64,000 bases of DNA from an uncultured Desulfatitalea sp. GTDB lineage: Bacteria; Desulfobacterota; Desulfobacteria; Desulfobacterales; Desulfosarcinaceae. Below the pieces are notes generated by a model that saw only the letters and a list, made by a program, of their open reading frames with translations, had not been told where the DNA came from and ran no database searches. Shown here in pieces: positions 1 to 64,000 of this stretch (position 1 is the stretch's first letter; every line of letters starts with the position of its first letter). The position numbers and the translations under genes were made by a program. Location of the stretch: assembly GCA_937868765.1 (NCBI GenBank), contig CALMNL010000007.1, forward strand, positions 62,001 through 126,000, given 5' to 3'.

Positions 1-43
1 AAAATGGTCTTAGGTTTCAGGGGAAGGATAGGAGTCGATCGGG

Positions 44-751
44 ATGGGGAGGTCCAGCCATCTTTATGAATCGCCGGCCTTGAGGGCCGTCACCGGTCCC
101 GCCATCCGTCCGGGCGGGTTGGCCCTGACCGAGCGGGCGCTGGCCCTCTGCCGCCTGCCCATGGATGCCCTGGTACTGGATGTGGGCTGCGGCAGCGGCG
201 CCACCGTGGCCCACCTGCGTCACTGCCACGGATTGCGGGCCATCGGCCTGGACCTATCTCCGACGCTGTTGGCCGAAGGACGGCGGCTGGACGCTGCGCT
301 GCCCCTCCTCCAGGCACGGGCCGAACGGCTGCCGTTGCGGGATGCCCGGCTGACCGCGATTTTCAGCGAATGCCTGCTGTCGCTGGTGGCCGATCCGGCT
401 GCCGCCCTGGCCGACTGGCATCGCGTCCTGGCCGCCGACGGTTTTCTGGTGGTGTCGGATCTTTACGCCCGCGCCGGTCGATGGGCCCAGCAAGCTTGTG
501 CTTCCGCGCCCGGGTGCCTGGCCGGGGCCGTGCCGCGGGACCTGCTTCTGGCGCGCATGCAGGCAGCCGGATTCGATGTGCTGCTCTGGGAAGATCATAC
601 CCCCCTGCTCAAGCAGTTGGCCGCCCGCCTGGTGTGGGCGCACGGCTCCCTGGCCGCCTTCTGGCAGGCGGCCGGCGCGGGATGCGGTGGCGGAATCCCG
701 GGCGGCGGGCGGCCGGGATATTACTTGATGGTGGCCCGGAAAACAGGCTGA
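44..751 (+). CDS. SAM-dependent methyltransferase (DVU_1556-like)
   Basis: Class I methyltransferase of 235 residues. The SAM-binding motif I reads LDVGCGSGATV at about residues 45-56, followed by the acidic loop GLDLSP, and a post-motif SECLLSLV typical of Methyltransf_11 proteins. The ATG at 44 has GGAG at 31-34. It is the first gene of a tight + strand series ending near 6.9 kb. From memory, the order methyltransferase, C_GCAxxG_C_C protein, radical SAM, CoA ligase, XdhC, NTP transferase matches Desulfovibrio DVU_1556 to DVU_1551, where the methyltransferase and the radical SAM protein are paired. The methyl acceptor is unknown. The gene is separated from the next by about 53 bases. Family assignment is firm; the cluster role is inferred. 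Confidence 0.8.
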   Translation: MGRSSHLYESPALRAVTGPAIRPGGLALTERALALCRLPMDALVLDVGCGSGATVAHLRHCHGLRAIGLDLSPTLLAEGRRLDAALPLLQARAERLPLRDARLTAIFSECLLSLVADPAAALADWHRVLAADGFLVVSDLYARAGRWAQQACASAPGCLAGAVPRDLLLARMQAAGFDVLLWEDHTPLLKQLAARLVWAHGSLAAFWQAAGAGCGGGIPGGGRPGYYLMVARKTG

Positions 752-804
752 GGAGTGCTGACTTCCCATATCGACAGGTCAGGCTCCGGAAGAGGAAGCA
801 GACC

Positions 805-1239
805 ATGGACGATCTCATGCTGCGCATGCTGCGCTGGGGACAACAAGGCTACAGCTGTGCCCAAATACTCCTGCTGCTGGCTTTGGAGGCGCGGGGGGAA
901 TCCAATCCGGGGCTGGTGCGCGCCATGGCCGGGCTGGCGTATGGCTGCGGGGCCGGGCGGGCCGCTTGCGGCGCGCTGACCGGCGGCTGCTGCCTGCTGG
1001 CCTATCTGGCGGTGGAAGTGGACGCCGCCGACCGTCCCGTGGAGTGTTTGCCCAGCATGCTCCAGGAACTCTCCGACTGGTTCGAGGCACGCGCGGGGCA
1101 GGCCCACGGCGACATTACCTGCGAAGTGATCGTGGGCGAGAGCGGTCCGGCCGCATCCCGCCATATCTGCGGCGCCATCGTGGCCGAAACCTATGGCAAG
1201 GCCATGGAGATTCTAACGGCCAGCGGCGTGGCCCCATGA
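805..1239 (+). CDS. C_GCAxxG_C_C family protein (DVU_1555-like)
   Basis: Small Cys-rich protein of 144 residues from the ATG at 805, preceded by AGAGGAAG. Conserved features of the C_GCAxxG_C_C family are visible: YSCAQ near the N-terminus, GCGAGRAACGALTGGC around residues 48-63, and C-terminal cysteines in DITCEV and HICGAIV. These proteins are thought to bind a metal or redox group, but their reaction is not established. The frame is open upstream, but the family similarity and RBS start here. The stop overlaps the start of the radical SAM gene (ATGA), implying translational coupling. Confidence 0.8.
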   Translation: MDDLMLRMLRWGQQGYSCAQILLLLALEARGESNPGLVRAMAGLAYGCGAGRAACGALTGGCCLLAYLAVEVDAADRPVECLPSMLQELSDWFEARAGQAHGDITCEVIVGESGPAASRHICGAIVAETYGKAMEILTASGVAP

Positions 1240-2597
1240 CGAAATTTGCCACCCAAAGCCTCTGTCCCGTCTGCCTGGCGCGCATTCCGGCCCATCGGGT
1301 CGTCCGCGGGGAGGATCTCTTCCTGAAGAAGCATTGCCGCGCCCACGGGTGGTTCCAGACGCCCATCTGGCGAGGGGCGCCGGCGATAGGGGCGTGGCAG
1401 CGGCCCAAGATTCCCACCCGGCCGGTCCTGGCCGGACATGCGGTGGAAAAGGGGTGCCCTTTCGACTGCGGACTGTGTCCGGAGCACCGGCAGCGGTCGT
1501 GCACGGTGATCCTGGAGGTGACCCGGCGGTGCGACCTTTGCTGCCCGGTGTGCTATGCCGGTTCCGGCCCCAGGGGCCGTGACCCCGCCGTGGAAGAGAT
1601 CGCCGGCTGGTTCGAAGGGCTGCGCCGCGCCGGCCGGGGGGCCAACATCCAGCTCTCCGGCGGCGAACCGACCCTGCGCGACGATTTGCCCGCGCTGGTG
1701 GCCCTGGGCCGCCAGGCCGGCTTCGGGTTCATCCAGATCAACACCAACGGCCTGCGCCTGGCCGCCGAACCCGACTATGCCGCGGCCCTGCGGTCGGCCG
1801 GGGCCGCCTCGATCTTTTTGCAGTTCGACGGCGTCACCGACACGGTCTATCGGAAGCTGCGCGGTCGGGCCCTGTGGGCTGTCAAACAGGCCGCCGTCGC
1901 TGCCTGCGCCCGGGCCGGCCTGGGGGTGGTGCTGGTGCCCACCCTGGTGCCGGGGGTCAATATCGATCAGGTGGGCCGCATTTTAGACCAGGCCGTGGCC
2001 TGGTATCCCACGGTGCGGGGCGTCCATTTCCAGCCGGTGAGCTATTTCGGCCGCCATCCGGGACCGCCGACCGACAAGGATCGCCTGACCCTGCCCGAGT
2101 TGATGCGCGCCGTCGAAACCCAGAGCGGGGGGCGCTTTAAGGCCGATCATTTCCGGCCGCCGGAGTGCGAGCATGCCCTCTGTTCATTCCATGCCCAGTA
2201 CCTGCTTTCCGAAGAGGGGCGGCCGCGACCCCTGCACCCCCTGCCCATGGCGCCAGCGGAAAAACAGCCCATTCGCGCCGAAGAGGGGGCGGCCCGGGCC
2301 ATCGGCGCGGTGGCGCGCCAGTGGGCCGGCCCGTCGTCCTGCCGGGGAGGCAGCTGCTGCGGCGCGGCCACCGTTTCCGCCGGGAACGCCCAGGCCATGA
2401 CCCTGGACGAATTCCTGGCGGCGGCCCGTTCCCGTACCTTTTCGGTGTCGGCCATGGCCTTCCAGGATGTCTGGAACCTCGATCTGGAGCGGGTGCAGGG
2501 GTGTTGCATCCATGTCCTGGCGGCCGACGGCCGTTTGATTCCCTTTTGTCTCTACAACCTGACGGCGGCCGACGGCCGTCCCCTTTACCGGCCATGA
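1236..2597 (+). CDS. Radical SAM protein (DVU_1554/TrsS-like)
   Basis: Radical SAM enzyme of 453 residues starting at the ATG that overlaps the previous stop. An N-terminal zinc-ribbon-like part has CPVC and KHCRAHG, then GCPFDCGLCPEH and the cluster motif RRCDLCCPVCYAG (CX3CX2C), then QLSGGEPTLRDD, the SAM-contacting GGE motif. The pre-motif CPFDCGLCPEH is typical of the branch related to archaeal pterin methylase MJ0619. A C-terminal GGSCCGAAT may bind a further cluster. Orthologues in this gene order are sometimes selenoproteins; no in-frame UGA occurs here, so this is the cysteine form. Its substrate is unknown. It is coupled by overlaps to both neighbours. Confidence 0.8.
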   Translation: MTKFATQSLCPVCLARIPAHRVVRGEDLFLKKHCRAHGWFQTPIWRGAPAIGAWQRPKIPTRPVLAGHAVEKGCPFDCGLCPEHRQRSCTVILEVTRRCDLCCPVCYAGSGPRGRDPAVEEIAGWFEGLRRAGRGANIQLSGGEPTLRDDLPALVALGRQAGFGFIQINTNGLRLAAEPDYAAALRSAGAASIFLQFDGVTDTVYRKLRGRALWAVKQAAVAACARAGLGVVLVPTLVPGVNIDQVGRILDQAVAWYPTVRGVHFQPVSYFGRHPGPPTDKDRLTLPELMRAVETQSGGRFKADHFRPPECEHALCSFHAQYLLSEEGRPRPLHPLPMAPAEKQPIRAEEGAARAIGAVARQWAGPSSCRGGSCCGAATVSAGNAQAMTLDEFLAAARSRTFSVSAMAFQDVWNLDLERVQGCCIHVLAADGRLIPFCLYNLTAADGRPLYRP

Positions 2598-3946
2598 CCA
2601 AGGTAGCGCGCACACCGCTGGAGAACTGGATCGCCGCCCGCATCGGATTGAAAGCGGGGCAGGGGCTGACACCGGCGCGCCTGGCCGCCTGGCAGCTGGC
2701 GCGCCTCAACGAGACCCTGGCCCATGCCCACGCCAACAGCGCATTCTACCGGGATCAATGGGGCGGCCGGGCCGCGCCGCGGCTGGCGCGTCTGGATGCC
2801 GTCACCGGCCTGCCGTTCACTTCGGCCGAAGCCCTGCGCCGGGACCCCCTGCAGTTGCTGTGCGTCTCCCAGAGCGCGGTGGCCCGGGTGGTCACCCTGC
2901 GCACGTCGGGCACCACCGGAGATCCCAAGCGGATCTTCTTCACTGCAGAAGATCTCGAGGCGACCATCGATTTCTTCCACCACGGCATGTCCACCCTGGT
3001 CGGCCCCGGAGATCGGGTGCTGATCCTGTTGCCCGGCGAGTTGCCCGACAGCGTGGGCGATCTGCTGCAAAAGGGCCTGGCCCGCCTGGGCGCACAGGGC
3101 ATCGTCCACGGCCCGGTGTGCGATCCGGCCCTGACGCTCCGGGCCATCGCGGATCAGCGCATCCGCTGCCTGGTGGGCATTCCCGTGCAGGTGCTGGCCC
3201 TGGCGCGCCACCCCGACGGCGCGCGCATCGGCTGCGAGACCCTGCGCAGCGTGCTGCTCAGCACCGACTACGTGCCTGATGCCGTAGCGACCGCCCTCCG
3301 GGAGAGTTGGGGCTGCCAGGTGTTCCAACACTATGGCATGACCGAGATGGGGTTCGGCGGCGGGGTGGCCTGTGCCGCCCTTTCGGGCTATCATCTGCGC
3401 GAGGCCGACCTCTTCTTCGAGATCGTCGACCCGGTCAGCGGCCAGCCGGCGGGCAACGGCCGCACCGGCGAAGTGGTGGTGACCACCCTGACCCGGCGGG
3501 CCATGCCATTGATCCGCTGCCGCACCGGCGACCTGGCGGCCTGGATCGACGCGCCCTGCCCCTGCGGCACCTTGCTGCGCCGCATGGCCTGGGTGCGGGG
3601 CAGGCGGCAGGAAGCGCGCCGATTGGCCGACGGCATCCTGCTCGAGATGCGCGCCCTGGATGAAGCGCTGTTTGCCCTGCCCGAAGTGATTGATTATCAG
3701 GCGGCTTTGTGGCAGGCGGACGATGGCGACCATCTGCGGCTGACCCTGGTTTGCGCCAGGGCCCATGAGCCCCTGGCCTCCCTGGCGGCCGCCGCGCTTT
3801 CAAAGGTGCCGGCCATCCGGGCCGCGGCGGCCAACGGCAGTTTGCGGGTGGATCCGCCGATCGTGGAAGTGCGGCTCCACAGCGTCCAGCCGGCGACCAA
3901 GCGGATGATCGACGACCAGAGAAATAGAAAGTATGCGGTGAATTGA
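2594..3946 (+). CDS. AMP-dependent CoA ligase, phenylacetate-CoA ligase type (DVU_1553-like)
   Basis: Adenylate-forming enzyme of 450 residues, similar in length and motifs to phenylacetate-CoA ligases (PaaK). The ATP-binding loop TLRTSGTTGDPKRIFF lies at about residues 95-110, the FQHYGMTEMGFGG motif at about 243-255, and the TGDLAAW motif at about 309. Those enzymes activate a carboxylate via acyl-AMP to the CoA thioester. The start ATG overlaps the stop of the radical SAM gene (ATGA). In this cluster the ligase may activate an unknown acid or adenylate a cofactor intermediate; nothing in the sequence shows its substrate. Confidence 0.8.
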   Translation: MTKVARTPLENWIAARIGLKAGQGLTPARLAAWQLARLNETLAHAHANSAFYRDQWGGRAAPRLARLDAVTGLPFTSAEALRRDPLQLLCVSQSAVARVVTLRTSGTTGDPKRIFFTAEDLEATIDFFHHGMSTLVGPGDRVLILLPGELPDSVGDLLQKGLARLGAQGIVHGPVCDPALTLRAIADQRIRCLVGIPVQVLALARHPDGARIGCETLRSVLLSTDYVPDAVATALRESWGCQVFQHYGMTEMGFGGGVACAALSGYHLREADLFFEIVDPVSGQPAGNGRTGEVVVTTLTRRAMPLIRCRTGDLAAWIDAPCPCGTLLRRMAWVRGRRQEARRLADGILLEMRALDEALFALPEVIDYQAALWQADDGDHLRLTLVCARAHEPLASLAAAALSKVPAIRAAAANGSLRVDPPIVEVRLHSVQPATKRMIDDQRNRKYAVN

Positions 3947-3968
3947 ATAGCCCAAAGGACATCGTTGC

Positions 3969-5018
3969 ATGAAGAGCTTAGCGGAAACTGCGTGCCAATG
4001 GTTGCGCCAAGGCGATAACCTGGTCCTGGCCAAAATCGTCAGCCGGCAAGGTTCCACCCCGCGCGCCGCCGGCACCCAGATGGTGGTGGCCCGCGGCGGC
4101 CGGATTGCCGGCACCATCGGCGGCGGCCTGTTGGAGGCCAAGGTGATGGCCCAGTGCGAGTCGCTGCTCGACGGCGGCGTCGGGCGGTGGCTGCGTTTCG
4201 ATCTGAACTACACCGAGGTGGCCGGTTCGGACATGATCTGCGGCGGCGGCCTGGAGGTGGTGGTGCTGCCCGTCGCGGCCAATGCCGAAAACACGGCGAT
4301 CTTCGATCGCTGGTGCCGTCTGGAGGCGGACGGCGGCAAGGGGCAGCTGATCATCGCCCTTCAAAAGGAGGGAGAAGCCATCCGCCAATGGCACCTCGCC
4401 CTGGCGGAAAACGACGGCCGCCGCCTCGGCCATCTGCCGCTTTCTGAGGCCGCCCTGGCAGCGGTGGTGCAAGGCGCCCAGGCGGCCGCCGTCATGCGGA
4501 CCAGCCACTTGGAAGCGTATGACCTGATCGTGGAACCGATCCGCAAACCCAAGACCGCTTTTCTGCTCGGCGCCGGACACGTGGCCCAGCCCACGGCCCA
4601 TATGGCGGCCCTGGTGGGATTCCGGGTGGTGGTGCTCGACGACCGGGCGGCCTTTGCCAACCCGGCGCGCTTTCCCGATGCCCACGCGGTGCGCGTGCTG
4701 CCTGACTTCGAGCGCCCCTTCGAAGGCTTGACCGTGGACCGGGATGGCTTTATCGTCATCGTCACCCGCGGCCACCTGCACGACAAAGTCGCCCTGGCCC
4801 AGGCCTTGAAGACCGAAGCGGCCTACATCGGCATGATCGGCAGCCGGCGCAAGCGCGACCAGATCTTCCACCGCCTGCGGACCGAAGGGTTCGGCGACGC
4901 CGATCTCCAGCGGGTGCACTCGCCCATCGGCCTGAACATCGGCGCCGAGACGCCGGAAGAGATCGCGGTGAGCATCGTGGCGGAGATGATACAGATCAAG
5001 AGTGGTATTGGGTTTTAG
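3969..5018 (+). CDS. XdhC/CoxI family protein (DVU_1552-like)
   Basis: XdhC-type protein of 349 residues. The N-terminal XdhC/CoxI domain shows STPRAAGTQMVV and GTIGGGLLEAKV (residues 29-60). The C-terminal Rossmann domain has FLLGAGHVAQPTAHMAALVG (about 197-216) and the closing GAETPEEIAVSIVAEM. XdhC proteins bind and sulfurate the molybdenum cofactor before insertion into xanthine dehydrogenase-type hydroxylases. The gene begins 22 bases after the CoA ligase. Its last codons run into a short tandem heptamer repeat. A Mo-hydroxylase target is not in the window and must lie elsewhere. Confidence 0.85.
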   Translation: MKSLAETACQWLRQGDNLVLAKIVSRQGSTPRAAGTQMVVARGGRIAGTIGGGLLEAKVMAQCESLLDGGVGRWLRFDLNYTEVAGSDMICGGGLEVVVLPVAANAENTAIFDRWCRLEADGGKGQLIIALQKEGEAIRQWHLALAENDGRRLGHLPLSEAALAAVVQGAQAAAVMRTSHLEAYDLIVEPIRKPKTAFLLGAGHVAQPTAHMAALVGFRVVVLDDRAAFANPARFPDAHAVRVLPDFERPFEGLTVDRDGFIVIVTRGHLHDKVALAQALKTEAAYIGMIGSRRKRDQIFHRLRTEGFGDADLQRVHSPIGLNIGAETPEEIAVSIVAEMIQIKSGIGF

Positions 5019-5035
5019 GTGTCAGGTCTTAGGTG
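5015..5035 (+). repeat. Tandem heptamer repeat, three units
   Basis: Three consecutive 7-base units TTAGGTG, TCAGGTC, TTAGGTG span the stop codon of the xdhC-like gene. A degenerate pair of the same units (TTAGGTT, TCAGGGG) lies at 10-23, just upstream of the first gene of the cluster. The role is unknown. Confidence 0.6.
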
Positions 5036-5064
5036 AAGGTTTGGGCCGATTTGGAAGAAGGGTT

Positions 5065-6207
5065 ATGGCAAGCGAGCAGCATTTGAGCGCCGTCATCCTG
5101 GCCGCCGGGTTTTCCCGGCGCATGGGCCGTTTCAAGCCGCTGCTGCCGCTGGGCGAGACGACGGTGGTGGAGCGGGTGGTGTCGCTTTATCGGACCGTGG
5201 GCATCGCCGATATTTGCGTCGTGACGGGGCATGGGGCCGACGCGCTGCGCCCAGTGATCGAGCCGATGGGGGTGCGCTGCGTGACCAACCCGGACTACCC
5301 CCGGGGCATGTTCTCCTCGCTGACCACTGGGGTCGCGGCATTGCCGGCCGGGGTGCGGGGCTTTTTCCTGCACCCGGTGGACGTGCCGCTGGTCAGGGCC
5401 AGCACCGTGGTCGCCCTGATGGCCGCTTTCAAAGCGGAGGCGCCCCAGGTGTGCCATCCGTGCTTCGACAGCCGGCGCGGCCATCCGCCCCTGGTGGCCG
5501 CCGAACTGGCGCCGCTGATCCTGGGATGGCGCGGGGAGGGCGGTTTAAGGGCCTTTTGGGAAAACCACCTGCTGGCAGTCAGAGAGGTCCCCGTGGCCGA
5601 CGCTGCCATCCTTCATGATCTGGACACCGAAGCCGACTTGCTGCGGATGACCGAGCGGCTGGCCACAGAAGACCTTCCCACCGAAGAAGAGTGCCGGGTG
5701 CTCATGACCCGGGTGGCGGCGGTGCCCGAACCCGTCTGGCGACACTGCCGGGCCGTGGCCGAAGTGGCCCTGGCCTTGGCGGCGGGTGCCAACCGGGGTG
5801 GCGCCGGTTTGGACTTGGACCTGGTGCGGGCCGCCGGTCTGGTGCACGACATCGCCAAGCGCCGGGCCGAGCATGCCGCGGCCGGCGCCGAACTGCTGGC
5901 GGCGCTGGACTATCCCCGGGTGGCGTACGCCGTGGGCGTGCACATGGATATCGAGACCGACCCCGAACAACCCCTGGACGAAGCCCAGCTGGTTTTCCTG
6001 GCCGACAAACTGATCCAGGGGGATCGCCTGGCCGGCCTGGACGAACGCCTGGCGCGGAAAATGGCCAAGTACGGCGGCGATCCCCGGGCCCGGGCCGCCA
6101 TCGCCCGCCGGTTCGAAACCGCTGGCTGGATCGCGAGCAAGGTGGAGCGGATCACCGGTCGCTCCCTAGAAGCCCTGCTGCCCCGCAGCCATCGCGCGCA
6201 GGAGTGA
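5065..6207 (+). CDS. MobA-like nucleotidyltransferase fused to HD domain (DVU_1551-like)
   Basis: Fusion of 380 residues. Residues about 8-190 form a MobA/MocA-type NTP transferase with LAAGFSRRMGRFKPLLPLG, the nucleotide and magnesium-binding signature, and HPVDVPLV. Residues about 215-370 form an HD domain with VHDIAKRRAEHAA and MDIETDPEQPLDEAQLVFLADKL-type metal motifs. MocA-type enzymes attach CMP to molybdopterin for hydroxylases; the HD part is a putative phosphohydrolase. The ATG at 5065 is preceded by GGAAGAAGG. Its place after xdhC supports a role in cofactor maturation. The fused HD domain is characteristic of this cluster rather than of classical MocA. Confidence 0.8.
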   Translation: MASEQHLSAVILAAGFSRRMGRFKPLLPLGETTVVERVVSLYRTVGIADICVVTGHGADALRPVIEPMGVRCVTNPDYPRGMFSSLTTGVAALPAGVRGFFLHPVDVPLVRASTVVALMAAFKAEAPQVCHPCFDSRRGHPPLVAAELAPLILGWRGEGGLRAFWENHLLAVREVPVADAAILHDLDTEADLLRMTERLATEDLPTEEECRVLMTRVAAVPEPVWRHCRAVAEVALALAAGANRGGAGLDLDLVRAAGLVHDIAKRRAEHAAAGAELLAALDYPRVAYAVGVHMDIETDPEQPLDEAQLVFLADKLIQGDRLAGLDERLARKMAKYGGDPRARAAIARRFETAGWIASKVERITGRSLEALLPRSHRAQE

Positions 6208-6214
6208 ACGCCAG

Positions 6215-6868
6215 ATGCCTGCCGCCGCCAATAGCATATCGGAGCGCTGCATTTATCTGCTCCGGCATGCGGAACCCCTGGTCGAACCCGGCGGCCGGCG
6301 TTACATCGGCCAGACCGACCCGCCCCTGAGCCCCTTCGGCATCGGCCAGGCCCAGCGCTGGCGGGAGTACTTCGGGAACAAAGCCATAGAATTCTTCTTC
6401 AGCAGTGATCTGCAGCGCGCGGCCCACACGGCCCGCATCATCGCCGAAGGGCGGCATGCGGAAGTGCTGCTCCTGCCCGAACTGCGGGAGCTGAATCTGG
6501 GCGCCTGGGAGGGGATGACCTTCGATGAAGTGCGGTGCCGGGACCCCGAAGGCTTTGCCCGACGCGGCCGGGATCCGGTTCACTATCGGCCGACGGGCGG
6601 CGAATCTTTCGACGAATTGAGGCGGCGGGCGGTGCCGGCCTTCGAACGGATCATGGCCCAGGCCACGGGCCGGGTCCTGGTGGTGGGGCACGCCGGCGTC
6701 AACCGCGTCATCCTCTGCCACCTGCTGGGGATGCCCCTGGCCCATCTCTTCCGCCTGGGTCAGGATCATGCCGGGCTCAACGTGGTGGAAATCCTGCCGT
6801 CCGGCCTCCGCGTGCGGGCCGTCAATCGGATTTTAGAATTTGAAGTGCATCAGATATCGGCGATCTAA
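6215..6868 (+). CDS. Histidine phosphatase family protein (CobC/phosphoglycerate mutase-like)
   Basis: Protein of 217 residues with the phosphohistidine motif YLLRHAEP at about residues 13-20, LSPFGIGQAQRW, the SSDLQRAAHTA arginine motif, and the second catalytic histidine in VVGHAGVNR. This fits cytosolic histidine phosphatases such as alpha-ribazole phosphatase (CobC). The ATG is 7 bases after the nucleotidyltransferase stop, so it is the last gene of the cofactor-type cluster. The substrate may be a phosphorylated cofactor intermediate, but cobalamin genes are absent here, so the CobC name is not assigned. Confidence 0.8.
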   Translation: MPAAANSISERCIYLLRHAEPLVEPGGRRYIGQTDPPLSPFGIGQAQRWREYFGNKAIEFFFSSDLQRAAHTARIIAEGRHAEVLLLPELRELNLGAWEGMTFDEVRCRDPEGFARRGRDPVHYRPTGGESFDELRRRAVPAFERIMAQATGRVLVVGHAGVNRVILCHLLGMPLAHLFRLGQDHAGLNVVEILPSGLRVRAVNRILEFEVHQISAI

Positions 6869-6996
6869 AAAGCGAGGAATGCAAAAGGATTGTAAAAAAC
6901 GTTGCCGATGGTTTTGCAATTCCTTGAATTTTGAAACGATTCCGCCCGTGGTAGCCTCTGCTCAATACGATCAACACTTCAATGAGGGAGGCTACC

Positions 6997-8025
6997 ATGC
7001 GAAAAATGCAGTCCGTTCTTACCCTACTCATCACCCTGGCCGCTGCGGCGTTCGGCACCGTCGCCGCGGCGGACCCGGCACCCGCCCGGATCGCGCTTAA
7101 CCAGGAGTTGGAGCTATCCGGGCCATACCAATGCGAGAACCTTTCGGTGTTCCTGATTCACGGCCGGGAGAAGATTTCCGGCAAGAAGATCATGCCCCTG
7201 GCCGAGGCTCTGGAAAAGGGCCTGGTCACCGTGCATGAAACCGGCGACGTGAATCGCTTGAGCGCCCAGAACCACTCCAGAGACCACTACATCTACATCC
7301 AGTCCGGCGATATCGTGAAAGGCGGCCGCCAGGACCGCACCCTCGGTCAGGATATGCTGCTGCCGCCCAACTCCGGCAAGATCCCCCTGGACTCGTTCTG
7401 CGTGGAGCAGGGCCGCTGGAGCCAGCGGGGCCATGAGCAGGCGGGCACCTTTTCCGGATCGACCAAGCAGCTCAGCAGCAAAGAGCTGAAACTGGCGGCC
7501 AAGCAGGCCCGCTCCCAGGGAGCGGTGTGGAAGGCGGTGGCCGAGACCCAGGAGAAGCTCAGTCGGAAGGTGGGCAAGTCGGTGCGCAGCGACGCGTCGG
7601 CCACCAGCCTGCAGCTCACCCTGGAAGACAAAGCCGTGGAAGCACAGGCGGCCCGGTATATCCAAACCCTGCTGCCGGTGGGGCAGGCTGCCGAAGACGC
7701 CGTGGGCTTTGCCTACGCCATCGAAGGGCAATTGGCCGCGGTCGATCTTTACGGCAGCCCGGATCTTTTTCACAAGCTCTACCCCAAGCTCATCGATGCC
7801 GCCACCTCTGAAGCTGTAGTGGCGGTCGGCCAGGGCAAGCCCGGCGCCGCGCCCGATGCGGCGACCATAAAAAACCAGATTCTCTCGGCGTTGAAGGCCC
7901 CCCAGCGGGTGGAAGGGGGCGACGGCCACACCCGGCGCACCTATTCCGAGTCCAAAGAGCGCCACACCTTCGAGACTAGGGATGAGAAAGACCAGATGAT
8001 CCATCTCAATGTCATTCAAAAATAG
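6997..8025 (+). CDS. Exported ARPP-1/DUF6569-like protein
   Basis: Protein of 342 residues. The start at 6997 is chosen for the RBS GAGGGAG at 6984-6990. A Sec signal peptide follows (MRKMQSVLTLLITLAAAAFG, cleavage near AAADPA), so it is periplasmic or outer. The body has YIQSGDIVKGGRQDRTLGQD and FCVEQGRW, which I recognise from the ARPP-1/DUF6569 group. These proteins are of unknown biochemical function. It is monocistronic, between the histidine phosphatase and a strong hairpin. Assignment rests on motif recall, so the family is moderately sure and no function is claimed. Confidence 0.6.
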   Translation: MRKMQSVLTLLITLAAAAFGTVAAADPAPARIALNQELELSGPYQCENLSVFLIHGREKISGKKIMPLAEALEKGLVTVHETGDVNRLSAQNHSRDHYIYIQSGDIVKGGRQDRTLGQDMLLPPNSGKIPLDSFCVEQGRWSQRGHEQAGTFSGSTKQLSSKELKLAAKQARSQGAVWKAVAETQEKLSRKVGKSVRSDASATSLQLTLEDKAVEAQAARYIQTLLPVGQAAEDAVGFAYAIEGQLAAVDLYGSPDLFHKLYPKLIDAATSEAVVAVGQGKPGAAPDAATIKNQILSALKAPQRVEGGDGHTRRTYSESKERHTFETRDEKDQMIHLNVIQK

Positions 8026-8052
8026 ATCTCTTTAACAGCCTGTTGATTCAAT

Positions 8053-8104
8053 CCACCCGGCGGCGCACCGCCTCGAACCGGACGGCTGGTGCGCCGCCGG
8101 GTGG
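8053..8104 (+). terminator. Strong inverted repeat, likely terminator hairpin
   Basis: Perfect 17-base arms at 8053-8069 and 8088-8104 with an 18-base loop, about 28 bases after the stop of the ARPP-1-like gene. There is no T-tract, so it may stabilise the mRNA end or be Rho-assisted rather than a classical intrinsic terminator. Confidence 0.55.
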
Positions 8105-8236
8105 CGATGGCTGCAGAAAAAAGTTGCCCCCAAGAAACCAGATGTCGTTTTCGGTTTTAACGAATAAGTGCTAAGAATAACGCCAGATGACAGATGTGGC
8201 GGTGGGAACGGCCTTTTCGTATGCAGGAGCGACCCT

Positions 8237-9133
8237 ATGTTCTTCCCCGTATCAGGGATCGAGGTGAACCCCCTCATCCCATTTGTGGTGGCGTTCGTGG
8301 TTTCCTTCTTTACATCGATGGGCGGCGTCTCCGGAGCATTTTTGCTGCTTCCTTTTCAGGTAAGCGTCCTCGGGTATACCTCACCTTCGGTCAGCGGGAC
8401 GAATCAGGTCTTCAATATCGTGGCGATTCCCAGCGGCGTCTATCGCTTCTTCCGCGAAGGACGGATGTTGTGGCCTTTGACCTGGGCGGTGATTGTCGGC
8501 ACGTTGCCGGGCGTGATCATCGGCGCCTGGGTTCGCATTCAATATCTGCCGGAACCCAAAAAATTCAAAATGTTCGCAGGAACGGTGCTCTTATACATCG
8601 GCATCCGACTGCTTCTGGATGTGATCAAGAACAAGGAAGGGAAAAAAGCATCCACCAGCGACCGCGACCCAAGGCGCCATTCGGTCACGCAGGTTGCATC
8701 CACCTTTCGGAAAGTGACCTTCGCCTACGATCATGAGGATTATCAATTCTCACCGCTAATCGTGTGTCTGATATGCTTCCTGGTGGGGATTGTCGGCGGG
8801 ATATACGGTATCGGCGGCGGCGCGATCGTTGCCCCCTTTTTTGTGACCATCGTCGGTCTTCCGATATATGCCGTGGCTGGTGCCGCTCTGATGGGAACCT
8901 TCATCACCTCTGTGGCCGGCGTAGCTGTTTATCAGTTATTTTCTTTGATTTATACGCACACTGCCATCGCGCCGGATTGGATTTTGGGGGCCTTGTTTGG
9001 GGCCGGAGGATTTTTTGGGATGTATGCCGGGGCGCGGGCCCAGAAGCATGTGCCCGCAAGGATCATAAAGGGAATCCTGTGCGGATGCGTCTTATTCGTC
9101 TCAATTCAGTACATTGTCGGGTTTTTCAAATGA
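8237..9133 (+). CDS. TauE/SafE family permease
   Basis: Membrane protein of 298 residues with about eight hydrophobic segments. It shows the two internal-repeat signatures of the TauE/SafE family: SFFTSMGGVSGAFLLLPF in the first half and GIVGGIYGIGGGAIVAPFF in the second. Relatives export sulfite, sulfoacetate or other organosulfonates, or import anions. The start at 8237 has CAGGAG at 8224-8229. It is a single gene whose 3' end lies 22 bases from the convergent hybrid kinase. The substrate cannot be read from sequence. Confidence 0.85.
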   Translation: MFFPVSGIEVNPLIPFVVAFVVSFFTSMGGVSGAFLLLPFQVSVLGYTSPSVSGTNQVFNIVAIPSGVYRFFREGRMLWPLTWAVIVGTLPGVIIGAWVRIQYLPEPKKFKMFAGTVLLYIGIRLLLDVIKNKEGKKASTSDRDPRRHSVTQVASTFRKVTFAYDHEDYQFSPLIVCLICFLVGIVGGIYGIGGGAIVAPFFVTIVGLPIYAVAGAALMGTFITSVAGVAVYQLFSLIYTHTAIAPDWILGALFGAGGFFGMYAGARAQKHVPARIIKGILCGCVLFVSIQYIVGFFK

Positions 9134-9155
9134 ATCCCGGAATTGCTTCTCACTC

Positions 9156-12698
<3,543 letters not shown>

Positions 12699-13011
12699 TC
12701 CGACTCCTCGATGATGCATCGATCGGTTTCCAGACCTCTCCTGGATACTCTACGGTCCGGAATTCCTCCTTAGGATATCGTCCCACGGAAACAAATCTTG
12801 AGCTGAAGCTTGGTAAGCCCCGATTGGGTCAGAATTGAAATGGTTCTCGGCGACTTGCTATTCCAGCCTCCATACCTCAAGCCGGCAGGCTCCCTTGCCG
12901 CAGAGACATAGGAATTGACATAATCAAAGCATTTCGGATAGTTTGCAGCAAGGCCCCACTATCAGAAACAAGGATAGCGCCAGATCTGATTGGACGTAAG
13001 CTGGAGAACTC
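12699..13011. other. Divergent intergenic region, 313 bases
   Basis: Lies between the start of the minus-strand hybrid kinase and the plus-strand glutaredoxin gene. No coding frame is convincing. It contains one good sigma-70 promoter candidate for the glutaredoxin gene (given separately) and should hold the kinase promoter, which I could not pinpoint. Confidence 0.6.
12915..12942 (+). promoter_or_regulatory. Candidate sigma-70 promoter for DUF4124-glutaredoxin gene
   Basis: A perfect -35 TTGACA at 12915-12920, a 16-base spacer and GATAGT at 12937-12942 (4 of 6 matches to the -10), about 70 bases upstream of the start at 13012. Confidence 0.45.
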
Positions 13012-13506
13012 ATGAAAAGAATCGCAACCACGACTTTACTGCTGCTTATCATCCTTTCCGCCGCAGCCCCCGCCCTCGCCGACATGTACAAATGGGTGGA
13101 CAAGGACGGCGTCGTGCATTTCAGCGACACCCCGCCCAAATCCGAAAAGAAGGTGGAGACCTACGAGACTTCGACCTACAAGGAGCCGCCGCCGAAGCCA
13201 ATCGCCTCCGAATCCGAAGCGGCCCCGTCGCCCACCCCCGAAAAGAAAGCCGCCAGCGAACCCGTCCGCAACGATAAGGTAGAAATCTTCACCACGAGCT
13301 GGTGTCGCTACTGCAAGCAGGCAATTGCCTTTTTGCAGGCCAACCGCATCGATTACCAGCAATACGACATCGAAAAAGATCCCCAGGCCGCCCAAAGGAT
13401 GCGCTCGCTGGGTGGCACCGGCGGCGTGCCGTTCGCCATCATCAACGGCAACAAAATGTACGGTTATTCCGCAGAAGGCTACAAAAAAGCGCTCGGCCTG
13501 AACTGA
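13012..13506 (+). CDS. Exported DUF4124-glutaredoxin fusion
   Basis: Protein of 164 residues. A Sec signal peptide (about 1-23, ending PALA) leads into a DUF4124 segment MYKWVDKDGVVHFSDTPP, then a Pro/Glu-rich linker (about 50-85), then a glutaredoxin domain (about 88-164) with the dithiol site TTSWCRYCKQA, GVPFAIING as cis-Pro motif and a C-terminal GY. The domain set places a CXXC redox protein in the periplasm, where it could reduce or isomerise disulfides. The start at 13012 follows CTGGAGAA. It is probably monocistronic. Confidence 0.85.
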   Translation: MKRIATTTLLLLIILSAAAPALADMYKWVDKDGVVHFSDTPPKSEKKVETYETSTYKEPPPKPIASESEAAPSPTPEKKAASEPVRNDKVEIFTTSWCRYCKQAIAFLQANRIDYQQYDIEKDPQAAQRMRSLGGTGGVPFAIINGNKMYGYSAEGYKKALGLN

Positions 13507-13569
13507 AGATCCCATCGAAAAACGACCTTTTCCCCGGCCGCCCCGGGCTCGCCCCGGCTTAGATCAAAT

Positions 13570-13598
13570 TTGACATAACTCGATTGGCATGTTATGGG
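13570..13598 (+). promoter_or_regulatory. Promoter with overlapping inverted repeat upstream of fmdE-like gene
   Basis: TTGACA at 13570-13575 with a weak -10 (TATGGG) 17 bases on. A perfect inverted repeat CATAAC N11 GTTATG (13574-13579 and 13591-13596) sits exactly between and over these elements, as expected for a repressor or activator site. It is 60-85 bases before the start of the molybdoenzyme operon. Confidence 0.4.
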
Positions 13599-13655
13599 AG
13601 CCTTTCGTTCGTCCAGATCCATAAAATGAATATATAGCGCTGGAAAAACCCAGAA

Positions 13656-14288
13656 ATGACCCAGAATTCCACCCGTGCCGTCCCCTTCGCGGTTTCCGCC
13701 CACCCCTGGTGCCGCGATGTGCGCGGCGTGGCCTACACCTTCGAACAATTTCGTGAGCGCATCGCCGCCTTCCACGGCTATCCGGCCCCCGGGCTCTTCA
13801 TCGGCGGCAAGATGGTGGACCTGGCCCTGGCGGCCCTGCCGGCCGGCTGCCTCTTCGACGCCATCGCCGAGACCGGCAACTGCCTGCCCGACGCCATCCA
13901 GATGCTCACCCCCTGCACCGTGGGCAACGGCTGGCTCAAGGTCATGGATTTGGGGCGCTTCGCCCTGAGCCTCTACGACAAACACCGTGGGGAGGGGGTG
14001 CGGGTATTCATGCACCCCCAAAAGGTCTCGGCCTGGAAGCAGATCGACCGCTGGTTCTTCAAGCGCGCGCCCAAGGCCGAGCAGGACGGCGAGGCCCTGC
14101 TGCAGGAGATCCGGCAGGCCGGCGCGGCCATTCTGCACCAGCAGGCCGTGCGCATCGATCCCCACATAATGGTGGAAGTCTCCGTCGGGCAACGGGCCAT
14201 CTGCCCCCACTGCGGCGAATCGTATCCCCTCAAGCACGGCGACGCCTGCCGCGCCTGCCAGGGGCCATCGCCCTACATGACTGCCTGA
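13656..14288 (+). CDS. FmdE family protein with C-terminal zinc ribbon
   Basis: Protein of 210 residues of the formylmethanofuran dehydrogenase subunit E-like family. Motifs: FHGYPAPGLFIGGKMVDLAL (the usual HGHxxPG reads HGYPAPG here) and NCLPDAIQMLTPCTVGNGWL. The C-terminal zinc ribbon has CPHCGESYP and CRACQG. FmdE proteins outside methanogens are found beside molybdenum enzymes and may handle metal or cofactor. The next gene, a molybdopterin oxidoreductase, starts 15 bases later, so the two are one operon. The RBS is weak. Confidence 0.8.
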   Translation: MTQNSTRAVPFAVSAHPWCRDVRGVAYTFEQFRERIAAFHGYPAPGLFIGGKMVDLALAALPAGCLFDAIAETGNCLPDAIQMLTPCTVGNGWLKVMDLGRFALSLYDKHRGEGVRVFMHPQKVSAWKQIDRWFFKRAPKAEQDGEALLQEIRQAGAAILHQQAVRIDPHIMVEVSVGQRAICPHCGESYPLKHGDACRACQGPSPYMTA

Positions 14289-14303
14289 CGCAAAGGAGCG
14301 GAT

Positions 14304-16388
14304 TTGGAAAAAGTCTATACGGTGTGCGGCATGTGTACGGTGCGTTGTCCGGCCGAGGCCTGGGTGGAGGGCGGCCGCATCGTGGCGCTCCAGGGCAATG
14401 CCCACGTGCCGGCCATGGCCGGCGGTTTGTGCCCCCGGGGCGCGGCCGGCACGGCCCTGCTGGCCGACGGCGAGCGGCCCCAGACCCCCCTGATCCGGGA
14501 AGGCGCCCGGGGCGAAGGGCGCTGGCGCAGTGTGAGCTGGGACGAAGCCCTGGACCACGTGGCCGATCGGCTCAAGGCCGTGATGGCCGCCCACGGCCCC
14601 CGGAGCGTGGCGCTCTCCGACCGCGGCGGCCCGTTCCGGGACATGCACCGGGCCCTGCTGCGCGGCCTCGGGTCGCCCAATTACGTCAACCATGACGCCG
14701 GCTGCGCCCGCAACGTCCAGCACGCCAACCTCTCGCTCACCGGGCTGGGGCGCAAGGATGTCGCCTACGACTACCCCCACGCGCGCCATGTGGTCCTGCA
14801 GCTGCGCAACGTCTTCGAGGCGGTGGATGTCCAGGAGGTCCACAACCTGATGTCGGCCCTGGAAAACGGTTGCCGGCTCAGCGTCATCGACATCCGCACC
14901 AGCGTTTCGGCCACCAAGGCCCACGACTTTTTCATGGTGCGGCCGGGCAGCGACTACGCCTTCAATCTGGCCGTGATCCACGTGCTGATCAAAGAGCGGC
15001 TTTACAAAGGCGCCTACGCCGCCAAGCACATCCAGGACCTTCCGGCCCTGGCCGCGTTCATCGAACCCAATACCCCCGAGTGGCCCGCCGGCGAAACCGG
15101 CGTCGAGGCTGACCGGCTGCGCCGCTTCGTACGGCGCCTGGCCGAGGCCGCGCCGGCCGTGATCTGGCATCCGGGCTGGATGGCCGCCCGCTACCTGCAC
15201 TCCTTCTACGTGTGCCGCTCGATTTACATCATCAACGCGCTGCTGGGGGCCTACGGCGCCAAGGGCGGCCTGCCGCTGGTCAACAAGCCGGCCGACGTGG
15301 GCCGCAAGGGGCTCAAGGCCTTCGTGGATCTCTTCCCGGCGCCCAAGGAGCCGCGCGCCGACGGCGTGGGCTGGCGCTACAACCACTTCGATAAAGGCCC
15401 GGGCCTGGCCCACCTGCTCTACAGAGCCATGGAGACCGACGACCCCTATCCGGTGAAGGCCTACATCGCCTACCGCCACGATCCGCTCATGGGATTCCCC
15501 GAACCCGACCGGCTCAGACGGATCTTCGACCGCCTGGACCTGCTGGTGGCCGTGACCTTCAGCTGGTCGGATACCGCCTGGTACGCCGATGTGGTGCTGC
15601 CCCTTTCGACCTACCTGGAACGCGAGAGCATCATCGCTTGTAAGAATGCGCTCAAGCCCTTTTTCTTCGTACGCCAACGGGCAGTGCAACCCTGTTACGA
15701 TACCCGGGCCGATTGGCAGATTGTGGGCGGCCTGGCCCGGCGCCTGGGCCTGCCCCAGCTCGATTTCGATACCATTGATGATATCTGGCGGTTCCAACTG
15801 GAGGGTACCGGGGTGGCGCCCGAAGATTTCGCGGCCACGGGCATGGTGCCCCTGGCCGAGGCGCCTATCTATCGGGACCCGGAGAAACTGAAGTTCAAAA
15901 CCCCCAGCGGCAAGATCGAAATCGTGTCGGAACTGCTGGAGAAAAACGGCATCGTCTCCCTGAAGCCCTACGAACCGCCGCGGCCGCCGCCCCAGGGCAT
16001 GTTCCGCCTGACTTTCGGCCGCTGCGCCCTGCACACCCAGGGCCACACGGTCAACAATGCCCTGCTCGCCGAGCAGATGGCTGAAAACGCGCTGTGGATC
16101 AACGCCCGGGCGGCCCAGGCGCTGGGCATCGGCGACGGCGACCGGGTGGAGGTTTCCCAGAATGGCTACAAGGAGACCATAAAGGCGTATGTCACCGACG
16201 GCATGCATCCCGAGGCGGTCTTCGTGGTGCACGGCTTCGGCCACACCCTGCCGGTGGAGAGTCGGGCCAGGGGCAAAGGACTGGCCGACAACAAGTTCAT
16301 GAAAGGCGGCCTGGATCTGTGGGACCCGGCGGGCGGTGCCATTGCCTGCCAGGAGCAATTCGTCGCCGTACGCAAAGCGGAAAATTAG
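14304..16388 (+). CDS. Molybdopterin oxidoreductase, cytoplasmic, thiosulfate/polysulfide-reductase-like
   Basis: DMSO-reductase-family protein of 694 residues. The start is TTG at 14304 with AAGGAG at 14293-14298. The N-terminal [4Fe-4S] site is CGMCTVRCPAEA and GGLCPRG. The expected metal ligand position reads HDAGCARNVQHANL, so the Mo or W ligand is probably Cys, as in PsrA/PhsA and unlike the selenocysteine enzyme downstream. The C-terminal molydopterin-binding domain has QALGIGDGDRVEV and HGFGHTLP. No Tat signal is present, so it should be cytoplasmic, unusual for PhsA/PsrA. It pairs with the FmdE-like gene and has no obvious partner ferredoxin or membrane subunit. Its reaction is not certain. 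Confidence 0.75.
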   Translation: MEKVYTVCGMCTVRCPAEAWVEGGRIVALQGNAHVPAMAGGLCPRGAAGTALLADGERPQTPLIREGARGEGRWRSVSWDEALDHVADRLKAVMAAHGPRSVALSDRGGPFRDMHRALLRGLGSPNYVNHDAGCARNVQHANLSLTGLGRKDVAYDYPHARHVVLQLRNVFEAVDVQEVHNLMSALENGCRLSVIDIRTSVSATKAHDFFMVRPGSDYAFNLAVIHVLIKERLYKGAYAAKHIQDLPALAAFIEPNTPEWPAGETGVEADRLRRFVRRLAEAAPAVIWHPGWMAARYLHSFYVCRSIYIINALLGAYGAKGGLPLVNKPADVGRKGLKAFVDLFPAPKEPRADGVGWRYNHFDKGPGLAHLLYRAMETDDPYPVKAYIAYRHDPLMGFPEPDRLRRIFDRLDLLVAVTFSWSDTAWYADVVLPLSTYLERESIIACKNALKPFFFVRQRAVQPCYDTRADWQIVGGLARRLGLPQLDFDTIDDIWRFQLEGTGVAPEDFAATGMVPLAEAPIYRDPEKLKFKTPSGKIEIVSELLEKNGIVSLKPYEPPRPPPQGMFRLTFGRCALHTQGHTVNNALLAEQMAENALWINARAAQALGIGDGDRVEVSQNGYKETIKAYVTDGMHPEAVFVVHGFGHTLPVESRARGKGLADNKFMKGGLDLWDPAGGAIACQEQFVAVRKAEN

Positions 16389-16389
16389 A

Positions 16390-16535
16390 TAGTGTCCATC
16401 CAGGAATGGCTATTTTCGCCTATTTCGGTGTTGGGCGGAAATTTTAATCCTCGAAATATGTCCATATATTCCTGCGGTTAAAATTTCCGCCCGCCTTGAA
16501 CTCGACGAAAATATCTCATTCCTGGACGGACACTA
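16390..16535. repeat. Palindromic MITE-like element
   Basis: A 146-base element between two genes. Terminal arms at 16390-16418 and 16506-16535 are imperfect inverted repeats with ends TAGTGTCC and GGACACTA. An inner pair of perfect 15-base arms lies at 16433-16447 and 16478-16492. It encodes nothing and could fold into a long cruciform or RNA hairpin. Size and terminal repeats fit a non-autonomous miniature transposable element; a 3-base AGA at 16387-16389 and 16535-16537 could be a target duplication. It might also act as terminator for the gene before it. Confidence 0.65.
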
Positions 16536-16605
16536 GACAGGGTCCGTCCGGACACCGACCATAAAGGCCGAATCCGGATGGGCACGGGTTAAGGAGAAGC
16601 ATTAT

Positions 16606-19380
16606 ATGTCGGAAAACAAGTTGGTGATCAACGGGAACGAGGTCGGCTTCACCCCGGGACAGACCATTCTGGAGGCGGCCGGCGCCGTGAACATCTCGAT
16701 TCCCACCCTGTGTCATCTGAAGGGGACCAGCCCCACCGGCACCTGCCGCATCTGCCTGGTGGAGGTGGCGGGCAGCGCTTCGCTGCTCACCGCCTGCAAC
16801 ACGCCGGCCGCGGACGGCATGCAGGTGCTGACCGAATCGCCGCGGGTGGTCGAGGCCCGGCGCCTGGTGCTGGAGCTGCTGCTTTCGTCGGGCAACCACA
16901 ACTGCGCCGTGCACAACGCGCATGCCGGGGACTGGACCGACTACCAGATGGGCGTGCAGCAGAACGACGGCACCGATGCCCTCTGCCCGGTGTGGGGCGA
17001 CTGCCGCCTCCAGGACCTGGCCTTCCGCTACCAGGTGAAGAGCAACCGGTTCGTGCCCAGGCAAGGAGCCTACCCCACCGAGCTGGTCAACCCGCTCATC
17101 GTCCGGGACTTCTCCCGCTGTATCCTCTGCGGCCGCTGCGTGCAGGCCTGCAACGAGGTGCAGGTCAACCGGGCCATCCAGTTCGGCAACCACGGGGATC
17201 AGAAGAAGATCGTGACCCCCGGCGACCGGCCGCTGAAAGAGTCCGACTGCGTCTTCTGCGGCGAGTGCATCCAGGCCTGCCCGGTGGGCGCCCTGGTGGA
17301 GAAGAAGGCGCGCTACGAATGGCGGCCCTGGAAGGCGACCACCGTGCGCACCACCTGCCCCTACTGCGGGGTGGGCTGCCAGCAATTGCTGCATGTGCAG
17401 GACGGCCGCATCGTCAAGGTGACCGGCGTTGCGGGGGCCGAGCCCAACCAGGGGCGGCTGTGCGTCAAGGGCCGCTTCGGCTACGACTTCATCTACTCCG
17501 AAGAGCGCCTGAAGACCCCCTTGATCCGGGAGAAGGACGGTTTCCGCGAGGCCTCCTGGGACGAGGCCCTGGACCTCGTGGCCGCCAGGTTCAAGCAGAT
17601 TATCGCCGAGAGCGGCCCCGACGCCGTGGCCGGTGTGAGCTGCGCCCGGAGCATCAACGAAGATTCCTACAACATGCAGAAGCTCTTCCGGGCGGCTTTC
17701 AAGACCAACAACATCGACCATTGTGCCCGTACTTGACATGCGCCGACGGTCGCCGGGCTGGCGACCACGTTCGGTTCCGGCGCCATGACCAACTCGTTCA
17801 ACGAGTTCGCCCGGGCCAAGATGTTCATGGTGATCGGTTCCAACATGACCGAGGCCCATCCGGTGGCGGCCACTTTCCTGAAGAACGCCGTCATCAAGGG
17901 GGCCAGGCTGATCGTGGTGGATCCGCGACGGCACAGACTGGCCGAGATGGCCGACCTGCACGTACCCATCAAGGTGGGCAGCGACATCGCCTTCCTCAAC
18001 GCCCTGATGCACGTGCTCATCGCCGAGAAATGGTACGACGATAAGTTCGTCAACTCCTGCACGGTGGATTTCGACAAGCTGGCCGCCGCGGTGACGCGCT
18101 ACACCCCCGAGTATGCGGCCGACATCTGCGGGATTCCATCCGAAATGATCCGGGACGTGGCCCGGCGCATCTCGTCGATCAAACCCATGATGCTGTGCTA
18201 CACCCTGGGGATCACCGAGCACACCTGCGGCACGCACAATGTCATGAGCGTCGCCAATCTGCAGATGATGCTGGGCAACATGGGCGTGGCGTGCGGCGGG
18301 GTCAATCCGCTGCGTGGCCAGAACAACGTCCAGGGGGCCTGCGACATGGGGGCCCTGCCCAATGTCTTCCCCGGCTACCAGCGGGTCACCGACGAGGCCA
18401 TCCGGGAGAAGTTCGAGCGGGCCTGGGGGGTGGATAACCTGCCCTATGCGAACGGAATCATGATCCCCGAGATGATGCATGGGCTGGTGAGCCACAAGAT
18501 CCGGGGGTTCTACATCTTCGGCGAGAACCTGGCCAACACCGAGCCGGATATCCGCAAGGTGGAGCACGAGCTCGCGTCGGCCGAGTTCCTGGTGGTGCAG
18601 GATATCTTCCCCAACGAGACCACGCGCTTCGCCCATGTGGTGCTGCCTGCGGCGGCCTGGAGCGAAAACGACGGAACGTTCACCAACAGCGAGCGGCGGG
18701 TCAGCCGGGTGCGCACCGCCAGCCTGCCGCCGGGCGAAGCCAAGCCCAACTGGTGGATCTTCAAGCAGATCGCCAGGCGCTTCGGTCAGGAGTGGGCCTC
18801 GGAGAGTGCCCAGGAGATCTGGGACAACGAAGTTTCGGTGCTGGCGCCCCAGCTGTGCGGCATCAAATACCGCCGCATCGACGGCAACGGCCTGCAGTGG
18901 CCCTGTCCGGACGAGGAGCATCCCGGCACCTGCTTCCTGCACAAGGACGGCAAGTTCACCTGCGGCCTGGGGATCTTCAAACCGGCCGAGTGGACGCCGC
19001 CGGCCGAAGTGCCCGACGAGAAGTATCCTCTGGTGCTCAGCACCGGCCGGCGCCTGGCCCACTACCACACGCGCACCCAGACCGGGCGCTGCGAAGGGCT
19101 CAACGACATCCTCGGCGAGGAGACGGCCGACATCTCGCCCCTGGATGCCCAGACCCTGGGGATCGACCACGGCGAGATCGTGCGGGTCAGCTCCCGGCGC
19201 GGCGCGATAAAAATAAAAGCCAACGTCACCGGCCAGGTGCCCAAAGGCATGGTCTGGATGGCTTTCCACTTCCGCGAGGCCAACGCCAACTGGCTGACCA
19301 ACGCGGCTTTCGACAACATCACCATGACCGCCGAATACAAGGCGTGCGCGGTGCGTATCGACAAAATCGGTCCTGCCTGA
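16606..19380 (+). CDS. fdhA: Formate dehydrogenase alpha subunit, selenoprotein (in-frame UGA = Sec377)
   Basis: One gene of 924 residues read through TGA at 17734-17736. Order: NuoG-like [2Fe-2S] domain (CHLKGTSPTGTCRICLVEV), His/Cys cluster (NHNCAVHNAHAG), two ferredoxin clusters (CILCGRCVQAC, CVFCGECIQACP), then the catalytic domain with CPYCGVGC and GRLCVKG. The UGA falls at NNIDHCART-Sec-HAPTVAGL, exactly the active-site Sec/Cys of formate dehydrogenases, and the frame continues to MGNMGVACGGVNPLRGQNN and a C-terminal molydopterin domain. A hairpin follows at 17748. RBS AAGGAGA precedes ATG 16606. It oxidises formate or reduces CO2 in the cytoplasm; the NuoG-like part suggests NAD(H) or electron-bifurcating partners, not encoded here. 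Confidence 0.93.
17748..17766 (+). promoter_or_regulatory. Candidate bacterial SECIS element of fdhA
   Basis: A perfect 7-base stem GGTCGCC/GGCGACC with a 5-base loop GGGCT begins 11 bases after the in-frame UGA at 17734-17736. That spacing is the same as in the known E. coli fdhF SECIS, which recruits SelB with Sec-tRNA. The stem is within the coding sequence. Confidence 0.75.
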
Positions 19381-19401
19381 GCACGTCATTGACAAACCGA
19401 T

Positions 19402-19430
19402 CCGGCTGCCGGACTTTGTTCGGCAGCCGG
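19402..19430 (+). terminator. Hairpin after fdhA, likely terminator
   Basis: Perfect 10-base arms CCGGCTGCCG and CGGCAGCCGG with a 9-base loop, starting 21 bases after the fdhA stop. No strong T-tract follows. Confidence 0.5.
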
Positions 19431-19552
19431 AACTTGCATCCTCCATTTCCTGGCTGATGATACACCCATGATGCTCGGGTCGGCGGCCAAGCGGTATCAC
19501 TGTCATATTCCTGCGCCCCTGGCGCGGCCTGCAGGAACGAGGAGGTATTGCC

Positions 19553-21163
19553 ATGCAAGAGGTATTGACTTCATCAGCCCCGTCCGCCGCGATCCGCGAG
19601 AGCAAAAACACCACCACCAGCATCGATCCGGCCACCGGCGAGACCGTGGGTGTTTTTCCAGTGAACACCCGCGAAGATGTTTTCTCGGCCGTCGCCCAGG
19701 CCCGCCAGGCCCAGCCGGCCTGGGCCGCCCGGCCGGTCAAGGAGCGCGCGCGCCATGTGCGCAGAATGGCCGACTACATCCAGCAGCACGCCATGCAGAT
19801 CGCCCGGACCATTTCCCTGGACAACGGCAAGACCGTGGCCGACGCCATGGCCGCGGAATGCGAGCCGGCGGCCATGGCCGTGGGGTACTACTGCCGCAAG
19901 GCCCCCCGCTTTCTCAAGGATCGCCGCATCATGCCGGGCAGTCTGCTCACCGCGAACTATATGAGCAAGATCGTGCGGCAGCCCTACGGGGTGGTCGGCA
20001 TCATCTCCCCCTGGAACTATCCCTTCTCGATTCCCTTTTCCGAAGTGGTCATGGCCCTGCTGGCCGGCAACGCCGTGATTCTCAAGACCGCCTCCGAAAC
20101 CCAGCTGGTGGGTCACATGCTCAAGGCGTGCATCGAATCGGCCCAGCTGCCGGATGACCTGTTCGTCCATCTCAATCTGCCGGGCCGGATCGCCGGGGAT
20201 GCCTTCCTGGAGGCCGGCGTGGACAAGCTCTTCTTCACCGGCTCGGTGGCCGTGGGCAAGTATCTGATGCAAAAGGCCGGCGAGCGTTTGACGCCGGTGG
20301 TATTGGAGCTGGGCGGCAACGACCCCATGATCGTGTGTGAAGACGCCGACCTGCACCGGGCCGCGGGGGGCGCGGTGTGGGCCGGGATGCAGAATGCCGG
20401 GCAGTCGTGCGGCGGCGTCGAGCGGATCTATGTCCAGCGCCAGGTCTACCCGCAGTTCCTGGCGCTGCTGAAAGAAAAGGTCGAAGCCTTGCGGGTGGGC
20501 AACGGCCAGGCCATGAACGTGGATATCGGCGCCATGACCACGGCCCGGCAGCTGGAGACGGTCCGACGCCACGTGGCCGAAGCGTTGGATAAAGGCGCCG
20601 TGGTGTATGCCCAGTCCCAGGCCCCGGCCGGCGGCAAGGGCTGTTTTCATCCCTGCATGGTGCTGACCGAGGTGAATCACGACATGCTGGTGATGAAAGA
20701 GGAGACCTTCGGACCGGTGGTGGGGGTCATGCCTTATGATACCCTCGACGAGGCCGTCGCCCTGGCCAACGATTCCAACCTCGGCCTGACCGCCTCGGTC
20801 TGGTCCGCCGACCATGCCGCTGCCAAGCAGATCGCCCGTCGGATCAAGGCCGGCGCAGTCCTGATCAACGACCACCTCATGAGCCACGGCCTCGCGGAAA
20901 CCCCCTGGGGCGGCGTCAAGGAGAGCGGCATCGGCCGGACCCACGGGGAGATCGGCTTCAACGAAATGACCTGGCCCCAGCTGGTGACCGATCAGGTGTT
21001 GTCGTTTGCGCGGCGCAACTTCTGGTGGCCGCCGTTTCATGCCCGGCAGCTTCACGGCATGCAGGGGATCATCGATCTGCTCTATGCCCAAAACCTCACA
21101 TCCCGCCTGGGTGGCGCCTGGAGAGTCACCAAAGCTTTTTTGACTACCTTCTCCAAGAGATAA
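19553..21163 (+). CDS. NAD(P)-dependent aldehyde dehydrogenase family protein
   Basis: ALDH-superfamily enzyme of 536 residues, somewhat longer than the usual 480-500 because of an extra C-terminal stretch of about 50 residues. Motifs: ISPWNYPFSIPFSE (Asn of the oxyanion hole), FTGSVAVGKYLM, the general base in VLELGGNDPMIV, and the catalytic Cys in NAGQSCGGVERI. Start 19553 follows GAGGAGG. It oxidises an aldehyde to the acid; the substrate is unknown but succinate-semialdehyde or long-chain aldehyde types are closest by pattern. An iron-dependent alcohol dehydrogenase follows after 268 bases, so an alcohol-aldehyde-acid pair is plausible. Confidence 0.85.
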   Translation: MQEVLTSSAPSAAIRESKNTTTSIDPATGETVGVFPVNTREDVFSAVAQARQAQPAWAARPVKERARHVRRMADYIQQHAMQIARTISLDNGKTVADAMAAECEPAAMAVGYYCRKAPRFLKDRRIMPGSLLTANYMSKIVRQPYGVVGIISPWNYPFSIPFSEVVMALLAGNAVILKTASETQLVGHMLKACIESAQLPDDLFVHLNLPGRIAGDAFLEAGVDKLFFTGSVAVGKYLMQKAGERLTPVVLELGGNDPMIVCEDADLHRAAGGAVWAGMQNAGQSCGGVERIYVQRQVYPQFLALLKEKVEALRVGNGQAMNVDIGAMTTARQLETVRRHVAEALDKGAVVYAQSQAPAGGKGCFHPCMVLTEVNHDMLVMKEETFGPVVGVMPYDTLDEAVALANDSNLGLTASVWSADHAAAKQIARRIKAGAVLINDHLMSHGLAETPWGGVKESGIGRTHGEIGFNEMTWPQLVTDQVLSFARRNFWWPPFHARQLHGMQGIIDLLYAQNLTSRLGGAWRVTKAFLTTFSKR

Positions 21164-21343
21164 GCCTCCATGCCGCATGTTTCACCTTGGCGGATGCTCA
21201 ACCGGGCCGGATGTTTTCATGCAAAACGCCGGCCCTGGTTGTCCTATAACGCCACTGCCCTTGGCGGAAGGTGGTCCTTGTAGTCCCCCTGGATTTCTGA
21301 TAAGGACACAAAATTTTCCATTGAGCGCCAGATCCACTTCTTC

Positions 21344-21375
21344 GTGCAATAGTTACAAATAATAAAATGTTGCAC
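21344..21375 (+). promoter_or_regulatory. Inverted repeat in promoter region of iron alcohol dehydrogenase
   Basis: GTGCAA at 21344-21349 and TTGCAC at 21370-21375 flank a 20-base AT-rich centre, in the 268-base gap before the alcohol dehydrogenase gene. This could be a regulator site around a promoter. The rest of the gap shows nothing. Confidence 0.3.
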
Positions 21376-21431
21376 CGATGAGCATTTGGTCTCGTCGTTA
21401 ATTCACCCAGCGCGGAAAAAGGGGAGCCGAT

Positions 21432-22604
21432 ATGTCGAACTTCAGATTCCTATGTCCCGTCAAGATTGTCTCGGGCGAGCACGCCTTGGATAAACTGCCC
21501 AGCGAATTCAAACAATTGGGCGCCAAACGGATCATGGTCGTCACCGATGCCGGCGTGGTCAAGGCCGGTTTGCTCGATTTGGTTCAAGAGACCTTCGATG
21601 CTTCGGAGTTGGGCGTCTGCGGGGTTTACGATCGTGTGCCCCCGGATTCTCCGCTCTCCGCGGTGCTTGAAATCGTGGCCCAATACCAGCAGAACCACTG
21701 CGACGCCCTGCTGGCCATCGGCGGCGGTTCGGCCATCGACACGGCCAAGGGGGTCAAGATCAAGCTGGCCGATCCCGCTATCGACCTGATGAATTTCAAG
21801 GCGGTGCTGCGCATGGTCAAGCCCACCTGCCCGCTCATCGTGATCCCCACCACCGCCGGCACCGGTTCGGAAGTGACCTCGGCGGCGGTGATTTCCGATC
21901 CGGAAAAGGGCATCAAGCTGTCGTTGATCACGCCGGCCATGCCGCCCAACACGGCCATCATCGACCCGCGCATGACCGCGACCCTGCCGCCGCGGCTGAC
22001 GGCCAGCACCGGCATGGATGCCCTGACCCATGCCATCGAGGCCTGCCTGGGCACCCAGAAGAACCCCATCAGCGACGCGCTGGCCGGCAAGGCCATCGCC
22101 CTCATCTCCCAGAACCTCGTCGAGGCGGTGGAACACGGCCTCAACCTGAAGGCGCGCCTGGGCATGGCCAATGCGGCCACCCTGGCCGGCATCGCCTTTT
22201 CCAACTCCATGGTCACCATGGTACATGCCCTGGGCCACTCCCTGGGCGCGGTCTGCCATGTGCCCCACGGCGACGCCATGGCCATCTGCCTTCCCGACGC
22301 CCTGGAGTTCAATATCGATACGGTGGGCGACGCGCTGGCCGAACTGCTGCTGCCCATGGCCGGCGCCGAAGTCTACCTGCAGACGCCGCCGGAGCAGCGC
22401 GCGGCGCGCTTCATCCAGGCAGTGCGCGACCTGCGCCAGAAGCTGCACGACCTGAGCGGACTGCCGGTCAGCTTGAAGGATGCCGGCGTCAAGGCGGATC
22501 AACTGCAGGCGGTGGCCGATCTCTCGCCTGCGGACGGCGCGGCGTATTACAACCGCAAGAAGTTCACCTCGGCCGACGCGCTGACGGTCTTGCGCAAAAT
22601 GTAA
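21432..22604 (+). CDS. Iron-containing alcohol dehydrogenase
   Basis: Fe-ADH family enzyme of 390 residues. The NAD-binding motif GGGSAIDTAKG lies at about residues 97-107, and PTTAGTGSEVTSAAVI follows. Metal ligands are visible as Asp and His in GMDALTHAIEA and as two His in MVHALGHSLGAVCHVPHGDAMA. It interconverts an alcohol and aldehyde with NAD(H). RBS GGGGAG precedes the ATG by a few bases. The neighbour aldehyde dehydrogenase suggests they share a pathway. The specific alcohol (ethanol, 4-hydroxybutyrate, others) cannot be told. Confidence 0.88.
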   Translation: MSNFRFLCPVKIVSGEHALDKLPSEFKQLGAKRIMVVTDAGVVKAGLLDLVQETFDASELGVCGVYDRVPPDSPLSAVLEIVAQYQQNHCDALLAIGGGSAIDTAKGVKIKLADPAIDLMNFKAVLRMVKPTCPLIVIPTTAGTGSEVTSAAVISDPEKGIKLSLITPAMPPNTAIIDPRMTATLPPRLTASTGMDALTHAIEACLGTQKNPISDALAGKAIALISQNLVEAVEHGLNLKARLGMANAATLAGIAFSNSMVTMVHALGHSLGAVCHVPHGDAMAICLPDALEFNIDTVGDALAELLLPMAGAEVYLQTPPEQRAARFIQAVRDLRQKLHDLSGLPVSLKDAGVKADQLQAVADLSPADGAAYYNRKKFTSADALTVLRKM

Positions 22605-22924
22605 AACAGCTTGAAGAAAAGCTATTCTCAGGAGGCAACGGCGCCGGGTGCGGCTCAATATCGGCTCCCGGCGCTGCGGCGCCTCCCTGCGCGCTGACAG
22701 TCGGGGGAGCTCTTTATCCGCTGAACTCAACCCTCCATAGTGTCCCTTCGGGGATGGGCACCCCCTAAGATTCTACCGCCAATGGTGCCGCAGACCGTTC
22801 TGCGGTCGCACTTGCCGTTGTACCCGTCTTGCTCCGAGTATCTATTACGATTTTGATAAAGGTATGCTATCGATTCTGGTGTCGATTGAAGATTGACCCT
22901 TACGAATCCATGGGAGATCCGGCC
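22605..22924. other. Intergenic region of 320 bases with terminator-like hairpin
   Basis: An imperfect GC-rich hairpin covers 22631-22686; its core is GCGCCGGG (22641-22648) paired with CCCGGCGC (22667-22674), flanked by GGAGGC and GCCTCC. It probably ends the alcohol dehydrogenase transcript. The AT-rich stretch 22835-22870 may hold the promoter of the NifS-like gene. No gene is seen. Confidence 0.45.
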
Positions 22925-24067
22925 ATGATCCAACCTGTTTACCTCGACTACAACGGCACCACCCCCCACGACCCCGAAGTGATCGAGGCCATGCGGCCTT
23001 TTCTGGAGACCGAATTCGGCAACCCCTCCAGTTCCCACTGGTACGGCATCAAGCCCAAGCAGGCCGTGGAGGCGGCCCGGCGCCAGGTGGCGGGGCTGCT
23101 GGGCTGCGCACCCCAGGAGGTGGTCTTCACCTCCGGCGGCACGGAATCCAACAACCACGCCATCAAGGGCATGGCCAGGGCTTTGAAGGTCAAGGGCCGG
23201 CACATCGTCACCAGCGCCTTCGAGCACCCGGCCGTGCTGGAAGTGTGCCGGGCGCTGGAGGGCGAGGGCTTCGAAACCACCCGGGTGGCCGTGGACGGCC
23301 TGGGGATGGTGGACCCAAGGGCGGTGGAAGCGGCCATCCGGCCCGATACGATCCTGATTTCCATCATGCACGCCAACAACGAGGTGGGCACGGTCCAGCC
23401 GATCGGAGAAATCGCCGCCCTGGCCAAGGCCAGGGGGATTGTGATGCACACCGACGCGGCCCAATCGCTGGGCAAGATTCCGGCCGATGTGAACGCCTTG
23501 GGGGTGGATCTGCTGTCGGTGGCAGGTCACAAGCTCTACGCGCCCAAGGGGATCGGCGCACTCTATGTGCGCCACGGGTTCCAGCCGGAAAGGTTTTGCC
23601 ATGGCGCCGGCCAGGAGCGGGGGTGGCGCGCCGGCACCGAAAATGTGCTGGAGATCGTGGGGTTGGGCAAGGCCTGCGAGATCGCCGGACGGGATCCGGC
23701 GGCCGGCGCCGCCCATCTGCGGGCCATGCGCGATCGCCTGCACCAGGGCATCGTGGCGCAGGTGGCCGATGTGCGCCTCAACGGCCATCCCGACCGGCGG
23801 CTGCCCAACACCCTCAGCCTGGCCTTCAGGGATCTTACGGCCAACCGCCTGCTCGAAGAGATCGGCCTTGAGATCGCCGCCTCGGCCGGTGCCGCCTGCC
23901 ATGCCGATACGGTCAGTTTGTCCCATGTGCTGGAAGCCATGGCGGTGCCGGTGGCGTGGGCCAAGGGCACCCTGCGGTTTTCCACCGGCCGTTTCACCAG
24001 CGCCCAGGAGATCGATCGGGCCGTGGCGGTGGTGGTCCGGGCCGTGGAAAATCTGCGCCGAAAATAG
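22925..24067 (+). CDS. NifS/IscS-like cysteine desulfurase family enzyme
   Basis: PLP-dependent class V aminotransferase-fold protein of 380 residues. N-terminal YLDYNGTTPHDPEV, FGNPSSSHWYG, TSGGTESNNHAI, HTDAAQSLGK and the PLP lysine in VAGHKLYAPKG are all typical. The active-site loop reads SAGAACHAD, with the catalytic Cys but unlike the SGSACSS loop of IscS. The start at 22925 follows GGGAG at 22912-22916. It would mobilise sulfur from cysteine (or selenium from selenocysteine). No iscU or nifU is beside it, so the sulfur acceptor is unknown; supply of the molybdenum or selenium enzymes in this window is a guess. Confidence 0.85.
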   Translation: MIQPVYLDYNGTTPHDPEVIEAMRPFLETEFGNPSSSHWYGIKPKQAVEAARRQVAGLLGCAPQEVVFTSGGTESNNHAIKGMARALKVKGRHIVTSAFEHPAVLEVCRALEGEGFETTRVAVDGLGMVDPRAVEAAIRPDTILISIMHANNEVGTVQPIGEIAALAKARGIVMHTDAAQSLGKIPADVNALGVDLLSVAGHKLYAPKGIGALYVRHGFQPERFCHGAGQERGWRAGTENVLEIVGLGKACEIAGRDPAAGAAHLRAMRDRLHQGIVAQVADVRLNGHPDRRLPNTLSLAFRDLTANRLLEEIGLEIAASAGAACHADTVSLSHVLEAMAVPVAWAKGTLRFSTGRFTSAQEIDRAVAVVVRAVENLRRK

Positions 24068-24238
24068 GGGGCGCCCATCTAAAGATAAATCTCCAATTTG
24101 CCGATAAATTCCCTTGAGCATGCCTGGCGGCGGTCGCCTTGGGAGAGGGTTGCCGCCGGCTGATGGACGGTTGTATGATCGAAGCGTGACGCATCGATCG
24201 GATGATGCAACGGCTGATTCGGGGATAGGTGGCATTCT

Positions 24239-25303
24239 ATGGGGGGCATCTGCGGATGGCGCCGGGTGCGGCAAACAGGGACCGTGGCCATGTGGGCAGG
24301 CCTGTTGTCCGTCCTTCTCGGGATCTGCGGGGCAATCGCTGCAGCGGCGCAAGAGCGGCAGGTGGTGGTGCTGGAAAGCATGCGCGTGCCGGCGGTGCTC
24401 GCCCACAGCCGATGGTTCCAGAAGTATCTGGGTGAAATGGCGGTCAAGGAGCGGTTGAACTACTGTCTGGAGACACTCGACGCCCAGGGCGACTGGGACC
24501 GCGCCGAGCAGCTGTTGCAGGCGGTTTTGGCCGCGGGGCGGCCGGCGGTGGTGGTGGCCGGAGCCACCCTGGCAGCCAAGACCGCCGATCGTTTGCTCAA
24601 GGATACCGGTATTCCGCTCGTGTTCATGACCGTATCCGATCCGGTGGGGGCCGGGTTGATCGATGCCATCGGCGTGGCCGGTGGTCGGAATGTCACGGGA
24701 ATCGTGCACACCATCCACCGCGACACCCGTATCCAGTTGCTGATGCGCCTGGTGGGGGAGGGGGGGAGAGACCACCCGGTGCGTATCGGATTCGTCCACT
24801 CCACTTATCCCTCGGACGTGGGGGATCTGCGGGAACTGCGGACGGCCACCCGGGGCCGGAACGACATCGAATTCGTCCCATTCCAGGTGACCTATCGACC
24901 CGTCGCCAGCGGCCTTCCCTTCATGCTGGCAGAGGTGCGTCAGGGGGTTCAGCAGTTGGAATCCCAGGTGGATTTCTGGTGGGAACCGTCCGGCCCGCTG
25001 GGGGAAAGCAACGAATATACCCGCCTGCTCCTGGACCAATCGCGCCATCCCATCGCCATGGGCCTCAAGGCCCAGAGCGTGGCCATGGGCGCGCTGATGC
25101 ATCTTTCGCCCAACGACGAGTCCACAGGCAAGGACGCGGCCATGCTGGTGCTGGCCATTCTCAAGGGGGCCGACCCGGGCCAGATCCCGGCGAACCCGCC
25201 CGAAAAATTCGATCTGGGCATCAATCTGGCGGCAGCCCTCAAGGCCGGGGTGGTGGTGCCACCGGATCTGCTCACCCTGGCCGGCGCGAACGTATACCGT
25301 TAG
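24239..25303 (+). CDS. Periplasmic ABC-type substrate-binding protein (ABC_sub_bind/TrpX-like)
   Basis: Protein of 354 residues. A basic start and hydrophobic core (AMWAGLLSVLLGICGAIAAAA) form a signal peptide; a start at 24290 is possible. The mature part has the two-lobed features of the PF04392 family: VVVAGATLAAKTADRLL, PLVFMTVSDPVGAGLIDAIG and RNVTGIVHT. Relatives bind amino acids such as tryptophan. No permease or ATPase gene is nearby. The kinase gene starts 10 bases after the stop, so it is more likely the ligand-binding partner of that sensor than an uptake protein. Confidence 0.8.
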   Translation: MGGICGWRRVRQTGTVAMWAGLLSVLLGICGAIAAAAQERQVVVLESMRVPAVLAHSRWFQKYLGEMAVKERLNYCLETLDAQGDWDRAEQLLQAVLAAGRPAVVVAGATLAAKTADRLLKDTGIPLVFMTVSDPVGAGLIDAIGVAGGRNVTGIVHTIHRDTRIQLLMRLVGEGGRDHPVRIGFVHSTYPSDVGDLRELRTATRGRNDIEFVPFQVTYRPVASGLPFMLAEVRQGVQQLESQVDFWWEPSGPLGESNEYTRLLLDQSRHPIAMGLKAQSVAMGALMHLSPNDESTGKDAAMLVLAILKGADPGQIPANPPEKFDLGINLAAALKAGVVVPPDLLTLAGANVYR

Positions 25304-25312
25304 GAAAACTGC

Positions 25313-27745
25313 GTGAAGCTGCAACATAAGATCAGTCTTGCAATTCTGCCGCTGGTGGCGGCCGCCATCCTCGGCCTGGGTGCCTGGGCGATCCTGATCG
25401 CCACTCACAGCATCGAAGATGCCATGTATCGCTCTGTGGTCAAAGAATTGAGCGATTATATCGATACCCAGATCGTCAAACATCATGAACTTTTGGCCAC
25501 CCACAACCTGGCCAAAATACCCTCTTACGTACAACGCTACCAGCAGGAGGCGATCCAGGCGGCCGACAAGCTGACCCATTTCAAAACCGGCAACCTGACC
25601 ATCGTGGATAGCGATGGGCGGAAGATTCTCTACGGCCGGGCACGGCTCGCAGATCGGCCCGAAGCGTGGCGGCAGGCTTTGGAAAAGATCCGCCAGCTGG
25701 ACGGCGCTTACGTCAAAGGGCGCTGGTCGGCCGCTTCGGGGTCCCAGATTTATGTGGGGCGTTATTTTCCTCCCTGGCAGTGGACGCTGATCTATGCAGT
25801 GTCCGCCCAGGAACTGGAGGCGCCGGGGGCGCGCATCCGCAACGCCACCCTGATGGCCGCGGGCATCTGCGGTCTGGCGTGTTTCGCAATGCTCTTCTGG
25901 ATTCTGCGCCGCTCGGTGGTGGGGCCGGTGGTGCGATTGAAAGCGGCGGCCGCGGCCATCGCCGCCATGCAGCCGGTGACCCAGATTCCGGTGCATTCCC
26001 GGGACGAACTGGGGGCCCTGGCCCGGGACATGGAACAGATGGCCGGCGCCATTCAGGGGTACCGCAATGACAAGGAGCATTGGCAGAAAGAGCTCGAGGC
26101 CCAGATCGAAGCGCGCACCAATGACCTGCGCCAGGTCAACAATGCTCTGCAGAAGGAGATCCGCGACCGCCAGAAAGTGAATGCCGAATTGCGGTCCAAC
26201 GAACTGGCTCTCAACGTGGCCCTGGAATTGAAGCAGGACAGCGAGGAGCGCTTCCGGGCGATCTTCGAATCCACCAAGGACAGCATCATGGTGTGGGGAG
26301 CCAACCTGCAATGCCTCTATGCCAACGAGGCCGCCATCCGCACCGTGGGCGGCACCCGCGACCAGGTGGTGGGGCGCAGCATGCAGGAAGGTCTGGCCCA
26401 CCGGCCCGATATGCTGCAGACCTGGATGGAGCGCGTGCGCAGCGTCTTCGCGTCCGAGGCGCCTCTGTCCGTGGAGGATGTCACCGTTACGGACCCGCAG
26501 ATCGTCTACAGCGAGTCGGTGTTATCCCCCATCCGTGATCTGCATGGCCGCGTTTTCGCCGTAGGCGTAGTCTACCGGGACGTTTCGGCGCGCAAGGAGA
26601 TGGAACGGCAGATCGCCGAGACCCTGGCGCTCAACGAAGTGATTGTCTCCGCTTCCACGGTGGGTATCGCGGCCTACGATGCCGACGGCCATTGCGTGCT
26701 GGCCAACGAGGCCGTTGCCCGCATGCTGGGCGCCAGCCGGGAGAAGCTGATGGCGCAGAATTTCAACCACATCGCCTCGTGGCAAACCACCGGCATGCTC
26801 GAGCAGGCCCGCAAAGTACTGGCCGACGGGGGTGAGCGACAGCATGAATTCTTCACCACCAGCAGCTTCGACAAGCCGGTGTGGCTGCAGTGCGTGCTGA
26901 GCCGCTTCATTCGTTCGGGGCACCCCCACCTGCTGGTGGTGGCCGACGACATCGCCCAGCGCAAGCGCATGCAGGCCGAACTGGAGGCCCGCAACCGAGC
27001 CCTGGAAGAGAGCAACAAGGAGCTGGACGATTTCGCCTATATCGCTTCCCATGACTTGCGTGAGCCGCTGCGGGGCATCGCCAACTACGCCGGTTTTCTG
27101 ATGGAGGATTACGCCGACCGCCTGGATGACGAGGGGCGCGAAAAGCTGGAAACGCTGGTGCGTCTCTGCCGGCGCGAAGACAGCCTGATCGACGCCTTGC
27201 TGGAGTACTCCCGGGTGGGGCGCACGGAACTGGTGCTCGAGCAGGTGGACCTGAACATGGTGCTCGGTCAGGTGCTGGACCGCATCGGGCATCTGCTCGC
27301 CGATGCCGCTGTGGAGGTGCGCATTCCGGAAGCCTTGCCCACCGTGCGCTGCGACCGGATGCGTATCAGTGAAGTCTATTTCAACCTGATCACCAATGCG
27401 GTGAAGTATAACGACAAACCGCATAAATGGGTTGAGATCGGCTACCAGATGGCCGATAACAGGGCAGATGGGCCATGGGCGTCGATCTTCGCCGGCGGCC
27501 GTCCTCCGGGGCCGGTCCTGTACGTGCGCGACAATGGCCTCGGCATTCAGGAACGGCATTACGAGCGGGTCTTCTCCATTTTCCAGCGGCTGCATGCCAG
27601 GGACAAGTTCGGTGGCGGCATCGGCGCAGGGTTGACCATCGTCAAAAAGATCATCGAACGGCACAACGGAAAAATCTGGTTGGTATCCCAATACGGCCAG
27701 GGCACCACCTTCTACTTCACCTTGTCGGAAAGTGCGCAGTCATGA
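25313..27745 (+). CDS. Membrane sensor histidine kinase with HAMP and two PAS domains
   Basis: Kinase of 810 residues, GTG start at 25313. Membrane segments at about 10-28 and 179-198 bracket a periplasmic domain of about 150 residues, followed by HAMP (about 200-252), coiled coil, PAS (about 310-430 and 440-560), DHp with IASHDLREPLRGIANYAGF, and HATPase with NLITNAVKYN, DNGLGI and GGGIGAGL. The DHp resembles bacteriophytochrome-type kinases, whose partner is a small Rcp1-like receiver; exactly such a gene follows with an ATGA overlap. The periplasmic domain may be read out by the binding protein encoded just upstream. Confidence 0.88.
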   Translation: MKLQHKISLAILPLVAAAILGLGAWAILIATHSIEDAMYRSVVKELSDYIDTQIVKHHELLATHNLAKIPSYVQRYQQEAIQAADKLTHFKTGNLTIVDSDGRKILYGRARLADRPEAWRQALEKIRQLDGAYVKGRWSAASGSQIYVGRYFPPWQWTLIYAVSAQELEAPGARIRNATLMAAGICGLACFAMLFWILRRSVVGPVVRLKAAAAAIAAMQPVTQIPVHSRDELGALARDMEQMAGAIQGYRNDKEHWQKELEAQIEARTNDLRQVNNALQKEIRDRQKVNAELRSNELALNVALELKQDSEERFRAIFESTKDSIMVWGANLQCLYANEAAIRTVGGTRDQVVGRSMQEGLAHRPDMLQTWMERVRSVFASEAPLSVEDVTVTDPQIVYSESVLSPIRDLHGRVFAVGVVYRDVSARKEMERQIAETLALNEVIVSASTVGIAAYDADGHCVLANEAVARMLGASREKLMAQNFNHIASWQTTGMLEQARKVLADGGERQHEFFTTSSFDKPVWLQCVLSRFIRSGHPHLLVVADDIAQRKRMQAELEARNRALEESNKELDDFAYIASHDLREPLRGIANYAGFLMEDYADRLDDEGREKLETLVRLCRREDSLIDALLEYSRVGRTELVLEQVDLNMVLGQVLDRIGHLLADAAVEVRIPEALPTVRCDRMRISEVYFNLITNAVKYNDKPHKWVEIGYQMADNRADGPWASIFAGGRPPGPVLYVRDNGLGIQERHYERVFSIFQRLHARDKFGGGIGAGLTIVKKIIERHNGKIWLVSQYGQGTTFYFTLSESAQS

Positions 27746-28197
27746 AGAGCAAGCCGGCACCCATTTTGATCGTGGAAGACAGCCCCGAAGATTATGCCAT
27801 CGTTCTCAGGGCCTTCAAGAAGGCCCACATCGCCAACGGCATCGTCCGTTGCCAGGACGGCGACGAGGCCCTGGATTATCTTCTGCGCCGCGGCGCCTTC
27901 GCCGAAGGGTACGGATGGCGGCGTCCCGCCCTGATCCTGCTGGATCTGAACCTGCCGGGGACCGGGGGGGTGGAGGTGCTGGCGGCCGTCAAGGCCGATG
28001 TCGACCTGAGATCCATACCGGTGGTGATCCTGAGCAACTCCCAGGCCGAGACAGATGTCAACCGCTGTTACGCCCTGGGGGCGGCAGGCTATATCCGCAA
28101 GCAGATCCAGCTCAAGCAATTGGAAGATTCGATTCGGGTCATGTCGCGTTACTGGTTCGAAATCGTCCATCTGCCCAAAGGAGATTCGGCGGCATGA
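27742..28197 (+). CDS. Single-domain response regulator (Rcp1-like)
   Basis: Receiver-only protein of 151 residues. Acidic pair in LIVEDSPED, phospho-Asp in LILLDLNLPGTGG, Thr/Ser position in VILSNS and the lysine in YIRKQ are present. This long-beta4 type (Rcp1 or CheY-like with LNLPG) partners phytochrome-like kinases. It overlaps the kinase stop (ATGA) and its own stop overlaps the next gene, so the three are translated together. With no output domain it must act by phosphotransfer or protein contact, most simply to the multidomain protein downstream. Confidence 0.88.
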   Translation: MKSKPAPILIVEDSPEDYAIVLRAFKKAHIANGIVRCQDGDEALDYLLRRGAFAEGYGWRRPALILLDLNLPGTGGVEVLAAVKADVDLRSIPVVILSNSQAETDVNRCYALGAAGYIRKQIQLKQLEDSIRVMSRYWFEIVHLPKGDSAA

Positions 28198-30953
28198 AAA
28201 CGAAGCGACGCGTGATACTGGTCGTAGACGACAGCCCGGAGGATCGCTACAGCTACCGGCGCATGATCGAGGCCGGAGGCGTCGAAGCATACAGCGTCCT
28301 GGAAGCCGAGGATGCGGCCGGCGGGCTATCGCTGCTGCGATCGGTGGCCGTGGACTGCGTGGCGCTGGATTACAACCTGCCGGATATGGATGGGCTGGCA
28401 TTTATGGCCGAGGTGACCCGGGACCCGGAAATCAAGGGCATACCGGTCATCTTTCTCACCGGTCAGGGCAATGAGACCGTGGCGGTCCAGGCCATGAAAA
28501 ACGGTGCCGCCGACTATCTGGTCAAAGGGGCCCTGACCGGCGATCTTTTGGTGCGTGCCATTCGTCATGCCCTGGAAACCCGGGAAGCCCGCCAGACGGT
28601 GATGGAGCAGAACGCTTTCTTGAATGCCCTGCTGGAGACCATTCCCCATCCGGTTTTCTACCGCGACGCCCAGGGACGCTACACCGGCTGCAACAAGGCT
28701 TTCGAACAGTTCGTGGGCCAGGCGCGCGGCGAGATCATCGGCCGCGCCACCCAGGAGATCCTCGGCATCGACAACCCCGAGCGGTATTTCGAGGCCGAAG
28801 TCGAGTTGCTGCAACAGGCCGGGAAGCTCAGTACGGAAGCGACCATCACCACCCATGGCGGCATTCGGCGCGAAGCGATCGTCTCCAAGGCCACCTTCAC
28901 CGACCACAAAGGCAAGATCAAGGGGCTGGTCGGTTCGGTGATGGACATCACCGAGCGCAAGCAGATGGAGGCCGCCCTGCGGCAGACCACCACCCAGCTG
29001 CAGGAGAACGTGGAAAAGCTGGCGGCCGCCAACAGCCGCATCCTGGAGCAGCAAAAGGCGGTCATCGAAGAGGAGCGGTTGAAGGTATTGCTGCAGATGG
29101 CCGGCGCCACGGCCCATGAGCTCAATCAGCCCCTGGTCAGCCTGCTGGGCTACATCGACCTGTTCGATTTCGACAAGGACGATCCGGAAAAGGTCAGCCA
29201 TCATCTGTCGAAAATCAAGGCCGCCGGCCATCGCATCGCCGAGATCGTCAAGACGATCCAGAGCCTCCGGCCGGAACAGAATCATACGCCGCTGCCTGAC
29301 GCCGTCATCACCATCGAACAGGATATCCATCTGCTGGTCATCGACGATTCCGATTCGGATTTCAGGCGCCTGCAAAATGCCCTGCAAGAACAGCCTCACA
29401 TAGATATCCACCGAGTCCGGGACATCCCCGACGCCCTGGAGAAGCTGGCGGACCGAAGGATCGACCTGATCATCCTGGACTACCTGCTGCCGTCTGGCAA
29501 CGGACTGGATTTCCTGAATAAACTGGAAGAGAAAGAGTGCCGCGTGCCGGTGATCTTCAGCACCGGTCACGGCGACGAGATGATCGCCGCCAAGGCCATC
29601 CAGGCCGGCGCCTATGACTATCTGCCCAAGGCCAAGATAGACCGCGACAGCCTGCCGCGCGCCATCGCCCATGTCCTGGACCGGCACCGTCTCAAGACCG
29701 AAGTCAACATGGCCATGCGCAAGATGGCCGATATGTCGGTACGCGATGAATTGACCGGGCTGTACAACCGGCGGTACATGAACGAAGTGCTCGACCGGGA
29801 ATACTCCCGGGCCAAACGTTATGACACCGACCTGGCCTGCCTGCTCATCGATATGGATTTCTTCAAGCAGATCAACGACTCCTACGGCCATATTTTCGGA
29901 GATCACGTCCTGCGGACTTTCGCGGGCATGCTGCGCGACAACGTGCGTGAAAGCGATTTCTGCTTTCGCTACGGCGGCGAGGAGTTTATGGTACTGCTGC
30001 CCAATACCGACATCGAAGGGGCCAACAACACCGGTGAAAAATTGAGGGCCATGGTGGAAGCCCGGTTGTTCGAGGATGGTCCGATTACCACCCATCTGAC
30101 CATCAGCGTCGGCAGCGTTTCGCTCAAACGGCACGAACCGCCCGACATGCGGGCCATGCTGGCCTACGCCGACAAGGCTTTGTACCGCGCCAAGTCCGAA
30201 GGCCGCAACCGCCTCAAGATGTATCTGGAAGCGGGCGGGGAACCGGGCAAAGACGGCGAAGCGGCGCTGGACATGGTCTACTTCCGCGAGCGGCTCGCCT
30301 CGATCCTGGACAAGACACGCAACGCCTCGTTGAATTCCCTGGCGCTGCTGCTCGATCAGTTGGGCGCCGTGCGCTTCAAGGAGCACCATCGCAAGGCCCT
30401 GGTGCAGATCGATGTGTTGGGCCAGAAGATGCGCCTGCCCACCAAGGTCCTGGACACCATCAAGCGGGCCGCGGCGCTGCACGACCATTTGAAAATCCTG
30501 ATGCCGGCCAAGGTGATGGACAAGAAGGAACCGCTGGACAGTTTCGACCGGGCCTATATCGAAAACCACTCCACGATGCTGGCCGAGGTGACCCGGCTCT
30601 TCGAGTTCTTCCAGAACGAGCGGGAAATCCTGTTGTACCATCAAGAACGGTACGACGGCCTGGGATATCCGTCGGGTTTGAAGGGCGATCAGATTCCCCT
30701 GGGCGCGCGGCTGTATGCCATCGCCGACGCCGTGACCGCCATGCTCTCCGAAAGGCCCTACCGACCGGCCTTGACCAGCGAGCAGGTGGTGGAGGAGCTC
30801 GAACGCAACGCCGGCAGGCAATTCGATCCCCATCTGGTGGCGATCTTCATCGAAGCCCTGGAGGACAATCCGGCGCTGCAATTGCCGAACGATTATATCG
30901 CAACCAGGAAAAAAGAAGGGGCCGAGCCCAAAGAACCGCCGAAGGCCGATTGA
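28194..30953 (+). CDS. REC-PAS-DHp-REC-GGDEF-HD-GYP signalling protein
   Basis: Protein of 919 residues starting at the overlapping ATG. Order: receiver 1 (VVDDSPED, VALDYNLPDMDG, about 1-125), PAS (about 140-255), a DHp-like helix pair with the H-box ATAHELNQPLVSLLGY (about 290-365) but no HATPase after it, receiver 2 (VIDDSDSD, LIILDYLLPSGNG, about 380-505), GGDEF with the active site RYGGEEF (about residue 592), then HD-GYP (about 700-900) with LHDHLKI, NHSTM and YHQERYDGLGYPSGL. It could both make and break cyclic di-GMP. The HD motif is slightly divergent (HDxxK kept, Gly lost). The lone DHp may serve as phosphotransfer site between the receivers. Confidence 0.9.
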   Translation: MKTKRRVILVVDDSPEDRYSYRRMIEAGGVEAYSVLEAEDAAGGLSLLRSVAVDCVALDYNLPDMDGLAFMAEVTRDPEIKGIPVIFLTGQGNETVAVQAMKNGAADYLVKGALTGDLLVRAIRHALETREARQTVMEQNAFLNALLETIPHPVFYRDAQGRYTGCNKAFEQFVGQARGEIIGRATQEILGIDNPERYFEAEVELLQQAGKLSTEATITTHGGIRREAIVSKATFTDHKGKIKGLVGSVMDITERKQMEAALRQTTTQLQENVEKLAAANSRILEQQKAVIEEERLKVLLQMAGATAHELNQPLVSLLGYIDLFDFDKDDPEKVSHHLSKIKAAGHRIAEIVKTIQSLRPEQNHTPLPDAVITIEQDIHLLVIDDSDSDFRRLQNALQEQPHIDIHRVRDIPDALEKLADRRIDLIILDYLLPSGNGLDFLNKLEEKECRVPVIFSTGHGDEMIAAKAIQAGAYDYLPKAKIDRDSLPRAIAHVLDRHRLKTEVNMAMRKMADMSVRDELTGLYNRRYMNEVLDREYSRAKRYDTDLACLLIDMDFFKQINDSYGHIFGDHVLRTFAGMLRDNVRESDFCFRYGGEEFMVLLPNTDIEGANNTGEKLRAMVEARLFEDGPITTHLTISVGSVSLKRHEPPDMRAMLAYADKALYRAKSEGRNRLKMYLEAGGEPGKDGEAALDMVYFRERLASILDKTRNASLNSLALLLDQLGAVRFKEHHRKALVQIDVLGQKMRLPTKVLDTIKRAAALHDHLKILMPAKVMDKKEPLDSFDRAYIENHSTMLAEVTRLFEFFQNEREILLYHQERYDGLGYPSGLKGDQIPLGARLYAIADAVTAMLSERPYRPALTSEQVVEELERNAGRQFDPHLVAIFIEALEDNPALQLPNDYIATRKKEGAEPKEPPKAD

Positions 30954-30962
30954 GGTACCTCG

Positions 30963-31841
30963 ATGCAAACTCATCTGCAGATCCTGATCAATGACCTGGT
31001 GGATGGTTTTCCCACCCTGCCGGCAGTGGTGAGCCGCGTGATGGCGATCACCGCCGATCCCGACAGCTCCACCAAGGACCTCTACCGCGTCATCCAGGCG
31101 GACCAGGCCCTGACGGTGAACGTCCTCAAGATGGCCAACTCGGTCTTTTACGGGCTGCCCAAGCGGGTCGAGTCACTCCAGCACGCCCTGTCGATCCTGG
31201 GGTACGTGGAGGTGCGCAACCTGGTGATCATGCAGGCGGTTTTCAAGAGCTTCAAGGTCTTGGGCGGCCAAGGCCCCATGGACATCCGGCCTTTCTGGCA
31301 ACATGCGCTGGACGCCGCGCTGGCCGCCGAGCTGATTGGTCGCGGCCCCGCCGCCGGTGACCAAGATTTTTATGTGGCCGGCCTGGTCCACGATATCGGC
31401 AAACTGGTGATCTATATGGCTTTGCCCGAAGCTTACGCCGAGATGGTCAAGGAGGTCGGCCCCTACGACCCTGCCATGTTCGCCATGGAACAGCGCTTTT
31501 TCGGCATAACCCACGAAGAGACCGCCCAACGGGTGTTGCGGCAATGGATGTTCCCGGAGTCGATTCTGGAGGCGGTGGCCTGCCACCATCGCCCGGAAAC
31601 GGCTGCGGATCACCCCGCCGCCGTCTGGGTCGTGCACGCCGCCGACCTTTTGGTACGCTGGGCCGATGCCCTGGATCACGGGGCCGAGACGGAGGCCGCG
31701 GCCCTGGGGCGGCGGCTGCTGGCGCCCGCCCTGGTGAATGCCTTGAAATCCTGGGGTCCAGGCACGCTGGACACGCTGCGCGGCCAGCTGGCCGCTAAAA
31801 AGGCCCAGCAGTCCGATCTGATGACCATGTTTACCGCCTGA
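30963..31841 (+). CDS. HDOD domain protein
   Basis: HDOD protein of 292 residues, start 10 bases after the cyclic-di-GMP protein. The domain covers about 10-215, with PTLPAVVSRVMAITADPDSS, VHDIGKLVIYMALP and ACHHRPE. HDOD proteins are regulators of signalling and lack proven catalysis, although HD residues are kept here. It closes the operon that starts at 24239. A paralogue with the same motifs is encoded at 53276-54163 on the other strand. Confidence 0.88.
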   Translation: MQTHLQILINDLVDGFPTLPAVVSRVMAITADPDSSTKDLYRVIQADQALTVNVLKMANSVFYGLPKRVESLQHALSILGYVEVRNLVIMQAVFKSFKVLGGQGPMDIRPFWQHALDAALAAELIGRGPAAGDQDFYVAGLVHDIGKLVIYMALPEAYAEMVKEVGPYDPAMFAMEQRFFGITHEETAQRVLRQWMFPESILEAVACHHRPETAADHPAAVWVVHAADLLVRWADALDHGAETEAAALGRRLLAPALVNALKSWGPGTLDTLRGQLAAKKAQQSDLMTMFTA

Positions 31842-31851
31842 AGGACGGTGG

Positions 31852-31881
31852 TTGACAGCTTTCCTCCCCCGAACGTATAGT
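31852..31881 (+). promoter_or_regulatory. Sigma-70 promoter for kinase/NtrC unit
   Basis: TTGACA at 31852-31857, an 18-base spacer and TATAGT at 31876-31881: full -35 and 5 of 6 for the -10. It lies just after the HDOD stop and about 113 bases before the next start, so the following kinase operon can be expressed on its own. Confidence 0.6.
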
Positions 31882-31994
31882 TTTCCCAGGGAGCTCTTCC
31901 GCGCGCTGGTGATCGTCGTTTTGAACCGGGTTGCCCGCCGGCGCCCCGCGGCCTTCTGTTCCCAAACGCATGAATCCCTTTCATGGAGGAACCC

Positions 31995-33518
31995 ATGGCC
32001 TCCACAAAAGCCTACGATCACTGCCTGCTGCTCAGGGTGGGGGTCGTGGCCAAAGGCAGTCGCTGCTTGGGCATCATGCGCATGCTGGATGATTTCAAAC
32101 CCAGCGGATTGCGCCTGAAACTCATGGCCCTGGCGCCGGTGAGCAAGTCGATCTCCTGCCTGAAATTCGCCGGCGAAGTGGGGGTTCCCATCTACGACGA
32201 CTACCGCGATATGTGCACCCTGGAAACCCTGGACCTGATCCTGGAGATGACCGGCCGGCCGGATATCCTGGCCCACCTGCAGCACCACAAAGCCCAAGCC
32301 ACAGTGGTCCTGGACCGGCAAGCCTCGATGCTGTTCTTCGACCTGGCCCGCCAATATGAAATGGTGGCCGAGCGGGAGGCCGAGATCGGTTTGGCCACCT
32401 CCTTCGCCTCGGCGTTGCTGGAGGCCTCTCCGGACGGCGTCATGGTCATGGACCGCAATTACCGGATCATCAACTGCAACAACTCGCCGCTGATCACCGG
32501 CGGCAAACCCCGGGAAGCGATCCTGGGCAAGTACTGCTTCGAGGTGATGCACGGCCTGCTCCACCCATGCAGCAGCCACGACCGCTTCTGCCCCACCCAG
32601 GAAACCCTGCGCACCCGGCGGCCGGCCCGGACCATGCACGAAGTCACCACCACCAACGGCGAGCCGCGCGTCCTGCAGATTATCGTCTTTCCCCTGTTCA
32701 ACATGCTGGGCGAGATTGTCCAGTTTGTGGAGATCATCCGGGACATGACCTCGGATTTCAGCGCCCACGACGAACACCGCGCCCAGGCCATCAAGGACGA
32801 CCTGGCGCGGGTGGCCCAGGAAGACCGGTTGACCTCCATCGGCCGGCTGGTGGCCTCGGTGTGCCACGAGATCAACAACCCCATCGCCAGCATCGTCACC
32901 TTCAATAAATTGATCCTCTCCCATATCCGCGACGGTACGATGCCCCCCCAGGGCATGGCCGCCTTCGAGAAATATCTCGACCTTTCGGTCAAGGAGGCCC
33001 TGCGGTGCGGCGAGATCGTCAAGACATTGCTGACCTTTGCCCGCCAGAAGAAAATCGAGGCCGACCACTTCGACCTGCATGAAATGATCAAGACCATCAT
33101 CCTGCTCACCGGCTATCAACTCCAGATGGCCGGCGTCACCGTATCGATCCTGCTGCCCGAAGGCGCTTTCATGGCCTGGGGGGACTGTTCGCTCATGCAG
33201 CAATGCCTGATGAATCTTTTCTTCAACGCCATCGAAGCCATGCCCCACGGCGGCACCCTGACCATCGCGGGCGGCAAGATCGAGAAGGAGAAGCGGGTAT
33301 GGCTCTCCATCGCCGATACCGGCAACGGCATTAAAGCAGAGGATCTGCCGCGCATCTTCGAACCCTTTTATTCCACCAAAGGCCTGAGCAAGGGCGTGGG
33401 GCTTGGGCTTTCGATGGTGTACGGTATCATCCGTGAGCACAACGGCACCATCGAGGTGCAAAGCGAGCCGGGCAAAGGCAGTGCCTTCAAGCTGGTGCTG
33501 CCCACCGGGCCGAGGTAA
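31995..33518 (+). CDS. PAS sensor histidine kinase with Rossmann-like N-terminal domain
   Basis: Cytoplasmic kinase of 507 residues; start 31995 is chosen because GGAGG at 31985-31989 precedes it (ATG 31983 would lack an RBS). Residues about 5-125 look like a dehydrogenase-type Rossmann fold (RVGVVAKGSRCLGIMRML, GVPIYDDYRD) and not a known sensor module. PAS follows (about 140-255, with HPCSSHDRFCPTQ cysteines that could bind a metal or cluster), then DHp with VCHEINNPIASIVTFNK and HATPase with NLFFNAIEAM, DTGNGI and GVGLGLSMVYG. The NtrC-type regulator downstream (62 bases) is the likely partner. Confidence 0.85.
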   Translation: MASTKAYDHCLLLRVGVVAKGSRCLGIMRMLDDFKPSGLRLKLMALAPVSKSISCLKFAGEVGVPIYDDYRDMCTLETLDLILEMTGRPDILAHLQHHKAQATVVLDRQASMLFFDLARQYEMVAEREAEIGLATSFASALLEASPDGVMVMDRNYRIINCNNSPLITGGKPREAILGKYCFEVMHGLLHPCSSHDRFCPTQETLRTRRPARTMHEVTTTNGEPRVLQIIVFPLFNMLGEIVQFVEIIRDMTSDFSAHDEHRAQAIKDDLARVAQEDRLTSIGRLVASVCHEINNPIASIVTFNKLILSHIRDGTMPPQGMAAFEKYLDLSVKEALRCGEIVKTLLTFARQKKIEADHFDLHEMIKTIILLTGYQLQMAGVTVSILLPEGAFMAWGDCSLMQQCLMNLFFNAIEAMPHGGTLTIAGGKIEKEKRVWLSIADTGNGIKAEDLPRIFEPFYSTKGLSKGVGLGLSMVYGIIREHNGTIEVQSEPGKGSAFKLVLPTGPR

Positions 33519-33579
33519 TCGGCGTGCTTTTTTATTCCCTTTCTTCTTCGATCTCCGGCCTGGCCGGAGGGGGGTGGGC

Positions 33580-34932
33580 ATGGTGCGTATGATGAAAGTC
33601 CTGGTAGTGGACGACGAGGAGACAATCTGCGTGGCCCTGGACGCCTGGCTGTCCAAGGAGGGCTATCATGTGGAGACCGCCTGTTCGGGTATGGACGCCC
33701 TGGCGCTGCTGTCGCAGAAGATCTTCGATCTTTACCTGGTGGATATCAAGATGCCGGGGATGGACGGTCTGGACCTCCTGGCCCGCATCCGGGAGCTTCA
33801 GGCCGACGCCACCATCATCATGATCACCGCCCACGGCTCGATCCAGACCGCCGTGGAGGCCATGAAGCGCGGCGCGGCCGACTACCTGTGCAAGCCTTTC
33901 GATCCGGAAACGCTCTCGATGCTGATGGAGCGCGTGGCGGCCACCAAGGCACTGCGCGATGAAAACGTGGCCTTGCGCGGCCAGCTGATGGAGCGGCAGG
34001 AGGCCCTTCTCGACGACTTCGTGGCCCAGTCGGAGGCCATGCACACCATCCTGGCCCAGATCGAAGAGGTGGCGCCCAGCAACGTTCCGGTGCTGATCTC
34101 CGGCGAAACCGGCGTGGGCAAGGACTTGGTGGCCCGGGCCATCCATATGCGCAGCGAACACGCCTACGGACCTTTCGTGGCCATCAATTGCGGCGCCCAG
34201 ACCGAAACGCTGCTGGAGAGCGAGTTGTTCGGCCATGAGCGCGGCGCCTTCACCGGGGCGGTAAAGGCCCAGCGCGGGTGCCTGGAGATGGCCAACAAGG
34301 GGACCCTATTCCTGGATGAGGTGGGGGAGATCAGCCCGCGCATGCAGGTGAGCCTGCTGCGCGCCCTGGAAGAGAAGCGCATCACGCGCATCGGCGGCAG
34401 CCAGCCCATCGAAGCCCATTTCCGCCTGATCAGCGCCACCCACCGCGACCTGCGTCAGTTGATGCGCGAAAATCAGTTTCGGGAAGACTTCTATTACCGC
34501 ATCAATGTCTTTGCCATTCACGTGCCGGCGTTGCGTGAACGGCGGGAGGATATCCCCGTGCTGGCCGATTTCTTTCTGGAGAAGTACGCCCGGGAGACCG
34601 GCAAGCCCATCGAAGGCATCACCCAGAAAGGGATCGGCTTGCTGATGAGTTATCCCTGGCCGGGCAACGTGCGCGAGTTGCGCAACGTGATGGAGCGGGC
34701 CGTGGTGCTCTCCCGCGGGCGCATGATCGGGGCCGAAGAGTTGTGTTTCCTCCAGGGCGGTGGTGAGGTGTGCGATCTGGGCATCCTGACCCTGCGGGAA
34801 GCGGAAATTCGTTACATCAAGGCGGCGCTGGACACCCATGGCGGAAACATCACCAAGGCCGCCCGTCAGCTGGGGATCGACCGGGTGACGCTGGCCAGGA
34901 AAATGAAGCGTTACCACATCGAAAAAGAGTGA
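33580..34932 (+). CDS. Sigma-54-dependent NtrC-type response regulator
   Basis: Regulator of 450 residues from ATG 33580, preceded by GGAGGGGGG. Receiver (VVDDEET, LVDIKMPGMDG) about 1-120; AAA+ (about 145-385) with Walker A GETGVGKD, the sigma-54-contacting GAFTGA loop, GTLFLDEVGEI and the arginine finger region; FIS-type HTH at the C-terminus (GNITKAARQLGIDRVTLARK). Phosphorylation by the kinase encoded just upstream should let it activate sigma-54 promoters. Its target genes are not evident; the archaemetzincin gene immediately follows. Confidence 0.92.
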   Translation: MVRMMKVLVVDDEETICVALDAWLSKEGYHVETACSGMDALALLSQKIFDLYLVDIKMPGMDGLDLLARIRELQADATIIMITAHGSIQTAVEAMKRGAADYLCKPFDPETLSMLMERVAATKALRDENVALRGQLMERQEALLDDFVAQSEAMHTILAQIEEVAPSNVPVLISGETGVGKDLVARAIHMRSEHAYGPFVAINCGAQTETLLESELFGHERGAFTGAVKAQRGCLEMANKGTLFLDEVGEISPRMQVSLLRALEEKRITRIGGSQPIEAHFRLISATHRDLRQLMRENQFREDFYYRINVFAIHVPALRERREDIPVLADFFLEKYARETGKPIEGITQKGIGLLMSYPWPGNVRELRNVMERAVVLSRGRMIGAEELCFLQGGGEVCDLGILTLREAEIRYIKAALDTHGGNITKAARQLGIDRVTLARKMKRYHIEKE

Positions 34933-34961
34933 CGTCGAAAGCGGAGCGCTGAAAGAAGAAC

Positions 34962-35504
34962 GTGGAAGTCAACCCAAACTCCCGGCCGCATCTGGATCTG
35001 ATCCCCCTGGGCAACCTGGATCCGCTGGCGGTTTCCATCATGGGCGCGCATCTGCAGGCCGTGCTGGGGCTGCGTACCCAAATCCACCCGGTACGAAGCA
35101 ATCCCGAATATGCCTTCATGGCCATGCGCAATCAGTTCGACGCTTCCAAGATCATCAAGGCGCTCGCGACCGAAACCGACGGGGCACCGTTCAAATTGGG
35201 GGTGCTGCAGAGCGATCTGAGCATTCCCATTTTGACCTATGTGTACGGCGAGTCCCAGTTGGGCGGCAAGGCGGCCGTCGTCTCCCTGCACCGGCTCTTC
35301 GACATCGACCGCCAGTTGGTGTATCAGCGCGCCGCAAAGATCGGTGTCCACGAGGTGGGGCACCTGCTGGGGTTGGAGCATTGCTGGCAAGCCGGTTGCC
35401 TGATGCGCTTCAGCAAGCAGCTGGAGCAGTTGGACCGGCTTGCCCTCGACTTCTGCGATGCGTGCCGCTATGAGATCGTGCGGCGTTTGAAGGCCATCAG
35501 CTAA
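34962..35504 (+). CDS. amzA: Archaemetzincin family metalloprotease
   Basis: Protein of 180 residues, GTG start at 34962. The zinc motif is HEVGHLLGLEHC, followed by CLM and CDAC: the HExxHxxGx3CxxxxCxM...CxxC signature of archaemetzincins, which combine a catalytic and a structural zinc site. Length fits the family (about 180). No signal peptide, so cytoplasmic. It starts 29 bases after the NtrC-type gene, likely in its operon. The 3' end overlaps the convergent GcvH-like gene by 8 bases. Natural substrates of the family are unknown. Confidence 0.88.
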   Translation: MEVNPNSRPHLDLIPLGNLDPLAVSIMGAHLQAVLGLRTQIHPVRSNPEYAFMAMRNQFDASKIIKALATETDGAPFKLGVLQSDLSIPILTYVYGESQLGGKAAVVSLHRLFDIDRQLVYQRAAKIGVHEVGHLLGLEHCWQAGCLMRFSKQLEQLDRLALDFCDACRYEIVRRLKAIS

Positions 35505-36441
35505 CAGTCCGTTTCAAGCGAAGCTCAGCCAGGAACGACCTCACCAGCCGGTTCCAGTCCGCATGGGGTACCGTGCCGAAGATGTCGCGCACGATCTCGC
35601 CGCCGGTGGCCGCCAGGCGGTAGCCCGTCTCTTCGCTGAGCAGGGTGGTCAGACGGGTGGCCTCATCGTCCATCCAGGCCAGGCTTTCATCCCCGTAAAG
35701 CAGGTTCTTCAGATTCTTGCGCAGATTGGTGGGCTGAATCACCATCAACCAGCCATCGCCGTAGGGATCCCGGTTGGCGGCTTCGGGCACAGCGCCGATC
35801 CTGGGATTGACCGCCAGCACCTTGCCGTCGATGGGGCTCAAGGCTTCGGCGCGATGATTGCCCCGGCGCAGTGTGGCTTGCGGCAGGCTTTGCGCCACCA
35901 CTTCACCCAGCTTGGGCAGTTCGATGCCATCCAGAGGACCCAGCATGCGCGCGGCAAAATCATCCAGGCCGATGCGCACGCGGCCGCCGTATTCCACCCG
36001 CGCCCAGGCATGATGATGATGGTAGTAGTAATCCCGCGCCACGTCGAAGCCGGCGGCATGGTCGCAAGCCGGGGCGCTCAGCCGCGGCGTGAAGGCCGTA
36101 TCTTCGATCATCTGGTCGTACGGGCACTGTACACAGTTGTAGCCGTGGCCGCAGAGTTTGTAAGTGACCCGACCGCTGAGCATGTGGCGGCACTTGAGTT
36201 GGTTCATCAGCATGCGCAGCCGCACCGGGCGGGGATCGATGCCGGTACCATGCGCCTGATGCTCACGCTCACGGGTTTCGAAGTCGGCCTGGACTTTCTG
36301 GTCGAAGGCACAGCCCAGGCAGTCGAAGGCATTCATGCACTTCACGGGTTTGACGACGCCGGCCCGGCTCCACACGCATTGATCGTTGGCCAAGCCGAAG
36401 ACATTGGGATTTACCATCTTTTTGATTTCTCGCTCAGCCAT
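35497..36441 (-). CDS. GcvH-like domain protein with Cys-rich N-terminus, lipoyl lysine missing
   Basis: Protein of 314 residues. The N-terminal half (about 1-120) has ten cysteines in CVWS, CMNAFDCLGCAFDQ, KCRHML and LCGHGYNCVQCPYDQ, suggestive of Fe-S or zinc sites. Residues about 140-255 align to glycine cleavage H-protein: YYYHHHHAWARVEYGGRVRIGLDDFAARMLG, ALSPIDGKVLAVN and NRDPYGDGWLMVIQP. In H-protein the lipoyl lysine lies seven residues before the APVSG-like motif; here that stretch is NHRAEAL, so no lysine is available. It cannot be a normal glycine-cleavage carrier. The C-terminal helix region is family-specific. Function unknown. Confidence 0.75.
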   Translation of the reverse strand: MAEREIKKMVNPNVFGLANDQCVWSRAGVVKPVKCMNAFDCLGCAFDQKVQADFETREREHQAHGTGIDPRPVRLRMLMNQLKCRHMLSGRVTYKLCGHGYNCVQCPYDQMIEDTAFTPRLSAPACDHAAGFDVARDYYYHHHHAWARVEYGGRVRIGLDDFAARMLGPLDGIELPKLGEVVAQSLPQATLRRGNHRAEALSPIDGKVLAVNPRIGAVPEAANRDPYGDGWLMVIQPTNLRKNLKNLLYGDESLAWMDDEATRLTTLLSEETGYRLAATGGEIVRDIFGTVPHADWNRLVRSFLAELRLKRTVS

Positions 36442-36654
36442 GACGACTCCTTTCGGTTACGGGTTCTTGGGGTTGGTTGCCATCTAAGAGAGCAGGAACC
36501 GGGCCAACTCGCCGCGGTCTTCGCCATCAGATTTCAACATAATGAAATTATATGGAATTAATCTTATTCGAGAGGGTCTGAGGCATCTTGCCGCAGAGCT
36601 GTGCAATGATGCAAACCGACCCAATTGGAGCGGGCTGTTGCTGAAATATACATG

Positions 36655-36682
36655 ATTTTAATATGATAACCATATGATGCAA
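36655..36682 (-). promoter_or_regulatory. Candidate sigma-70 promoter of GcvH-like gene
   Basis: On the minus strand TTGCAT (36677-36682), 16-base spacer, TAAAAT (36655-36660). The -35 lies inside one of three TTGCATCA repeats, two of which are exactly 20 bases apart. The leader to the start at 36441 would be about 200 bases. Confidence 0.4.
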
Positions 36683-36725
36683 AACGCCACACGCTGATGC
36701 AAGCCGCATCACCCTGTTCTGAGCT

Positions 36726-36762
36726 AAAAAAAGGCCGCGCCCAAATGCTTCCGGGCGCGGCC
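36726..36762 (-). terminator. Intrinsic terminator of the chemoreceptor operon
   Basis: Read on the minus strand: stem GGCCGCGCCC (36753-36762) and GGGCGCGGCC (36733-36742), 10-base loop, then seven T (36726-36732). A textbook Rho-independent terminator about 55 bases after the chemoreceptor stop. Confidence 0.9.
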
Positions 36763-36816
36763 TGTACCCCTCCGCCTGAACTTCTACCACTTCGCTCTTT
36801 TGTCTTCGGTTTCTCC

Positions 36817-38505
36817 CTAAACCTTGAAACGGCCCATCATCTCATTCAGCTGATCGGCCAGCTGCTTCAGATCCAGGGCACTGGCATTGACCTGGGAGCA
36901 ACGGTTGGACATGTCGCCCACCCCCTGGTTGATGCCGGCGATCTCTTCGGCGATGTCCGTGGAGACCGACGAGCTCTGGGCCACGTTCTGGTTGACTTCA
37001 TTGAGACCGGACGAAGCCTGGGCCACGTTGGCGGCGATATCCTTGGTGGCCGTGGATTGTTCTTCGGTGGCCGAAGAGATGGTCGAGACGATTTCATTGA
37101 TATCGTTGATCACCTTCGAGATGTGGCCGATCTGGCCGATGGTCTCCTGGGTCGAGCCCTGGACGCCGGCGATCTGGGCCTTGATCTCCTGGGTGGCGGC
37201 CGCCGTCTGGCGGGCCAGCTCCTTGATCTCGTTGGCCACCACGGCGAATCCCTTGCCGGCCTCGCCGGCCCGGGCGGCCTCGATGGTGGCGTTGAGCGCC
37301 AGCAGGTTGGTCTGTTCGGAAATCTCGGTAATGACCTCCGTCACCTTGCTGATCGACTTGGCCGCCTCGCCCAGCTGATCCATCTTGGAAGAGGTCTGCT
37401 TGGTCTGGTGGACCGCATCGCCGGTGATGGTGCGGGCTTTTTCGGTGTGCACGGCGATCTCGGCGATGGTGCTGCCCATCTGTTCGGTGGCCGAGGAGAC
37501 CGACGACATGTTGGTGGAGGCCTGCTCCATGGCCGCGGCCACGGAATTGATGTTGGTGCTCATCTCTTCGGCGGCGGTGGCCACGGCGTTGGATTTGCCG
37601 GCCATGGCGTCGGCGCCCTGGGTCATGTCCTCGGAGATGGTGGTCAGGGTCTCGGCCGAGCGGCCCAGGGTCTGGGCGCCGGCGGTGATTCGACGCACCA
37701 TGTCCTGCAGTTTTTCCAGGAAGGTGTTGAGCCACCTGCAGAGTTCGCCCACCTCGTCCTGGCTTTTCACCGCCAGGCGCTTGGTAAGGTCCCCTTCGCC
37801 CTCGGCGATGTCCTTGAGGCCGGCCACGGCGGCATTCAGCGGCCGGGTGATGGCGGCACCGATGCCCGTGGCCAGGCCCAGGCCCACCGCCAGGGCGGCC
37901 ACCACCATGAGGACAAACCACATCACGGTCCGGCTGTAGATGACTTCGGCGTCTGTGTTGGCCGCATGGGCGGCATTCAGCTCCATCTCGGTCAGTTGAT
38001 CCAGAAAATCGCGCATGTGTTCGAAGTGTTCTTTGGCTTTTCCGAGGGTCAGGTCCAGGGCCAGGCGCCGGCCTTCCCGGGTATCCTGCCTGCGGCTGTC
38101 GACGACCTGTCGTGAGATGGTCTGCCATTGGGTCCGGGCCGCATCGTACTGGGTCATGAGGGCCCGTTTCTGATCGGTGGCGGGAAAAGCCTTGTATTTG
38201 TCCCAGCGCTCCAGGGATTGCTTCAGATTGGTTTCGTACTCCTGGAGCAGTTGTTTGAACGTATCCGAATTGACATCGGCGAACACCATGGAGCGTTCGG
38301 CCACAAGCAACTGCTGCAGATCACGGTCGGTCTCGATCAAATAGTCGATGCTCGGCAGGCGCACGGCGAAGATCTCGTCCAGATAGGCATCGGTCCTGTG
38401 GATACCGGAATAGCCGGTCCAGCCGATAATCCCCATGAACAGGAGCATCACCGCGAATCCAAGGGTCAGCTTGCGGCCGATGGTCAAACGGTTAAACCAT
38501 TGCAT
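36817..38505 (-). CDS. Methyl-accepting chemotaxis protein
   Basis: Chemoreceptor of 562 residues. Membrane segment about 12-32, a periplasmic four-helix-bundle-type domain (about 33-188), membrane segment about 192-214, HAMP (about 215-268, [15 protein letters not shown]), then the coiled signalling domain with the conserved tip [16 protein letters not shown] and [15 protein letters not shown]. The tip contacts CheA/CheW. Start 38505 has AAAGGA upstream. It is 64 bases downstream of a gene for a periplasmic Cache protein and followed by a strong terminator, so the two form a two-gene operon. The ligand is unknown. Confidence 0.92.
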
Positions 38506-38569
38506 TTATTTTTTCCTTTCTGTTTCAATTTACTTCCCGGTCGTGATGCTCCCTGGGATTGCGTCTTGA

Positions 38570-39130
38570 TTACGGCACCTTGTCCACATCGATGCCGATG
38601 GTGATGGCGCCGATGGCCTTGTCGCCGTCCATCACCGGCACCGAGACCTGCACCAGGTAGGCCTGGGCGCTCTCGTCGAATTTAACGGCATCCACGAACA
38701 CGGCGCCGCTGCCGCCGTTGAACGATTTCTGGAACTTGGCTTCATCCCCCTGCCAGTAGTCCGAGGTTTTGTCGGTCATGGCCACGTTGGCCCCCTGGTT
38801 GTCCATGACGAAGATTTCGGCGAAGTAGGGCGCCGAGTTCTGTATGCCGTGCAGGAAATTGCCGCACTCCGACGTCATCAGGGCTTTCATGTCTTCGTTG
38901 ATGCCGGGGGTGGCCATCCATTTGGCATCCAGGGCCTTGATCTGTTCCGGGGTTTTGCCCTTGGCGTTTTCGGCCTTCACCGCGGCCACGATGACCGGGT
39001 CTTTGCCGTAGGCGGCCAGCTGGCTCTGAGCCAGATCCTTGACCTTCTGGGGGGCCTCCTCGGCCCAAACCAGCGCCGCCGTCGCGAACAGCAAGAGGGT
39101 GCTCAACGCGAGCGATAGATATCTTTTCAT
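38570..39130 (-). CDS. Exported single-Cache domain protein
   Basis: Protein of 186 residues with a Sec signal peptide (about 1-23, cleaved after VWA) and no membrane anchor. The body fits a soluble Cache-type sensor fold: IFVMDNQGANVAMTDKTSDYWQGDE and the C-terminal VSVPVMDGDKAIGAITIGID, normally seen as the extracytoplasmic part of chemoreceptors. AAAGGAG precedes the start. Encoded directly upstream of a chemoreceptor whose own periplasmic part is a four-helix bundle, so it may be a detached ligand-binding subunit of that receptor. That role is inferred. Confidence 0.8.
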   Translation of the reverse strand: MKRYLSLALSTLLLFATAALVWAEEAPQKVKDLAQSQLAAYGKDPVIVAAVKAENAKGKTPEQIKALDAKWMATPGINEDMKALMTSECGNFLHGIQNSAPYFAEIFVMDNQGANVAMTDKTSDYWQGDEAKFQKSFNGGSGAVFVDAVKFDESAQAYLVQVSVPVMDGDKAIGAITIGIDVDKVP

Positions 39131-39363
39131 GTCGATTCTCCTTTTCCGGACTGCCGGAAAAAACTTTCAACGAATCTGGCAAGCGCCGTCCAAGGGAATG
39201 AGGCAGATTACCACTCCTGTGCTGCCTTCAGGATGGGAGCGCAGGGGATGGCGTCCACGGGGGCGAAGAACGTCGCTTCCGATGGCAATATCGAACCATC
39301 GGCCCAAAACTTGAGCCCGGGATTAAGTCTGGCGGGTAAAAAGCTGGGATAAGGGGTGAGTGG

Positions 39364-39546
39364 TTATGCCTTCGGGTTGTCGTTCAGCTTGTCCGGCTCT
39401 TTGGTCTCCGGCTCTTTGGTCGCCCGGCGGAAATTGCTGATGGCCTTGCCCAGGCCGCCGCCGATCTCGGGGAGTTTGCCCGCGCCGAAGATAATCAGGA
39501 TGATCACCAGGATAATGATGAGTTCGGGGATGCCGATGCCAAACAT
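39364..39546 (-). CDS. tatA: Twin-arginine translocase TatA/TatE subunit
   Basis: Protein of 60 residues: [20 protein letters not shown] transmembrane helix, then [20 protein letters not shown] amphipathic helix and a charged tail, the standard TatA layout. GGAGG precedes ATG 39546. It forms the Tat pore for folded exported proteins, such as the RRQFIK-bearing aldo/keto reductase at 62457-63704. It follows the Cys-rich gene at 39576 by 29 bases in the same direction. TatB and TatC are not in the window. Confidence 0.92.
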
Positions 39547-39575
39547 GGGATGCCTCCAACTTTCTTTGAATGCGA

Positions 39576-39983
39576 TCAATCACAGGGGGGATCGTCGGAC
39601 CCCATTTCATCGAGCAGCCGACGAAACTCCTTGGATCGCAGGTACTGATCCACGGCGCTCTGGTATTCGATCCAGGCATGCCAGGCCCTGATCCAGTGAT
39701 GGTTGTGCCAGTAGGCCTGCGGATCGCCTTCGCCTTGCAGACGGTGGATATAGTCCACATACTCTTCGGCACATCCGGGGCAGAAATGGTAGGGGATCCT
39801 GGGGTTTGCCGTTTGATCTGCCTGAGTGCCGAGCAACGATGCGCCGCAACGCTCGCATTTGGAAGCGCAGTTGGCGCAGTGAAAAACCTTGAGCACCGAA
39901 CGGATTTTCTGTCGCCGCTGGGCGGCGGCTTTCTGGGCCGAGGTGATTTTCAGCTTTTCGGTCAGTGGAATGATTTTGCTCAT
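39576..39983 (-). CDS. Cys-rich zinc-ribbon-like protein of unknown function
   Basis: Protein of 135 residues from the ATG at 39983 (an upstream in-frame start lacks family-like sequence). The middle carries [14 protein letters not shown] and [11 protein letters not shown], two pairs of CXXC-type knuckles that should bind zinc or iron. The C-terminal half is rich in Trp/His/Tyr ([18 protein letters not shown]). I do not recognise a named family. It is co-directional with tatA, suggesting co-expression. The acidic C-terminus ends SDDPPCD. Confidence 0.7.
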
Positions 39984-40064
39984 GCGTTTTCTCGTCGGCG
40001 CCCAACTTTCATCGTGTAGCCGGGTATAACACCCCCCACCCATAGTGTCAATCTGGGCAACTGT

Positions 40065-40859
40065 TTATTTGGCCGCGAACATGGCGGACAGCTTCTCGCG
40101 GCTGATGCAAAGATAATCCCGATCCCTGGAGAACACCTCCAGGGTGATGGTGTCGTCATAGCCGGCGCGCTTGAGGGCCTGCACCACCTTCGGGAAATCG
40201 ATGGCGCCGGCGCCGATGGGCAGATGGTCATCGTCGTGCCCGAAATTGTCGCTGGCATGGATGTGGCCGATGCGTTCGCCCCATCGTTCGATGAAGTCCA
40301 CGATGCGCTGGGTCCCGCCGCCGATATGGGCATGCCCCGTGTCCAGGGTCAGCCTCGCGGCAGGATGACCGGTAAAGAGTGCTTCGAAATCCTCGGGCCG
40401 CACCAGCGAGCGGGAGCGGGGAAACATGTTTTCCACGCACACGGTGAGCTTCAGGCGCTCGGCCTCGTGCAACAAACGGTCCATGGCCGCCCGGGCATGG
40501 CGCTGGGCGATATCCGGCATCATGGCCCCCAGACCGTGGATGATGCTCGGATGCAGCACCACCTTCGAGGGGCCGAGTTCGGCTGCCGCCTGCAGGGACA
40601 AAACCGTTTCATCCAGGGAAGCGTCGCGCAGGCGCTCGGTCAGATCGGCTGTGGAGACAAAGGTGGGCAGGTGGCAGACCAGCGTCAGATTGAAGCGTCC
40701 CAGCGCTTTGGCTATGGCCGCTTTCTGTTCCAAGAGCACCAGGTGGTGGGCATGGGGCGCATCCATGGTGATTTCCAGGTAATCGAATCCCAGCGGCCCC
40801 AGGCTTTCGATCTCCGCGAGCAGCGGCCGCATGGGGGCATTCATCACGCCATAGCGCAT
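40065..40859 (-). CDS. Sugar phosphate isomerase/epimerase-like TIM barrel protein
   Basis: Protein of 264 residues of the xylose isomerase-like/AP endonuclease 2 superfamily. Metal-binding positions are visible in KVVLHPSIIH, CVENMFPRS, TLDTGHAHIGG, HIHASDNFGHDDDHLPIGAG and the closing TLEVFSRD. These enzymes use divalent metals to isomerise sugars or cleave DNA; this version is closer to sugar isomerases. Start 40859 is chosen because AGGAG lies 7 bases upstream; a 6-codon longer form is possible. Divergent from the MetE-like gene at 41033 with 173 bases between them. Substrate unknown. Confidence 0.8.
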   Translation of the reverse strand: MRYGVMNAPMRPLLAEIESLGPLGFDYLEITMDAPHAHHLVLLEQKAAIAKALGRFNLTLVCHLPTFVSTADLTERLRDASLDETVLSLQAAAELGPSKVVLHPSIIHGLGAMMPDIAQRHARAAMDRLLHEAERLKLTVCVENMFPRSRSLVRPEDFEALFTGHPAARLTLDTGHAHIGGGTQRIVDFIERWGERIGHIHASDNFGHDDDHLPIGAGAIDFPKVVQALKRAGYDDTITLEVFSRDRDYLCISREKLSAMFAAK

Positions 40860-41032
40860 GGCTAAAACTCCTTTCATAGCGGGTTGCGTTGCCGTAATTA
40901 TTTATACTATTCCCGGGACGTAAAGGCTAGAGAAATGTTTGTGCCATCCGGCAGCCTGTGTTAAGGTCCGAATCTGAATGCGCGCCGGGCAGCAAGCGCG
41001 GTGCGCGATAGTGCCATGCGAGGAAATTTTTG

Positions 41033-42100
41033 ATGACACCTGTTCTGCAACCCGACGGCCGGCCGATGCTCATCGGCAGTCAGCCGCTCGAAGACCATGC
41101 CCAGGCGACCCGGCTGGTGCTGGCCCATGTGCCCGAGATCCCCAACTGGGTTCAGCTGCCGGTCTTCGCCCAGGAGGGGATGGTGTCCCAGTTCGCCACG
41201 GGGCTGCCCGGCCTGACCCAGGGGGAGGGCCGCACCTATGTAGATTCGGGCGCCGCTGGTTTCGATGATCAAATGTTGTCCTTTTTCGAAGAGTTCCTGG
41301 CCGTGGTCGAGGAGCGCAGCCCTTGGGAAACGAGCCGTTTCGCCCTCGATGCCCGGCATGCCCGGGGTTTTTTCGAACTGCTTTCGGCCGTGGCGGCCAT
41401 GCCGTCAAAGCCGTTTGCCGTCAAAGGCCAGATCACCGGGCCGATCACCTTCTGCACCAGCTTGACCGACGAGCGGCGGCGGGCCGTCTTTTACAACGAA
41501 GCCCTGCGCGACGCGGCGGTTAAGATGCTGGCGCTCAAGGCCGGCTGGCAGGTGCGGCAGTTGAAAACCATCGGGTCGCCGGTGATCCTGTTCATCGATG
41601 AACCCGCCCTGGCCGGGTACGGTTCATCGGAGTTCATCAGCATATCCCGGGAAGACATCATCGCCTGCCTTCAGGAGGTGATCGACATGGTGCACAGTCT
41701 GGGGGCCCTGGCCGGGGTTCACGTGTGCGCCAACACCGACTGGTCGCTGCTGCTCTCCTCCGAGTTGGACATCGTCAACTTCGATGCCTTCGGTTACTTC
41801 GACAAGTTCGTGCTCTATGCCGACCCGCTCAAGGGGTTCCTGCACGCCGGCGGCTGTCTGGCGTGGGGGCTGGTGCCCACCTCGCCGGCCGATGTGGTGG
41901 CCGCCACCACCCTGGAGCAGGTGTGGGGGCGCTGGCAGGAGGGGGTGCAGGCCATGGCCGCCCTGGGCATCGACCCGCCTGCCTTGCGGCGGCAGTCGTT
42001 CATCACCCCCAGCTGCGGCACCGGTTCGCTGCCACCCAAGTTGAGTCAGAAGGTACTGGAAATGACCCAGGCGCTCTCCGCCCGGGTTCGAAATTCATAA
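41033..42100 (+). CDS. MetE/uroporphyrinogen decarboxylase-like zinc methyltransferase family protein
   Basis: Protein of 355 residues, start ATG 41033 with GAGGA upstream. Belongs to the UROD/MetE TIM-barrel superfamily: ITGPITF, FIDEPALAGYGSS, then HVCANTDW and SCGTGSLPP. The His-x-Cys pair and the later Cys match the zinc ligands of the methionine synthase MetE, so it may bind a thiol substrate for methyl transfer. No MetE N-terminal half is present. The gene lies 16 bases before the MoxR gene, suggesting one transcript. The methyl donor and acceptor are unknown. Confidence 0.75.
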   Translation: MTPVLQPDGRPMLIGSQPLEDHAQATRLVLAHVPEIPNWVQLPVFAQEGMVSQFATGLPGLTQGEGRTYVDSGAAGFDDQMLSFFEEFLAVVEERSPWETSRFALDARHARGFFELLSAVAAMPSKPFAVKGQITGPITFCTSLTDERRRAVFYNEALRDAAVKMLALKAGWQVRQLKTIGSPVILFIDEPALAGYGSSEFISISREDIIACLQEVIDMVHSLGALAGVHVCANTDWSLLLSSELDIVNFDAFGYFDKFVLYADPLKGFLHAGGCLAWGLVPTSPADVVAATTLEQVWGRWQEGVQAMAALGIDPPALRRQSFITPSCGTGSLPPKLSQKVLEMTQALSARVRNS

Positions 42101-42116
42101 TTAAAGGAATCAGAAA

Positions 42117-42956
42117 ATGAGCGGAGCTACTTTCAGCGGCGCCTCGCGCTACGTGCTGGACGCCGAGCTGGCCCAGATCGTCAACGTCTCCATGGCCCTG
42201 GAGATGCCCCTGTTGCTCAAGGGCGAACCGGGCACCGGCAAGACCATGCTGGCCCACGCCATCGCCGAAAGCCTGGGCATGCCCTTGCTGGTGCTCAACG
42301 TCAAATCGAGCATGAAGCTGGTGGAAGCCCTCTACCAGTACGACACCCTGACCCGGCTCAACGACAGTCGCTTCGGCGACTCCAAACGCGACGTGAGCGA
42401 CATCGAGGCCTACATCAAGATGGGCAAGATCGGCCAATCCTTCACCGCCGAGCGACGCACGGTGCTGCTCATCGACGAGATCGACAAGGCCGACACCGAT
42501 TTCCAGGACGACATGCTCGACGTGCTGGACCAGATGGAGTTCGACATCATCGAGATCGACAAGACCATCCGCGCCAAGCACCGGCCGGTGATCATCATCA
42601 CTTCCAACGCCAAGAAGGATCTCTCCGATCCGTTCCTGGGGCGCTGCAATTTCCACCACATCGCCTTTCCCGATCCCAAGATGATGCGCAAGATCCTCGA
42701 TGTGCACTTTCCGGGATTGAATGGGGCTTTGATCGACGGCGCCATCGAGGCCTTCTACAAGCTGCGCCAGCTGGAAGGCATCGAAAAGCGGCCGGCCACC
42801 CGGGAGCTGATCAACTGGCTCCGGGCCCTGCAGAGCGACCCCGATTTCAACCCCAAGCGGCTCAAGGAGGATCTGCCCTTCCTGGGCGTGCTGTTCAAAA
42901 AAAGCCAGGATTTCGAGCAGGCCAGCCGCCTGGTACAGCGAAGGGCGCGGTATTAA
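42117..42956 (+). CDS. MoxR-type AAA+ ATPase (CoxD-like)
   Basis: ATPase of 279 residues with Walker A GEPGTGKTM, Walker B VLLIDEIDKAD, sensor 1 ITSNAKKDLSDPFLGRC and a C-terminal lid. Such proteins pair with VWA proteins to remodel or metal-load enzymes; in Oligotropha, CoxD acts in maturation of the Mo/Cu site of CO dehydrogenase. The VWA gene starts 5 bases after its stop. The partner enzyme is unknown; the xdhC-containing cluster at 0-7 kb makes a molybdenum hydroxylase a possible client. Confidence 0.9.
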   Translation: MSGATFSGASRYVLDAELAQIVNVSMALEMPLLLKGEPGTGKTMLAHAIAESLGMPLLVLNVKSSMKLVEALYQYDTLTRLNDSRFGDSKRDVSDIEAYIKMGKIGQSFTAERRTVLLIDEIDKADTDFQDDMLDVLDQMEFDIIEIDKTIRAKHRPVIIITSNAKKDLSDPFLGRCNFHHIAFPDPKMMRKILDVHFPGLNGALIDGAIEAFYKLRQLEGIEKRPATRELINWLRALQSDPDFNPKRLKEDLPFLGVLFKKSQDFEQASRLVQRRARY

Positions 42957-42961
42957 CCGAC

Positions 42962-44152
42962 ATGTTCATCGACTTCTTCTATAAGCTCAGGGATCACGGA
43001 GTGCCGGTGTCGCCCACGGCTTTTCTGACCCTGCACAAGGCCCTGGACCAGAAGCTGATCCAGAGCCTGGACGACTTCTACACCGTCTCCCGCGCCGTGC
43101 TGGTGAAAAGCGAACGCTACTTCGACCTCTACGACCAGGTCTTCGCCCACCACTTCGAAGGGGTGGAGCTGCCCGCCGCCGAAGGGCTGGCCATCGATGA
43201 GATGGCCCGGGCCATGCTCGAGCAGTGGCTGCAAAACCCTAAGGAACTGGCCGCGGCCATGGGCATGGACGAAGCCGAACTGCAGAAGCTCACCCCCGAG
43301 CAGTTGATCGAATACTTCAAAGAGCGGCTCAAGGAGCAGACCGAGCGCCACGACGGCGGCAATCGCTGGATCGGCACCGGCGGCACCTCGCCCGTGGGCC
43401 ACTCGGGCCACCATCCCGGCGGCATGCGGGTGGGCGGTGAGTCGCGCAACCGCTCGGCGGTCAAGGTAGCCATGGAGCGGCGCTACAAGGACTACTCCCT
43501 GGAAGGCCCCCTGACCAGCTCCATGATGGGCGAGGCCCTCAAGCGGCTGCGCCACCTGCGGCCGGCCGGCCCCAAGGACCAGGTCAACGTCGACAAGACC
43601 ATCTACCAGACCATGAAGAACGCCGGCGAGATCGAGATCGTCTTCGACAGCAGCCTCAAGGACCGGCTCAAGGTGATCCTGGCCATCGACAACGGCGGCT
43701 GGTCCATGGACCCTTACATCCCTGTGGTGCAGACGCTTTTCGACTACGCCCGGGCCCAGTTCAAGGAGCTCAAGACCCTCTTCTTCCACAACACCGTGTA
43801 CGAAACCCTCTGGGCCGATCCGGCGCGCTACAAGAAACCGATCCGGCTCGACGAATTGGCCCGCCGGGACCCCGAAACCCGCCTGATCTTCGTGGGCGAC
43901 GCCAGCATGGCGCCCTACGAACTCATGGCTCAGGACGGATCGATCTACATCACCGACCGCAGCGGCCGGCCCAGCATCGCCTGCCTGGAGTTCCTGGCCA
44001 AGACCTTCCGCCATTCGGTCTGGCTCAACCCCGTGCGCAAACAGCGCTGGGCCTACACCCGCACCATCACCATGATCGGCCAGATCTTCCCCATGTTCGA
44101 ACTGAGCATCGATGGCCTGGAAAAGGCCGTGGCGCGCCTGACGGCGGCGTGA
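42962..44152 (+). CDS. VWA (CoxE-like) protein, MIDAS altered
   Basis: Protein of 396 residues. The N-terminal half has the CoxE-like layout (about 1-120), then a Gly/His-rich linker ([20 protein letters not shown], about 140-160). The VWA fold begins near [12 protein letters not shown]. The usual MIDAS DxSxS reads DNGGW, so two metal-ligand serines are missing; later features [13 protein letters not shown] keep an Asp. It follows the MoxR ATPase by 5 bases and should be its partner. Start 42962 is ATG. The altered MIDAS may define a subfamily or loss of metal-dependent binding. Confidence 0.8.
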
Positions 44153-44192
44153 GCCGGCCAGAAGGCCACTGTTATTGGAGCTCTGAAAAAGG

Positions 44193-44221
44193 AAAGGCAA
44201 GGGAAATTTTCCCTTGCCTTT
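44193..44221. terminator. Bidirectional terminator between convergent genes
   Basis: Arms AAAGGCAAGGG (44193-44203) and CCCTTGCCTTT (44211-44221) around AAATTTT. Flanking A and T runs make it usable from both strands: for the VWA gene on + and the thiolase on -. Confidence 0.7.
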
Positions 44222-44283
44222 GAGTGGGATATCAAGACCTGCGCGAGCCTTGGTTGGGCTTCGCTATGTCTGCACGCAGAAAA

Positions 44284-45492
44284 CTAGCGCTGCAGATTCT
44301 CGATCACGGTGGCCACGCCCAGGCCGCCGCCGCAGCAGGAGCTGAAGAAGCCGTAGCGGCCGCCGCGGCGGATCAGCTCGCGCATGGTGAACATGCACAC
44401 GCGGGCGCCCGAGGCGCCGTTGGGATGGCCGTAGGCGATGGCGCCGCCCAGGGGGTTCCACTTGCTCATGTCGACCTTGTCGCCGGTCTGCTTTTCCAGC
44501 TCTTTGATCACGGCCAGGTTCTGCACGGCGAAGGCCTCGTTGCACTCCATGACATCCATCTGGGAGAGCTTGAGCCCGGCGCGCTTGAGGGCCAGGGGTA
44601 CGGCGTAGGCCGGGCCGATGCCCATGATCTTGGGGTCCACGCCGTAGTCGCCGCCGGCCAGCCACTTGGCCATGGGCTTGTAACCCAGTTCCTTGGCTTT
44701 TTCAGCGGACATCATCAAGACCATGGCGCCGCCGTCGTTGCGGCCCGATGCGTTGCCGGCGGTGACCGTGCCGTCTTTGACGAAGGCCGGGGGCAGTTTG
44801 GCCAAGCCGGCCAGGGTGGTGTCGGGCCGGGGATGTTCGTCGACCTTGAAGACCATTTCCGGGGTCTTCTTGGTGGCCGGGAAGACCACCGGCACGATCT
44901 CGTCGTTGAAATAGCCATTTTCCATGGCCATTTTGGCACGCATCTGGCTGTTGTAGGCGAATTCGTCCGAGGCTTCCCGGGGAATGTTGTACATCTTCTG
45001 AAGGTTTTCCGCGGTGATGCCCATGCCGATCTGCTCGTCCTTGACCGGGGAGAGGCTGGTGGGCAGGGGCATGGGGGGAATCATCTTGTAAGGCTCGATG
45101 GACATGGAGAACTTCACCGGAATCTGGCTGTAGGCTTCGCTGCCACCGGCGATGATCACATCCGCCTGACCGGCCAGGATCTTCCAGGCCGCATGGTTGA
45201 TGGAGTCGATGGCCGAACCGCACTGCATCTCCACGTAGGAGGCCGAGGTCTCGTAGGGCAGACCTGCGTGCAGCATCGCCCAGCGGGCAGGGTTGATGGC
45301 TTCCGAGCAATGGGCGGCGATACCCATGATGACCGTATCGACTTTGCCCTTCTCCAGGATTTTGGTTTTTTCGACCAGGCCCTTGATGGCGATACTGGCC
45401 AGCCGGCTGGCCGAAAAGGTCCTCAAGGAGCCGCCCATGCGGCCGAAGGCCGTGCGCACGCCATCCACGAATACAACTTCTCTTGCAGACAT
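44284..45492 (-). CDS. Thiolase family protein (acetyl-CoA C-acyltransferase)
   Basis: Thiolase of 402 residues. The nucleophilic Cys is in VEMQCGSAIDSI (about residue 90), NEAFAVQ, the catalytic His in GGAIAYGHPNGASGAR, and the second Cys in SSCCGGGLG. It cleaves 3-ketoacyl-CoA or condenses acetyl-CoA. It is the last gene of the minus-strand operon starting with the 4-hydroxybutyryl-CoA dehydratase, 88 bases after the acyl-CoA ligase. With dehydratase and an SDR it could complete conversion of a C4 acid to acetyl-CoA. The start has GGAGAG upstream. Confidence 0.9.
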   Translation of the reverse strand: MSAREVVFVDGVRTAFGRMGGSLRTFSASRLASIAIKGLVEKTKILEKGKVDTVIMGIAAHCSEAINPARWAMLHAGLPYETSASYVEMQCGSAIDSINHAAWKILAGQADVIIAGGSEAYSQIPVKFSMSIEPYKMIPPMPLPTSLSPVKDEQIGMGITAENLQKMYNIPREASDEFAYNSQMRAKMAMENGYFNDEIVPVVFPATKKTPEMVFKVDEHPRPDTTLAGLAKLPPAFVKDGTVTAGNASGRNDGGAMVLMMSAEKAKELGYKPMAKWLAGGDYGVDPKIMGIGPAYAVPLALKRAGLKLSQMDVMECNEAFAVQNLAVIKELEKQTGDKVDMSKWNPLGGAIAYGHPNGASGARVCMFTMRELIRRGGRYGFFSSCCGGGLGVATVIENLQR

Positions 45493-45580
45493 TTTCTTCT
45501 CTCCTTTAACGATAAAGTGTTTTTCGAACTCAATCCCAGGTTGAGCCGGGGATTACCTTGGATAAAGCTTTTACAAACGC

Positions 45581-47248
45581 TTAATTCTTGGCCATTTTGG
45601 ATTCTTCCTCGGACCGCAAAACTTTGCGCAGGACCTTGCCCACCGCGGACTTGGGGATATCGTTGCGGAATTCCACCATCTTGGGGCGCTTGTAGGGTGC
45701 CAGTTTGTCCTTGCAGAAATCGATGATCTCCTGCTCGGTGGCCGTCTGGCCGGGCTTCAAGGAGACGAAGACTTTGATCGTCTCTCCGCGGTACTCGTCG
45801 TTGATGCCGATAGCCACGGCCTCGGCTACCTTGGGATGGCGGTAGAGCACTTCGTCGATCTCCCGGGGGTAGATGTTGTAGCCGCCGGCGATGATCATGT
45901 CCTTGGTGCGGTCCACGATAAAAATGTATCCGTCTTCATCCTGGATGGCCACATCCCCCGTGTACAACCAGCCGTCCTTGAGCTGATTGGCCGTTTCCGC
46001 CGGGTTGTTCCAGTAGCCCTGCATCACCTGCGGTCCTTTGATGATCAGTTCGCCGCGCTCTCCGGGTTTTACCTGGGTCACGCCGTCGTTGGGATCCACC
46101 AGGCGGATGTCGGTGTCGGGGAAAGGAATGCCGATGCTGCCGGGCTTTTTGAGCCCCATGTTGGGGTTGGCGCAGCCCACCGACGTGGTCTCGCTCATGC
46201 CCCAGCCTTCACTGATGGCAATACCCAAATCCCTGGCGCGTTCGATATAGCCCACCGGGCAGGGCGCGCCGCCGCTGTTGAGCAGGCCGAATTTCTTGCC
46301 AAGATCCATGGATTCCGCCTGGGGATGGTTGAGAATGGCGCCGATCATGGTGGGTACGGCCGGAAAGAACTGGATGCGATCGATCTTGGCCAGCATGCCC
46401 ATTACTTCGTTGATGTCGAAGCGCGGTACCAGAATCATGGTGGCGCAGTTGAACATGGCCCAGTTGAGGACGATGATGTCGCCATACACGTGGAAAAAGG
46501 GCAGCATCGCCAGCACGTTGCGTTTTTCAGGAGGGGTCTGGTTGTTGAGAAACGAACCCCACATGCTGGCCTGCACGGTGGCGGCGATGATGTTGGCGTG
46601 GGTCAGCACCGCGCCCTTGGGAATGCCGGTGGTGCCGCCGGTGAACTGGATCAGGGCGGGATCGCCGGGACCGATGGGTACCCGCGGGGCCTTGGTGTCG
46701 GCGCTGCTGTCCAGCACCCGGGAGAAGTGATGCCAGCCTTGCTCCAACTCCAACTGCTCCGGCGTGCTTACGCCGAAGCCTTCGATGTAATCGGTGACGC
46801 GGGTCACCACCACCCGCTGGATTTCTACTTTGGCGCAAAGCGCCCGGATGTTGGGAAGCACCATGTCGAAGGTGAACAGCGTGCTGACGCCGGTGTTCTG
46901 GCAGATGGCGATGAGTTCTTCCGCCGTGTACATGGGGTTGAGGTTGACCACGATGGCTCCCACGGACATGGCCGCATAATACGCAATGACGTACTGGGGG
47001 CTGTTGGGCAGGTGCACGGCCACCCGGTCGCCCTTCTGGATTCCCATGCCGAGCAGGGCGTTCGCCATGCGCACGATTTGCTGGCGGACCTGCCAGAAGG
47101 TCATCTGGCTGCCGTAGAGGTCCAATGCCGGTTTGTCCGGAAAGGTGTTGGCCGCTATGTTGACGAGATCGTGTACGGGGATCTTCGGGTAGCGGATCGA
47201 TGGTGGGATATTGAAGTCATACTGCTGGTGCCAGAACTTTTCTTCCAT
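45581..47248 (-). CDS. AMP-dependent acyl-CoA synthetase (FadD-like)
   Basis: Adenylate-forming ligase of 555 residues; start 47248 is chosen for AGAGGAGA upstream. Motifs: ATP loop IQFTGGTTGIPKGA, EGWGMSETTSVG, YTGDVA, DRTKDMIIAGGYNIYPREID, and the catalytic Lys in PKSAVGKVLRK. It activates a fatty or related carboxylic acid to its CoA ester. In this operon the natural substrate could be the acid that feeds the dehydratase (for example 4-hydroxybutyrate), an inference. The 229-base gap before it (47249-47477) holds no gene. Confidence 0.9.
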   Translation of the reverse strand: MEEKFWHQQYDFNIPPSIRYPKIPVHDLVNIAANTFPDKPALDLYGSQMTFWQVRQQIVRMANALLGMGIQKGDRVAVHLPNSPQYVIAYYAAMSVGAIVVNLNPMYTAEELIAICQNTGVSTLFTFDMVLPNIRALCAKVEIQRVVVTRVTDYIEGFGVSTPEQLELEQGWHHFSRVLDSSADTKAPRVPIGPGDPALIQFTGGTTGIPKGAVLTHANIIAATVQASMWGSFLNNQTPPEKRNVLAMLPFFHVYGDIIVLNWAMFNCATMILVPRFDINEVMGMLAKIDRIQFFPAVPTMIGAILNHPQAESMDLGKKFGLLNSGGAPCPVGYIERARDLGIAISEGWGMSETTSVGCANPNMGLKKPGSIGIPFPDTDIRLVDPNDGVTQVKPGERGELIIKGPQVMQGYWNNPAETANQLKDGWLYTGDVAIQDEDGYIFIVDRTKDMIIAGGYNIYPREIDEVLYRHPKVAEAVAIGINDEYRGETIKVFVSLKPGQTATEQEIIDFCKDKLAPYKRPKMVEFRNDIPKSAVGKVLRKVLRSEEESKMAKN

Positions 47249-47477
47249 TGCTTTCTCCTCTTGTGCAGGTGATGCGATCCTATAGAAAACAGGCTTCCAC
47301 AACTTTACAAGTTGTCTCTCTGTAAAGCACAAACGGAAGAGTATGATTCGTATTGCGGGCCAATGCTTCCTTCGGATACGTCAAAACGGTCCCGAAAGCA
47401 ACCCATAGTCCAACCAATCGCTTTTAAGCTGATCAACCGACGTCTGCCATCGGCCGGAACATTTAGAATTATGACGG

Positions 47478-48566
47478 TTACTTCCCCGACATCGACAGGG
47501 GAATCACCGAGGTGCCCCGAACCTGGGCCGTTTGGGTCATCAAGTCTCGCCCGCTGCTCGGTGGCGCGTTGCGTTGGGCCGCGGGCTTGAGTTGCAGGGC
47601 AATGGCTTCGGTGGGGCAAGTGGTCACGCACAGCCCGCAGCCGATGCAGCGATCGGGATTCACCACCGCGGTCTCTTCGATGCGGATGGCCGCCATCTGG
47701 CAACGTTCCAGGCACATCTCGCAGGCGGTGCACAAGCCTTCATCCACTCGCGCGAAGTAGTCATTGAAGACCGCCTCGGCCGGTTTGGGTAGTTTGTTTA
47801 AAGCCCGCAGCAGGCCGCAGCAATCACCACAGCAATTGCACATGCCGCCGGGGTTGACCATGTTGGCCGGCTGGTTGACCAGGCCGGCTTTTTCGCTCTG
47901 ATCCAACACGGCCAGAGCCTCCTCCTGGGTGATATACCGCCCCAGCTTGTTCTCCACGTAATAGTCGGCATGGGAACCGAAGGAGAGGCAAACCTCCCTG
48001 GGTTTGTCGCAGCCTTGGTCGAGCAGGCCCTGCTGTACCCGGCAGATGCAGTCGGCCAGGGCGATTTTGTCCTTGGACTTGATGATCTCCCGGGCCTGGG
48101 CGTAGGGCGCTACCGGGTGGGTCACCTGGACCGAGCGGTGGACCGGTATGGTGCGCAGGGGGGTGATGTTTTTTTCCGGTGAAAAATCCATGAAGCCTTC
48201 TTTGGAGTAGGCTTCCACCAATTCGGCCAGTTCGCGGTCCATACGCTTGAGCTGAAATTCATACGAACCGATCACGAAGGCCACCGCAGCATACTTGACA
48301 CGTTCCCCTTTGCGCTGGCGGAAAAGCAAACCCTTCTGCGCCATGGTTTCAAGCAACTGGGCCGTGGCGCCCGGATCGCGTCCGGTGCGCGCCGCCACCG
48401 ATTCTGGGGCTTCGAGCATCATGCTCATTTGCAGGAAGAGACCCGCCTCCTCTTCGGTGAAGAGTTTTCGAAGTATTTTGAGCTCCACACCGGAAGCCGT
48501 GGCCGGAAAACCGACCGAGTACTGATCGAGCTGCTCGCGAAGCTTTTCATAGATGGTCGCCGTCAT
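47478..48566 (-). CDS. Winged-helix/4Fe-4S protein
   Basis: Protein of 362 residues. Residues about 25-105 resemble a winged helix (LKILRKLFTEEEAGLFLQM). Then CICRVQQGLLDQGC, CNCCGDCCGLL and two [4Fe-4S] ferredoxin motifs CTACEMCLERCQ and CIGCGLCVTTCPTEAI at the C-terminus. This architecture is common in Desulfobacterota beside acyl-CoA genes. It may shuttle electrons for the dehydratase/dehydrogenase steps or sense redox. It starts 16 bases after the SDR gene. Function not proven. Confidence 0.8.
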   Translation of the reverse strand: MTATIYEKLREQLDQYSVGFPATASGVELKILRKLFTEEEAGLFLQMSMMLEAPESVAARTGRDPGATAQLLETMAQKGLLFRQRKGERVKYAAVAFVIGSYEFQLKRMDRELAELVEAYSKEGFMDFSPEKNITPLRTIPVHRSVQVTHPVAPYAQAREIIKSKDKIALADCICRVQQGLLDQGCDKPREVCLSFGSHADYYVENKLGRYITQEEALAVLDQSEKAGLVNQPANMVNPGGMCNCCGDCCGLLRALNKLPKPAEAVFNDYFARVDEGLCTACEMCLERCQMAAIRIEETAVVNPDRCIGCGLCVTTCPTEAIALQLKPAAQRNAPPSSGRDLMTQTAQVRGTSVIPLSMSGK

Positions 48567-48582
48567 GATGCCCTCCCTGTGA

Positions 48583-49386
48583 TTATACTTTCATTCCCGG
48601 CAGGTTCAGCGAAGCGGTGTTGCCGCCGTCCACCGGCAGCGCCTGGCCGGTGATGTAGCTGGCCTCATCGCTGGCCAGGAAAAGGATCACGCTGGCCACT
48701 TCCTCCGGCCGGCCGTAGCGCCGCAATTCGCAGCGACTGCCCAACTTGTCTTCCTTGCCTTTGGCCCGGGCGTAGTCGAAGACCGGCTTGGTCATGCCGG
48801 TTTCAACAAGGCCGGGGCAAACGGCATTGACGCGCACGTTGAAGCCGCCCAGGTCGCAGGCGGACGTCATGGTGAAGTTGATTAACGCTGCCTTGCTGGC
48901 ACTGTAGGCATTGCCGCCGGCGCCCGAACGGATGCCGGCCACCGAGGCGGTATTGACGATGGCGCCGCGTTCGCTGGCGATGAGATGCTTGGTCGCGTGC
49001 TTGGTCATGTAGACCGCGCCGAGCACGTTGACCGCATAAACCCGCTGCCAGTCTTCGCCATCCCACTCTTCGGGGCCACAGTACTGGCCGGTGATGCCGG
49101 CATTGTTGCAGACGATGTCCAGGCGGCCGTAGGTGCCGACGGCCAGGTCCACCAGGGCCTGGACTTCAGTCTCCACGGCCACGTTGGTTTTTCGGGCGAC
49201 GCCAGTCCCGCCCGCTTCCTTGACCATGGCGAGCGTCTCTTCCAGGGCTGGTTCCTGCATGTCGGCCAGCACGACGGTGGCGCCCTCACGGGCGAAGAGA
49301 ACCGCTGTGGCCCGGCCGATGCCGCTGGCCGCACCGGTGATGATAGCCACTTTTTCTTTCAGACGGCCGGCTTTTGTTTCGTTCAT
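48583..49386 (-). CDS. Short-chain dehydrogenase/reductase
   Basis: SDR of 267 residues: cofactor motif TGAASGIGRA (about 16-25), LADMQE, NNAGITG and the catalytic tetrad with NTASVAG, YSASKAA. It should oxidise or reduce a hydroxyacyl or alcohol with NAD(P)(H), plausibly the 3-hydroxyacyl-CoA step of this operon. AAGGAGA precedes the start. An imperfect hairpin plus T-run lies between it and the upstream dehydratase gene. Confidence 0.88.
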   Translation of the reverse strand: MNETKAGRLKEKVAIITGAASGIGRATAVLFAREGATVVLADMQEPALEETLAMVKEAGGTGVARKTNVAVETEVQALVDLAVGTYGRLDIVCNNAGITGQYCGPEEWDGEDWQRVYAVNVLGAVYMTKHATKHLIASERGAIVNTASVAGIRSGAGGNAYSASKAALINFTMTSACDLGGFNVRVNAVCPGLVETGMTKPVFDYARAKGKEDKLGSRCELRRYGRPEEVASVILFLASDEASYITGQALPVDGGNTASLNLPGMKV

Positions 49387-49401
49387 GCCATCTTCTCCTT
49401 C

Positions 49402-49448
49402 AAAAAATCAACAACGGCACCCCTTCCCGTAAGCGGAAAGGGGCACCG
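49402..49448 (-). terminator. Hairpin plus T-run within acyl-CoA operon (attenuator-like)
   Basis: Imperfect 15-base arms at 49415-49429 and 49434-49448 followed on the minus strand by a run of six T at 49402-49407, between the dehydratase and SDR genes. It may partially terminate, raising dehydratase mRNA over the rest. Confidence 0.45.
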
Positions 49449-49474
49449 TAGACGCAGGCTCACACCGTTGCTGA

Positions 49475-50971
49475 CTATTTTTTCTTCTTCGTCAGGGCAT
49501 CGCGATCACCGCCGCTCATACCGGCGATATACTTCACCACCTTCTTGCGGGACTCGATGTCGTACTGGGTGGTGATGGCGATCTGCTCCATGATGGGCGA
49601 TCCGCCGCCGTGGTAGTTGCCCACGTTGGTGATGCCGCCGGTGGCCGAACAGAGGATGTCGCCCAGATAGCGCCAGAACTGGGCCTGATCCTCGGCGGCC
49701 ATATTAGGATTGCGCTTGGTGTACTTGAGCAGCAGTTCGCCGGTATCGGGATTGGCGAAATCCTTCTCATGGGGGAAGGTGGCCACCACGCCGCCGGCGA
49801 TGTCGCACAGCATTTCGGCTTCATGGTACACCGCTTCGCCCGACAGGCAGCGCCCCACGTTGCAGTAAATGGAGTTGGGAATGTAGGAGCCGGGGCCGTA
49901 AGGCATGAAGCCGACGCCGGGGATGTAAACCTCGGGCTTGCCCAGGTCCGAGGCGGTGTAGCCGGCGGCATAGCCCAGCTCGGTGGTCATGATGATCTCG
50001 GCCAGTTTGGCGCGTACATGTTCGGTCTTGTGCACGTTATTGACCTCGGCGGCCAGCGCCGCGGTGCCCAGGATGATGTCGCCGATGGCCGGCTTGCAGC
50101 CCGAGTAGGAGTGGCGGTGGAACAGGGCGAAGAGCAGGGCCAGCACGCCGCCGTGCTGATGCTCACCGGCCAGAAAGACACGGTCCCAGGGCACGAAGCA
50201 GTTATCGAAGATCATGTAGGAGTCGGTGGAACCCGGGACAAAACCGCGCTTGTAGATTTCACGGTTGCGCAGGTTGTGGATGGTGACCACCTGCTTGAGG
50301 CCGTCCCAGTCGGCCGGCACGGCAAAGGCCACCGCATAGTCCTTGTCCTCTTTTCGCAGGGCGCGGGTGGGGAAGACCAGTACTTCGTCGGCCACCGAGG
50401 CCTCGGAGATGTGGAGCTTGCAGCCTTCTACCACGATGCCGTCCTTCAGGCGCTCTTTGATGCGCACATAGGCGCTGGGGTTGGGTTGATCGGCCGGACG
50501 CAGCAGGCGGTCGCCCTTGACGTCGGTCTGGGCGCCGGCGGCTACCAGGTCTTCGGTCTGAAAGCGGCTCAGCCACTTTTTGAAATTCTCGTGGTACTGG
50601 GTGTCGCCTTTGTTCAACTTGTCGGCTTCGTAGGAGACGTTGTAGACGGCGTTGGTGGCATCGATGCCCATGCAGCGCTGGATGCAGCCGCCCACCTTCT
50701 GGCAGAGCATGCGGGTCATATCCTGCTTCTTGTGCAGATCGTCGGTGTTCTGGTGAATATGGTTGAAGCGGTTGATGCGCTTTCCGGTAAGGTGCGAGAT
50801 GGCGGTGCACAGCTCCTGGTTTTCCGGTTTTTGGGCTTCGTCGTAGGTGGTGCCGATGGTGTTGATGCACGGCATCTGCAGTTCCCCGGCGCGGTCGATC
50901 AGTTCGCCGTTGAAATAGACGTTGCGCTTCATCTTGGAAAGACCCTGAATGTAATCTTGTTTTGTCCTCAT
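49475..50971 (-). CDS. abfD: 4-hydroxybutyryl-CoA dehydratase/vinylacetyl-CoA isomerase
   Basis: Protein of 498 residues of the HpaB-like flavin fold. Cluster ligands match those known in Clostridium aminobutyricum: Cys96 and Cys100 in GGCIQRCMG (its Cys99 and Cys103), and His285 and Cys292 in FHRHSYSGCKPA (its His292 and Cys299, same spacing of 7). It therefore carries FAD and a [4Fe-4S] cluster and converts 4-hydroxybutyryl-CoA to crotonyl-CoA. Start 50971 follows GAGGAGG. It is the first gene of a TetR-linked operon and is oxygen sensitive, fitting an anaerobe. Confidence 0.88.
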   Translation of the reverse strand: MRTKQDYIQGLSKMKRNVYFNGELIDRAGELQMPCINTIGTTYDEAQKPENQELCTAISHLTGKRINRFNHIHQNTDDLHKKQDMTRMLCQKVGGCIQRCMGIDATNAVYNVSYEADKLNKGDTQYHENFKKWLSRFQTEDLVAAGAQTDVKGDRLLRPADQPNPSAYVRIKERLKDGIVVEGCKLHISEASVADEVLVFPTRALRKEDKDYAVAFAVPADWDGLKQVVTIHNLRNREIYKRGFVPGSTDSYMIFDNCFVPWDRVFLAGEHQHGGVLALLFALFHRHSYSGCKPAIGDIILGTAALAAEVNNVHKTEHVRAKLAEIIMTTELGYAAGYTASDLGKPEVYIPGVGFMPYGPGSYIPNSIYCNVGRCLSGEAVYHEAEMLCDIAGGVVATFPHEKDFANPDTGELLLKYTKRNPNMAAEDQAQFWRYLGDILCSATGGITNVGNYHGGGSPIMEQIAITTQYDIESRKKVVKYIAGMSGGDRDALTKKKK

Positions 50972-51135
50972 TGTTCCTCCTCGTCCGGTTGCGCCGGAAA
51001 CCAAAGATTTGAAATAAATTGAACCGCCTTCATCAGGAGGTTGCAAACCGGCACCTGTCCTTGCTTGAAAGTGTTGCTATTAGGGAACTGCCAGCTTGGT
51101 ATGTTCTTAACAGGCAGCCATGGTGGTGTCAACAA

Positions 51136-51153
51136 ATAAAACCGAACGTTCGC
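51136..51153. promoter_or_regulatory. TetR operator candidate
   Basis: Perfect palindrome CGAACGTTCG at 51140-51149, with AT-rich flanks, lies between the divergent-in-function tetR and dehydratase start regions (169 bases before the dehydratase start). It resembles operators of TetR-type acyl-CoA regulators with GAACGTTC cores. Confidence 0.5.
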
Positions 51154-51212
51154 TCTATTTTTGGACCACAAAGAAACCCCCGCAATCCCGCCGCCGAGCC
51201 CTGGGTTGGCAA

Positions 51213-51926
51213 TCAGGCCGGAGAGAGATACTTTTTAATTAAATCCATAACAAATTCGGCGTATTGGTCAACAGAGATGCCGCGCTTGGCATACTTGTAC
51301 CGTTTGAGATACCAGTCCTGAAGCATGGCCTGGATGATGCTGGCGGTCAGTTGGCTGTTCGGGGTACTGAAGCCCCCCTCGAGGTTGCCTTGCTCGATGA
51401 TGTCCTCGAAAACCTTTTCGAGGTGCAAATCGCTGGCTACGGCCTTGTCGCGTTCGATTTTATTGAGGTTTTTGGCCTCCATGAACGAGAAATAGTACCA
51501 CGGCTGCATGGCTTCGCTGAGATAAAGGTGGGTGAAGATGGCGGCTTTGAGCTTGGCCGCCACTGTTTGCTCCTCGCTCACGCGCTGACGCAAAATACGC
51601 TGGGAAATAGAGCGCTGCTGGTTCTGGAGCATCTCCAACAATTCGTCTTTGCTGGAAAAGTAGGTGTAGAGGGCCCCCATGCTCAAGCCGCTTTCCCGGC
51701 TCAGGTCGCGCATGCTCATGGCTTTGAAGCCCTTGCGGTTGCTGATCTTCAGGACTGCGCCGAAAATCCTTTCAAGGTTCTTGAAGACGGTTTTCTCTTT
51801 TTTCACCCGCATGGTTTCGCGGTTTTCGGCAATGGTTTCCTGGTAGATGTCTTTTTTGGAGATGGTGACAACGCGGCTGAACTCGGCATAGGTCATGGGC
51901 GGTTCCGTTTTCTTTAGAGCAGCCAT
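51213..51926 (-). CDS. TetR family transcriptional regulator
   Basis: Regulator of 237 residues with the HTH in MSMRDLSRESGLSMGALYTYF (about 80-100), preceded by an unusually long N-terminus of about 55 residues. The C-terminal helical domain should bind an effector, most likely an acyl-CoA. It lies 241 bases upstream of the 4-hydroxybutyryl-CoA dehydratase operon in the same direction. A palindrome CGAACGTTCG in that gap is the likely target. It may regulate itself through an inverted repeat ACAATTTT N10 AAAATTGT at 52014-52039. Confidence 0.88.
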   Translation of the reverse strand: MAALKKTEPPMTYAEFSRVVTISKKDIYQETIAENRETMRVKKEKTVFKNLERIFGAVLKISNRKGFKAMSMRDLSRESGLSMGALYTYFSSKDELLEMLQNQQRSISQRILRQRVSEEQTVAAKLKAAIFTHLYLSEAMQPWYYFSFMEAKNLNKIERDKAVASDLHLEKVFEDIIEQGNLEGGFSTPNSQLTASIIQAMLQDWYLKRYKYAKRGISVDQYAEFVMDLIKKYLSPA

Positions 51927-52013
51927 GGGGCTCCCCGAATGGTGGTCACTAAGGTAACTGGCAATTATGCAGCGTCATTCTGTTACGGCGGTTCGATGTA
52001 GCGGAAAGGTATC

Positions 52014-52039
52014 ACAATTTTTTGCTTTTGCAAAATTGT
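52014..52039. promoter_or_regulatory. Inverted repeat upstream of tetR gene
   Basis: Perfect arms ACAATTTT (52014-52021) and AAAATTGT (52032-52039), 10-base centre, with TTGACA on the minus strand overlapping one arm. It may be the tetR promoter operator. Differs from the dehydratase palindrome. Confidence 0.4.
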
Positions 52040-52133
52040 CAAAACGCCCCCTCGGTTCTTCGCGCCATAAGGTTTTGAAATCACGTAATTCACGCAGGCT
52101 AACCGAACGCCGAAGGAAATAAGAACGGACAAG

Positions 52134-52853
52134 TCACTTGGCTGCCTTGGATTTGTAAGCCGAAAGCATTTTGCGCAACGATTCAATTGTGTCGGGATGT
52201 TGGCGTTCATTTTCTCCGGCTTCGACCGCCTGCTCCATGCTTGCCGCTGCGAGATCGTACTTTCCCATTATTGCATAGGCGGCGGCGATGGCTTCGAGAG
52301 ATTTCGAGCACGTATTGATTTCAATCGCCCTTCGGGCGAGCGTTAATGCCTTGTGTGCATCAATGTATTCAGGATCCGCCGCGGTCGAATGGATGATTGA
52401 GAGCTTGGCGTAAGTGTTGTCCAATCTTGGACACTTTTCAATGGCGAAATTTTAGTCCGCAACTGCCAACTCCATACCGCCGGTCGCTTGCCAGACTTCT
52501 CCTTTAATGGATGTCCAAACAGCCTGGCCGCAGCCACCGGTGCGCTTCGCTACGAAGGGGAACTGGCGGTCGAAGAGCGCGTTGACTTCTTGAATGTTTC
52601 CGCGTCGTGCAAACACTTCCGCCCTGTAAATGGGCGGTGTGATGCGAATGGCGCCAACAGTTTGTTTTGAAGCCAGCAGACGCTCGCTCTCCTTCATGAT
52701 GGTGCCCTCGTCGCCACTCTCTTTTGCTTTGTAGAGTCGATGCAGATCTTCCTGGATTTGTCCCTGTCCCGCATAATCGTCGAGCCTATTGCCGCAGGCG
52801 ACCCACGTCGTCAAGAAGGGCGCAAAAAAGCATCTGAAAAGAGGTTTCTTCAT
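52134..52853 (-). pseudogene. TPR lipoprotein gene interrupted by an in-frame TAA
   Basis: One reading frame of 240 codons: a lipoprotein-like signal peptide with a Cys in TTWVACG, a helical region and TPR repeats. A TAA at 52452-52454 cuts it after residue 133. The same frame continues beyond it with NFAIEKCPRL, then AKLSIIHSTAADPEYIDAHKALTLARRAIEI, as a TPR protein should. TAA is not a selenocysteine codon. Both halves keep good TPR spacing, so the mutation is recent or a sequencing error. The neighbouring sequence is less GC-rich than the rest of the window. Confidence 0.65.
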
Positions 52854-53275
52854 CAAGTCGACATCTCTCCGGAAAATGAGAAGTGCATGGGCATCCGGCG
52901 CTTTCATATGCCAAAACTACTATGACCCTACCGAAAAGAACGCCACCGCGGCGACGGTGGCGCTTGAACCCGAAGTTAACAGCATATCGGCCAGTTCGGC
53001 AGAGGTTGCGTCGGTGGGATGAATGCCGTCGTAAATCGTGTAGTTGGAAACTTTGCTCTTATCGAGGTTAGGGTTGTCTTTGGGCTCGATAAACACCATG
53101 TTCACCCCGCCTTTCACTGCCGATGTGAAAGTCAGGCAGCATGTCTGAAGCCCTTCTTTTCCTCACCGGCGAAATATCGGAATGGGGCAGGAGGGGCAAT
53201 GGGGAATCGCCTAAATATAGACCCTGAAACGCCTAATTTTTGAAGCAAATTGGGATATGGTGACACGGTGCGCGA
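52854..53275. other. Decaying intergenic stretch of 422 bases
   Basis: Between the broken TPR gene and the HDOD gene. Apart from a short SGNH-hydrolase-like tail (52920-53117, minus), no coding frame or strong promoter is seen; stop codons interrupt the frames. Confidence 0.5.
52920..53117 (-). pseudogene. Fragment of SGNH/GDSL-hydrolase-like protein
   Basis: About 65 residues: VFIEPKDNPNL and YDGIHPTDATSAELADMLL. The DxxH block (DGIHPT) is the last conserved block of SGNH hydrolases with the catalytic Asp and His; the Ser/Gly/Asn blocks are absent upstream, where stops appear. Likely the 3' remnant of a lost gene. Low complexity C-terminal tail. Confidence 0.35.
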
Positions 53276-54163
53276 TCAGGTGAGAAATTCGTCCAGTACA
53301 GAAGATTGGGTCGTTTTGAGATCTTCGAGTTTCTCTACATGCCGCTTCACGGCCTCGGGGTTCCATTCAATGTTATAGGCGCGTGCAAGCGAGGCGGTTT
53401 CGGCACTGAAGCACCCTTCCGGAAGTGAATTCGCCCCGTCGATGGCCGGGGGGTGGTCGCTGATGTGCGCCAGCAGATCCGCCAAGTGGACGGCCAGCGC
53501 CTGGGCCGGCTGGATGGCCGCCGATGCCGGGTGGTGGTGGAATCCCACCGCGTATTGAAGGGGCTGGGGGAAGGACCAGCGCTTGAGCAGCCGCAGGCCG
53601 ACCTCTTCATGGGTCAGGCCCAGCAGATGCTTTTCGGCAACGATATGCTCCTGGCCGAAATTGCCGGTCATTTTCATCATTTTGATGAACTCAGCGGGCA
53701 ACGCCATGACTATGACCAGTTTGCCGATATCATGGATCAGGCCGGCCACGAACATCTCGCCACCGGCAAGGCCCATGTCGCGGGCGATCATTCTGCAGGC
53801 CAGGCCCGTGACGAAGGAATGACGCCAGAAGAGACGGGCGTCAAATCCAGGTACGCGACTGATCCGGGAAAAATTGTTGAACACCGACGAGGAGAGGACC
53901 AGGTTGCGGACCTCCTTGAAGCCGATGGTTACCAGGGCTTGTTTCAGGGTTGCGATTTGACCGGCACGGCTGTAAAAGGCGGAATTGGCGATTTTCAGGA
54001 CTTTGGCAGTGAGCACCGGATCGACCGAGATCGCCTCCATGAGCTCCTGGGTGCTGCTGTCCGGGTTGGCGGTGATCTCCATGACCCGGTTCACGACCAC
54101 GGACAGCGTGGGGATGGTATCGATGGCGGCGCTCAGAATGGCGGCTCGGTCGTCGGTTGCCAT
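53276..54163 (-). CDS. HDOD domain protein
   Basis: HDOD protein of 295 residues; start 54163 is chosen because GGAGGA lies upstream. IPTLSVVVNRVMEITANPDSS, FVAGLIHDIGKLVIVMALP and AVGFHHHPA parallel the gene at 30963-31841, so the two are paralogues. Likely a signalling adaptor. It stands alone, divergent from the efflux operon; a perfect inverted repeat TAACCG N10 CGGTTA lies at 54215-54236 in the shared promoter region. Confidence 0.88.
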   Translation of the reverse strand: MATDDRAAILSAAIDTIPTLSVVVNRVMEITANPDSSTQELMEAISVDPVLTAKVLKIANSAFYSRAGQIATLKQALVTIGFKEVRNLVLSSSVFNNFSRISRVPGFDARLFWRHSFVTGLACRMIARDMGLAGGEMFVAGLIHDIGKLVIVMALPAEFIKMMKMTGNFGQEHIVAEKHLLGLTHEEVGLRLLKRWSFPQPLQYAVGFHHHPASAAIQPAQALAVHLADLLAHISDHPPAIDGANSLPEGCFSAETASLARAYNIEWNPEAVKRHVEKLEDLKTTQSSVLDEFLT

Positions 54164-54214
54164 GACAGATGATTCCTCCGCAAAGTCAAAGGGGGACGAC
54201 GTCTTTCTCGCGTT

Positions 54215-54236
54215 TAACCGGAAGATACGACGGTTA
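54215..54236. promoter_or_regulatory. Inverted repeat in HDOD/efflux divergent promoter region
   Basis: TAACCG N10 CGGTTA at 54215-54220 and 54231-54236, 52 bases upstream of the HDOD start and 154 before the tolC-like gene. Possible binding site for an unidentified regulator. Confidence 0.35.
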
Positions 54237-54389
54237 ACGCTAAAATTCAACCGCTGAACCTGTCTGTGACAAACCTGAAAATTCGGCCGGCCGGCCCCTA
54301 AGTTCCGGAAGGAATTGAAAGTCGGCATCTTTTGGCGTATGGTAAGTTTCATTTTTTAGAATCGACACCCGTTGCAAGGAGCCTCTCTC

Positions 54390-55763
54390 ATGAAGACCCT
54401 CAGAGTGAACCCTGCTCTCTTTCTTTGGGCCATAATCCTGGGTTGCATCCTGAGCTCTCCGCCGCTGCTGCGGGCCGAGGGGCGGCCGCCGCTGAGCCTG
54501 CCCGAGGCCATCGATCTGGCCTTGCGTTTCAACCCCAACATCCACGCCGCGCGCCATCAAGTGGACGCCGCGGTGGCTCAAACCACCCAGGCCCGTTCCG
54601 GGCTGATGCCCCAGGTCGATGTCTCCGAAACCTACAGCCGAACCAACAGCCCGCTGTGGGCCTTCGGCACCAAACTCAACCAGGGTGCCATCACCGCCGA
54701 AGACTTTTCCCCGAATCGCCTCAACGATCCCGATGCCATCGATAACTTCAAGACGGCCCTCACTTTGACCTGGTCGCTGTTCGACGGCGGCAAGACCTGG
54801 ACCGGCTGGCGCCAGTCCGAGCGCAACCAGGAGGCCGGACGGCTGGCTTTGGTGCGCAACGAACAGACGGTGATCGCCCAGACGGCGGCCACCTATGCGG
54901 CGTGCCTGTTGTCCGTGGAGAACCGCAACGTGATCACCCAGGCCCTGGAAACCGCCCGGGCCCATCTCAAGGTGGTGGAGGATCGCATGCGCAGCGGCCT
55001 GGCCGTCAAGAGCGATGAACTGCGGGCCCAGGTTCGCATCGCCGACCTGGAGCAGCAGCAGCTGCAGGCCGAAAGCCAGATGCAGGTGGCATTGGCCATG
55101 CTGGGGGCGGCCATGGGACGGCCCGAAGCAGTCCCGGCCGCCGAAGGCCTGGAAACCCCCCTGCGCGCGAATGAGCCTCTCCAGGGGGATGTGGACGCAT
55201 GGGTAAATAGAGCGCTGGCCCATCGCCCCGACCTCAAGCAGCTCAATATCCAGGAGGAGATCGCCAAAGCGGAAGTGGATCGCGCCCGCGCCGGCCACTA
55301 TCCCTCCCTTGCCCTGCAGGGCAACTACGAAATCAACACCGAACAATTTGACGACTCCCAGGACAGCTACACGGTGGGCGCGGTGGTACAGCTGAATCTA
55401 TTCAGCGGCCAGCGTATTTCCGGCCAATCGGCCGAAGCCAGGGCCTTGCTCTCCAGAATCCGTGCCATGCGCGAAGCCCTCGCCCTGGGGGTGCGGGTAG
55501 ATGCCCAGCAGGCCTTCCACCAGGCCCAGAGCGCCTGGCAGAGCATCGAGGTGGCCCGGCGGGCCATGGCCCAATCCGAAGAGGGGCTGCGCATCGTGGC
55601 CGACCGGTACCAGAATGGGCTGCTGGCTCTGGTCAGCCTGCTGGACGCTCAGGTGGCGAACCAACAGGCCCAGATGCAGCATTCCAAAGCACTCCACGAC
55701 TATATGGTCGCTCGCGTAGCCCTGGCCCTGGCCAGCGGCCAGATCGACAAGGACTTCCACTGA
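54390..55763 (+). CDS. TolC family outer membrane efflux protein
   Basis: Protein of 457 residues with a signal peptide (about 1-28) and two repeats of the OEP fold: SLPEAIDLALRFNPNIHAARHQVDAA and HRPDLKQLNIQEEIAKAEVDRARAG, typical alpha-hairpin coils. AAGGA precedes ATG 54390. It forms the outer-membrane channel for the adaptor and RND pump encoded directly downstream. Confidence 0.9.
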   Translation: MKTLRVNPALFLWAIILGCILSSPPLLRAEGRPPLSLPEAIDLALRFNPNIHAARHQVDAAVAQTTQARSGLMPQVDVSETYSRTNSPLWAFGTKLNQGAITAEDFSPNRLNDPDAIDNFKTALTLTWSLFDGGKTWTGWRQSERNQEAGRLALVRNEQTVIAQTAATYAACLLSVENRNVITQALETARAHLKVVEDRMRSGLAVKSDELRAQVRIADLEQQQLQAESQMQVALAMLGAAMGRPEAVPAAEGLETPLRANEPLQGDVDAWVNRALAHRPDLKQLNIQEEIAKAEVDRARAGHYPSLALQGNYEINTEQFDDSQDSYTVGAVVQLNLFSGQRISGQSAEARALLSRIRAMREALALGVRVDAQQAFHQAQSAWQSIEVARRAMAQSEEGLRIVADRYQNGLLALVSLLDAQVANQQAQMQHSKALHDYMVARVALALASGQIDKDFH

Positions 55764-55837
55764 TCCCTTTGCCCGTCGGCGCGGCCTCCCGCAGGCGCCT
55801 TGGTTCATACGGGCCAAAACTAAAAATGGAGAGAGGC

Positions 55838-57003
55838 ATGAAGCTTAAACCCGTTTCCATGGCTTTGCCCCTGACGGTGCTGCTTGTGGTTTTGGCCGCC
55901 TGCGGCAATGAAATCGCTCCCGGAACAAGCGCCCCGGGAGAAGGAAAAAAGATCAAGGCCCAGGTGGTCGAGGCGGTCATCAGCCAGGAGTCGGCCTATT
56001 ACGAAGCCGTGGCCACCATCAATGCCCGTACGGCCAGCACCATCTCGTCCAAGCTCATGGGCAATGTCCAGGCGGTGCATGTCCACGAAGGGGATCAGGT
56101 GAAACAAGGCGATCTGCTGATTTCCATTGATCCGCGTACGGTCCAAGCCCAGCGGGAGCAGGCCGAGGCGGCCCAGCGTGAGGCGCGCCGGGCCGAGGCC
56201 TCGGCCGTTTCGGCCCGGAATGCGGCGGCGGCGGCGGCCAAGCTGGCCGGCGACACCCTGGCGCGTTATCAACCACTGCTTCAGGAAAAGTCGGTCTCCC
56301 AGCAGGAGTTCGATGAGGTGGAATCCAAGAGCCGGCAGGCCAAGGCGGCTCTGGCCCAGGCCGACGCCATGGTCGAGGCGGCCCGATCACGGGTCCAGCA
56401 GGCCCAGGCCACCGTCAGTCAGGCCACGGTGGCCGAACGGGATGCCGCCGTGATCGCGCCCTACGACGGCCGGGTGGTGGCACGTCTGGTGGACGAGGGC
56501 GATCTGGCGTCGCCGGGCACCCCCTTGCTCACCATCGAGCAAGAGGGCCTGTTCTGTGCCGACATGCTCCTGCCCGAACGCTACATTCAGAATGTGCAGG
56601 TGGGGCTGGCCGTGAAAGTGCGCGTCCCGGCGCTGGGCGACCTGGAAGCCGACGGCCAGGTAGGCCGCATCGTTCCGGCGGCCGACGCCAGGAGCCGCAG
56701 CTTCGAGATGAAGGTGGCCATGCCCGAAGGGCTCGATCTCAAATCGGGCATGTTCGCCAGGGTATTCATCCCGGTGGGGGGCAGCGGCGGATTGCTGGTC
56801 CCCGCGACGGCCGTGATCCATGAGGGCCAGCTCACCGGCATTTACATCGTCGACGCTAAGCAGATCGCCCATTTCCGGTTGGTGCGCACCGGCAAAAGTT
56901 ACGGCGACCGGGTGGAGATCCTATCCGGGTTGCAGGCGGGTCAGCGTTACATACCGGTGATCCCCGTGGGCCTAACAGACGGCATGACGGTGGAGGCGAT
57001 CTG

Positions 57004-57004
<1 letters not shown>
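55838..57004 (+). CDS. RND efflux periplasmic adaptor lipoprotein
   Basis: Membrane-fusion protein of 388 residues. N-terminal lipobox in [10 protein letters not shown] implies a lipid anchor. Order: barrel-sandwich hybrid with [22 protein letters not shown], long coiled coil (about 95-185), second lipoyl half ([20 protein letters not shown]), beta barrel and membrane-proximal domain. Its TGA overlaps the start of the RND gene (ATGA). It links pump and TolC. An alternative start four codons upstream exists. Confidence 0.9.
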
Positions 57005-60273
<3,269 letters not shown>

Positions 60274-60288
60274 CCGGACGATCGCCGC

Positions 60289-60948
60289 CTATTTTCTGGG
60301 CGGCCTGCGGGCCAGGGCGATATACTTGAGATATCCGTCCACCGTGCGCTGGGGATCGACCTGCAGGATCTGGGCGAGGGACTTGAGAAAGGATTTGAGG
60401 AATACCTCGGCCGGCAGGTTGTTCACCTGGTTGGCTTCGATGTTCCTGAGGGTGGAGGCCGAAATGCGGGTGACCTCGTATATTTCGCTGATCTCGATCC
60501 CCAGAGCTTCGCGCAGCCGTTTCAGGTCGTCGCCGGCCACCAGGTCTTTGCCCATCGTCTCGGAGATCAACTGTTTGATCGGTTCTTCCTTGGATTTTTG
60601 CTTCACCCAGGCCTGAAGATCGCGGTGTTTGACCGGCGCCGGCCTGGCCGGGGCGGCGGCCGGCTTTTCCGTCTTGCGCGCGAAGAGCGACGGGTCGGCC
60701 AAACCCGAATGAATCAGCATCTGGTTGTAGGTGGCGCGTTTGTCTTCATCCATCAGCGTATGATAGGCCTCGTCGATGGCTTGCAGCAGATCCCCGCGCT
60801 GTTCATCCGAAAAAAGTTCATAGGTCACCAGCGAATTCTCGCCGTATATCTCGAGCGCTTCGCGGTAGGCGCGCTGAACGGCAACGGCGTCCGCGTCGAA
60901 GGGCAACTTCAGGATTTCGTAATAATTTTGATTTTCGAAGGTTTTCAT
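60289..60948 (-). CDS. J-like domain and RodZ-type HTH protein
   Basis: Protein of 219 residues. Residues about 7-75 match a J domain (NYYEILKLPFDADAVAVQRAYREALE) but the HPD motif that stimulates Hsp70 ATPase is absent: the turn reads IYGENS. A Pro/Ala linker is followed by a RodZ-like HTH (LKRLREALGIEISEIYEVTRIS, about 140-200). The start overlaps the end of the upstream MinD-like gene by 4 bases (ATGA). It is probably a DNA- or membrane-linked regulator working with the ATPase; Hsp70 stimulation is unlikely. Confidence 0.75.
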   Translation of the reverse strand: MKTFENQNYYEILKLPFDADAVAVQRAYREALEIYGENSLVTYELFSDEQRGDLLQAIDEAYHTLMDEDKRATYNQMLIHSGLADPSLFARKTEKPAAAPARPAPVKHRDLQAWVKQKSKEEPIKQLISETMGKDLVAGDDLKRLREALGIEISEIYEVTRISASTLRNIEANQVNNLPAEVFLKSFLKSLAQILQVDPQRTVDGYLKYIALARRPPRK

Positions 60949-61865
60949 CGCACCTGGACCATGGTGTGGGAGGCGACGCGCTTGGGGGCCAGCTGATCCA
61001 CGATGGCCCTGAAATCGATGGCCGTCTTGCTCTCCGGGTACTGCAAGGTGAAGAGATTTTTGCTTAAAATCGAATCGGTGACCCGCTCGTCGAAGTCGAT
61101 TTGCCCCAAAAATTCGAAGGGCGAGTAGAAGTGACGATTGCAGACGGTCTTGATCTTTTCTCCCAGGGTGCTGTCGGTGCTTTTACGGAACTGGTTGAGA
61201 ATGAATCTGAATTGGAGGCGGCGGATGCTGTCGCGCAGGAACATCTCCATGCCGGGATCGTATTTGAGCACCAGATCGACGAGGTCGGTGTAGCGCAACG
61301 CCTGGTTGCCGCCGTCCTGGACAGCATCCTTGACGATTTTGTGGAAGGCGTTGCGGCTGATGATCTGCTTGAGTTTGCGCAAGTAGGCGGCCTTGATGAA
61401 GCGAAAGGCATTCTCGATGGCCGTGGGCTCCGGGGTGCAGACGAAAACACCGGCTTCGGAGGTGAGGAAGAAGTCCAGCGTGTTGAAATGGGTGCCGGCG
61501 CCCAGATCCAGAAGGATGCAGTCGCACGGGAGCCTGAGGATGGCATGGATCAATTTTACCTTCTGGGCATGGTAGAGATTGGCGATCTCCATGGAGCAGT
61601 GCAATGAGCTGATGAAGCTCAGGTTGGAAATGTGCGTGGGCACCGCCACCTGTTCCAGCCGGTTTTCGGTTTTGTCCAGGAACCGGTCCAGGCCGCCGGG
61701 CGGGCTCTTGATGCCAAGCAGGGTGTGCAGATTCGAGCCGCCCAGATCCAGGTCGATTAAAATCACGCGGTGGCCGCGCTTGGCCATGAGCGCGCCGAGG
61801 TTCGCGGATATGAAGCTTTTACCGACCCCGCCTTTGCCACCACCGATTGGGATAATGACCGGCAT
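60945..61865 (-). CDS. MinD/ParA-like ATPase (FlhG-like)
   Basis: ATPase of 306 residues with the deviant Walker A GGKGGVGKSFISANLG at about 8-23, switch LIDLDLGGSNLHTLLG and VFVCTPEPTAIENAF. Start 61865 gives the usual MinD N-terminus; longer in-frame starts exist but lack family-like sequence. A C-terminal part of about 40 residues may contact membrane or partner. Its stop overlaps the start of the J-like/HTH gene, so they act together, possibly in localisation or cell polarity. No flagellar genes are nearby. Confidence 0.82.
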   Translation of the reverse strand: MPVIIPIGGGKGGVGKSFISANLGALMAKRGHRVILIDLDLGGSNLHTLLGIKSPPGGLDRFLDKTENRLEQVAVPTHISNLSFISSLHCSMEIANLYHAQKVKLIHAILRLPCDCILLDLGAGTHFNTLDFFLTSEAGVFVCTPEPTAIENAFRFIKAAYLRKLKQIISRNAFHKIVKDAVQDGGNQALRYTDLVDLVLKYDPGMEMFLRDSIRRLQFRFILNQFRKSTDSTLGEKIKTVCNRHFYSPFEFLGQIDFDERVTDSILSKNLFTLQYPESKTAIDFRAIVDQLAPKRVASHTMVQVR

Positions 61866-62060
61866 ATTTTTCAGCTGCGGAGCGATTGTAACGAACTCCC
61901 GGGCACCGCAAGCCCCCCTTAACGTTATGCCGCGGCACATACCGCGGCACTGTGCGAACAGCGCCATCATAGTATCAACGGGCCCGGCTTGTAAACTGGC
62001 CATTGAAAAAAAGGATGGTACTTGTTAAAAATATGGCAATTCCAGATAGGAGACAGGATC

Positions 62061-62438
62061 GTGTCCGTCCAGACGACCATCGACACCACCACCGGAATAA
62101 TCACCCATACCGTCGTGGGCGATTTGATGGTTGAAGATATTTGGGAAGCATTTGCCGTGAGGACCAATCATCCGGATTTCAAACCCGGCATGAGTGTCCT
62201 TTGGGATCTGCGCGAAGGCAATGCTTCCAGCCTGACCTTCGATGACATCCGCCGGATCGCCGGCCAGAACAAGGCACGGCTCAGGAAGTCAGGGGTTCCC
62301 TACAGGGTCGCGTTCCTGGCACCCCGAGATATCGAATTCGGGCTTTCCCGCATGTATGAGATGTTCTCCGATGCCTCCCTGGTGGAAAACCGGGTGTTCC
62401 GAACCCTCGAAGAGGCCCGGCGCTGGCTCTCCCCTTGA
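62061..62438 (+). CDS. Small SpoIIAA/STAS-like protein
   Basis: Protein of 125 residues. A GTG start at 62061 with AGGAGA upstream is preferred over TTG 62022, which lacks an RBS. The sequence (TGIITHTVVGDLMVEDIWEAF, MSVLWDLREG, VAFLAPRDIEFGLSRMYEMF) fits the SpoIIAA-like alpha/beta fold, a STAS/CRAL-TRIO relative of unknown ligand. It is divergent from the MinD-like gene and convergent with the aldo/keto reductase. Remains a weak call. Confidence 0.6.
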   Translation: MSVQTTIDTTTGIITHTVVGDLMVEDIWEAFAVRTNHPDFKPGMSVLWDLREGNASSLTFDDIRRIAGQNKARLRKSGVPYRVAFLAPRDIEFGLSRMYEMFSDASLVENRVFRTLEEARRWLSP

Positions 62439-62456
62439 CAGCTATTCAGCAGGCTG

Positions 62457-63704
62457 CTAGGCGAAATCCTCCAAGGCTTCGCGCATCAGCCGACCGATGG
62501 GCATGCGTTGGGGGCAGCACGCTTCAGCGGCGCTGAAATCCGCGCGGGCCAGTTCGTGGTGCACCGATGCGGGCAGGGTGCCGAAGTGCTCCCGAGCCCA
62601 CTCGCTGCGGCCGTACCCGCGGCTGTACATGTGGTAGCGCATGATGTCGCCGATGGGCAGACGGGCCGACAGGGTCGCCTCGCAGAGCCGGCCGCAGCCG
62701 GTGCAGTAATTGGCGGCGGTGGCGCAGGCATACTCCTGGAGCAGCCGCATTTCCCCGGATGAAAGCGGGGTGGGGTCCACCGCCGCGTCGGCATTGGCCT
62801 TGAGCAGGTGCATGCTGTCCATCTGGGAGCAGATAGAGGCGATCTGGGGGTTCTGCCAAACCGCCTTGAGCTTGGCCTGCTCCTCGCGCCAGCCCTTTTG
62901 CCGGAACTGGTTCGCCAGGGCCTCTTTGGCCGGGTCGTCCTTGCTCCAATCGTACCACGAACCTTTGGCCTGGGTCTTCATGGCGGTGAGGCCGATGCCG
63001 GCCTTGGTACAGGCCGCCACGGCCGCGGTCATTTCCGGCGAATGCATGACGCGGAAATTGTAGGTGAGCATGATGCCGTCGATCCAGTCCAGCTTGGACG
63101 CCGCCATCAGCAGTTCGGCCATGTTGGCGTGGGTGCTGAAGCCGAAGAGCCGGATCTTCTTCTCGGCCTTGGCTTTTTCAGCCCACTGGCGCACATCTTC
63201 GCCGAGCTCGTTGGCGCTTCTCACGCCGTGGAGGAAGTAAAGATCGATGTAGTCGGTCTGCATGCGCTCCAGCGAGCGATTCAGCAGTTTGGTGATGCCC
63301 TCCGGGCTGCGGGCACAGGATTTGGTCACCAGGAAGATTTTCTCCCTTTCCTGGGGGTACTTGCCGAAGAACTTGCCGATGCCCGCTTCGCTGCCGGCAT
63401 GGTAGCAGTCGGCCGTATCCCAGTAGGTGATGCCCCAGTTGATGGCCTGCTTGAGCATCAGCTGGTTGGCTTCAATGTCGAACATGCCGCCCAGCCCGAG
63501 GATCGAGACATGGCGGCCGCTTTTGCCGAAGGGGCGGGTCGGCACCTTGAACGCTCCGGCCTTGGGCGCCGCCGGGGCAGGCGCGGCGGGTTGGGCCTGG
63601 GATGTTGCGGCCACCGCATACCCGGCCAGCAGCGAACCTGCGCCGGCCGCACCGGCGCTTTTAATAAATTGACGTCGGGACAATCCTTTTCGGTTTTCGC
63701 TCAT
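62457..63704 (-). CDS. Tat-exported aldo/keto reductase with C-terminal Cys motif
   Basis: Protein of 415 residues with a Tat signal (SRRQFIKSAGAAGAGSLLAG, cleavage near residue 32). The AKR barrel has GLGGMFDIEANQLMLKQAINW, DTADCYHAGSEAGIGKFFG and YIDLYFLHGV. The tail has ANYCTGCGRLCEATL and SAAEACCPQRMP, a partial 4Fe-4S ferredoxin-like set. It should be a folded periplasmic oxidoreductase, possibly fed by the ferredoxin-like protein upstream. The related family often carries [4Fe-4S] clusters. Substrate unknown. Confidence 0.85.
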   Translation of the reverse strand: MSENRKGLSRRQFIKSAGAAGAGSLLAGYAVAATSQAQPAAPAPAAPKAGAFKVPTRPFGKSGRHVSILGLGGMFDIEANQLMLKQAINWGITYWDTADCYHAGSEAGIGKFFGKYPQEREKIFLVTKSCARSPEGITKLLNRSLERMQTDYIDLYFLHGVRSANELGEDVRQWAEKAKAEKKIRLFGFSTHANMAELLMAASKLDWIDGIMLTYNFRVMHSPEMTAAVAACTKAGIGLTAMKTQAKGSWYDWSKDDPAKEALANQFRQKGWREEQAKLKAVWQNPQIASICSQMDSMHLLKANADAAVDPTPLSSGEMRLLQEYACATAANYCTGCGRLCEATLSARLPIGDIMRYHMYSRGYGRSEWAREHFGTLPASVHHELARADFSAAEACCPQRMPIGRLMREALEDFA

Positions 63705-63760
63705 GAGCGCCTCCCTTTATTTCTTGAATCTCTCAATCCTCGGGTCTTCAGCTTTTTTCA

Positions 63761-64000
63761 TTAAAGAATCAATCGATGTCCCCGCTGCCGCGACTCGTTC
63801 TCGGCCGTCACCCGGATGGCGCGGCGGCCCTGGACGGGGCACTCGTGTTCGCACACCCCGCATCCGATGCAGCGGGCCGGGTCCACCTGGGGCTGTTGCA
63901 GCCGGATCAGAATCTCCACACTGTCCCCCACGGCCGGGATGGCCTTCTCGGCCTCTCCGGGTGGCAGCGCAAGCGTGAGCGCTTCAGCGTCGTTAGCCGC
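63761..64000 (-). CDS. Partial 4Fe-4S ferredoxin-like protein (C-terminus)
   Basis: The C-terminal 79 residues of a gene that runs off the right edge; its start lies outside. CIGCGVCEHECPVQGRRAIR is a [4Fe-4S] motif with a final tail ending RGHRLIL. It ends 57 bases before the Tat aldo/keto reductase gene on the same strand, so the two are likely one operon and electron partners. The frame is continuous to the window end, ANDAEALTLALPPGEAEKAI being the first visible residues. Confidence 0.75.
   Translation of the reverse strand, partial: AANDAEALTLALPPGEAEKAIPAVGDSVEILIRLQQPQVDPARCIGCGVCEHECPVQGRRAIRVTAENESRQRGHRLIL

Follow-up and report, generated by a model that had tools for sequence, protein, structure and literature searches.

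Among the described systems closest to the locus considered here are the aldehyde oxidoreductase of Desulfovibrio gigas (Mop; PDB 1SIJ, 1VLB) and the tetraether synthase Tes, or GDGT-MAS (MJ0619; PDB 7TOL, 7TOM). According to the available portion of PMC3877041, the crystal structure of the D. gigas enzyme was the first for any mononuclear Mo enzyme, yet what it does physiologically and where its electrons go are matters of proposal only. This literature, as far as its accessible text goes, treats Mop alone, with flavodoxin as the proposed acceptor; the word "operon" is absent from PMC10223205, and the D. gigas genome paper mentions MOP merely in passing. For Tes, the available part of PMC9433317 identifies Met439 and the residues that ligate the Rd, N, and RS sites, and both Tyr459 and Met439 are reported to be completely conserved across 1000 archaeal homologues. 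Most gene families of the present locus are already named in a set of NCBIfam models (NF045645, NF045646, and NF045663–NF045669, comprising DVU_1551–DVU_1557, TrsS, the AOR-related XdhC, AOR, and diclust_near_Sec), but the model names give no pathway. Literature searches found no published description of a TrsS operon system; the main text of the D. vulgaris transposon paper does not mention DVU155 genes, radical SAM, or XdhC, and "radical SAM" does not occur in a 2026 survey of tungsten enzymes.

The window, a 64,000-nucleotide stretch of an uncultured Desulfatitalea sp. genome that starts at G000:C7:62001, opens with seven consecutive genes, all on the + strand (44–6868). They encode a DVU_1556 family methyltransferase (44..751; NF045667, 255 bits, cut-off 155), a DVU_1555 family C-GCAxxG-C-C redox protein (805..1239; NF045669, 153 bits, cut-off 103), the Tes-like radical SAM (seleno)protein TrsS (1236..2597; NF045646, 651.9 bits, cut-off 490), a DVU_1553 family AMP-dependent, PaaK-like ligase (2594..3946; NF045666, 471 bits, cut-off 300), an XdhC family aldehyde oxidoreductase maturation factor (3969..5018; NF045664, 408 bits, cut-off 350), a DVU_1551 family fusion of a MocA-like NTP transferase with an HD domain (5065..6207; NF045665, 434 bits, cut-off 315; PF12804 and PF01966), and a CobC-like histidine phosphatase (6215..6868; PF00300, 187 bits). 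Only the phosphatase falls short of a curated family cut-off, its best NCBIfam match, TIGR03162, scoring 150 bits against 162.9. TrsS overlaps its two neighbors by four bases each (1236–1239 and 2594–2597). The seven-gene cluster of the initial annotation is thereby confirmed, with six genes above curated cut-offs, and the DVU names that it had given are those carried by the families (DVU_1551, 1553, 1555, 1556, and 1557).

The same annotation had stated that no molybdenum hydroxylase gene lies alongside, which proves to be an artefact of the window edge. The preceding stretch (locus L002, in which position 12001 is window base 1) holds three genes on the strand of the cluster: a MoCF-biosynthesis-domain gene (L002:5437-6459), a molybdopterin-dependent aldehyde oxidoreductase (L002:6639-9362; NF045668, 1692.9 bits, cut-off 1100), and an HdrB-like flavoprotein, that is, a pyridine-nucleotide-disulfide/dicluster protein fused to a DVU_1557 domain (L002:9440-11995; NF045663, 1032 bits, cut-off 530; NF045645, 87 bits, cut-off 60). 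The oxidoreductase gene ends 2.6 kb before the window, and 48 bases separate the end of the dicluster gene from the methyltransferase start. Together with these three genes, the cluster makes up an operon of about ten genes and forms its second, distal half. The operon's genes all belong to the NCBIfam set except the phosphatase and the MoCF protein, neither of which matches any of its models.

The upstream oxidoreductase is 68% identical to the D. gigas enzyme. It passes the NF045668 cut-off and matches PF00111, PF01799, PF01315, PF02738, and PF20256, thus showing the two [2Fe-2S] domains and the MoCoBD domains of the Mop type, with no FAD domain among its Pfam matches, which places it with the Mop-type enzymes. 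D. gigas itself carries the operon, XdhC included. MOD of D. desulfuricans (PDB 1DGJ) is likewise among the closest known enzymes. In the source genome, the single XdhC_C match and the single MoCoBD_2 match both fall within the operon.

TrsS resembles Tes over its whole length. Its predicted structure matches 7tol with a TM-score of 0.80 and 31% identity in the structural alignment, and among the 50 structure matches listed only two, both Tes entries, cover the entire protein. The Rd site, N-auxiliary cluster, radical SAM core, and C-auxiliary cluster follow in the same order, and the Tes ligand set is present: a rubredoxin-like C-x2-C-x20-C-x2-H site (C10, C13, C34, H37), the three cysteines and histidine of [Fe4S4]N (C74, C78, C81, H84), the CX3CX2C motif (C99, C103, C106), the C-cluster cysteines, and the labile methionine (M407). 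The C-cluster cysteines are presumably C316, C423, and C438. Fourteen of the 15 positions align directly with 7tol, and C316 does so only by way of the Tes-like sequences L071 and L072. All 15 are unvaried in 101 TrsS sequences, one of which is gapped at three of them. Conservation of the methionine alone is little proof, since the Tes M439A variant remains active according to the available text of PMC9433317.

TrsS is nevertheless not Tes itself. The position of Tyr459 is never tyrosine in the 101 TrsS sequences (V 73, I 10, T 8, S 3, E 2, Q 2, C 2, A 1), while it is tyrosine in L071 and L072 and glutamate in the more distant relative L069, and the window protein scores 320.5 bits against the curated Tes model NF045702, below its cut-off of 450. 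The segment between the C-cluster ligands also differs in that TrsS has a Cys-rich loop there, predicted with low confidence, which contains CC in 81 of 101 sequences and lacks it in 20. The place of the loop within the segment varies among TrsS sequences, and the loop is not exclusive to them, as L069 has one without CC. These differences weigh against a role in making membrane-spanning or otherwise cross-linked lipids as Tes does, in which acyl chains would be provided by the ligase and methyltransferase or capped by them. Such a role would agree with the whole-length match to GDGT-MAS and the retained ligand positions, but no known lipid gene is found among the operon's own genes by their families, none was recognized by eye among the 25 commonest recurring neighbor families listed, and we regard it as very improbable.

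Selenocysteine would be expected in some members of NF045646, and TrsS is listed among selenoprotein families without a Sec motif (PMC13188914). Neither the window gene nor any listed match above the cut-off has an in-frame stop. The break in the L089 gene was considered as a selenocysteine site and set aside, as its halves lie in different frames and it looks like a frameshift; the split in L174 contains unknown bases (X), and both sequences were kept unmended.

The ligase retains K112 in 99, E251 in all, and D313 in 101 of 102 homologues, and a C-terminal lysine in 86 of 102, which we take to be the motifs and the catalytic lysine of adenylation enzymes. Its nearest PDB entry is a phenylacetate-CoA ligase. 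Short C-termini occur in 10 of the 67 ligases in which the landmark was found; the seven of these that come from Desulfovibrionaceae and family f23 lack the lid and, judged by sequence, may be incomplete CoA ligases.

The dicluster protein resembles the CCG proteins of the HdrB/HdrD type. The twin C-CC-CxxC motif is present in 74 of 76 full-length proteins among the matches listed (duplicate records L167 and L155 included) and in all five short forms (L083-L085, L087, L088). It differs from HdrB/HdrD in its fusion to a GltD-like flavin/NAD domain and to a domain termed d91, as well as to the DVU_1557 domain in the source genome. The d91 fold is not recognized in the PDB, its best match having an E-value of 0.019.

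Locus comparison divides the operon into two modules. TrsS (at least 450 bits to a custom profile) was found at 106 unique loci, and 73 of these, after removal of the two duplicates, have full context, meaning that TrsS is flanked by at least 7.5 kb upstream and at least 2.5 kb downstream. The set of 80 named loci, the best 80 of at least 559 relatives, includes many metagenome bins and is not a random sample. Among the matches listed, the aldehyde oxidoreductase is present in 62 of the 73 full-context loci. XdhC accompanies it in 39 of the 62 and occurs in one of the 11 others, L129, which carries an oxidoreductase fragment at its edge. The ten loci that remain (11 by threshold, minus L129) have no XdhC, NTP transferase, phosphatase, or MoCF protein among the matches listed, and eight of the ten retain the ligase and the dicluster/d91 protein. 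Within full context, XdhC, the nucleotidyltransferase-HD protein, and the phosphatase are listed only alongside the oxidoreductase; the methyltransferase, Cys-rich, TrsS, ligase, and dicluster genes are also found without it. The split is blurred by two fusions, of NTP transferase-HD to TrsS in L140 and, by profile, of phosphatase to ligase in L129. In L132 and, by profile, L168, the phosphatase is also joined to NTP transferase-HD in one protein. By the matches listed, this set of genes is shared by Thermodesulfobacteriota, Bacillota, Chloroflexota, Pseudomonadota, and Acidobacteriota.

The tie to a molybdenum hydroxylase, as initially suggested, is upheld by the phylogenetic profile. TrsS and the aldehyde oxidoreductase occur together in 18 of 19 phylum genomes and in 79 of 82 Desulfovibrionaceae, the latter search (309 residues of the D. 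gigas protein as query, E ≤ 1e-100) also having picked up relatives of 55–56% identity in G295 and G315. Wide occurrence without an XdhC-dependent hydroxylase had been named as evidence against the initial proposal. Six TrsS genomes (G075, G108, G131, G212, G039, G247) do have no MoCoBD_2 match, five of them no XdhC_C match either, but with 62 of 73 listed full-context loci adjoining the oxidoreductase the occurrence is not wide. A maturation role is thus compatible with context in most genomes.

The radical SAM, ligase, methyltransferase, and Cys-rich genes could then serve to mature the oxidoreductase through a labile or overlooked modification of cofactor or protein. The near-complete co-occurrence, the shared operon, the L140 fusion, and the presence of XdhC and MocA-like genes favor this. 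It is opposed by D. gigas, which has the cluster, and whose enzyme (best model 1VLB, 1.28 Å) is described in the accessible text of PMC3877041 and PMC10223205 with a pyranopterin cytidine dinucleotide, not sulfurated; these are the papers' descriptions rather than electron density, and they report no modified cofactor in the client enzyme of this cluster-bearing organism. The six genomes without MoCoBD_2 and the occasional pairing of the module with an enzyme of another superfamily (BamB-like, in L124 and L130) likewise count against maturation, which we consider unlikely. The initial proposal of a molybdenum cofactor maturation setting stands insofar as ordinary maturation of the cofactor is what XdhC and the MocA-like NTP transferase would suit. 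Its further proposal, an unrecognized cofactor modification by the radical SAM protein and ligase, finds no support in the described D. gigas enzyme, and a stable modification of the cofactor is therefore unlikely. A labile or lost modification would escape crystals. Absence of XdhC does not account for the unsulfurated D. gigas enzyme, because its operon contains the gene; moreover, eight genomes without an operon XdhC (G076, G109, G138, G165, G190, G235, G014, G052) have XdhC_C elsewhere.

The position upstream of the module is held by three unrelated redox systems: Mop in most loci, a BamB-like (benzoyl-CoA reductase) gene in L124 and L130, two loci from metagenome bins, and genes for HGD-D and its activase in L083 and, by similarity, L085. 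The L124 protein scores 1003 bits to BamB and the L130 protein 1362 bits to that of L124. The TrsS proteins of both loci nest within the AOR-linked clade of a tree made from the matches listed by a quick method, which was restricted to rows of 400 to 560 residues and thus leaves out L142, among others. TrsS is no general requirement of BamB: 65 of 247 phylum genomes have BamB-like proteins (E ≤ 1e-120), and only 5 of the 65 have TrsS above the cut-off.

This exchange of redox systems, the redox proteins encoded between them and TrsS, and the conservation of all TrsS ligand positions could also indicate low-potential electron supply, in which the oxidoreductase, BamB-like, or HGD-D-type enzyme would feed the three [4Fe-4S] clusters of TrsS through the dicluster, DVU_1557, and C-GCAxxG-C-C proteins, and the product of TrsS would have no relation to aldehydes. 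Radical SAM enzymes normally take electrons from flavodoxin or ferredoxin, so a dedicated supply line of many genes would be unusual, and L150, L142, and L164 have TrsS with no oxidoreductase, BamB-like, or HGD-D genes within the flanks examined; electron supply is distinctly unlikely on this evidence. Plain catabolism, in which the oxidoreductase would convert aldehydes (perhaps aromatic) to acids, the PaaK-like ligase would form their CoA esters, and TrsS and the methyltransferase would handle one growth substrate, draws on the similarity of the ligase to phenylacetate-CoA ligase and on the BamB-like and HGD-D-type genes of some loci. It appears quite improbable, given that some ligases lack the C-terminal lid and that no β-oxidation or ring-cleavage genes were recognized by eye among the 25 commonest recurring neighbor families listed.

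Sulfur-transfer genes adjoin the module in four loci among the matches listed. In L114, L129, and L180, the first gene found on going upstream from TrsS encodes a class V aminotransferase of the cysteine-desulfurase family, and in L151 the dicluster gene has a rhodanese gene upstream of it; relatives of the aminotransferase occur elsewhere in six more loci (L090, L115, L126, L136, L147, L166). Where no family match is given, labels such as cysteine desulfurase, ABC transporter, and ketosynthase reflect assignment by eye. Sulfur-transfer genes near TrsS could alternatively serve Mo sulfuration.

The reading that we prefer, with a probability of about one half, is that of a two-module operon in which the oxidoreductase is one enzyme of an uncharacterized TrsS pathway and not the target of the additional genes. 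The first module (aldehyde oxidoreductase, XdhC, MocA-like NTP transferase-HD, phosphatase, and MoCF protein) would produce an ordinary Mop-type enzyme with an ordinary cytosine-dinucleotide cofactor. The second (HdrB-like dicluster protein with d91, DVU_1557 protein, methyltransferase, C-GCAxxG-C-C protein, TrsS, and PaaK-like ligase) would constitute a separate pathway centered on TrsS, whose chemistry, step order, and electron acceptor we infer as follows. As a member of the Tes class, TrsS would use a 5′-deoxyadenosyl radical to abstract hydrogen at an unactivated carbon. In the manner shown for Tes, a sulfide belonging to the C-terminal [4Fe-4S] cluster would then trap the resulting carbon radical. 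The trapped radical could go on to form a C-C bond or a C-S bond; we lean toward the latter, given that a Cys-rich loop lies close to the C-cluster ligands and that a few operons contain sulfur-transfer genes. The role of the ligase would be to activate a carboxylate, whether on the substrate or on the product, and that of the methyltransferase would be tailoring. The aldehyde oxidoreductase would convert aldehyde to acid or the reverse within the pathway and pass electrons to the adjacent flavo-dicluster protein.

A more specific and speculative version, which we think improbable, has TrsS as a C-S bond former that places sulfur onto an unactivated carbon of an acyl substrate (selenium-assisted in the selenoprotein forms) and so yields a new small thiol cofactor. 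The twin-CCG protein would reduce its disulfide, and the oxidoreductase, BamB-like, or HGD-D-type enzyme would feed it. If this were true, a thiol cofactor not yet described would act as the physiological partner of the D. gigas aldehyde oxidoreductase. Now that the oxidoreductase is placed in one operon with a ligase, a flavo-dicluster protein, and a radical SAM enzyme of the Tes class, its role and electron acceptor become directly testable in tractable acetogens and sulfate reducers. For some bacterial relatives of Tes, to which the available text of the Tes paper (PMC9433317) assigns no definite role, the operon supplies a defined genetic context.

The seven genes at positions 44-6868 of the window form a real cluster, as the initial annotation had it and the gene calls bear out. 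Six exceed curated NCBIfam cut-offs, namely a DVU_1556 family methyltransferase, a DVU_1555 family C-GCAxxG-C-C protein, the radical SAM (seleno)protein TrsS, a DVU_1553 family AMP ligase, an XdhC family aldehyde oxidoreductase maturation factor, and a DVU_1551 family NTP transferase, while the seventh is a histidine phosphatase by family match. The description was right about the genes and wrong about the neighborhood, which had been said to lack a molybdenum hydroxylase. An aldehyde oxidoreductase of the Mop type lies upstream, and it appeared to be missing because the window's edge cuts the operon. In the window's own genome, the same strand encodes upstream a MoCF-domain protein, this oxidoreductase, and a fusion of a dicluster flavoprotein with a DVU_1557 domain, with 48 bases between the end of the fusion gene and the methyltransferase start. 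This genome has one match to XdhC_C and one to the hydroxylase domain MoCoBD_2, and the pairing is therefore one to one. A small gene resembling, by eye, a ModE-type DNA-binding domain is found upstream of the operon on the opposite strand (L002:3971-4357, minus strand, ~8 kb before the window).

TrsS and the oxidoreductase largely co-occur. Of 247 genomes sampled from the phylum, 25 have TrsS above its cut-off, 19 have the aldehyde oxidoreductase above its own, and 18 have both; in the lone oxidoreductase genome without TrsS, G241, the oxidoreductase is present only as pieces at contig ends. The TrsS cut-off is reached in none of 14 control genomes, all of which contain weaker radical SAM matches. 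Seven phylum genomes have TrsS without a full oxidoreductase, including G104, which has an oxidoreductase fragment beside the operon. Xanthine-oxidase-family genes below the oxidoreductase cut-off (E <= 1e-150) occur in 17 further genomes, with TrsS in G104 only, and TrsS therefore tracks the Mop type rather than the superfamily. Of 129 Desulfovibrionaceae genomes, 82 have the oxidoreductase, 77 have TrsS, and 76 have both; TrsS pieces that jointly pass the cut-off (G325, G341, and G352) raise the share of oxidoreductase genomes with TrsS to 79/82. The three left without it are G295 (54% complete), G273 (84% complete), and G363, in which the operon runs off the contig. The TrsS frames of five Desulfovibrionaceae (G309, G325, G327, G341, and G352) span 675-743 residues and match the profile either in separate segments or over an unusually long region, resembling genes with insertions. 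The same gene set appears in Thermodesulfobacteriota, Bacillota, Chloroflexota, Pseudomonadota, and Acidobacteriota among the best 80 of 559 relatives from a scan of named genomes, many of whose contigs stop inside the operon. Strong oxidoreductase and dicluster genes are adjacent and on one strand in 70/70 loci, duplicate records counted.

The operon appears to comprise two modules. Of 73 unique loci with sufficient flanking sequence, 62 have the oxidoreductase, 70 the ligase, 71 the dicluster protein or its d91 domain, 70 the DVU_1557 protein, 66 the methyltransferase, 64 the C-GCAxxG-C-C protein, 40 XdhC, 44 the NTP transferase, and 40 the phosphatase. The oxidoreductase is below threshold in 11 of the 73, one of which, L129, holds an oxidoreductase fragment at its edge. 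In the other ten, XdhC, the NTP transferase, the phosphatase, and the MoCF protein are absent within the locus, and the ligase and dicluster/d91 are kept in eight. XdhC, the NTP transferase-HD protein, and the phosphatase thus group with the oxidoreductase, and the remaining genes group with TrsS. Loci lacking the oxidoreductase also less often contain the methyltransferase (7/11 versus 59/62 loci) and the C-GCAxxG-C-C protein (5/11 versus 59/62 loci). Against a clean split stand an NTP transferase-HD and TrsS fusion in one open frame of 832 residues (L140:3897-6395), a phosphatase-ligase fusion in L129, and the two TrsS operons of Sporomusa sp. KB1, one with an oxidoreductase fragment (L114) and one without (L151). 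At the whole-genome level, a MoCoBD_2 match (E <= 0.001) is absent from six TrsS genomes, G075, G108 (90% complete), G131, G212 (85% complete), G039 (TrsS gene broken), and G247, and XdhC_C is absent from all of these except G131, which has one match. Two TrsS genomes, G125 and G152, do hold other such hydroxylases.

Other enzymes stand in the place of the oxidoreductase at several loci. In two metagenome bins from different phyla by their given labels, an AFOR-family gene takes this position: in L124 it is followed by a gene whose 4Fe-4S matches are weak and below threshold, MoeA, a d91-DVU_1557 fusion, the methyltransferase, TrsS, and the ligase, and in L130 by MoeA, the d91-DVU_1557 fusion, the methyltransferase, the C-GCAxxG-C-C gene, TrsS, and the ligase. 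The L124 protein scores 1003 bits to the benzoyl-CoA reductase BamB (4z3w) versus 218 to aldehyde ferredoxin oxidoreductase (1aor); a similar gene in L119 (815 bits to BamB) is divergent from the operon. In a TrsS tree built by a quick method, L124, L130, and L176 form a fully supported group inside the oxidoreductase-linked clade. A role for TrsS as a BamB factor is ruled out since BamB-like genes, found in 65 genomes with TrsS in five, are common without it. In L083, HGD-D genes and an activase gene occupy the upstream place, one HGD-D gene having the double-cubane reductase family as its best NCBIfam match (208 bits, below the cut-off of 350); relatives of these genes sit likewise in L085, and L195 has an HGD-D gene ahead of two TrsS genes. 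L083-L088 and L195, in none of which the oxidoreductase is seen, group as a side branch with support 90, adjacent to the large clade (support 98). L195 comes from the Desulfovibrionaceae genome G247, in which MoCoBD_2 has no match, and carries, at 7638-13316, the tandem TrsS-family pair, the ligase, a DUF5714 gene, and the HGD-D gene.

TrsS has the layout of the tetraether lipid synthase Tes. Its AlphaFold2 model, made from 70 sequences (mean pLDDT 90.7), matches Tes (7tol) over the full length with a TM-score of 0.80 by query and 31% identity, and non-Tes structures reach ~0.4 among the matches listed. For Tes, the accessible portion of PMC9433317 gives the ligands of the rubredoxin site, the N-cluster, and the radical SAM cluster, as well as the labile Met439. 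The 15 positions that correspond to Tes metal ligands do not vary in 101 TrsS sequences, one of which is gapped at three. We infer that three cysteines of TrsS are the C-cluster ligands, C316 lying outside the direct TrsS-7tol alignment. The same text gives Tes Tyr459 as conserved in archaeal homologues, whereas this position is never tyrosine in TrsS and is tyrosine in the Tes-like proteins of L071 and L072. Between C-cluster ligands, the C316-M407 segment is modeled as a helix (residues 348-363) plus a stretch of low confidence. A CC pair occurs somewhere in this segment in 81/101 sequences; it mostly precedes the helix, but in the window protein it follows the helix. The matching segment of L071 and L072 has one cysteine and no CC, but a Cys-rich stretch is present in the more distant L069, and TrsS is therefore not alone in having this feature. 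The L071 and L072 genes, from bacteria (G150 and G199), score about 340 bits to TrsS and lie beside genes that by eye resemble branched-chain ABC transporters. Two more distant TrsS relatives stand in tandem in L070 (G146, 560-10383) near genes labeled by eye as ketosynthase-, dehydratase-, and cysteine desulfurase-like. A 2026 review (PMC13188914) includes TrsS among selenoprotein families without giving a motif; none of the over-cut-off TrsS examined in the phylum and Desulfovibrionaceae searches has an in-frame stop that would mark the selenocysteine.

Because all centers are kept, TrsS would be expected to share the first steps of the Tes reaction. Sulfur transfer is weakly suggested as the outcome by the thiol-rich loop near the ligands of the reactive cluster and by genes for a class V aminotransferase or a rhodanese in four operons (L114, L129, L180, and L151). 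The ligase retains its adenylation motifs (K112 in 99/102 and E251 in 102/102), while only 86/102 have the C-terminal lysine; among the 67 proteins in which the landmark was found, 10 have a short C-terminus, and seven of these come from Desulfovibrionaceae and family f23. As for electron flow, the dicluster protein is a candidate acceptor for the oxidoreductase because the latter has no FAD domain among its family matches and its neighbor has a GltD-like flavin/NAD domain and, in 74/76 proteins, twin HdrB-type motifs. Flavodoxin has been proposed for this role in the available parts of PMC3877041 and PMC10223205.

D. gigas bears on the proposal that the operon modifies the molybdenum cofactor. 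Its genome (G261) matches the first 309 residues of the D. gigas Mop structure 1SIJ, whose sequence is found in 11 PDB entries, at 100%. The locus (L186) encodes a MoCF protein, the aldehyde oxidoreductase, the dicluster protein, the DVU_1557 protein, the methyltransferase, the C-GCAxxG-C-C protein, TrsS, the ligase, XdhC, and the phosphatase, which is cut by the locus end; no NTP transferase is apparent within the 20 kb examined. A nitroreductase-family gene (PF00881, L186:11918-12571) lies between the oxidoreductase and dicluster protein genes. The portions of PMC3877041 and PMC10223205 available describe the enzyme with pyranopterin cytidine dinucleotide and an oxo instead of a sulfido ligand, and report a native model at 1.28 Å. 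A stable extra modification is thus unlikely, since D. gigas has the operon and its enzyme is so described; a labile modification, or modification of another target, is possible. The proposal is weakened both by D. gigas and by the genomes without any such hydroxylase match.

In the library searched, no paper was found whose title or abstract describes this system. DVU_1559 appears as aldehyde oxidoreductase in a proteomics table (PMC10920352, seen in part), and a D. vulgaris transposon paper, in the portion available, treats a different, tungsten-dependent gene, DVU1179. As far as searched, the system is known to NCBI curators by family names and not as a pathway. What remains is a conserved operon pairing a textbook molybdenum enzyme with what would be an uncharacterized radical SAM pathway of the Tes class.
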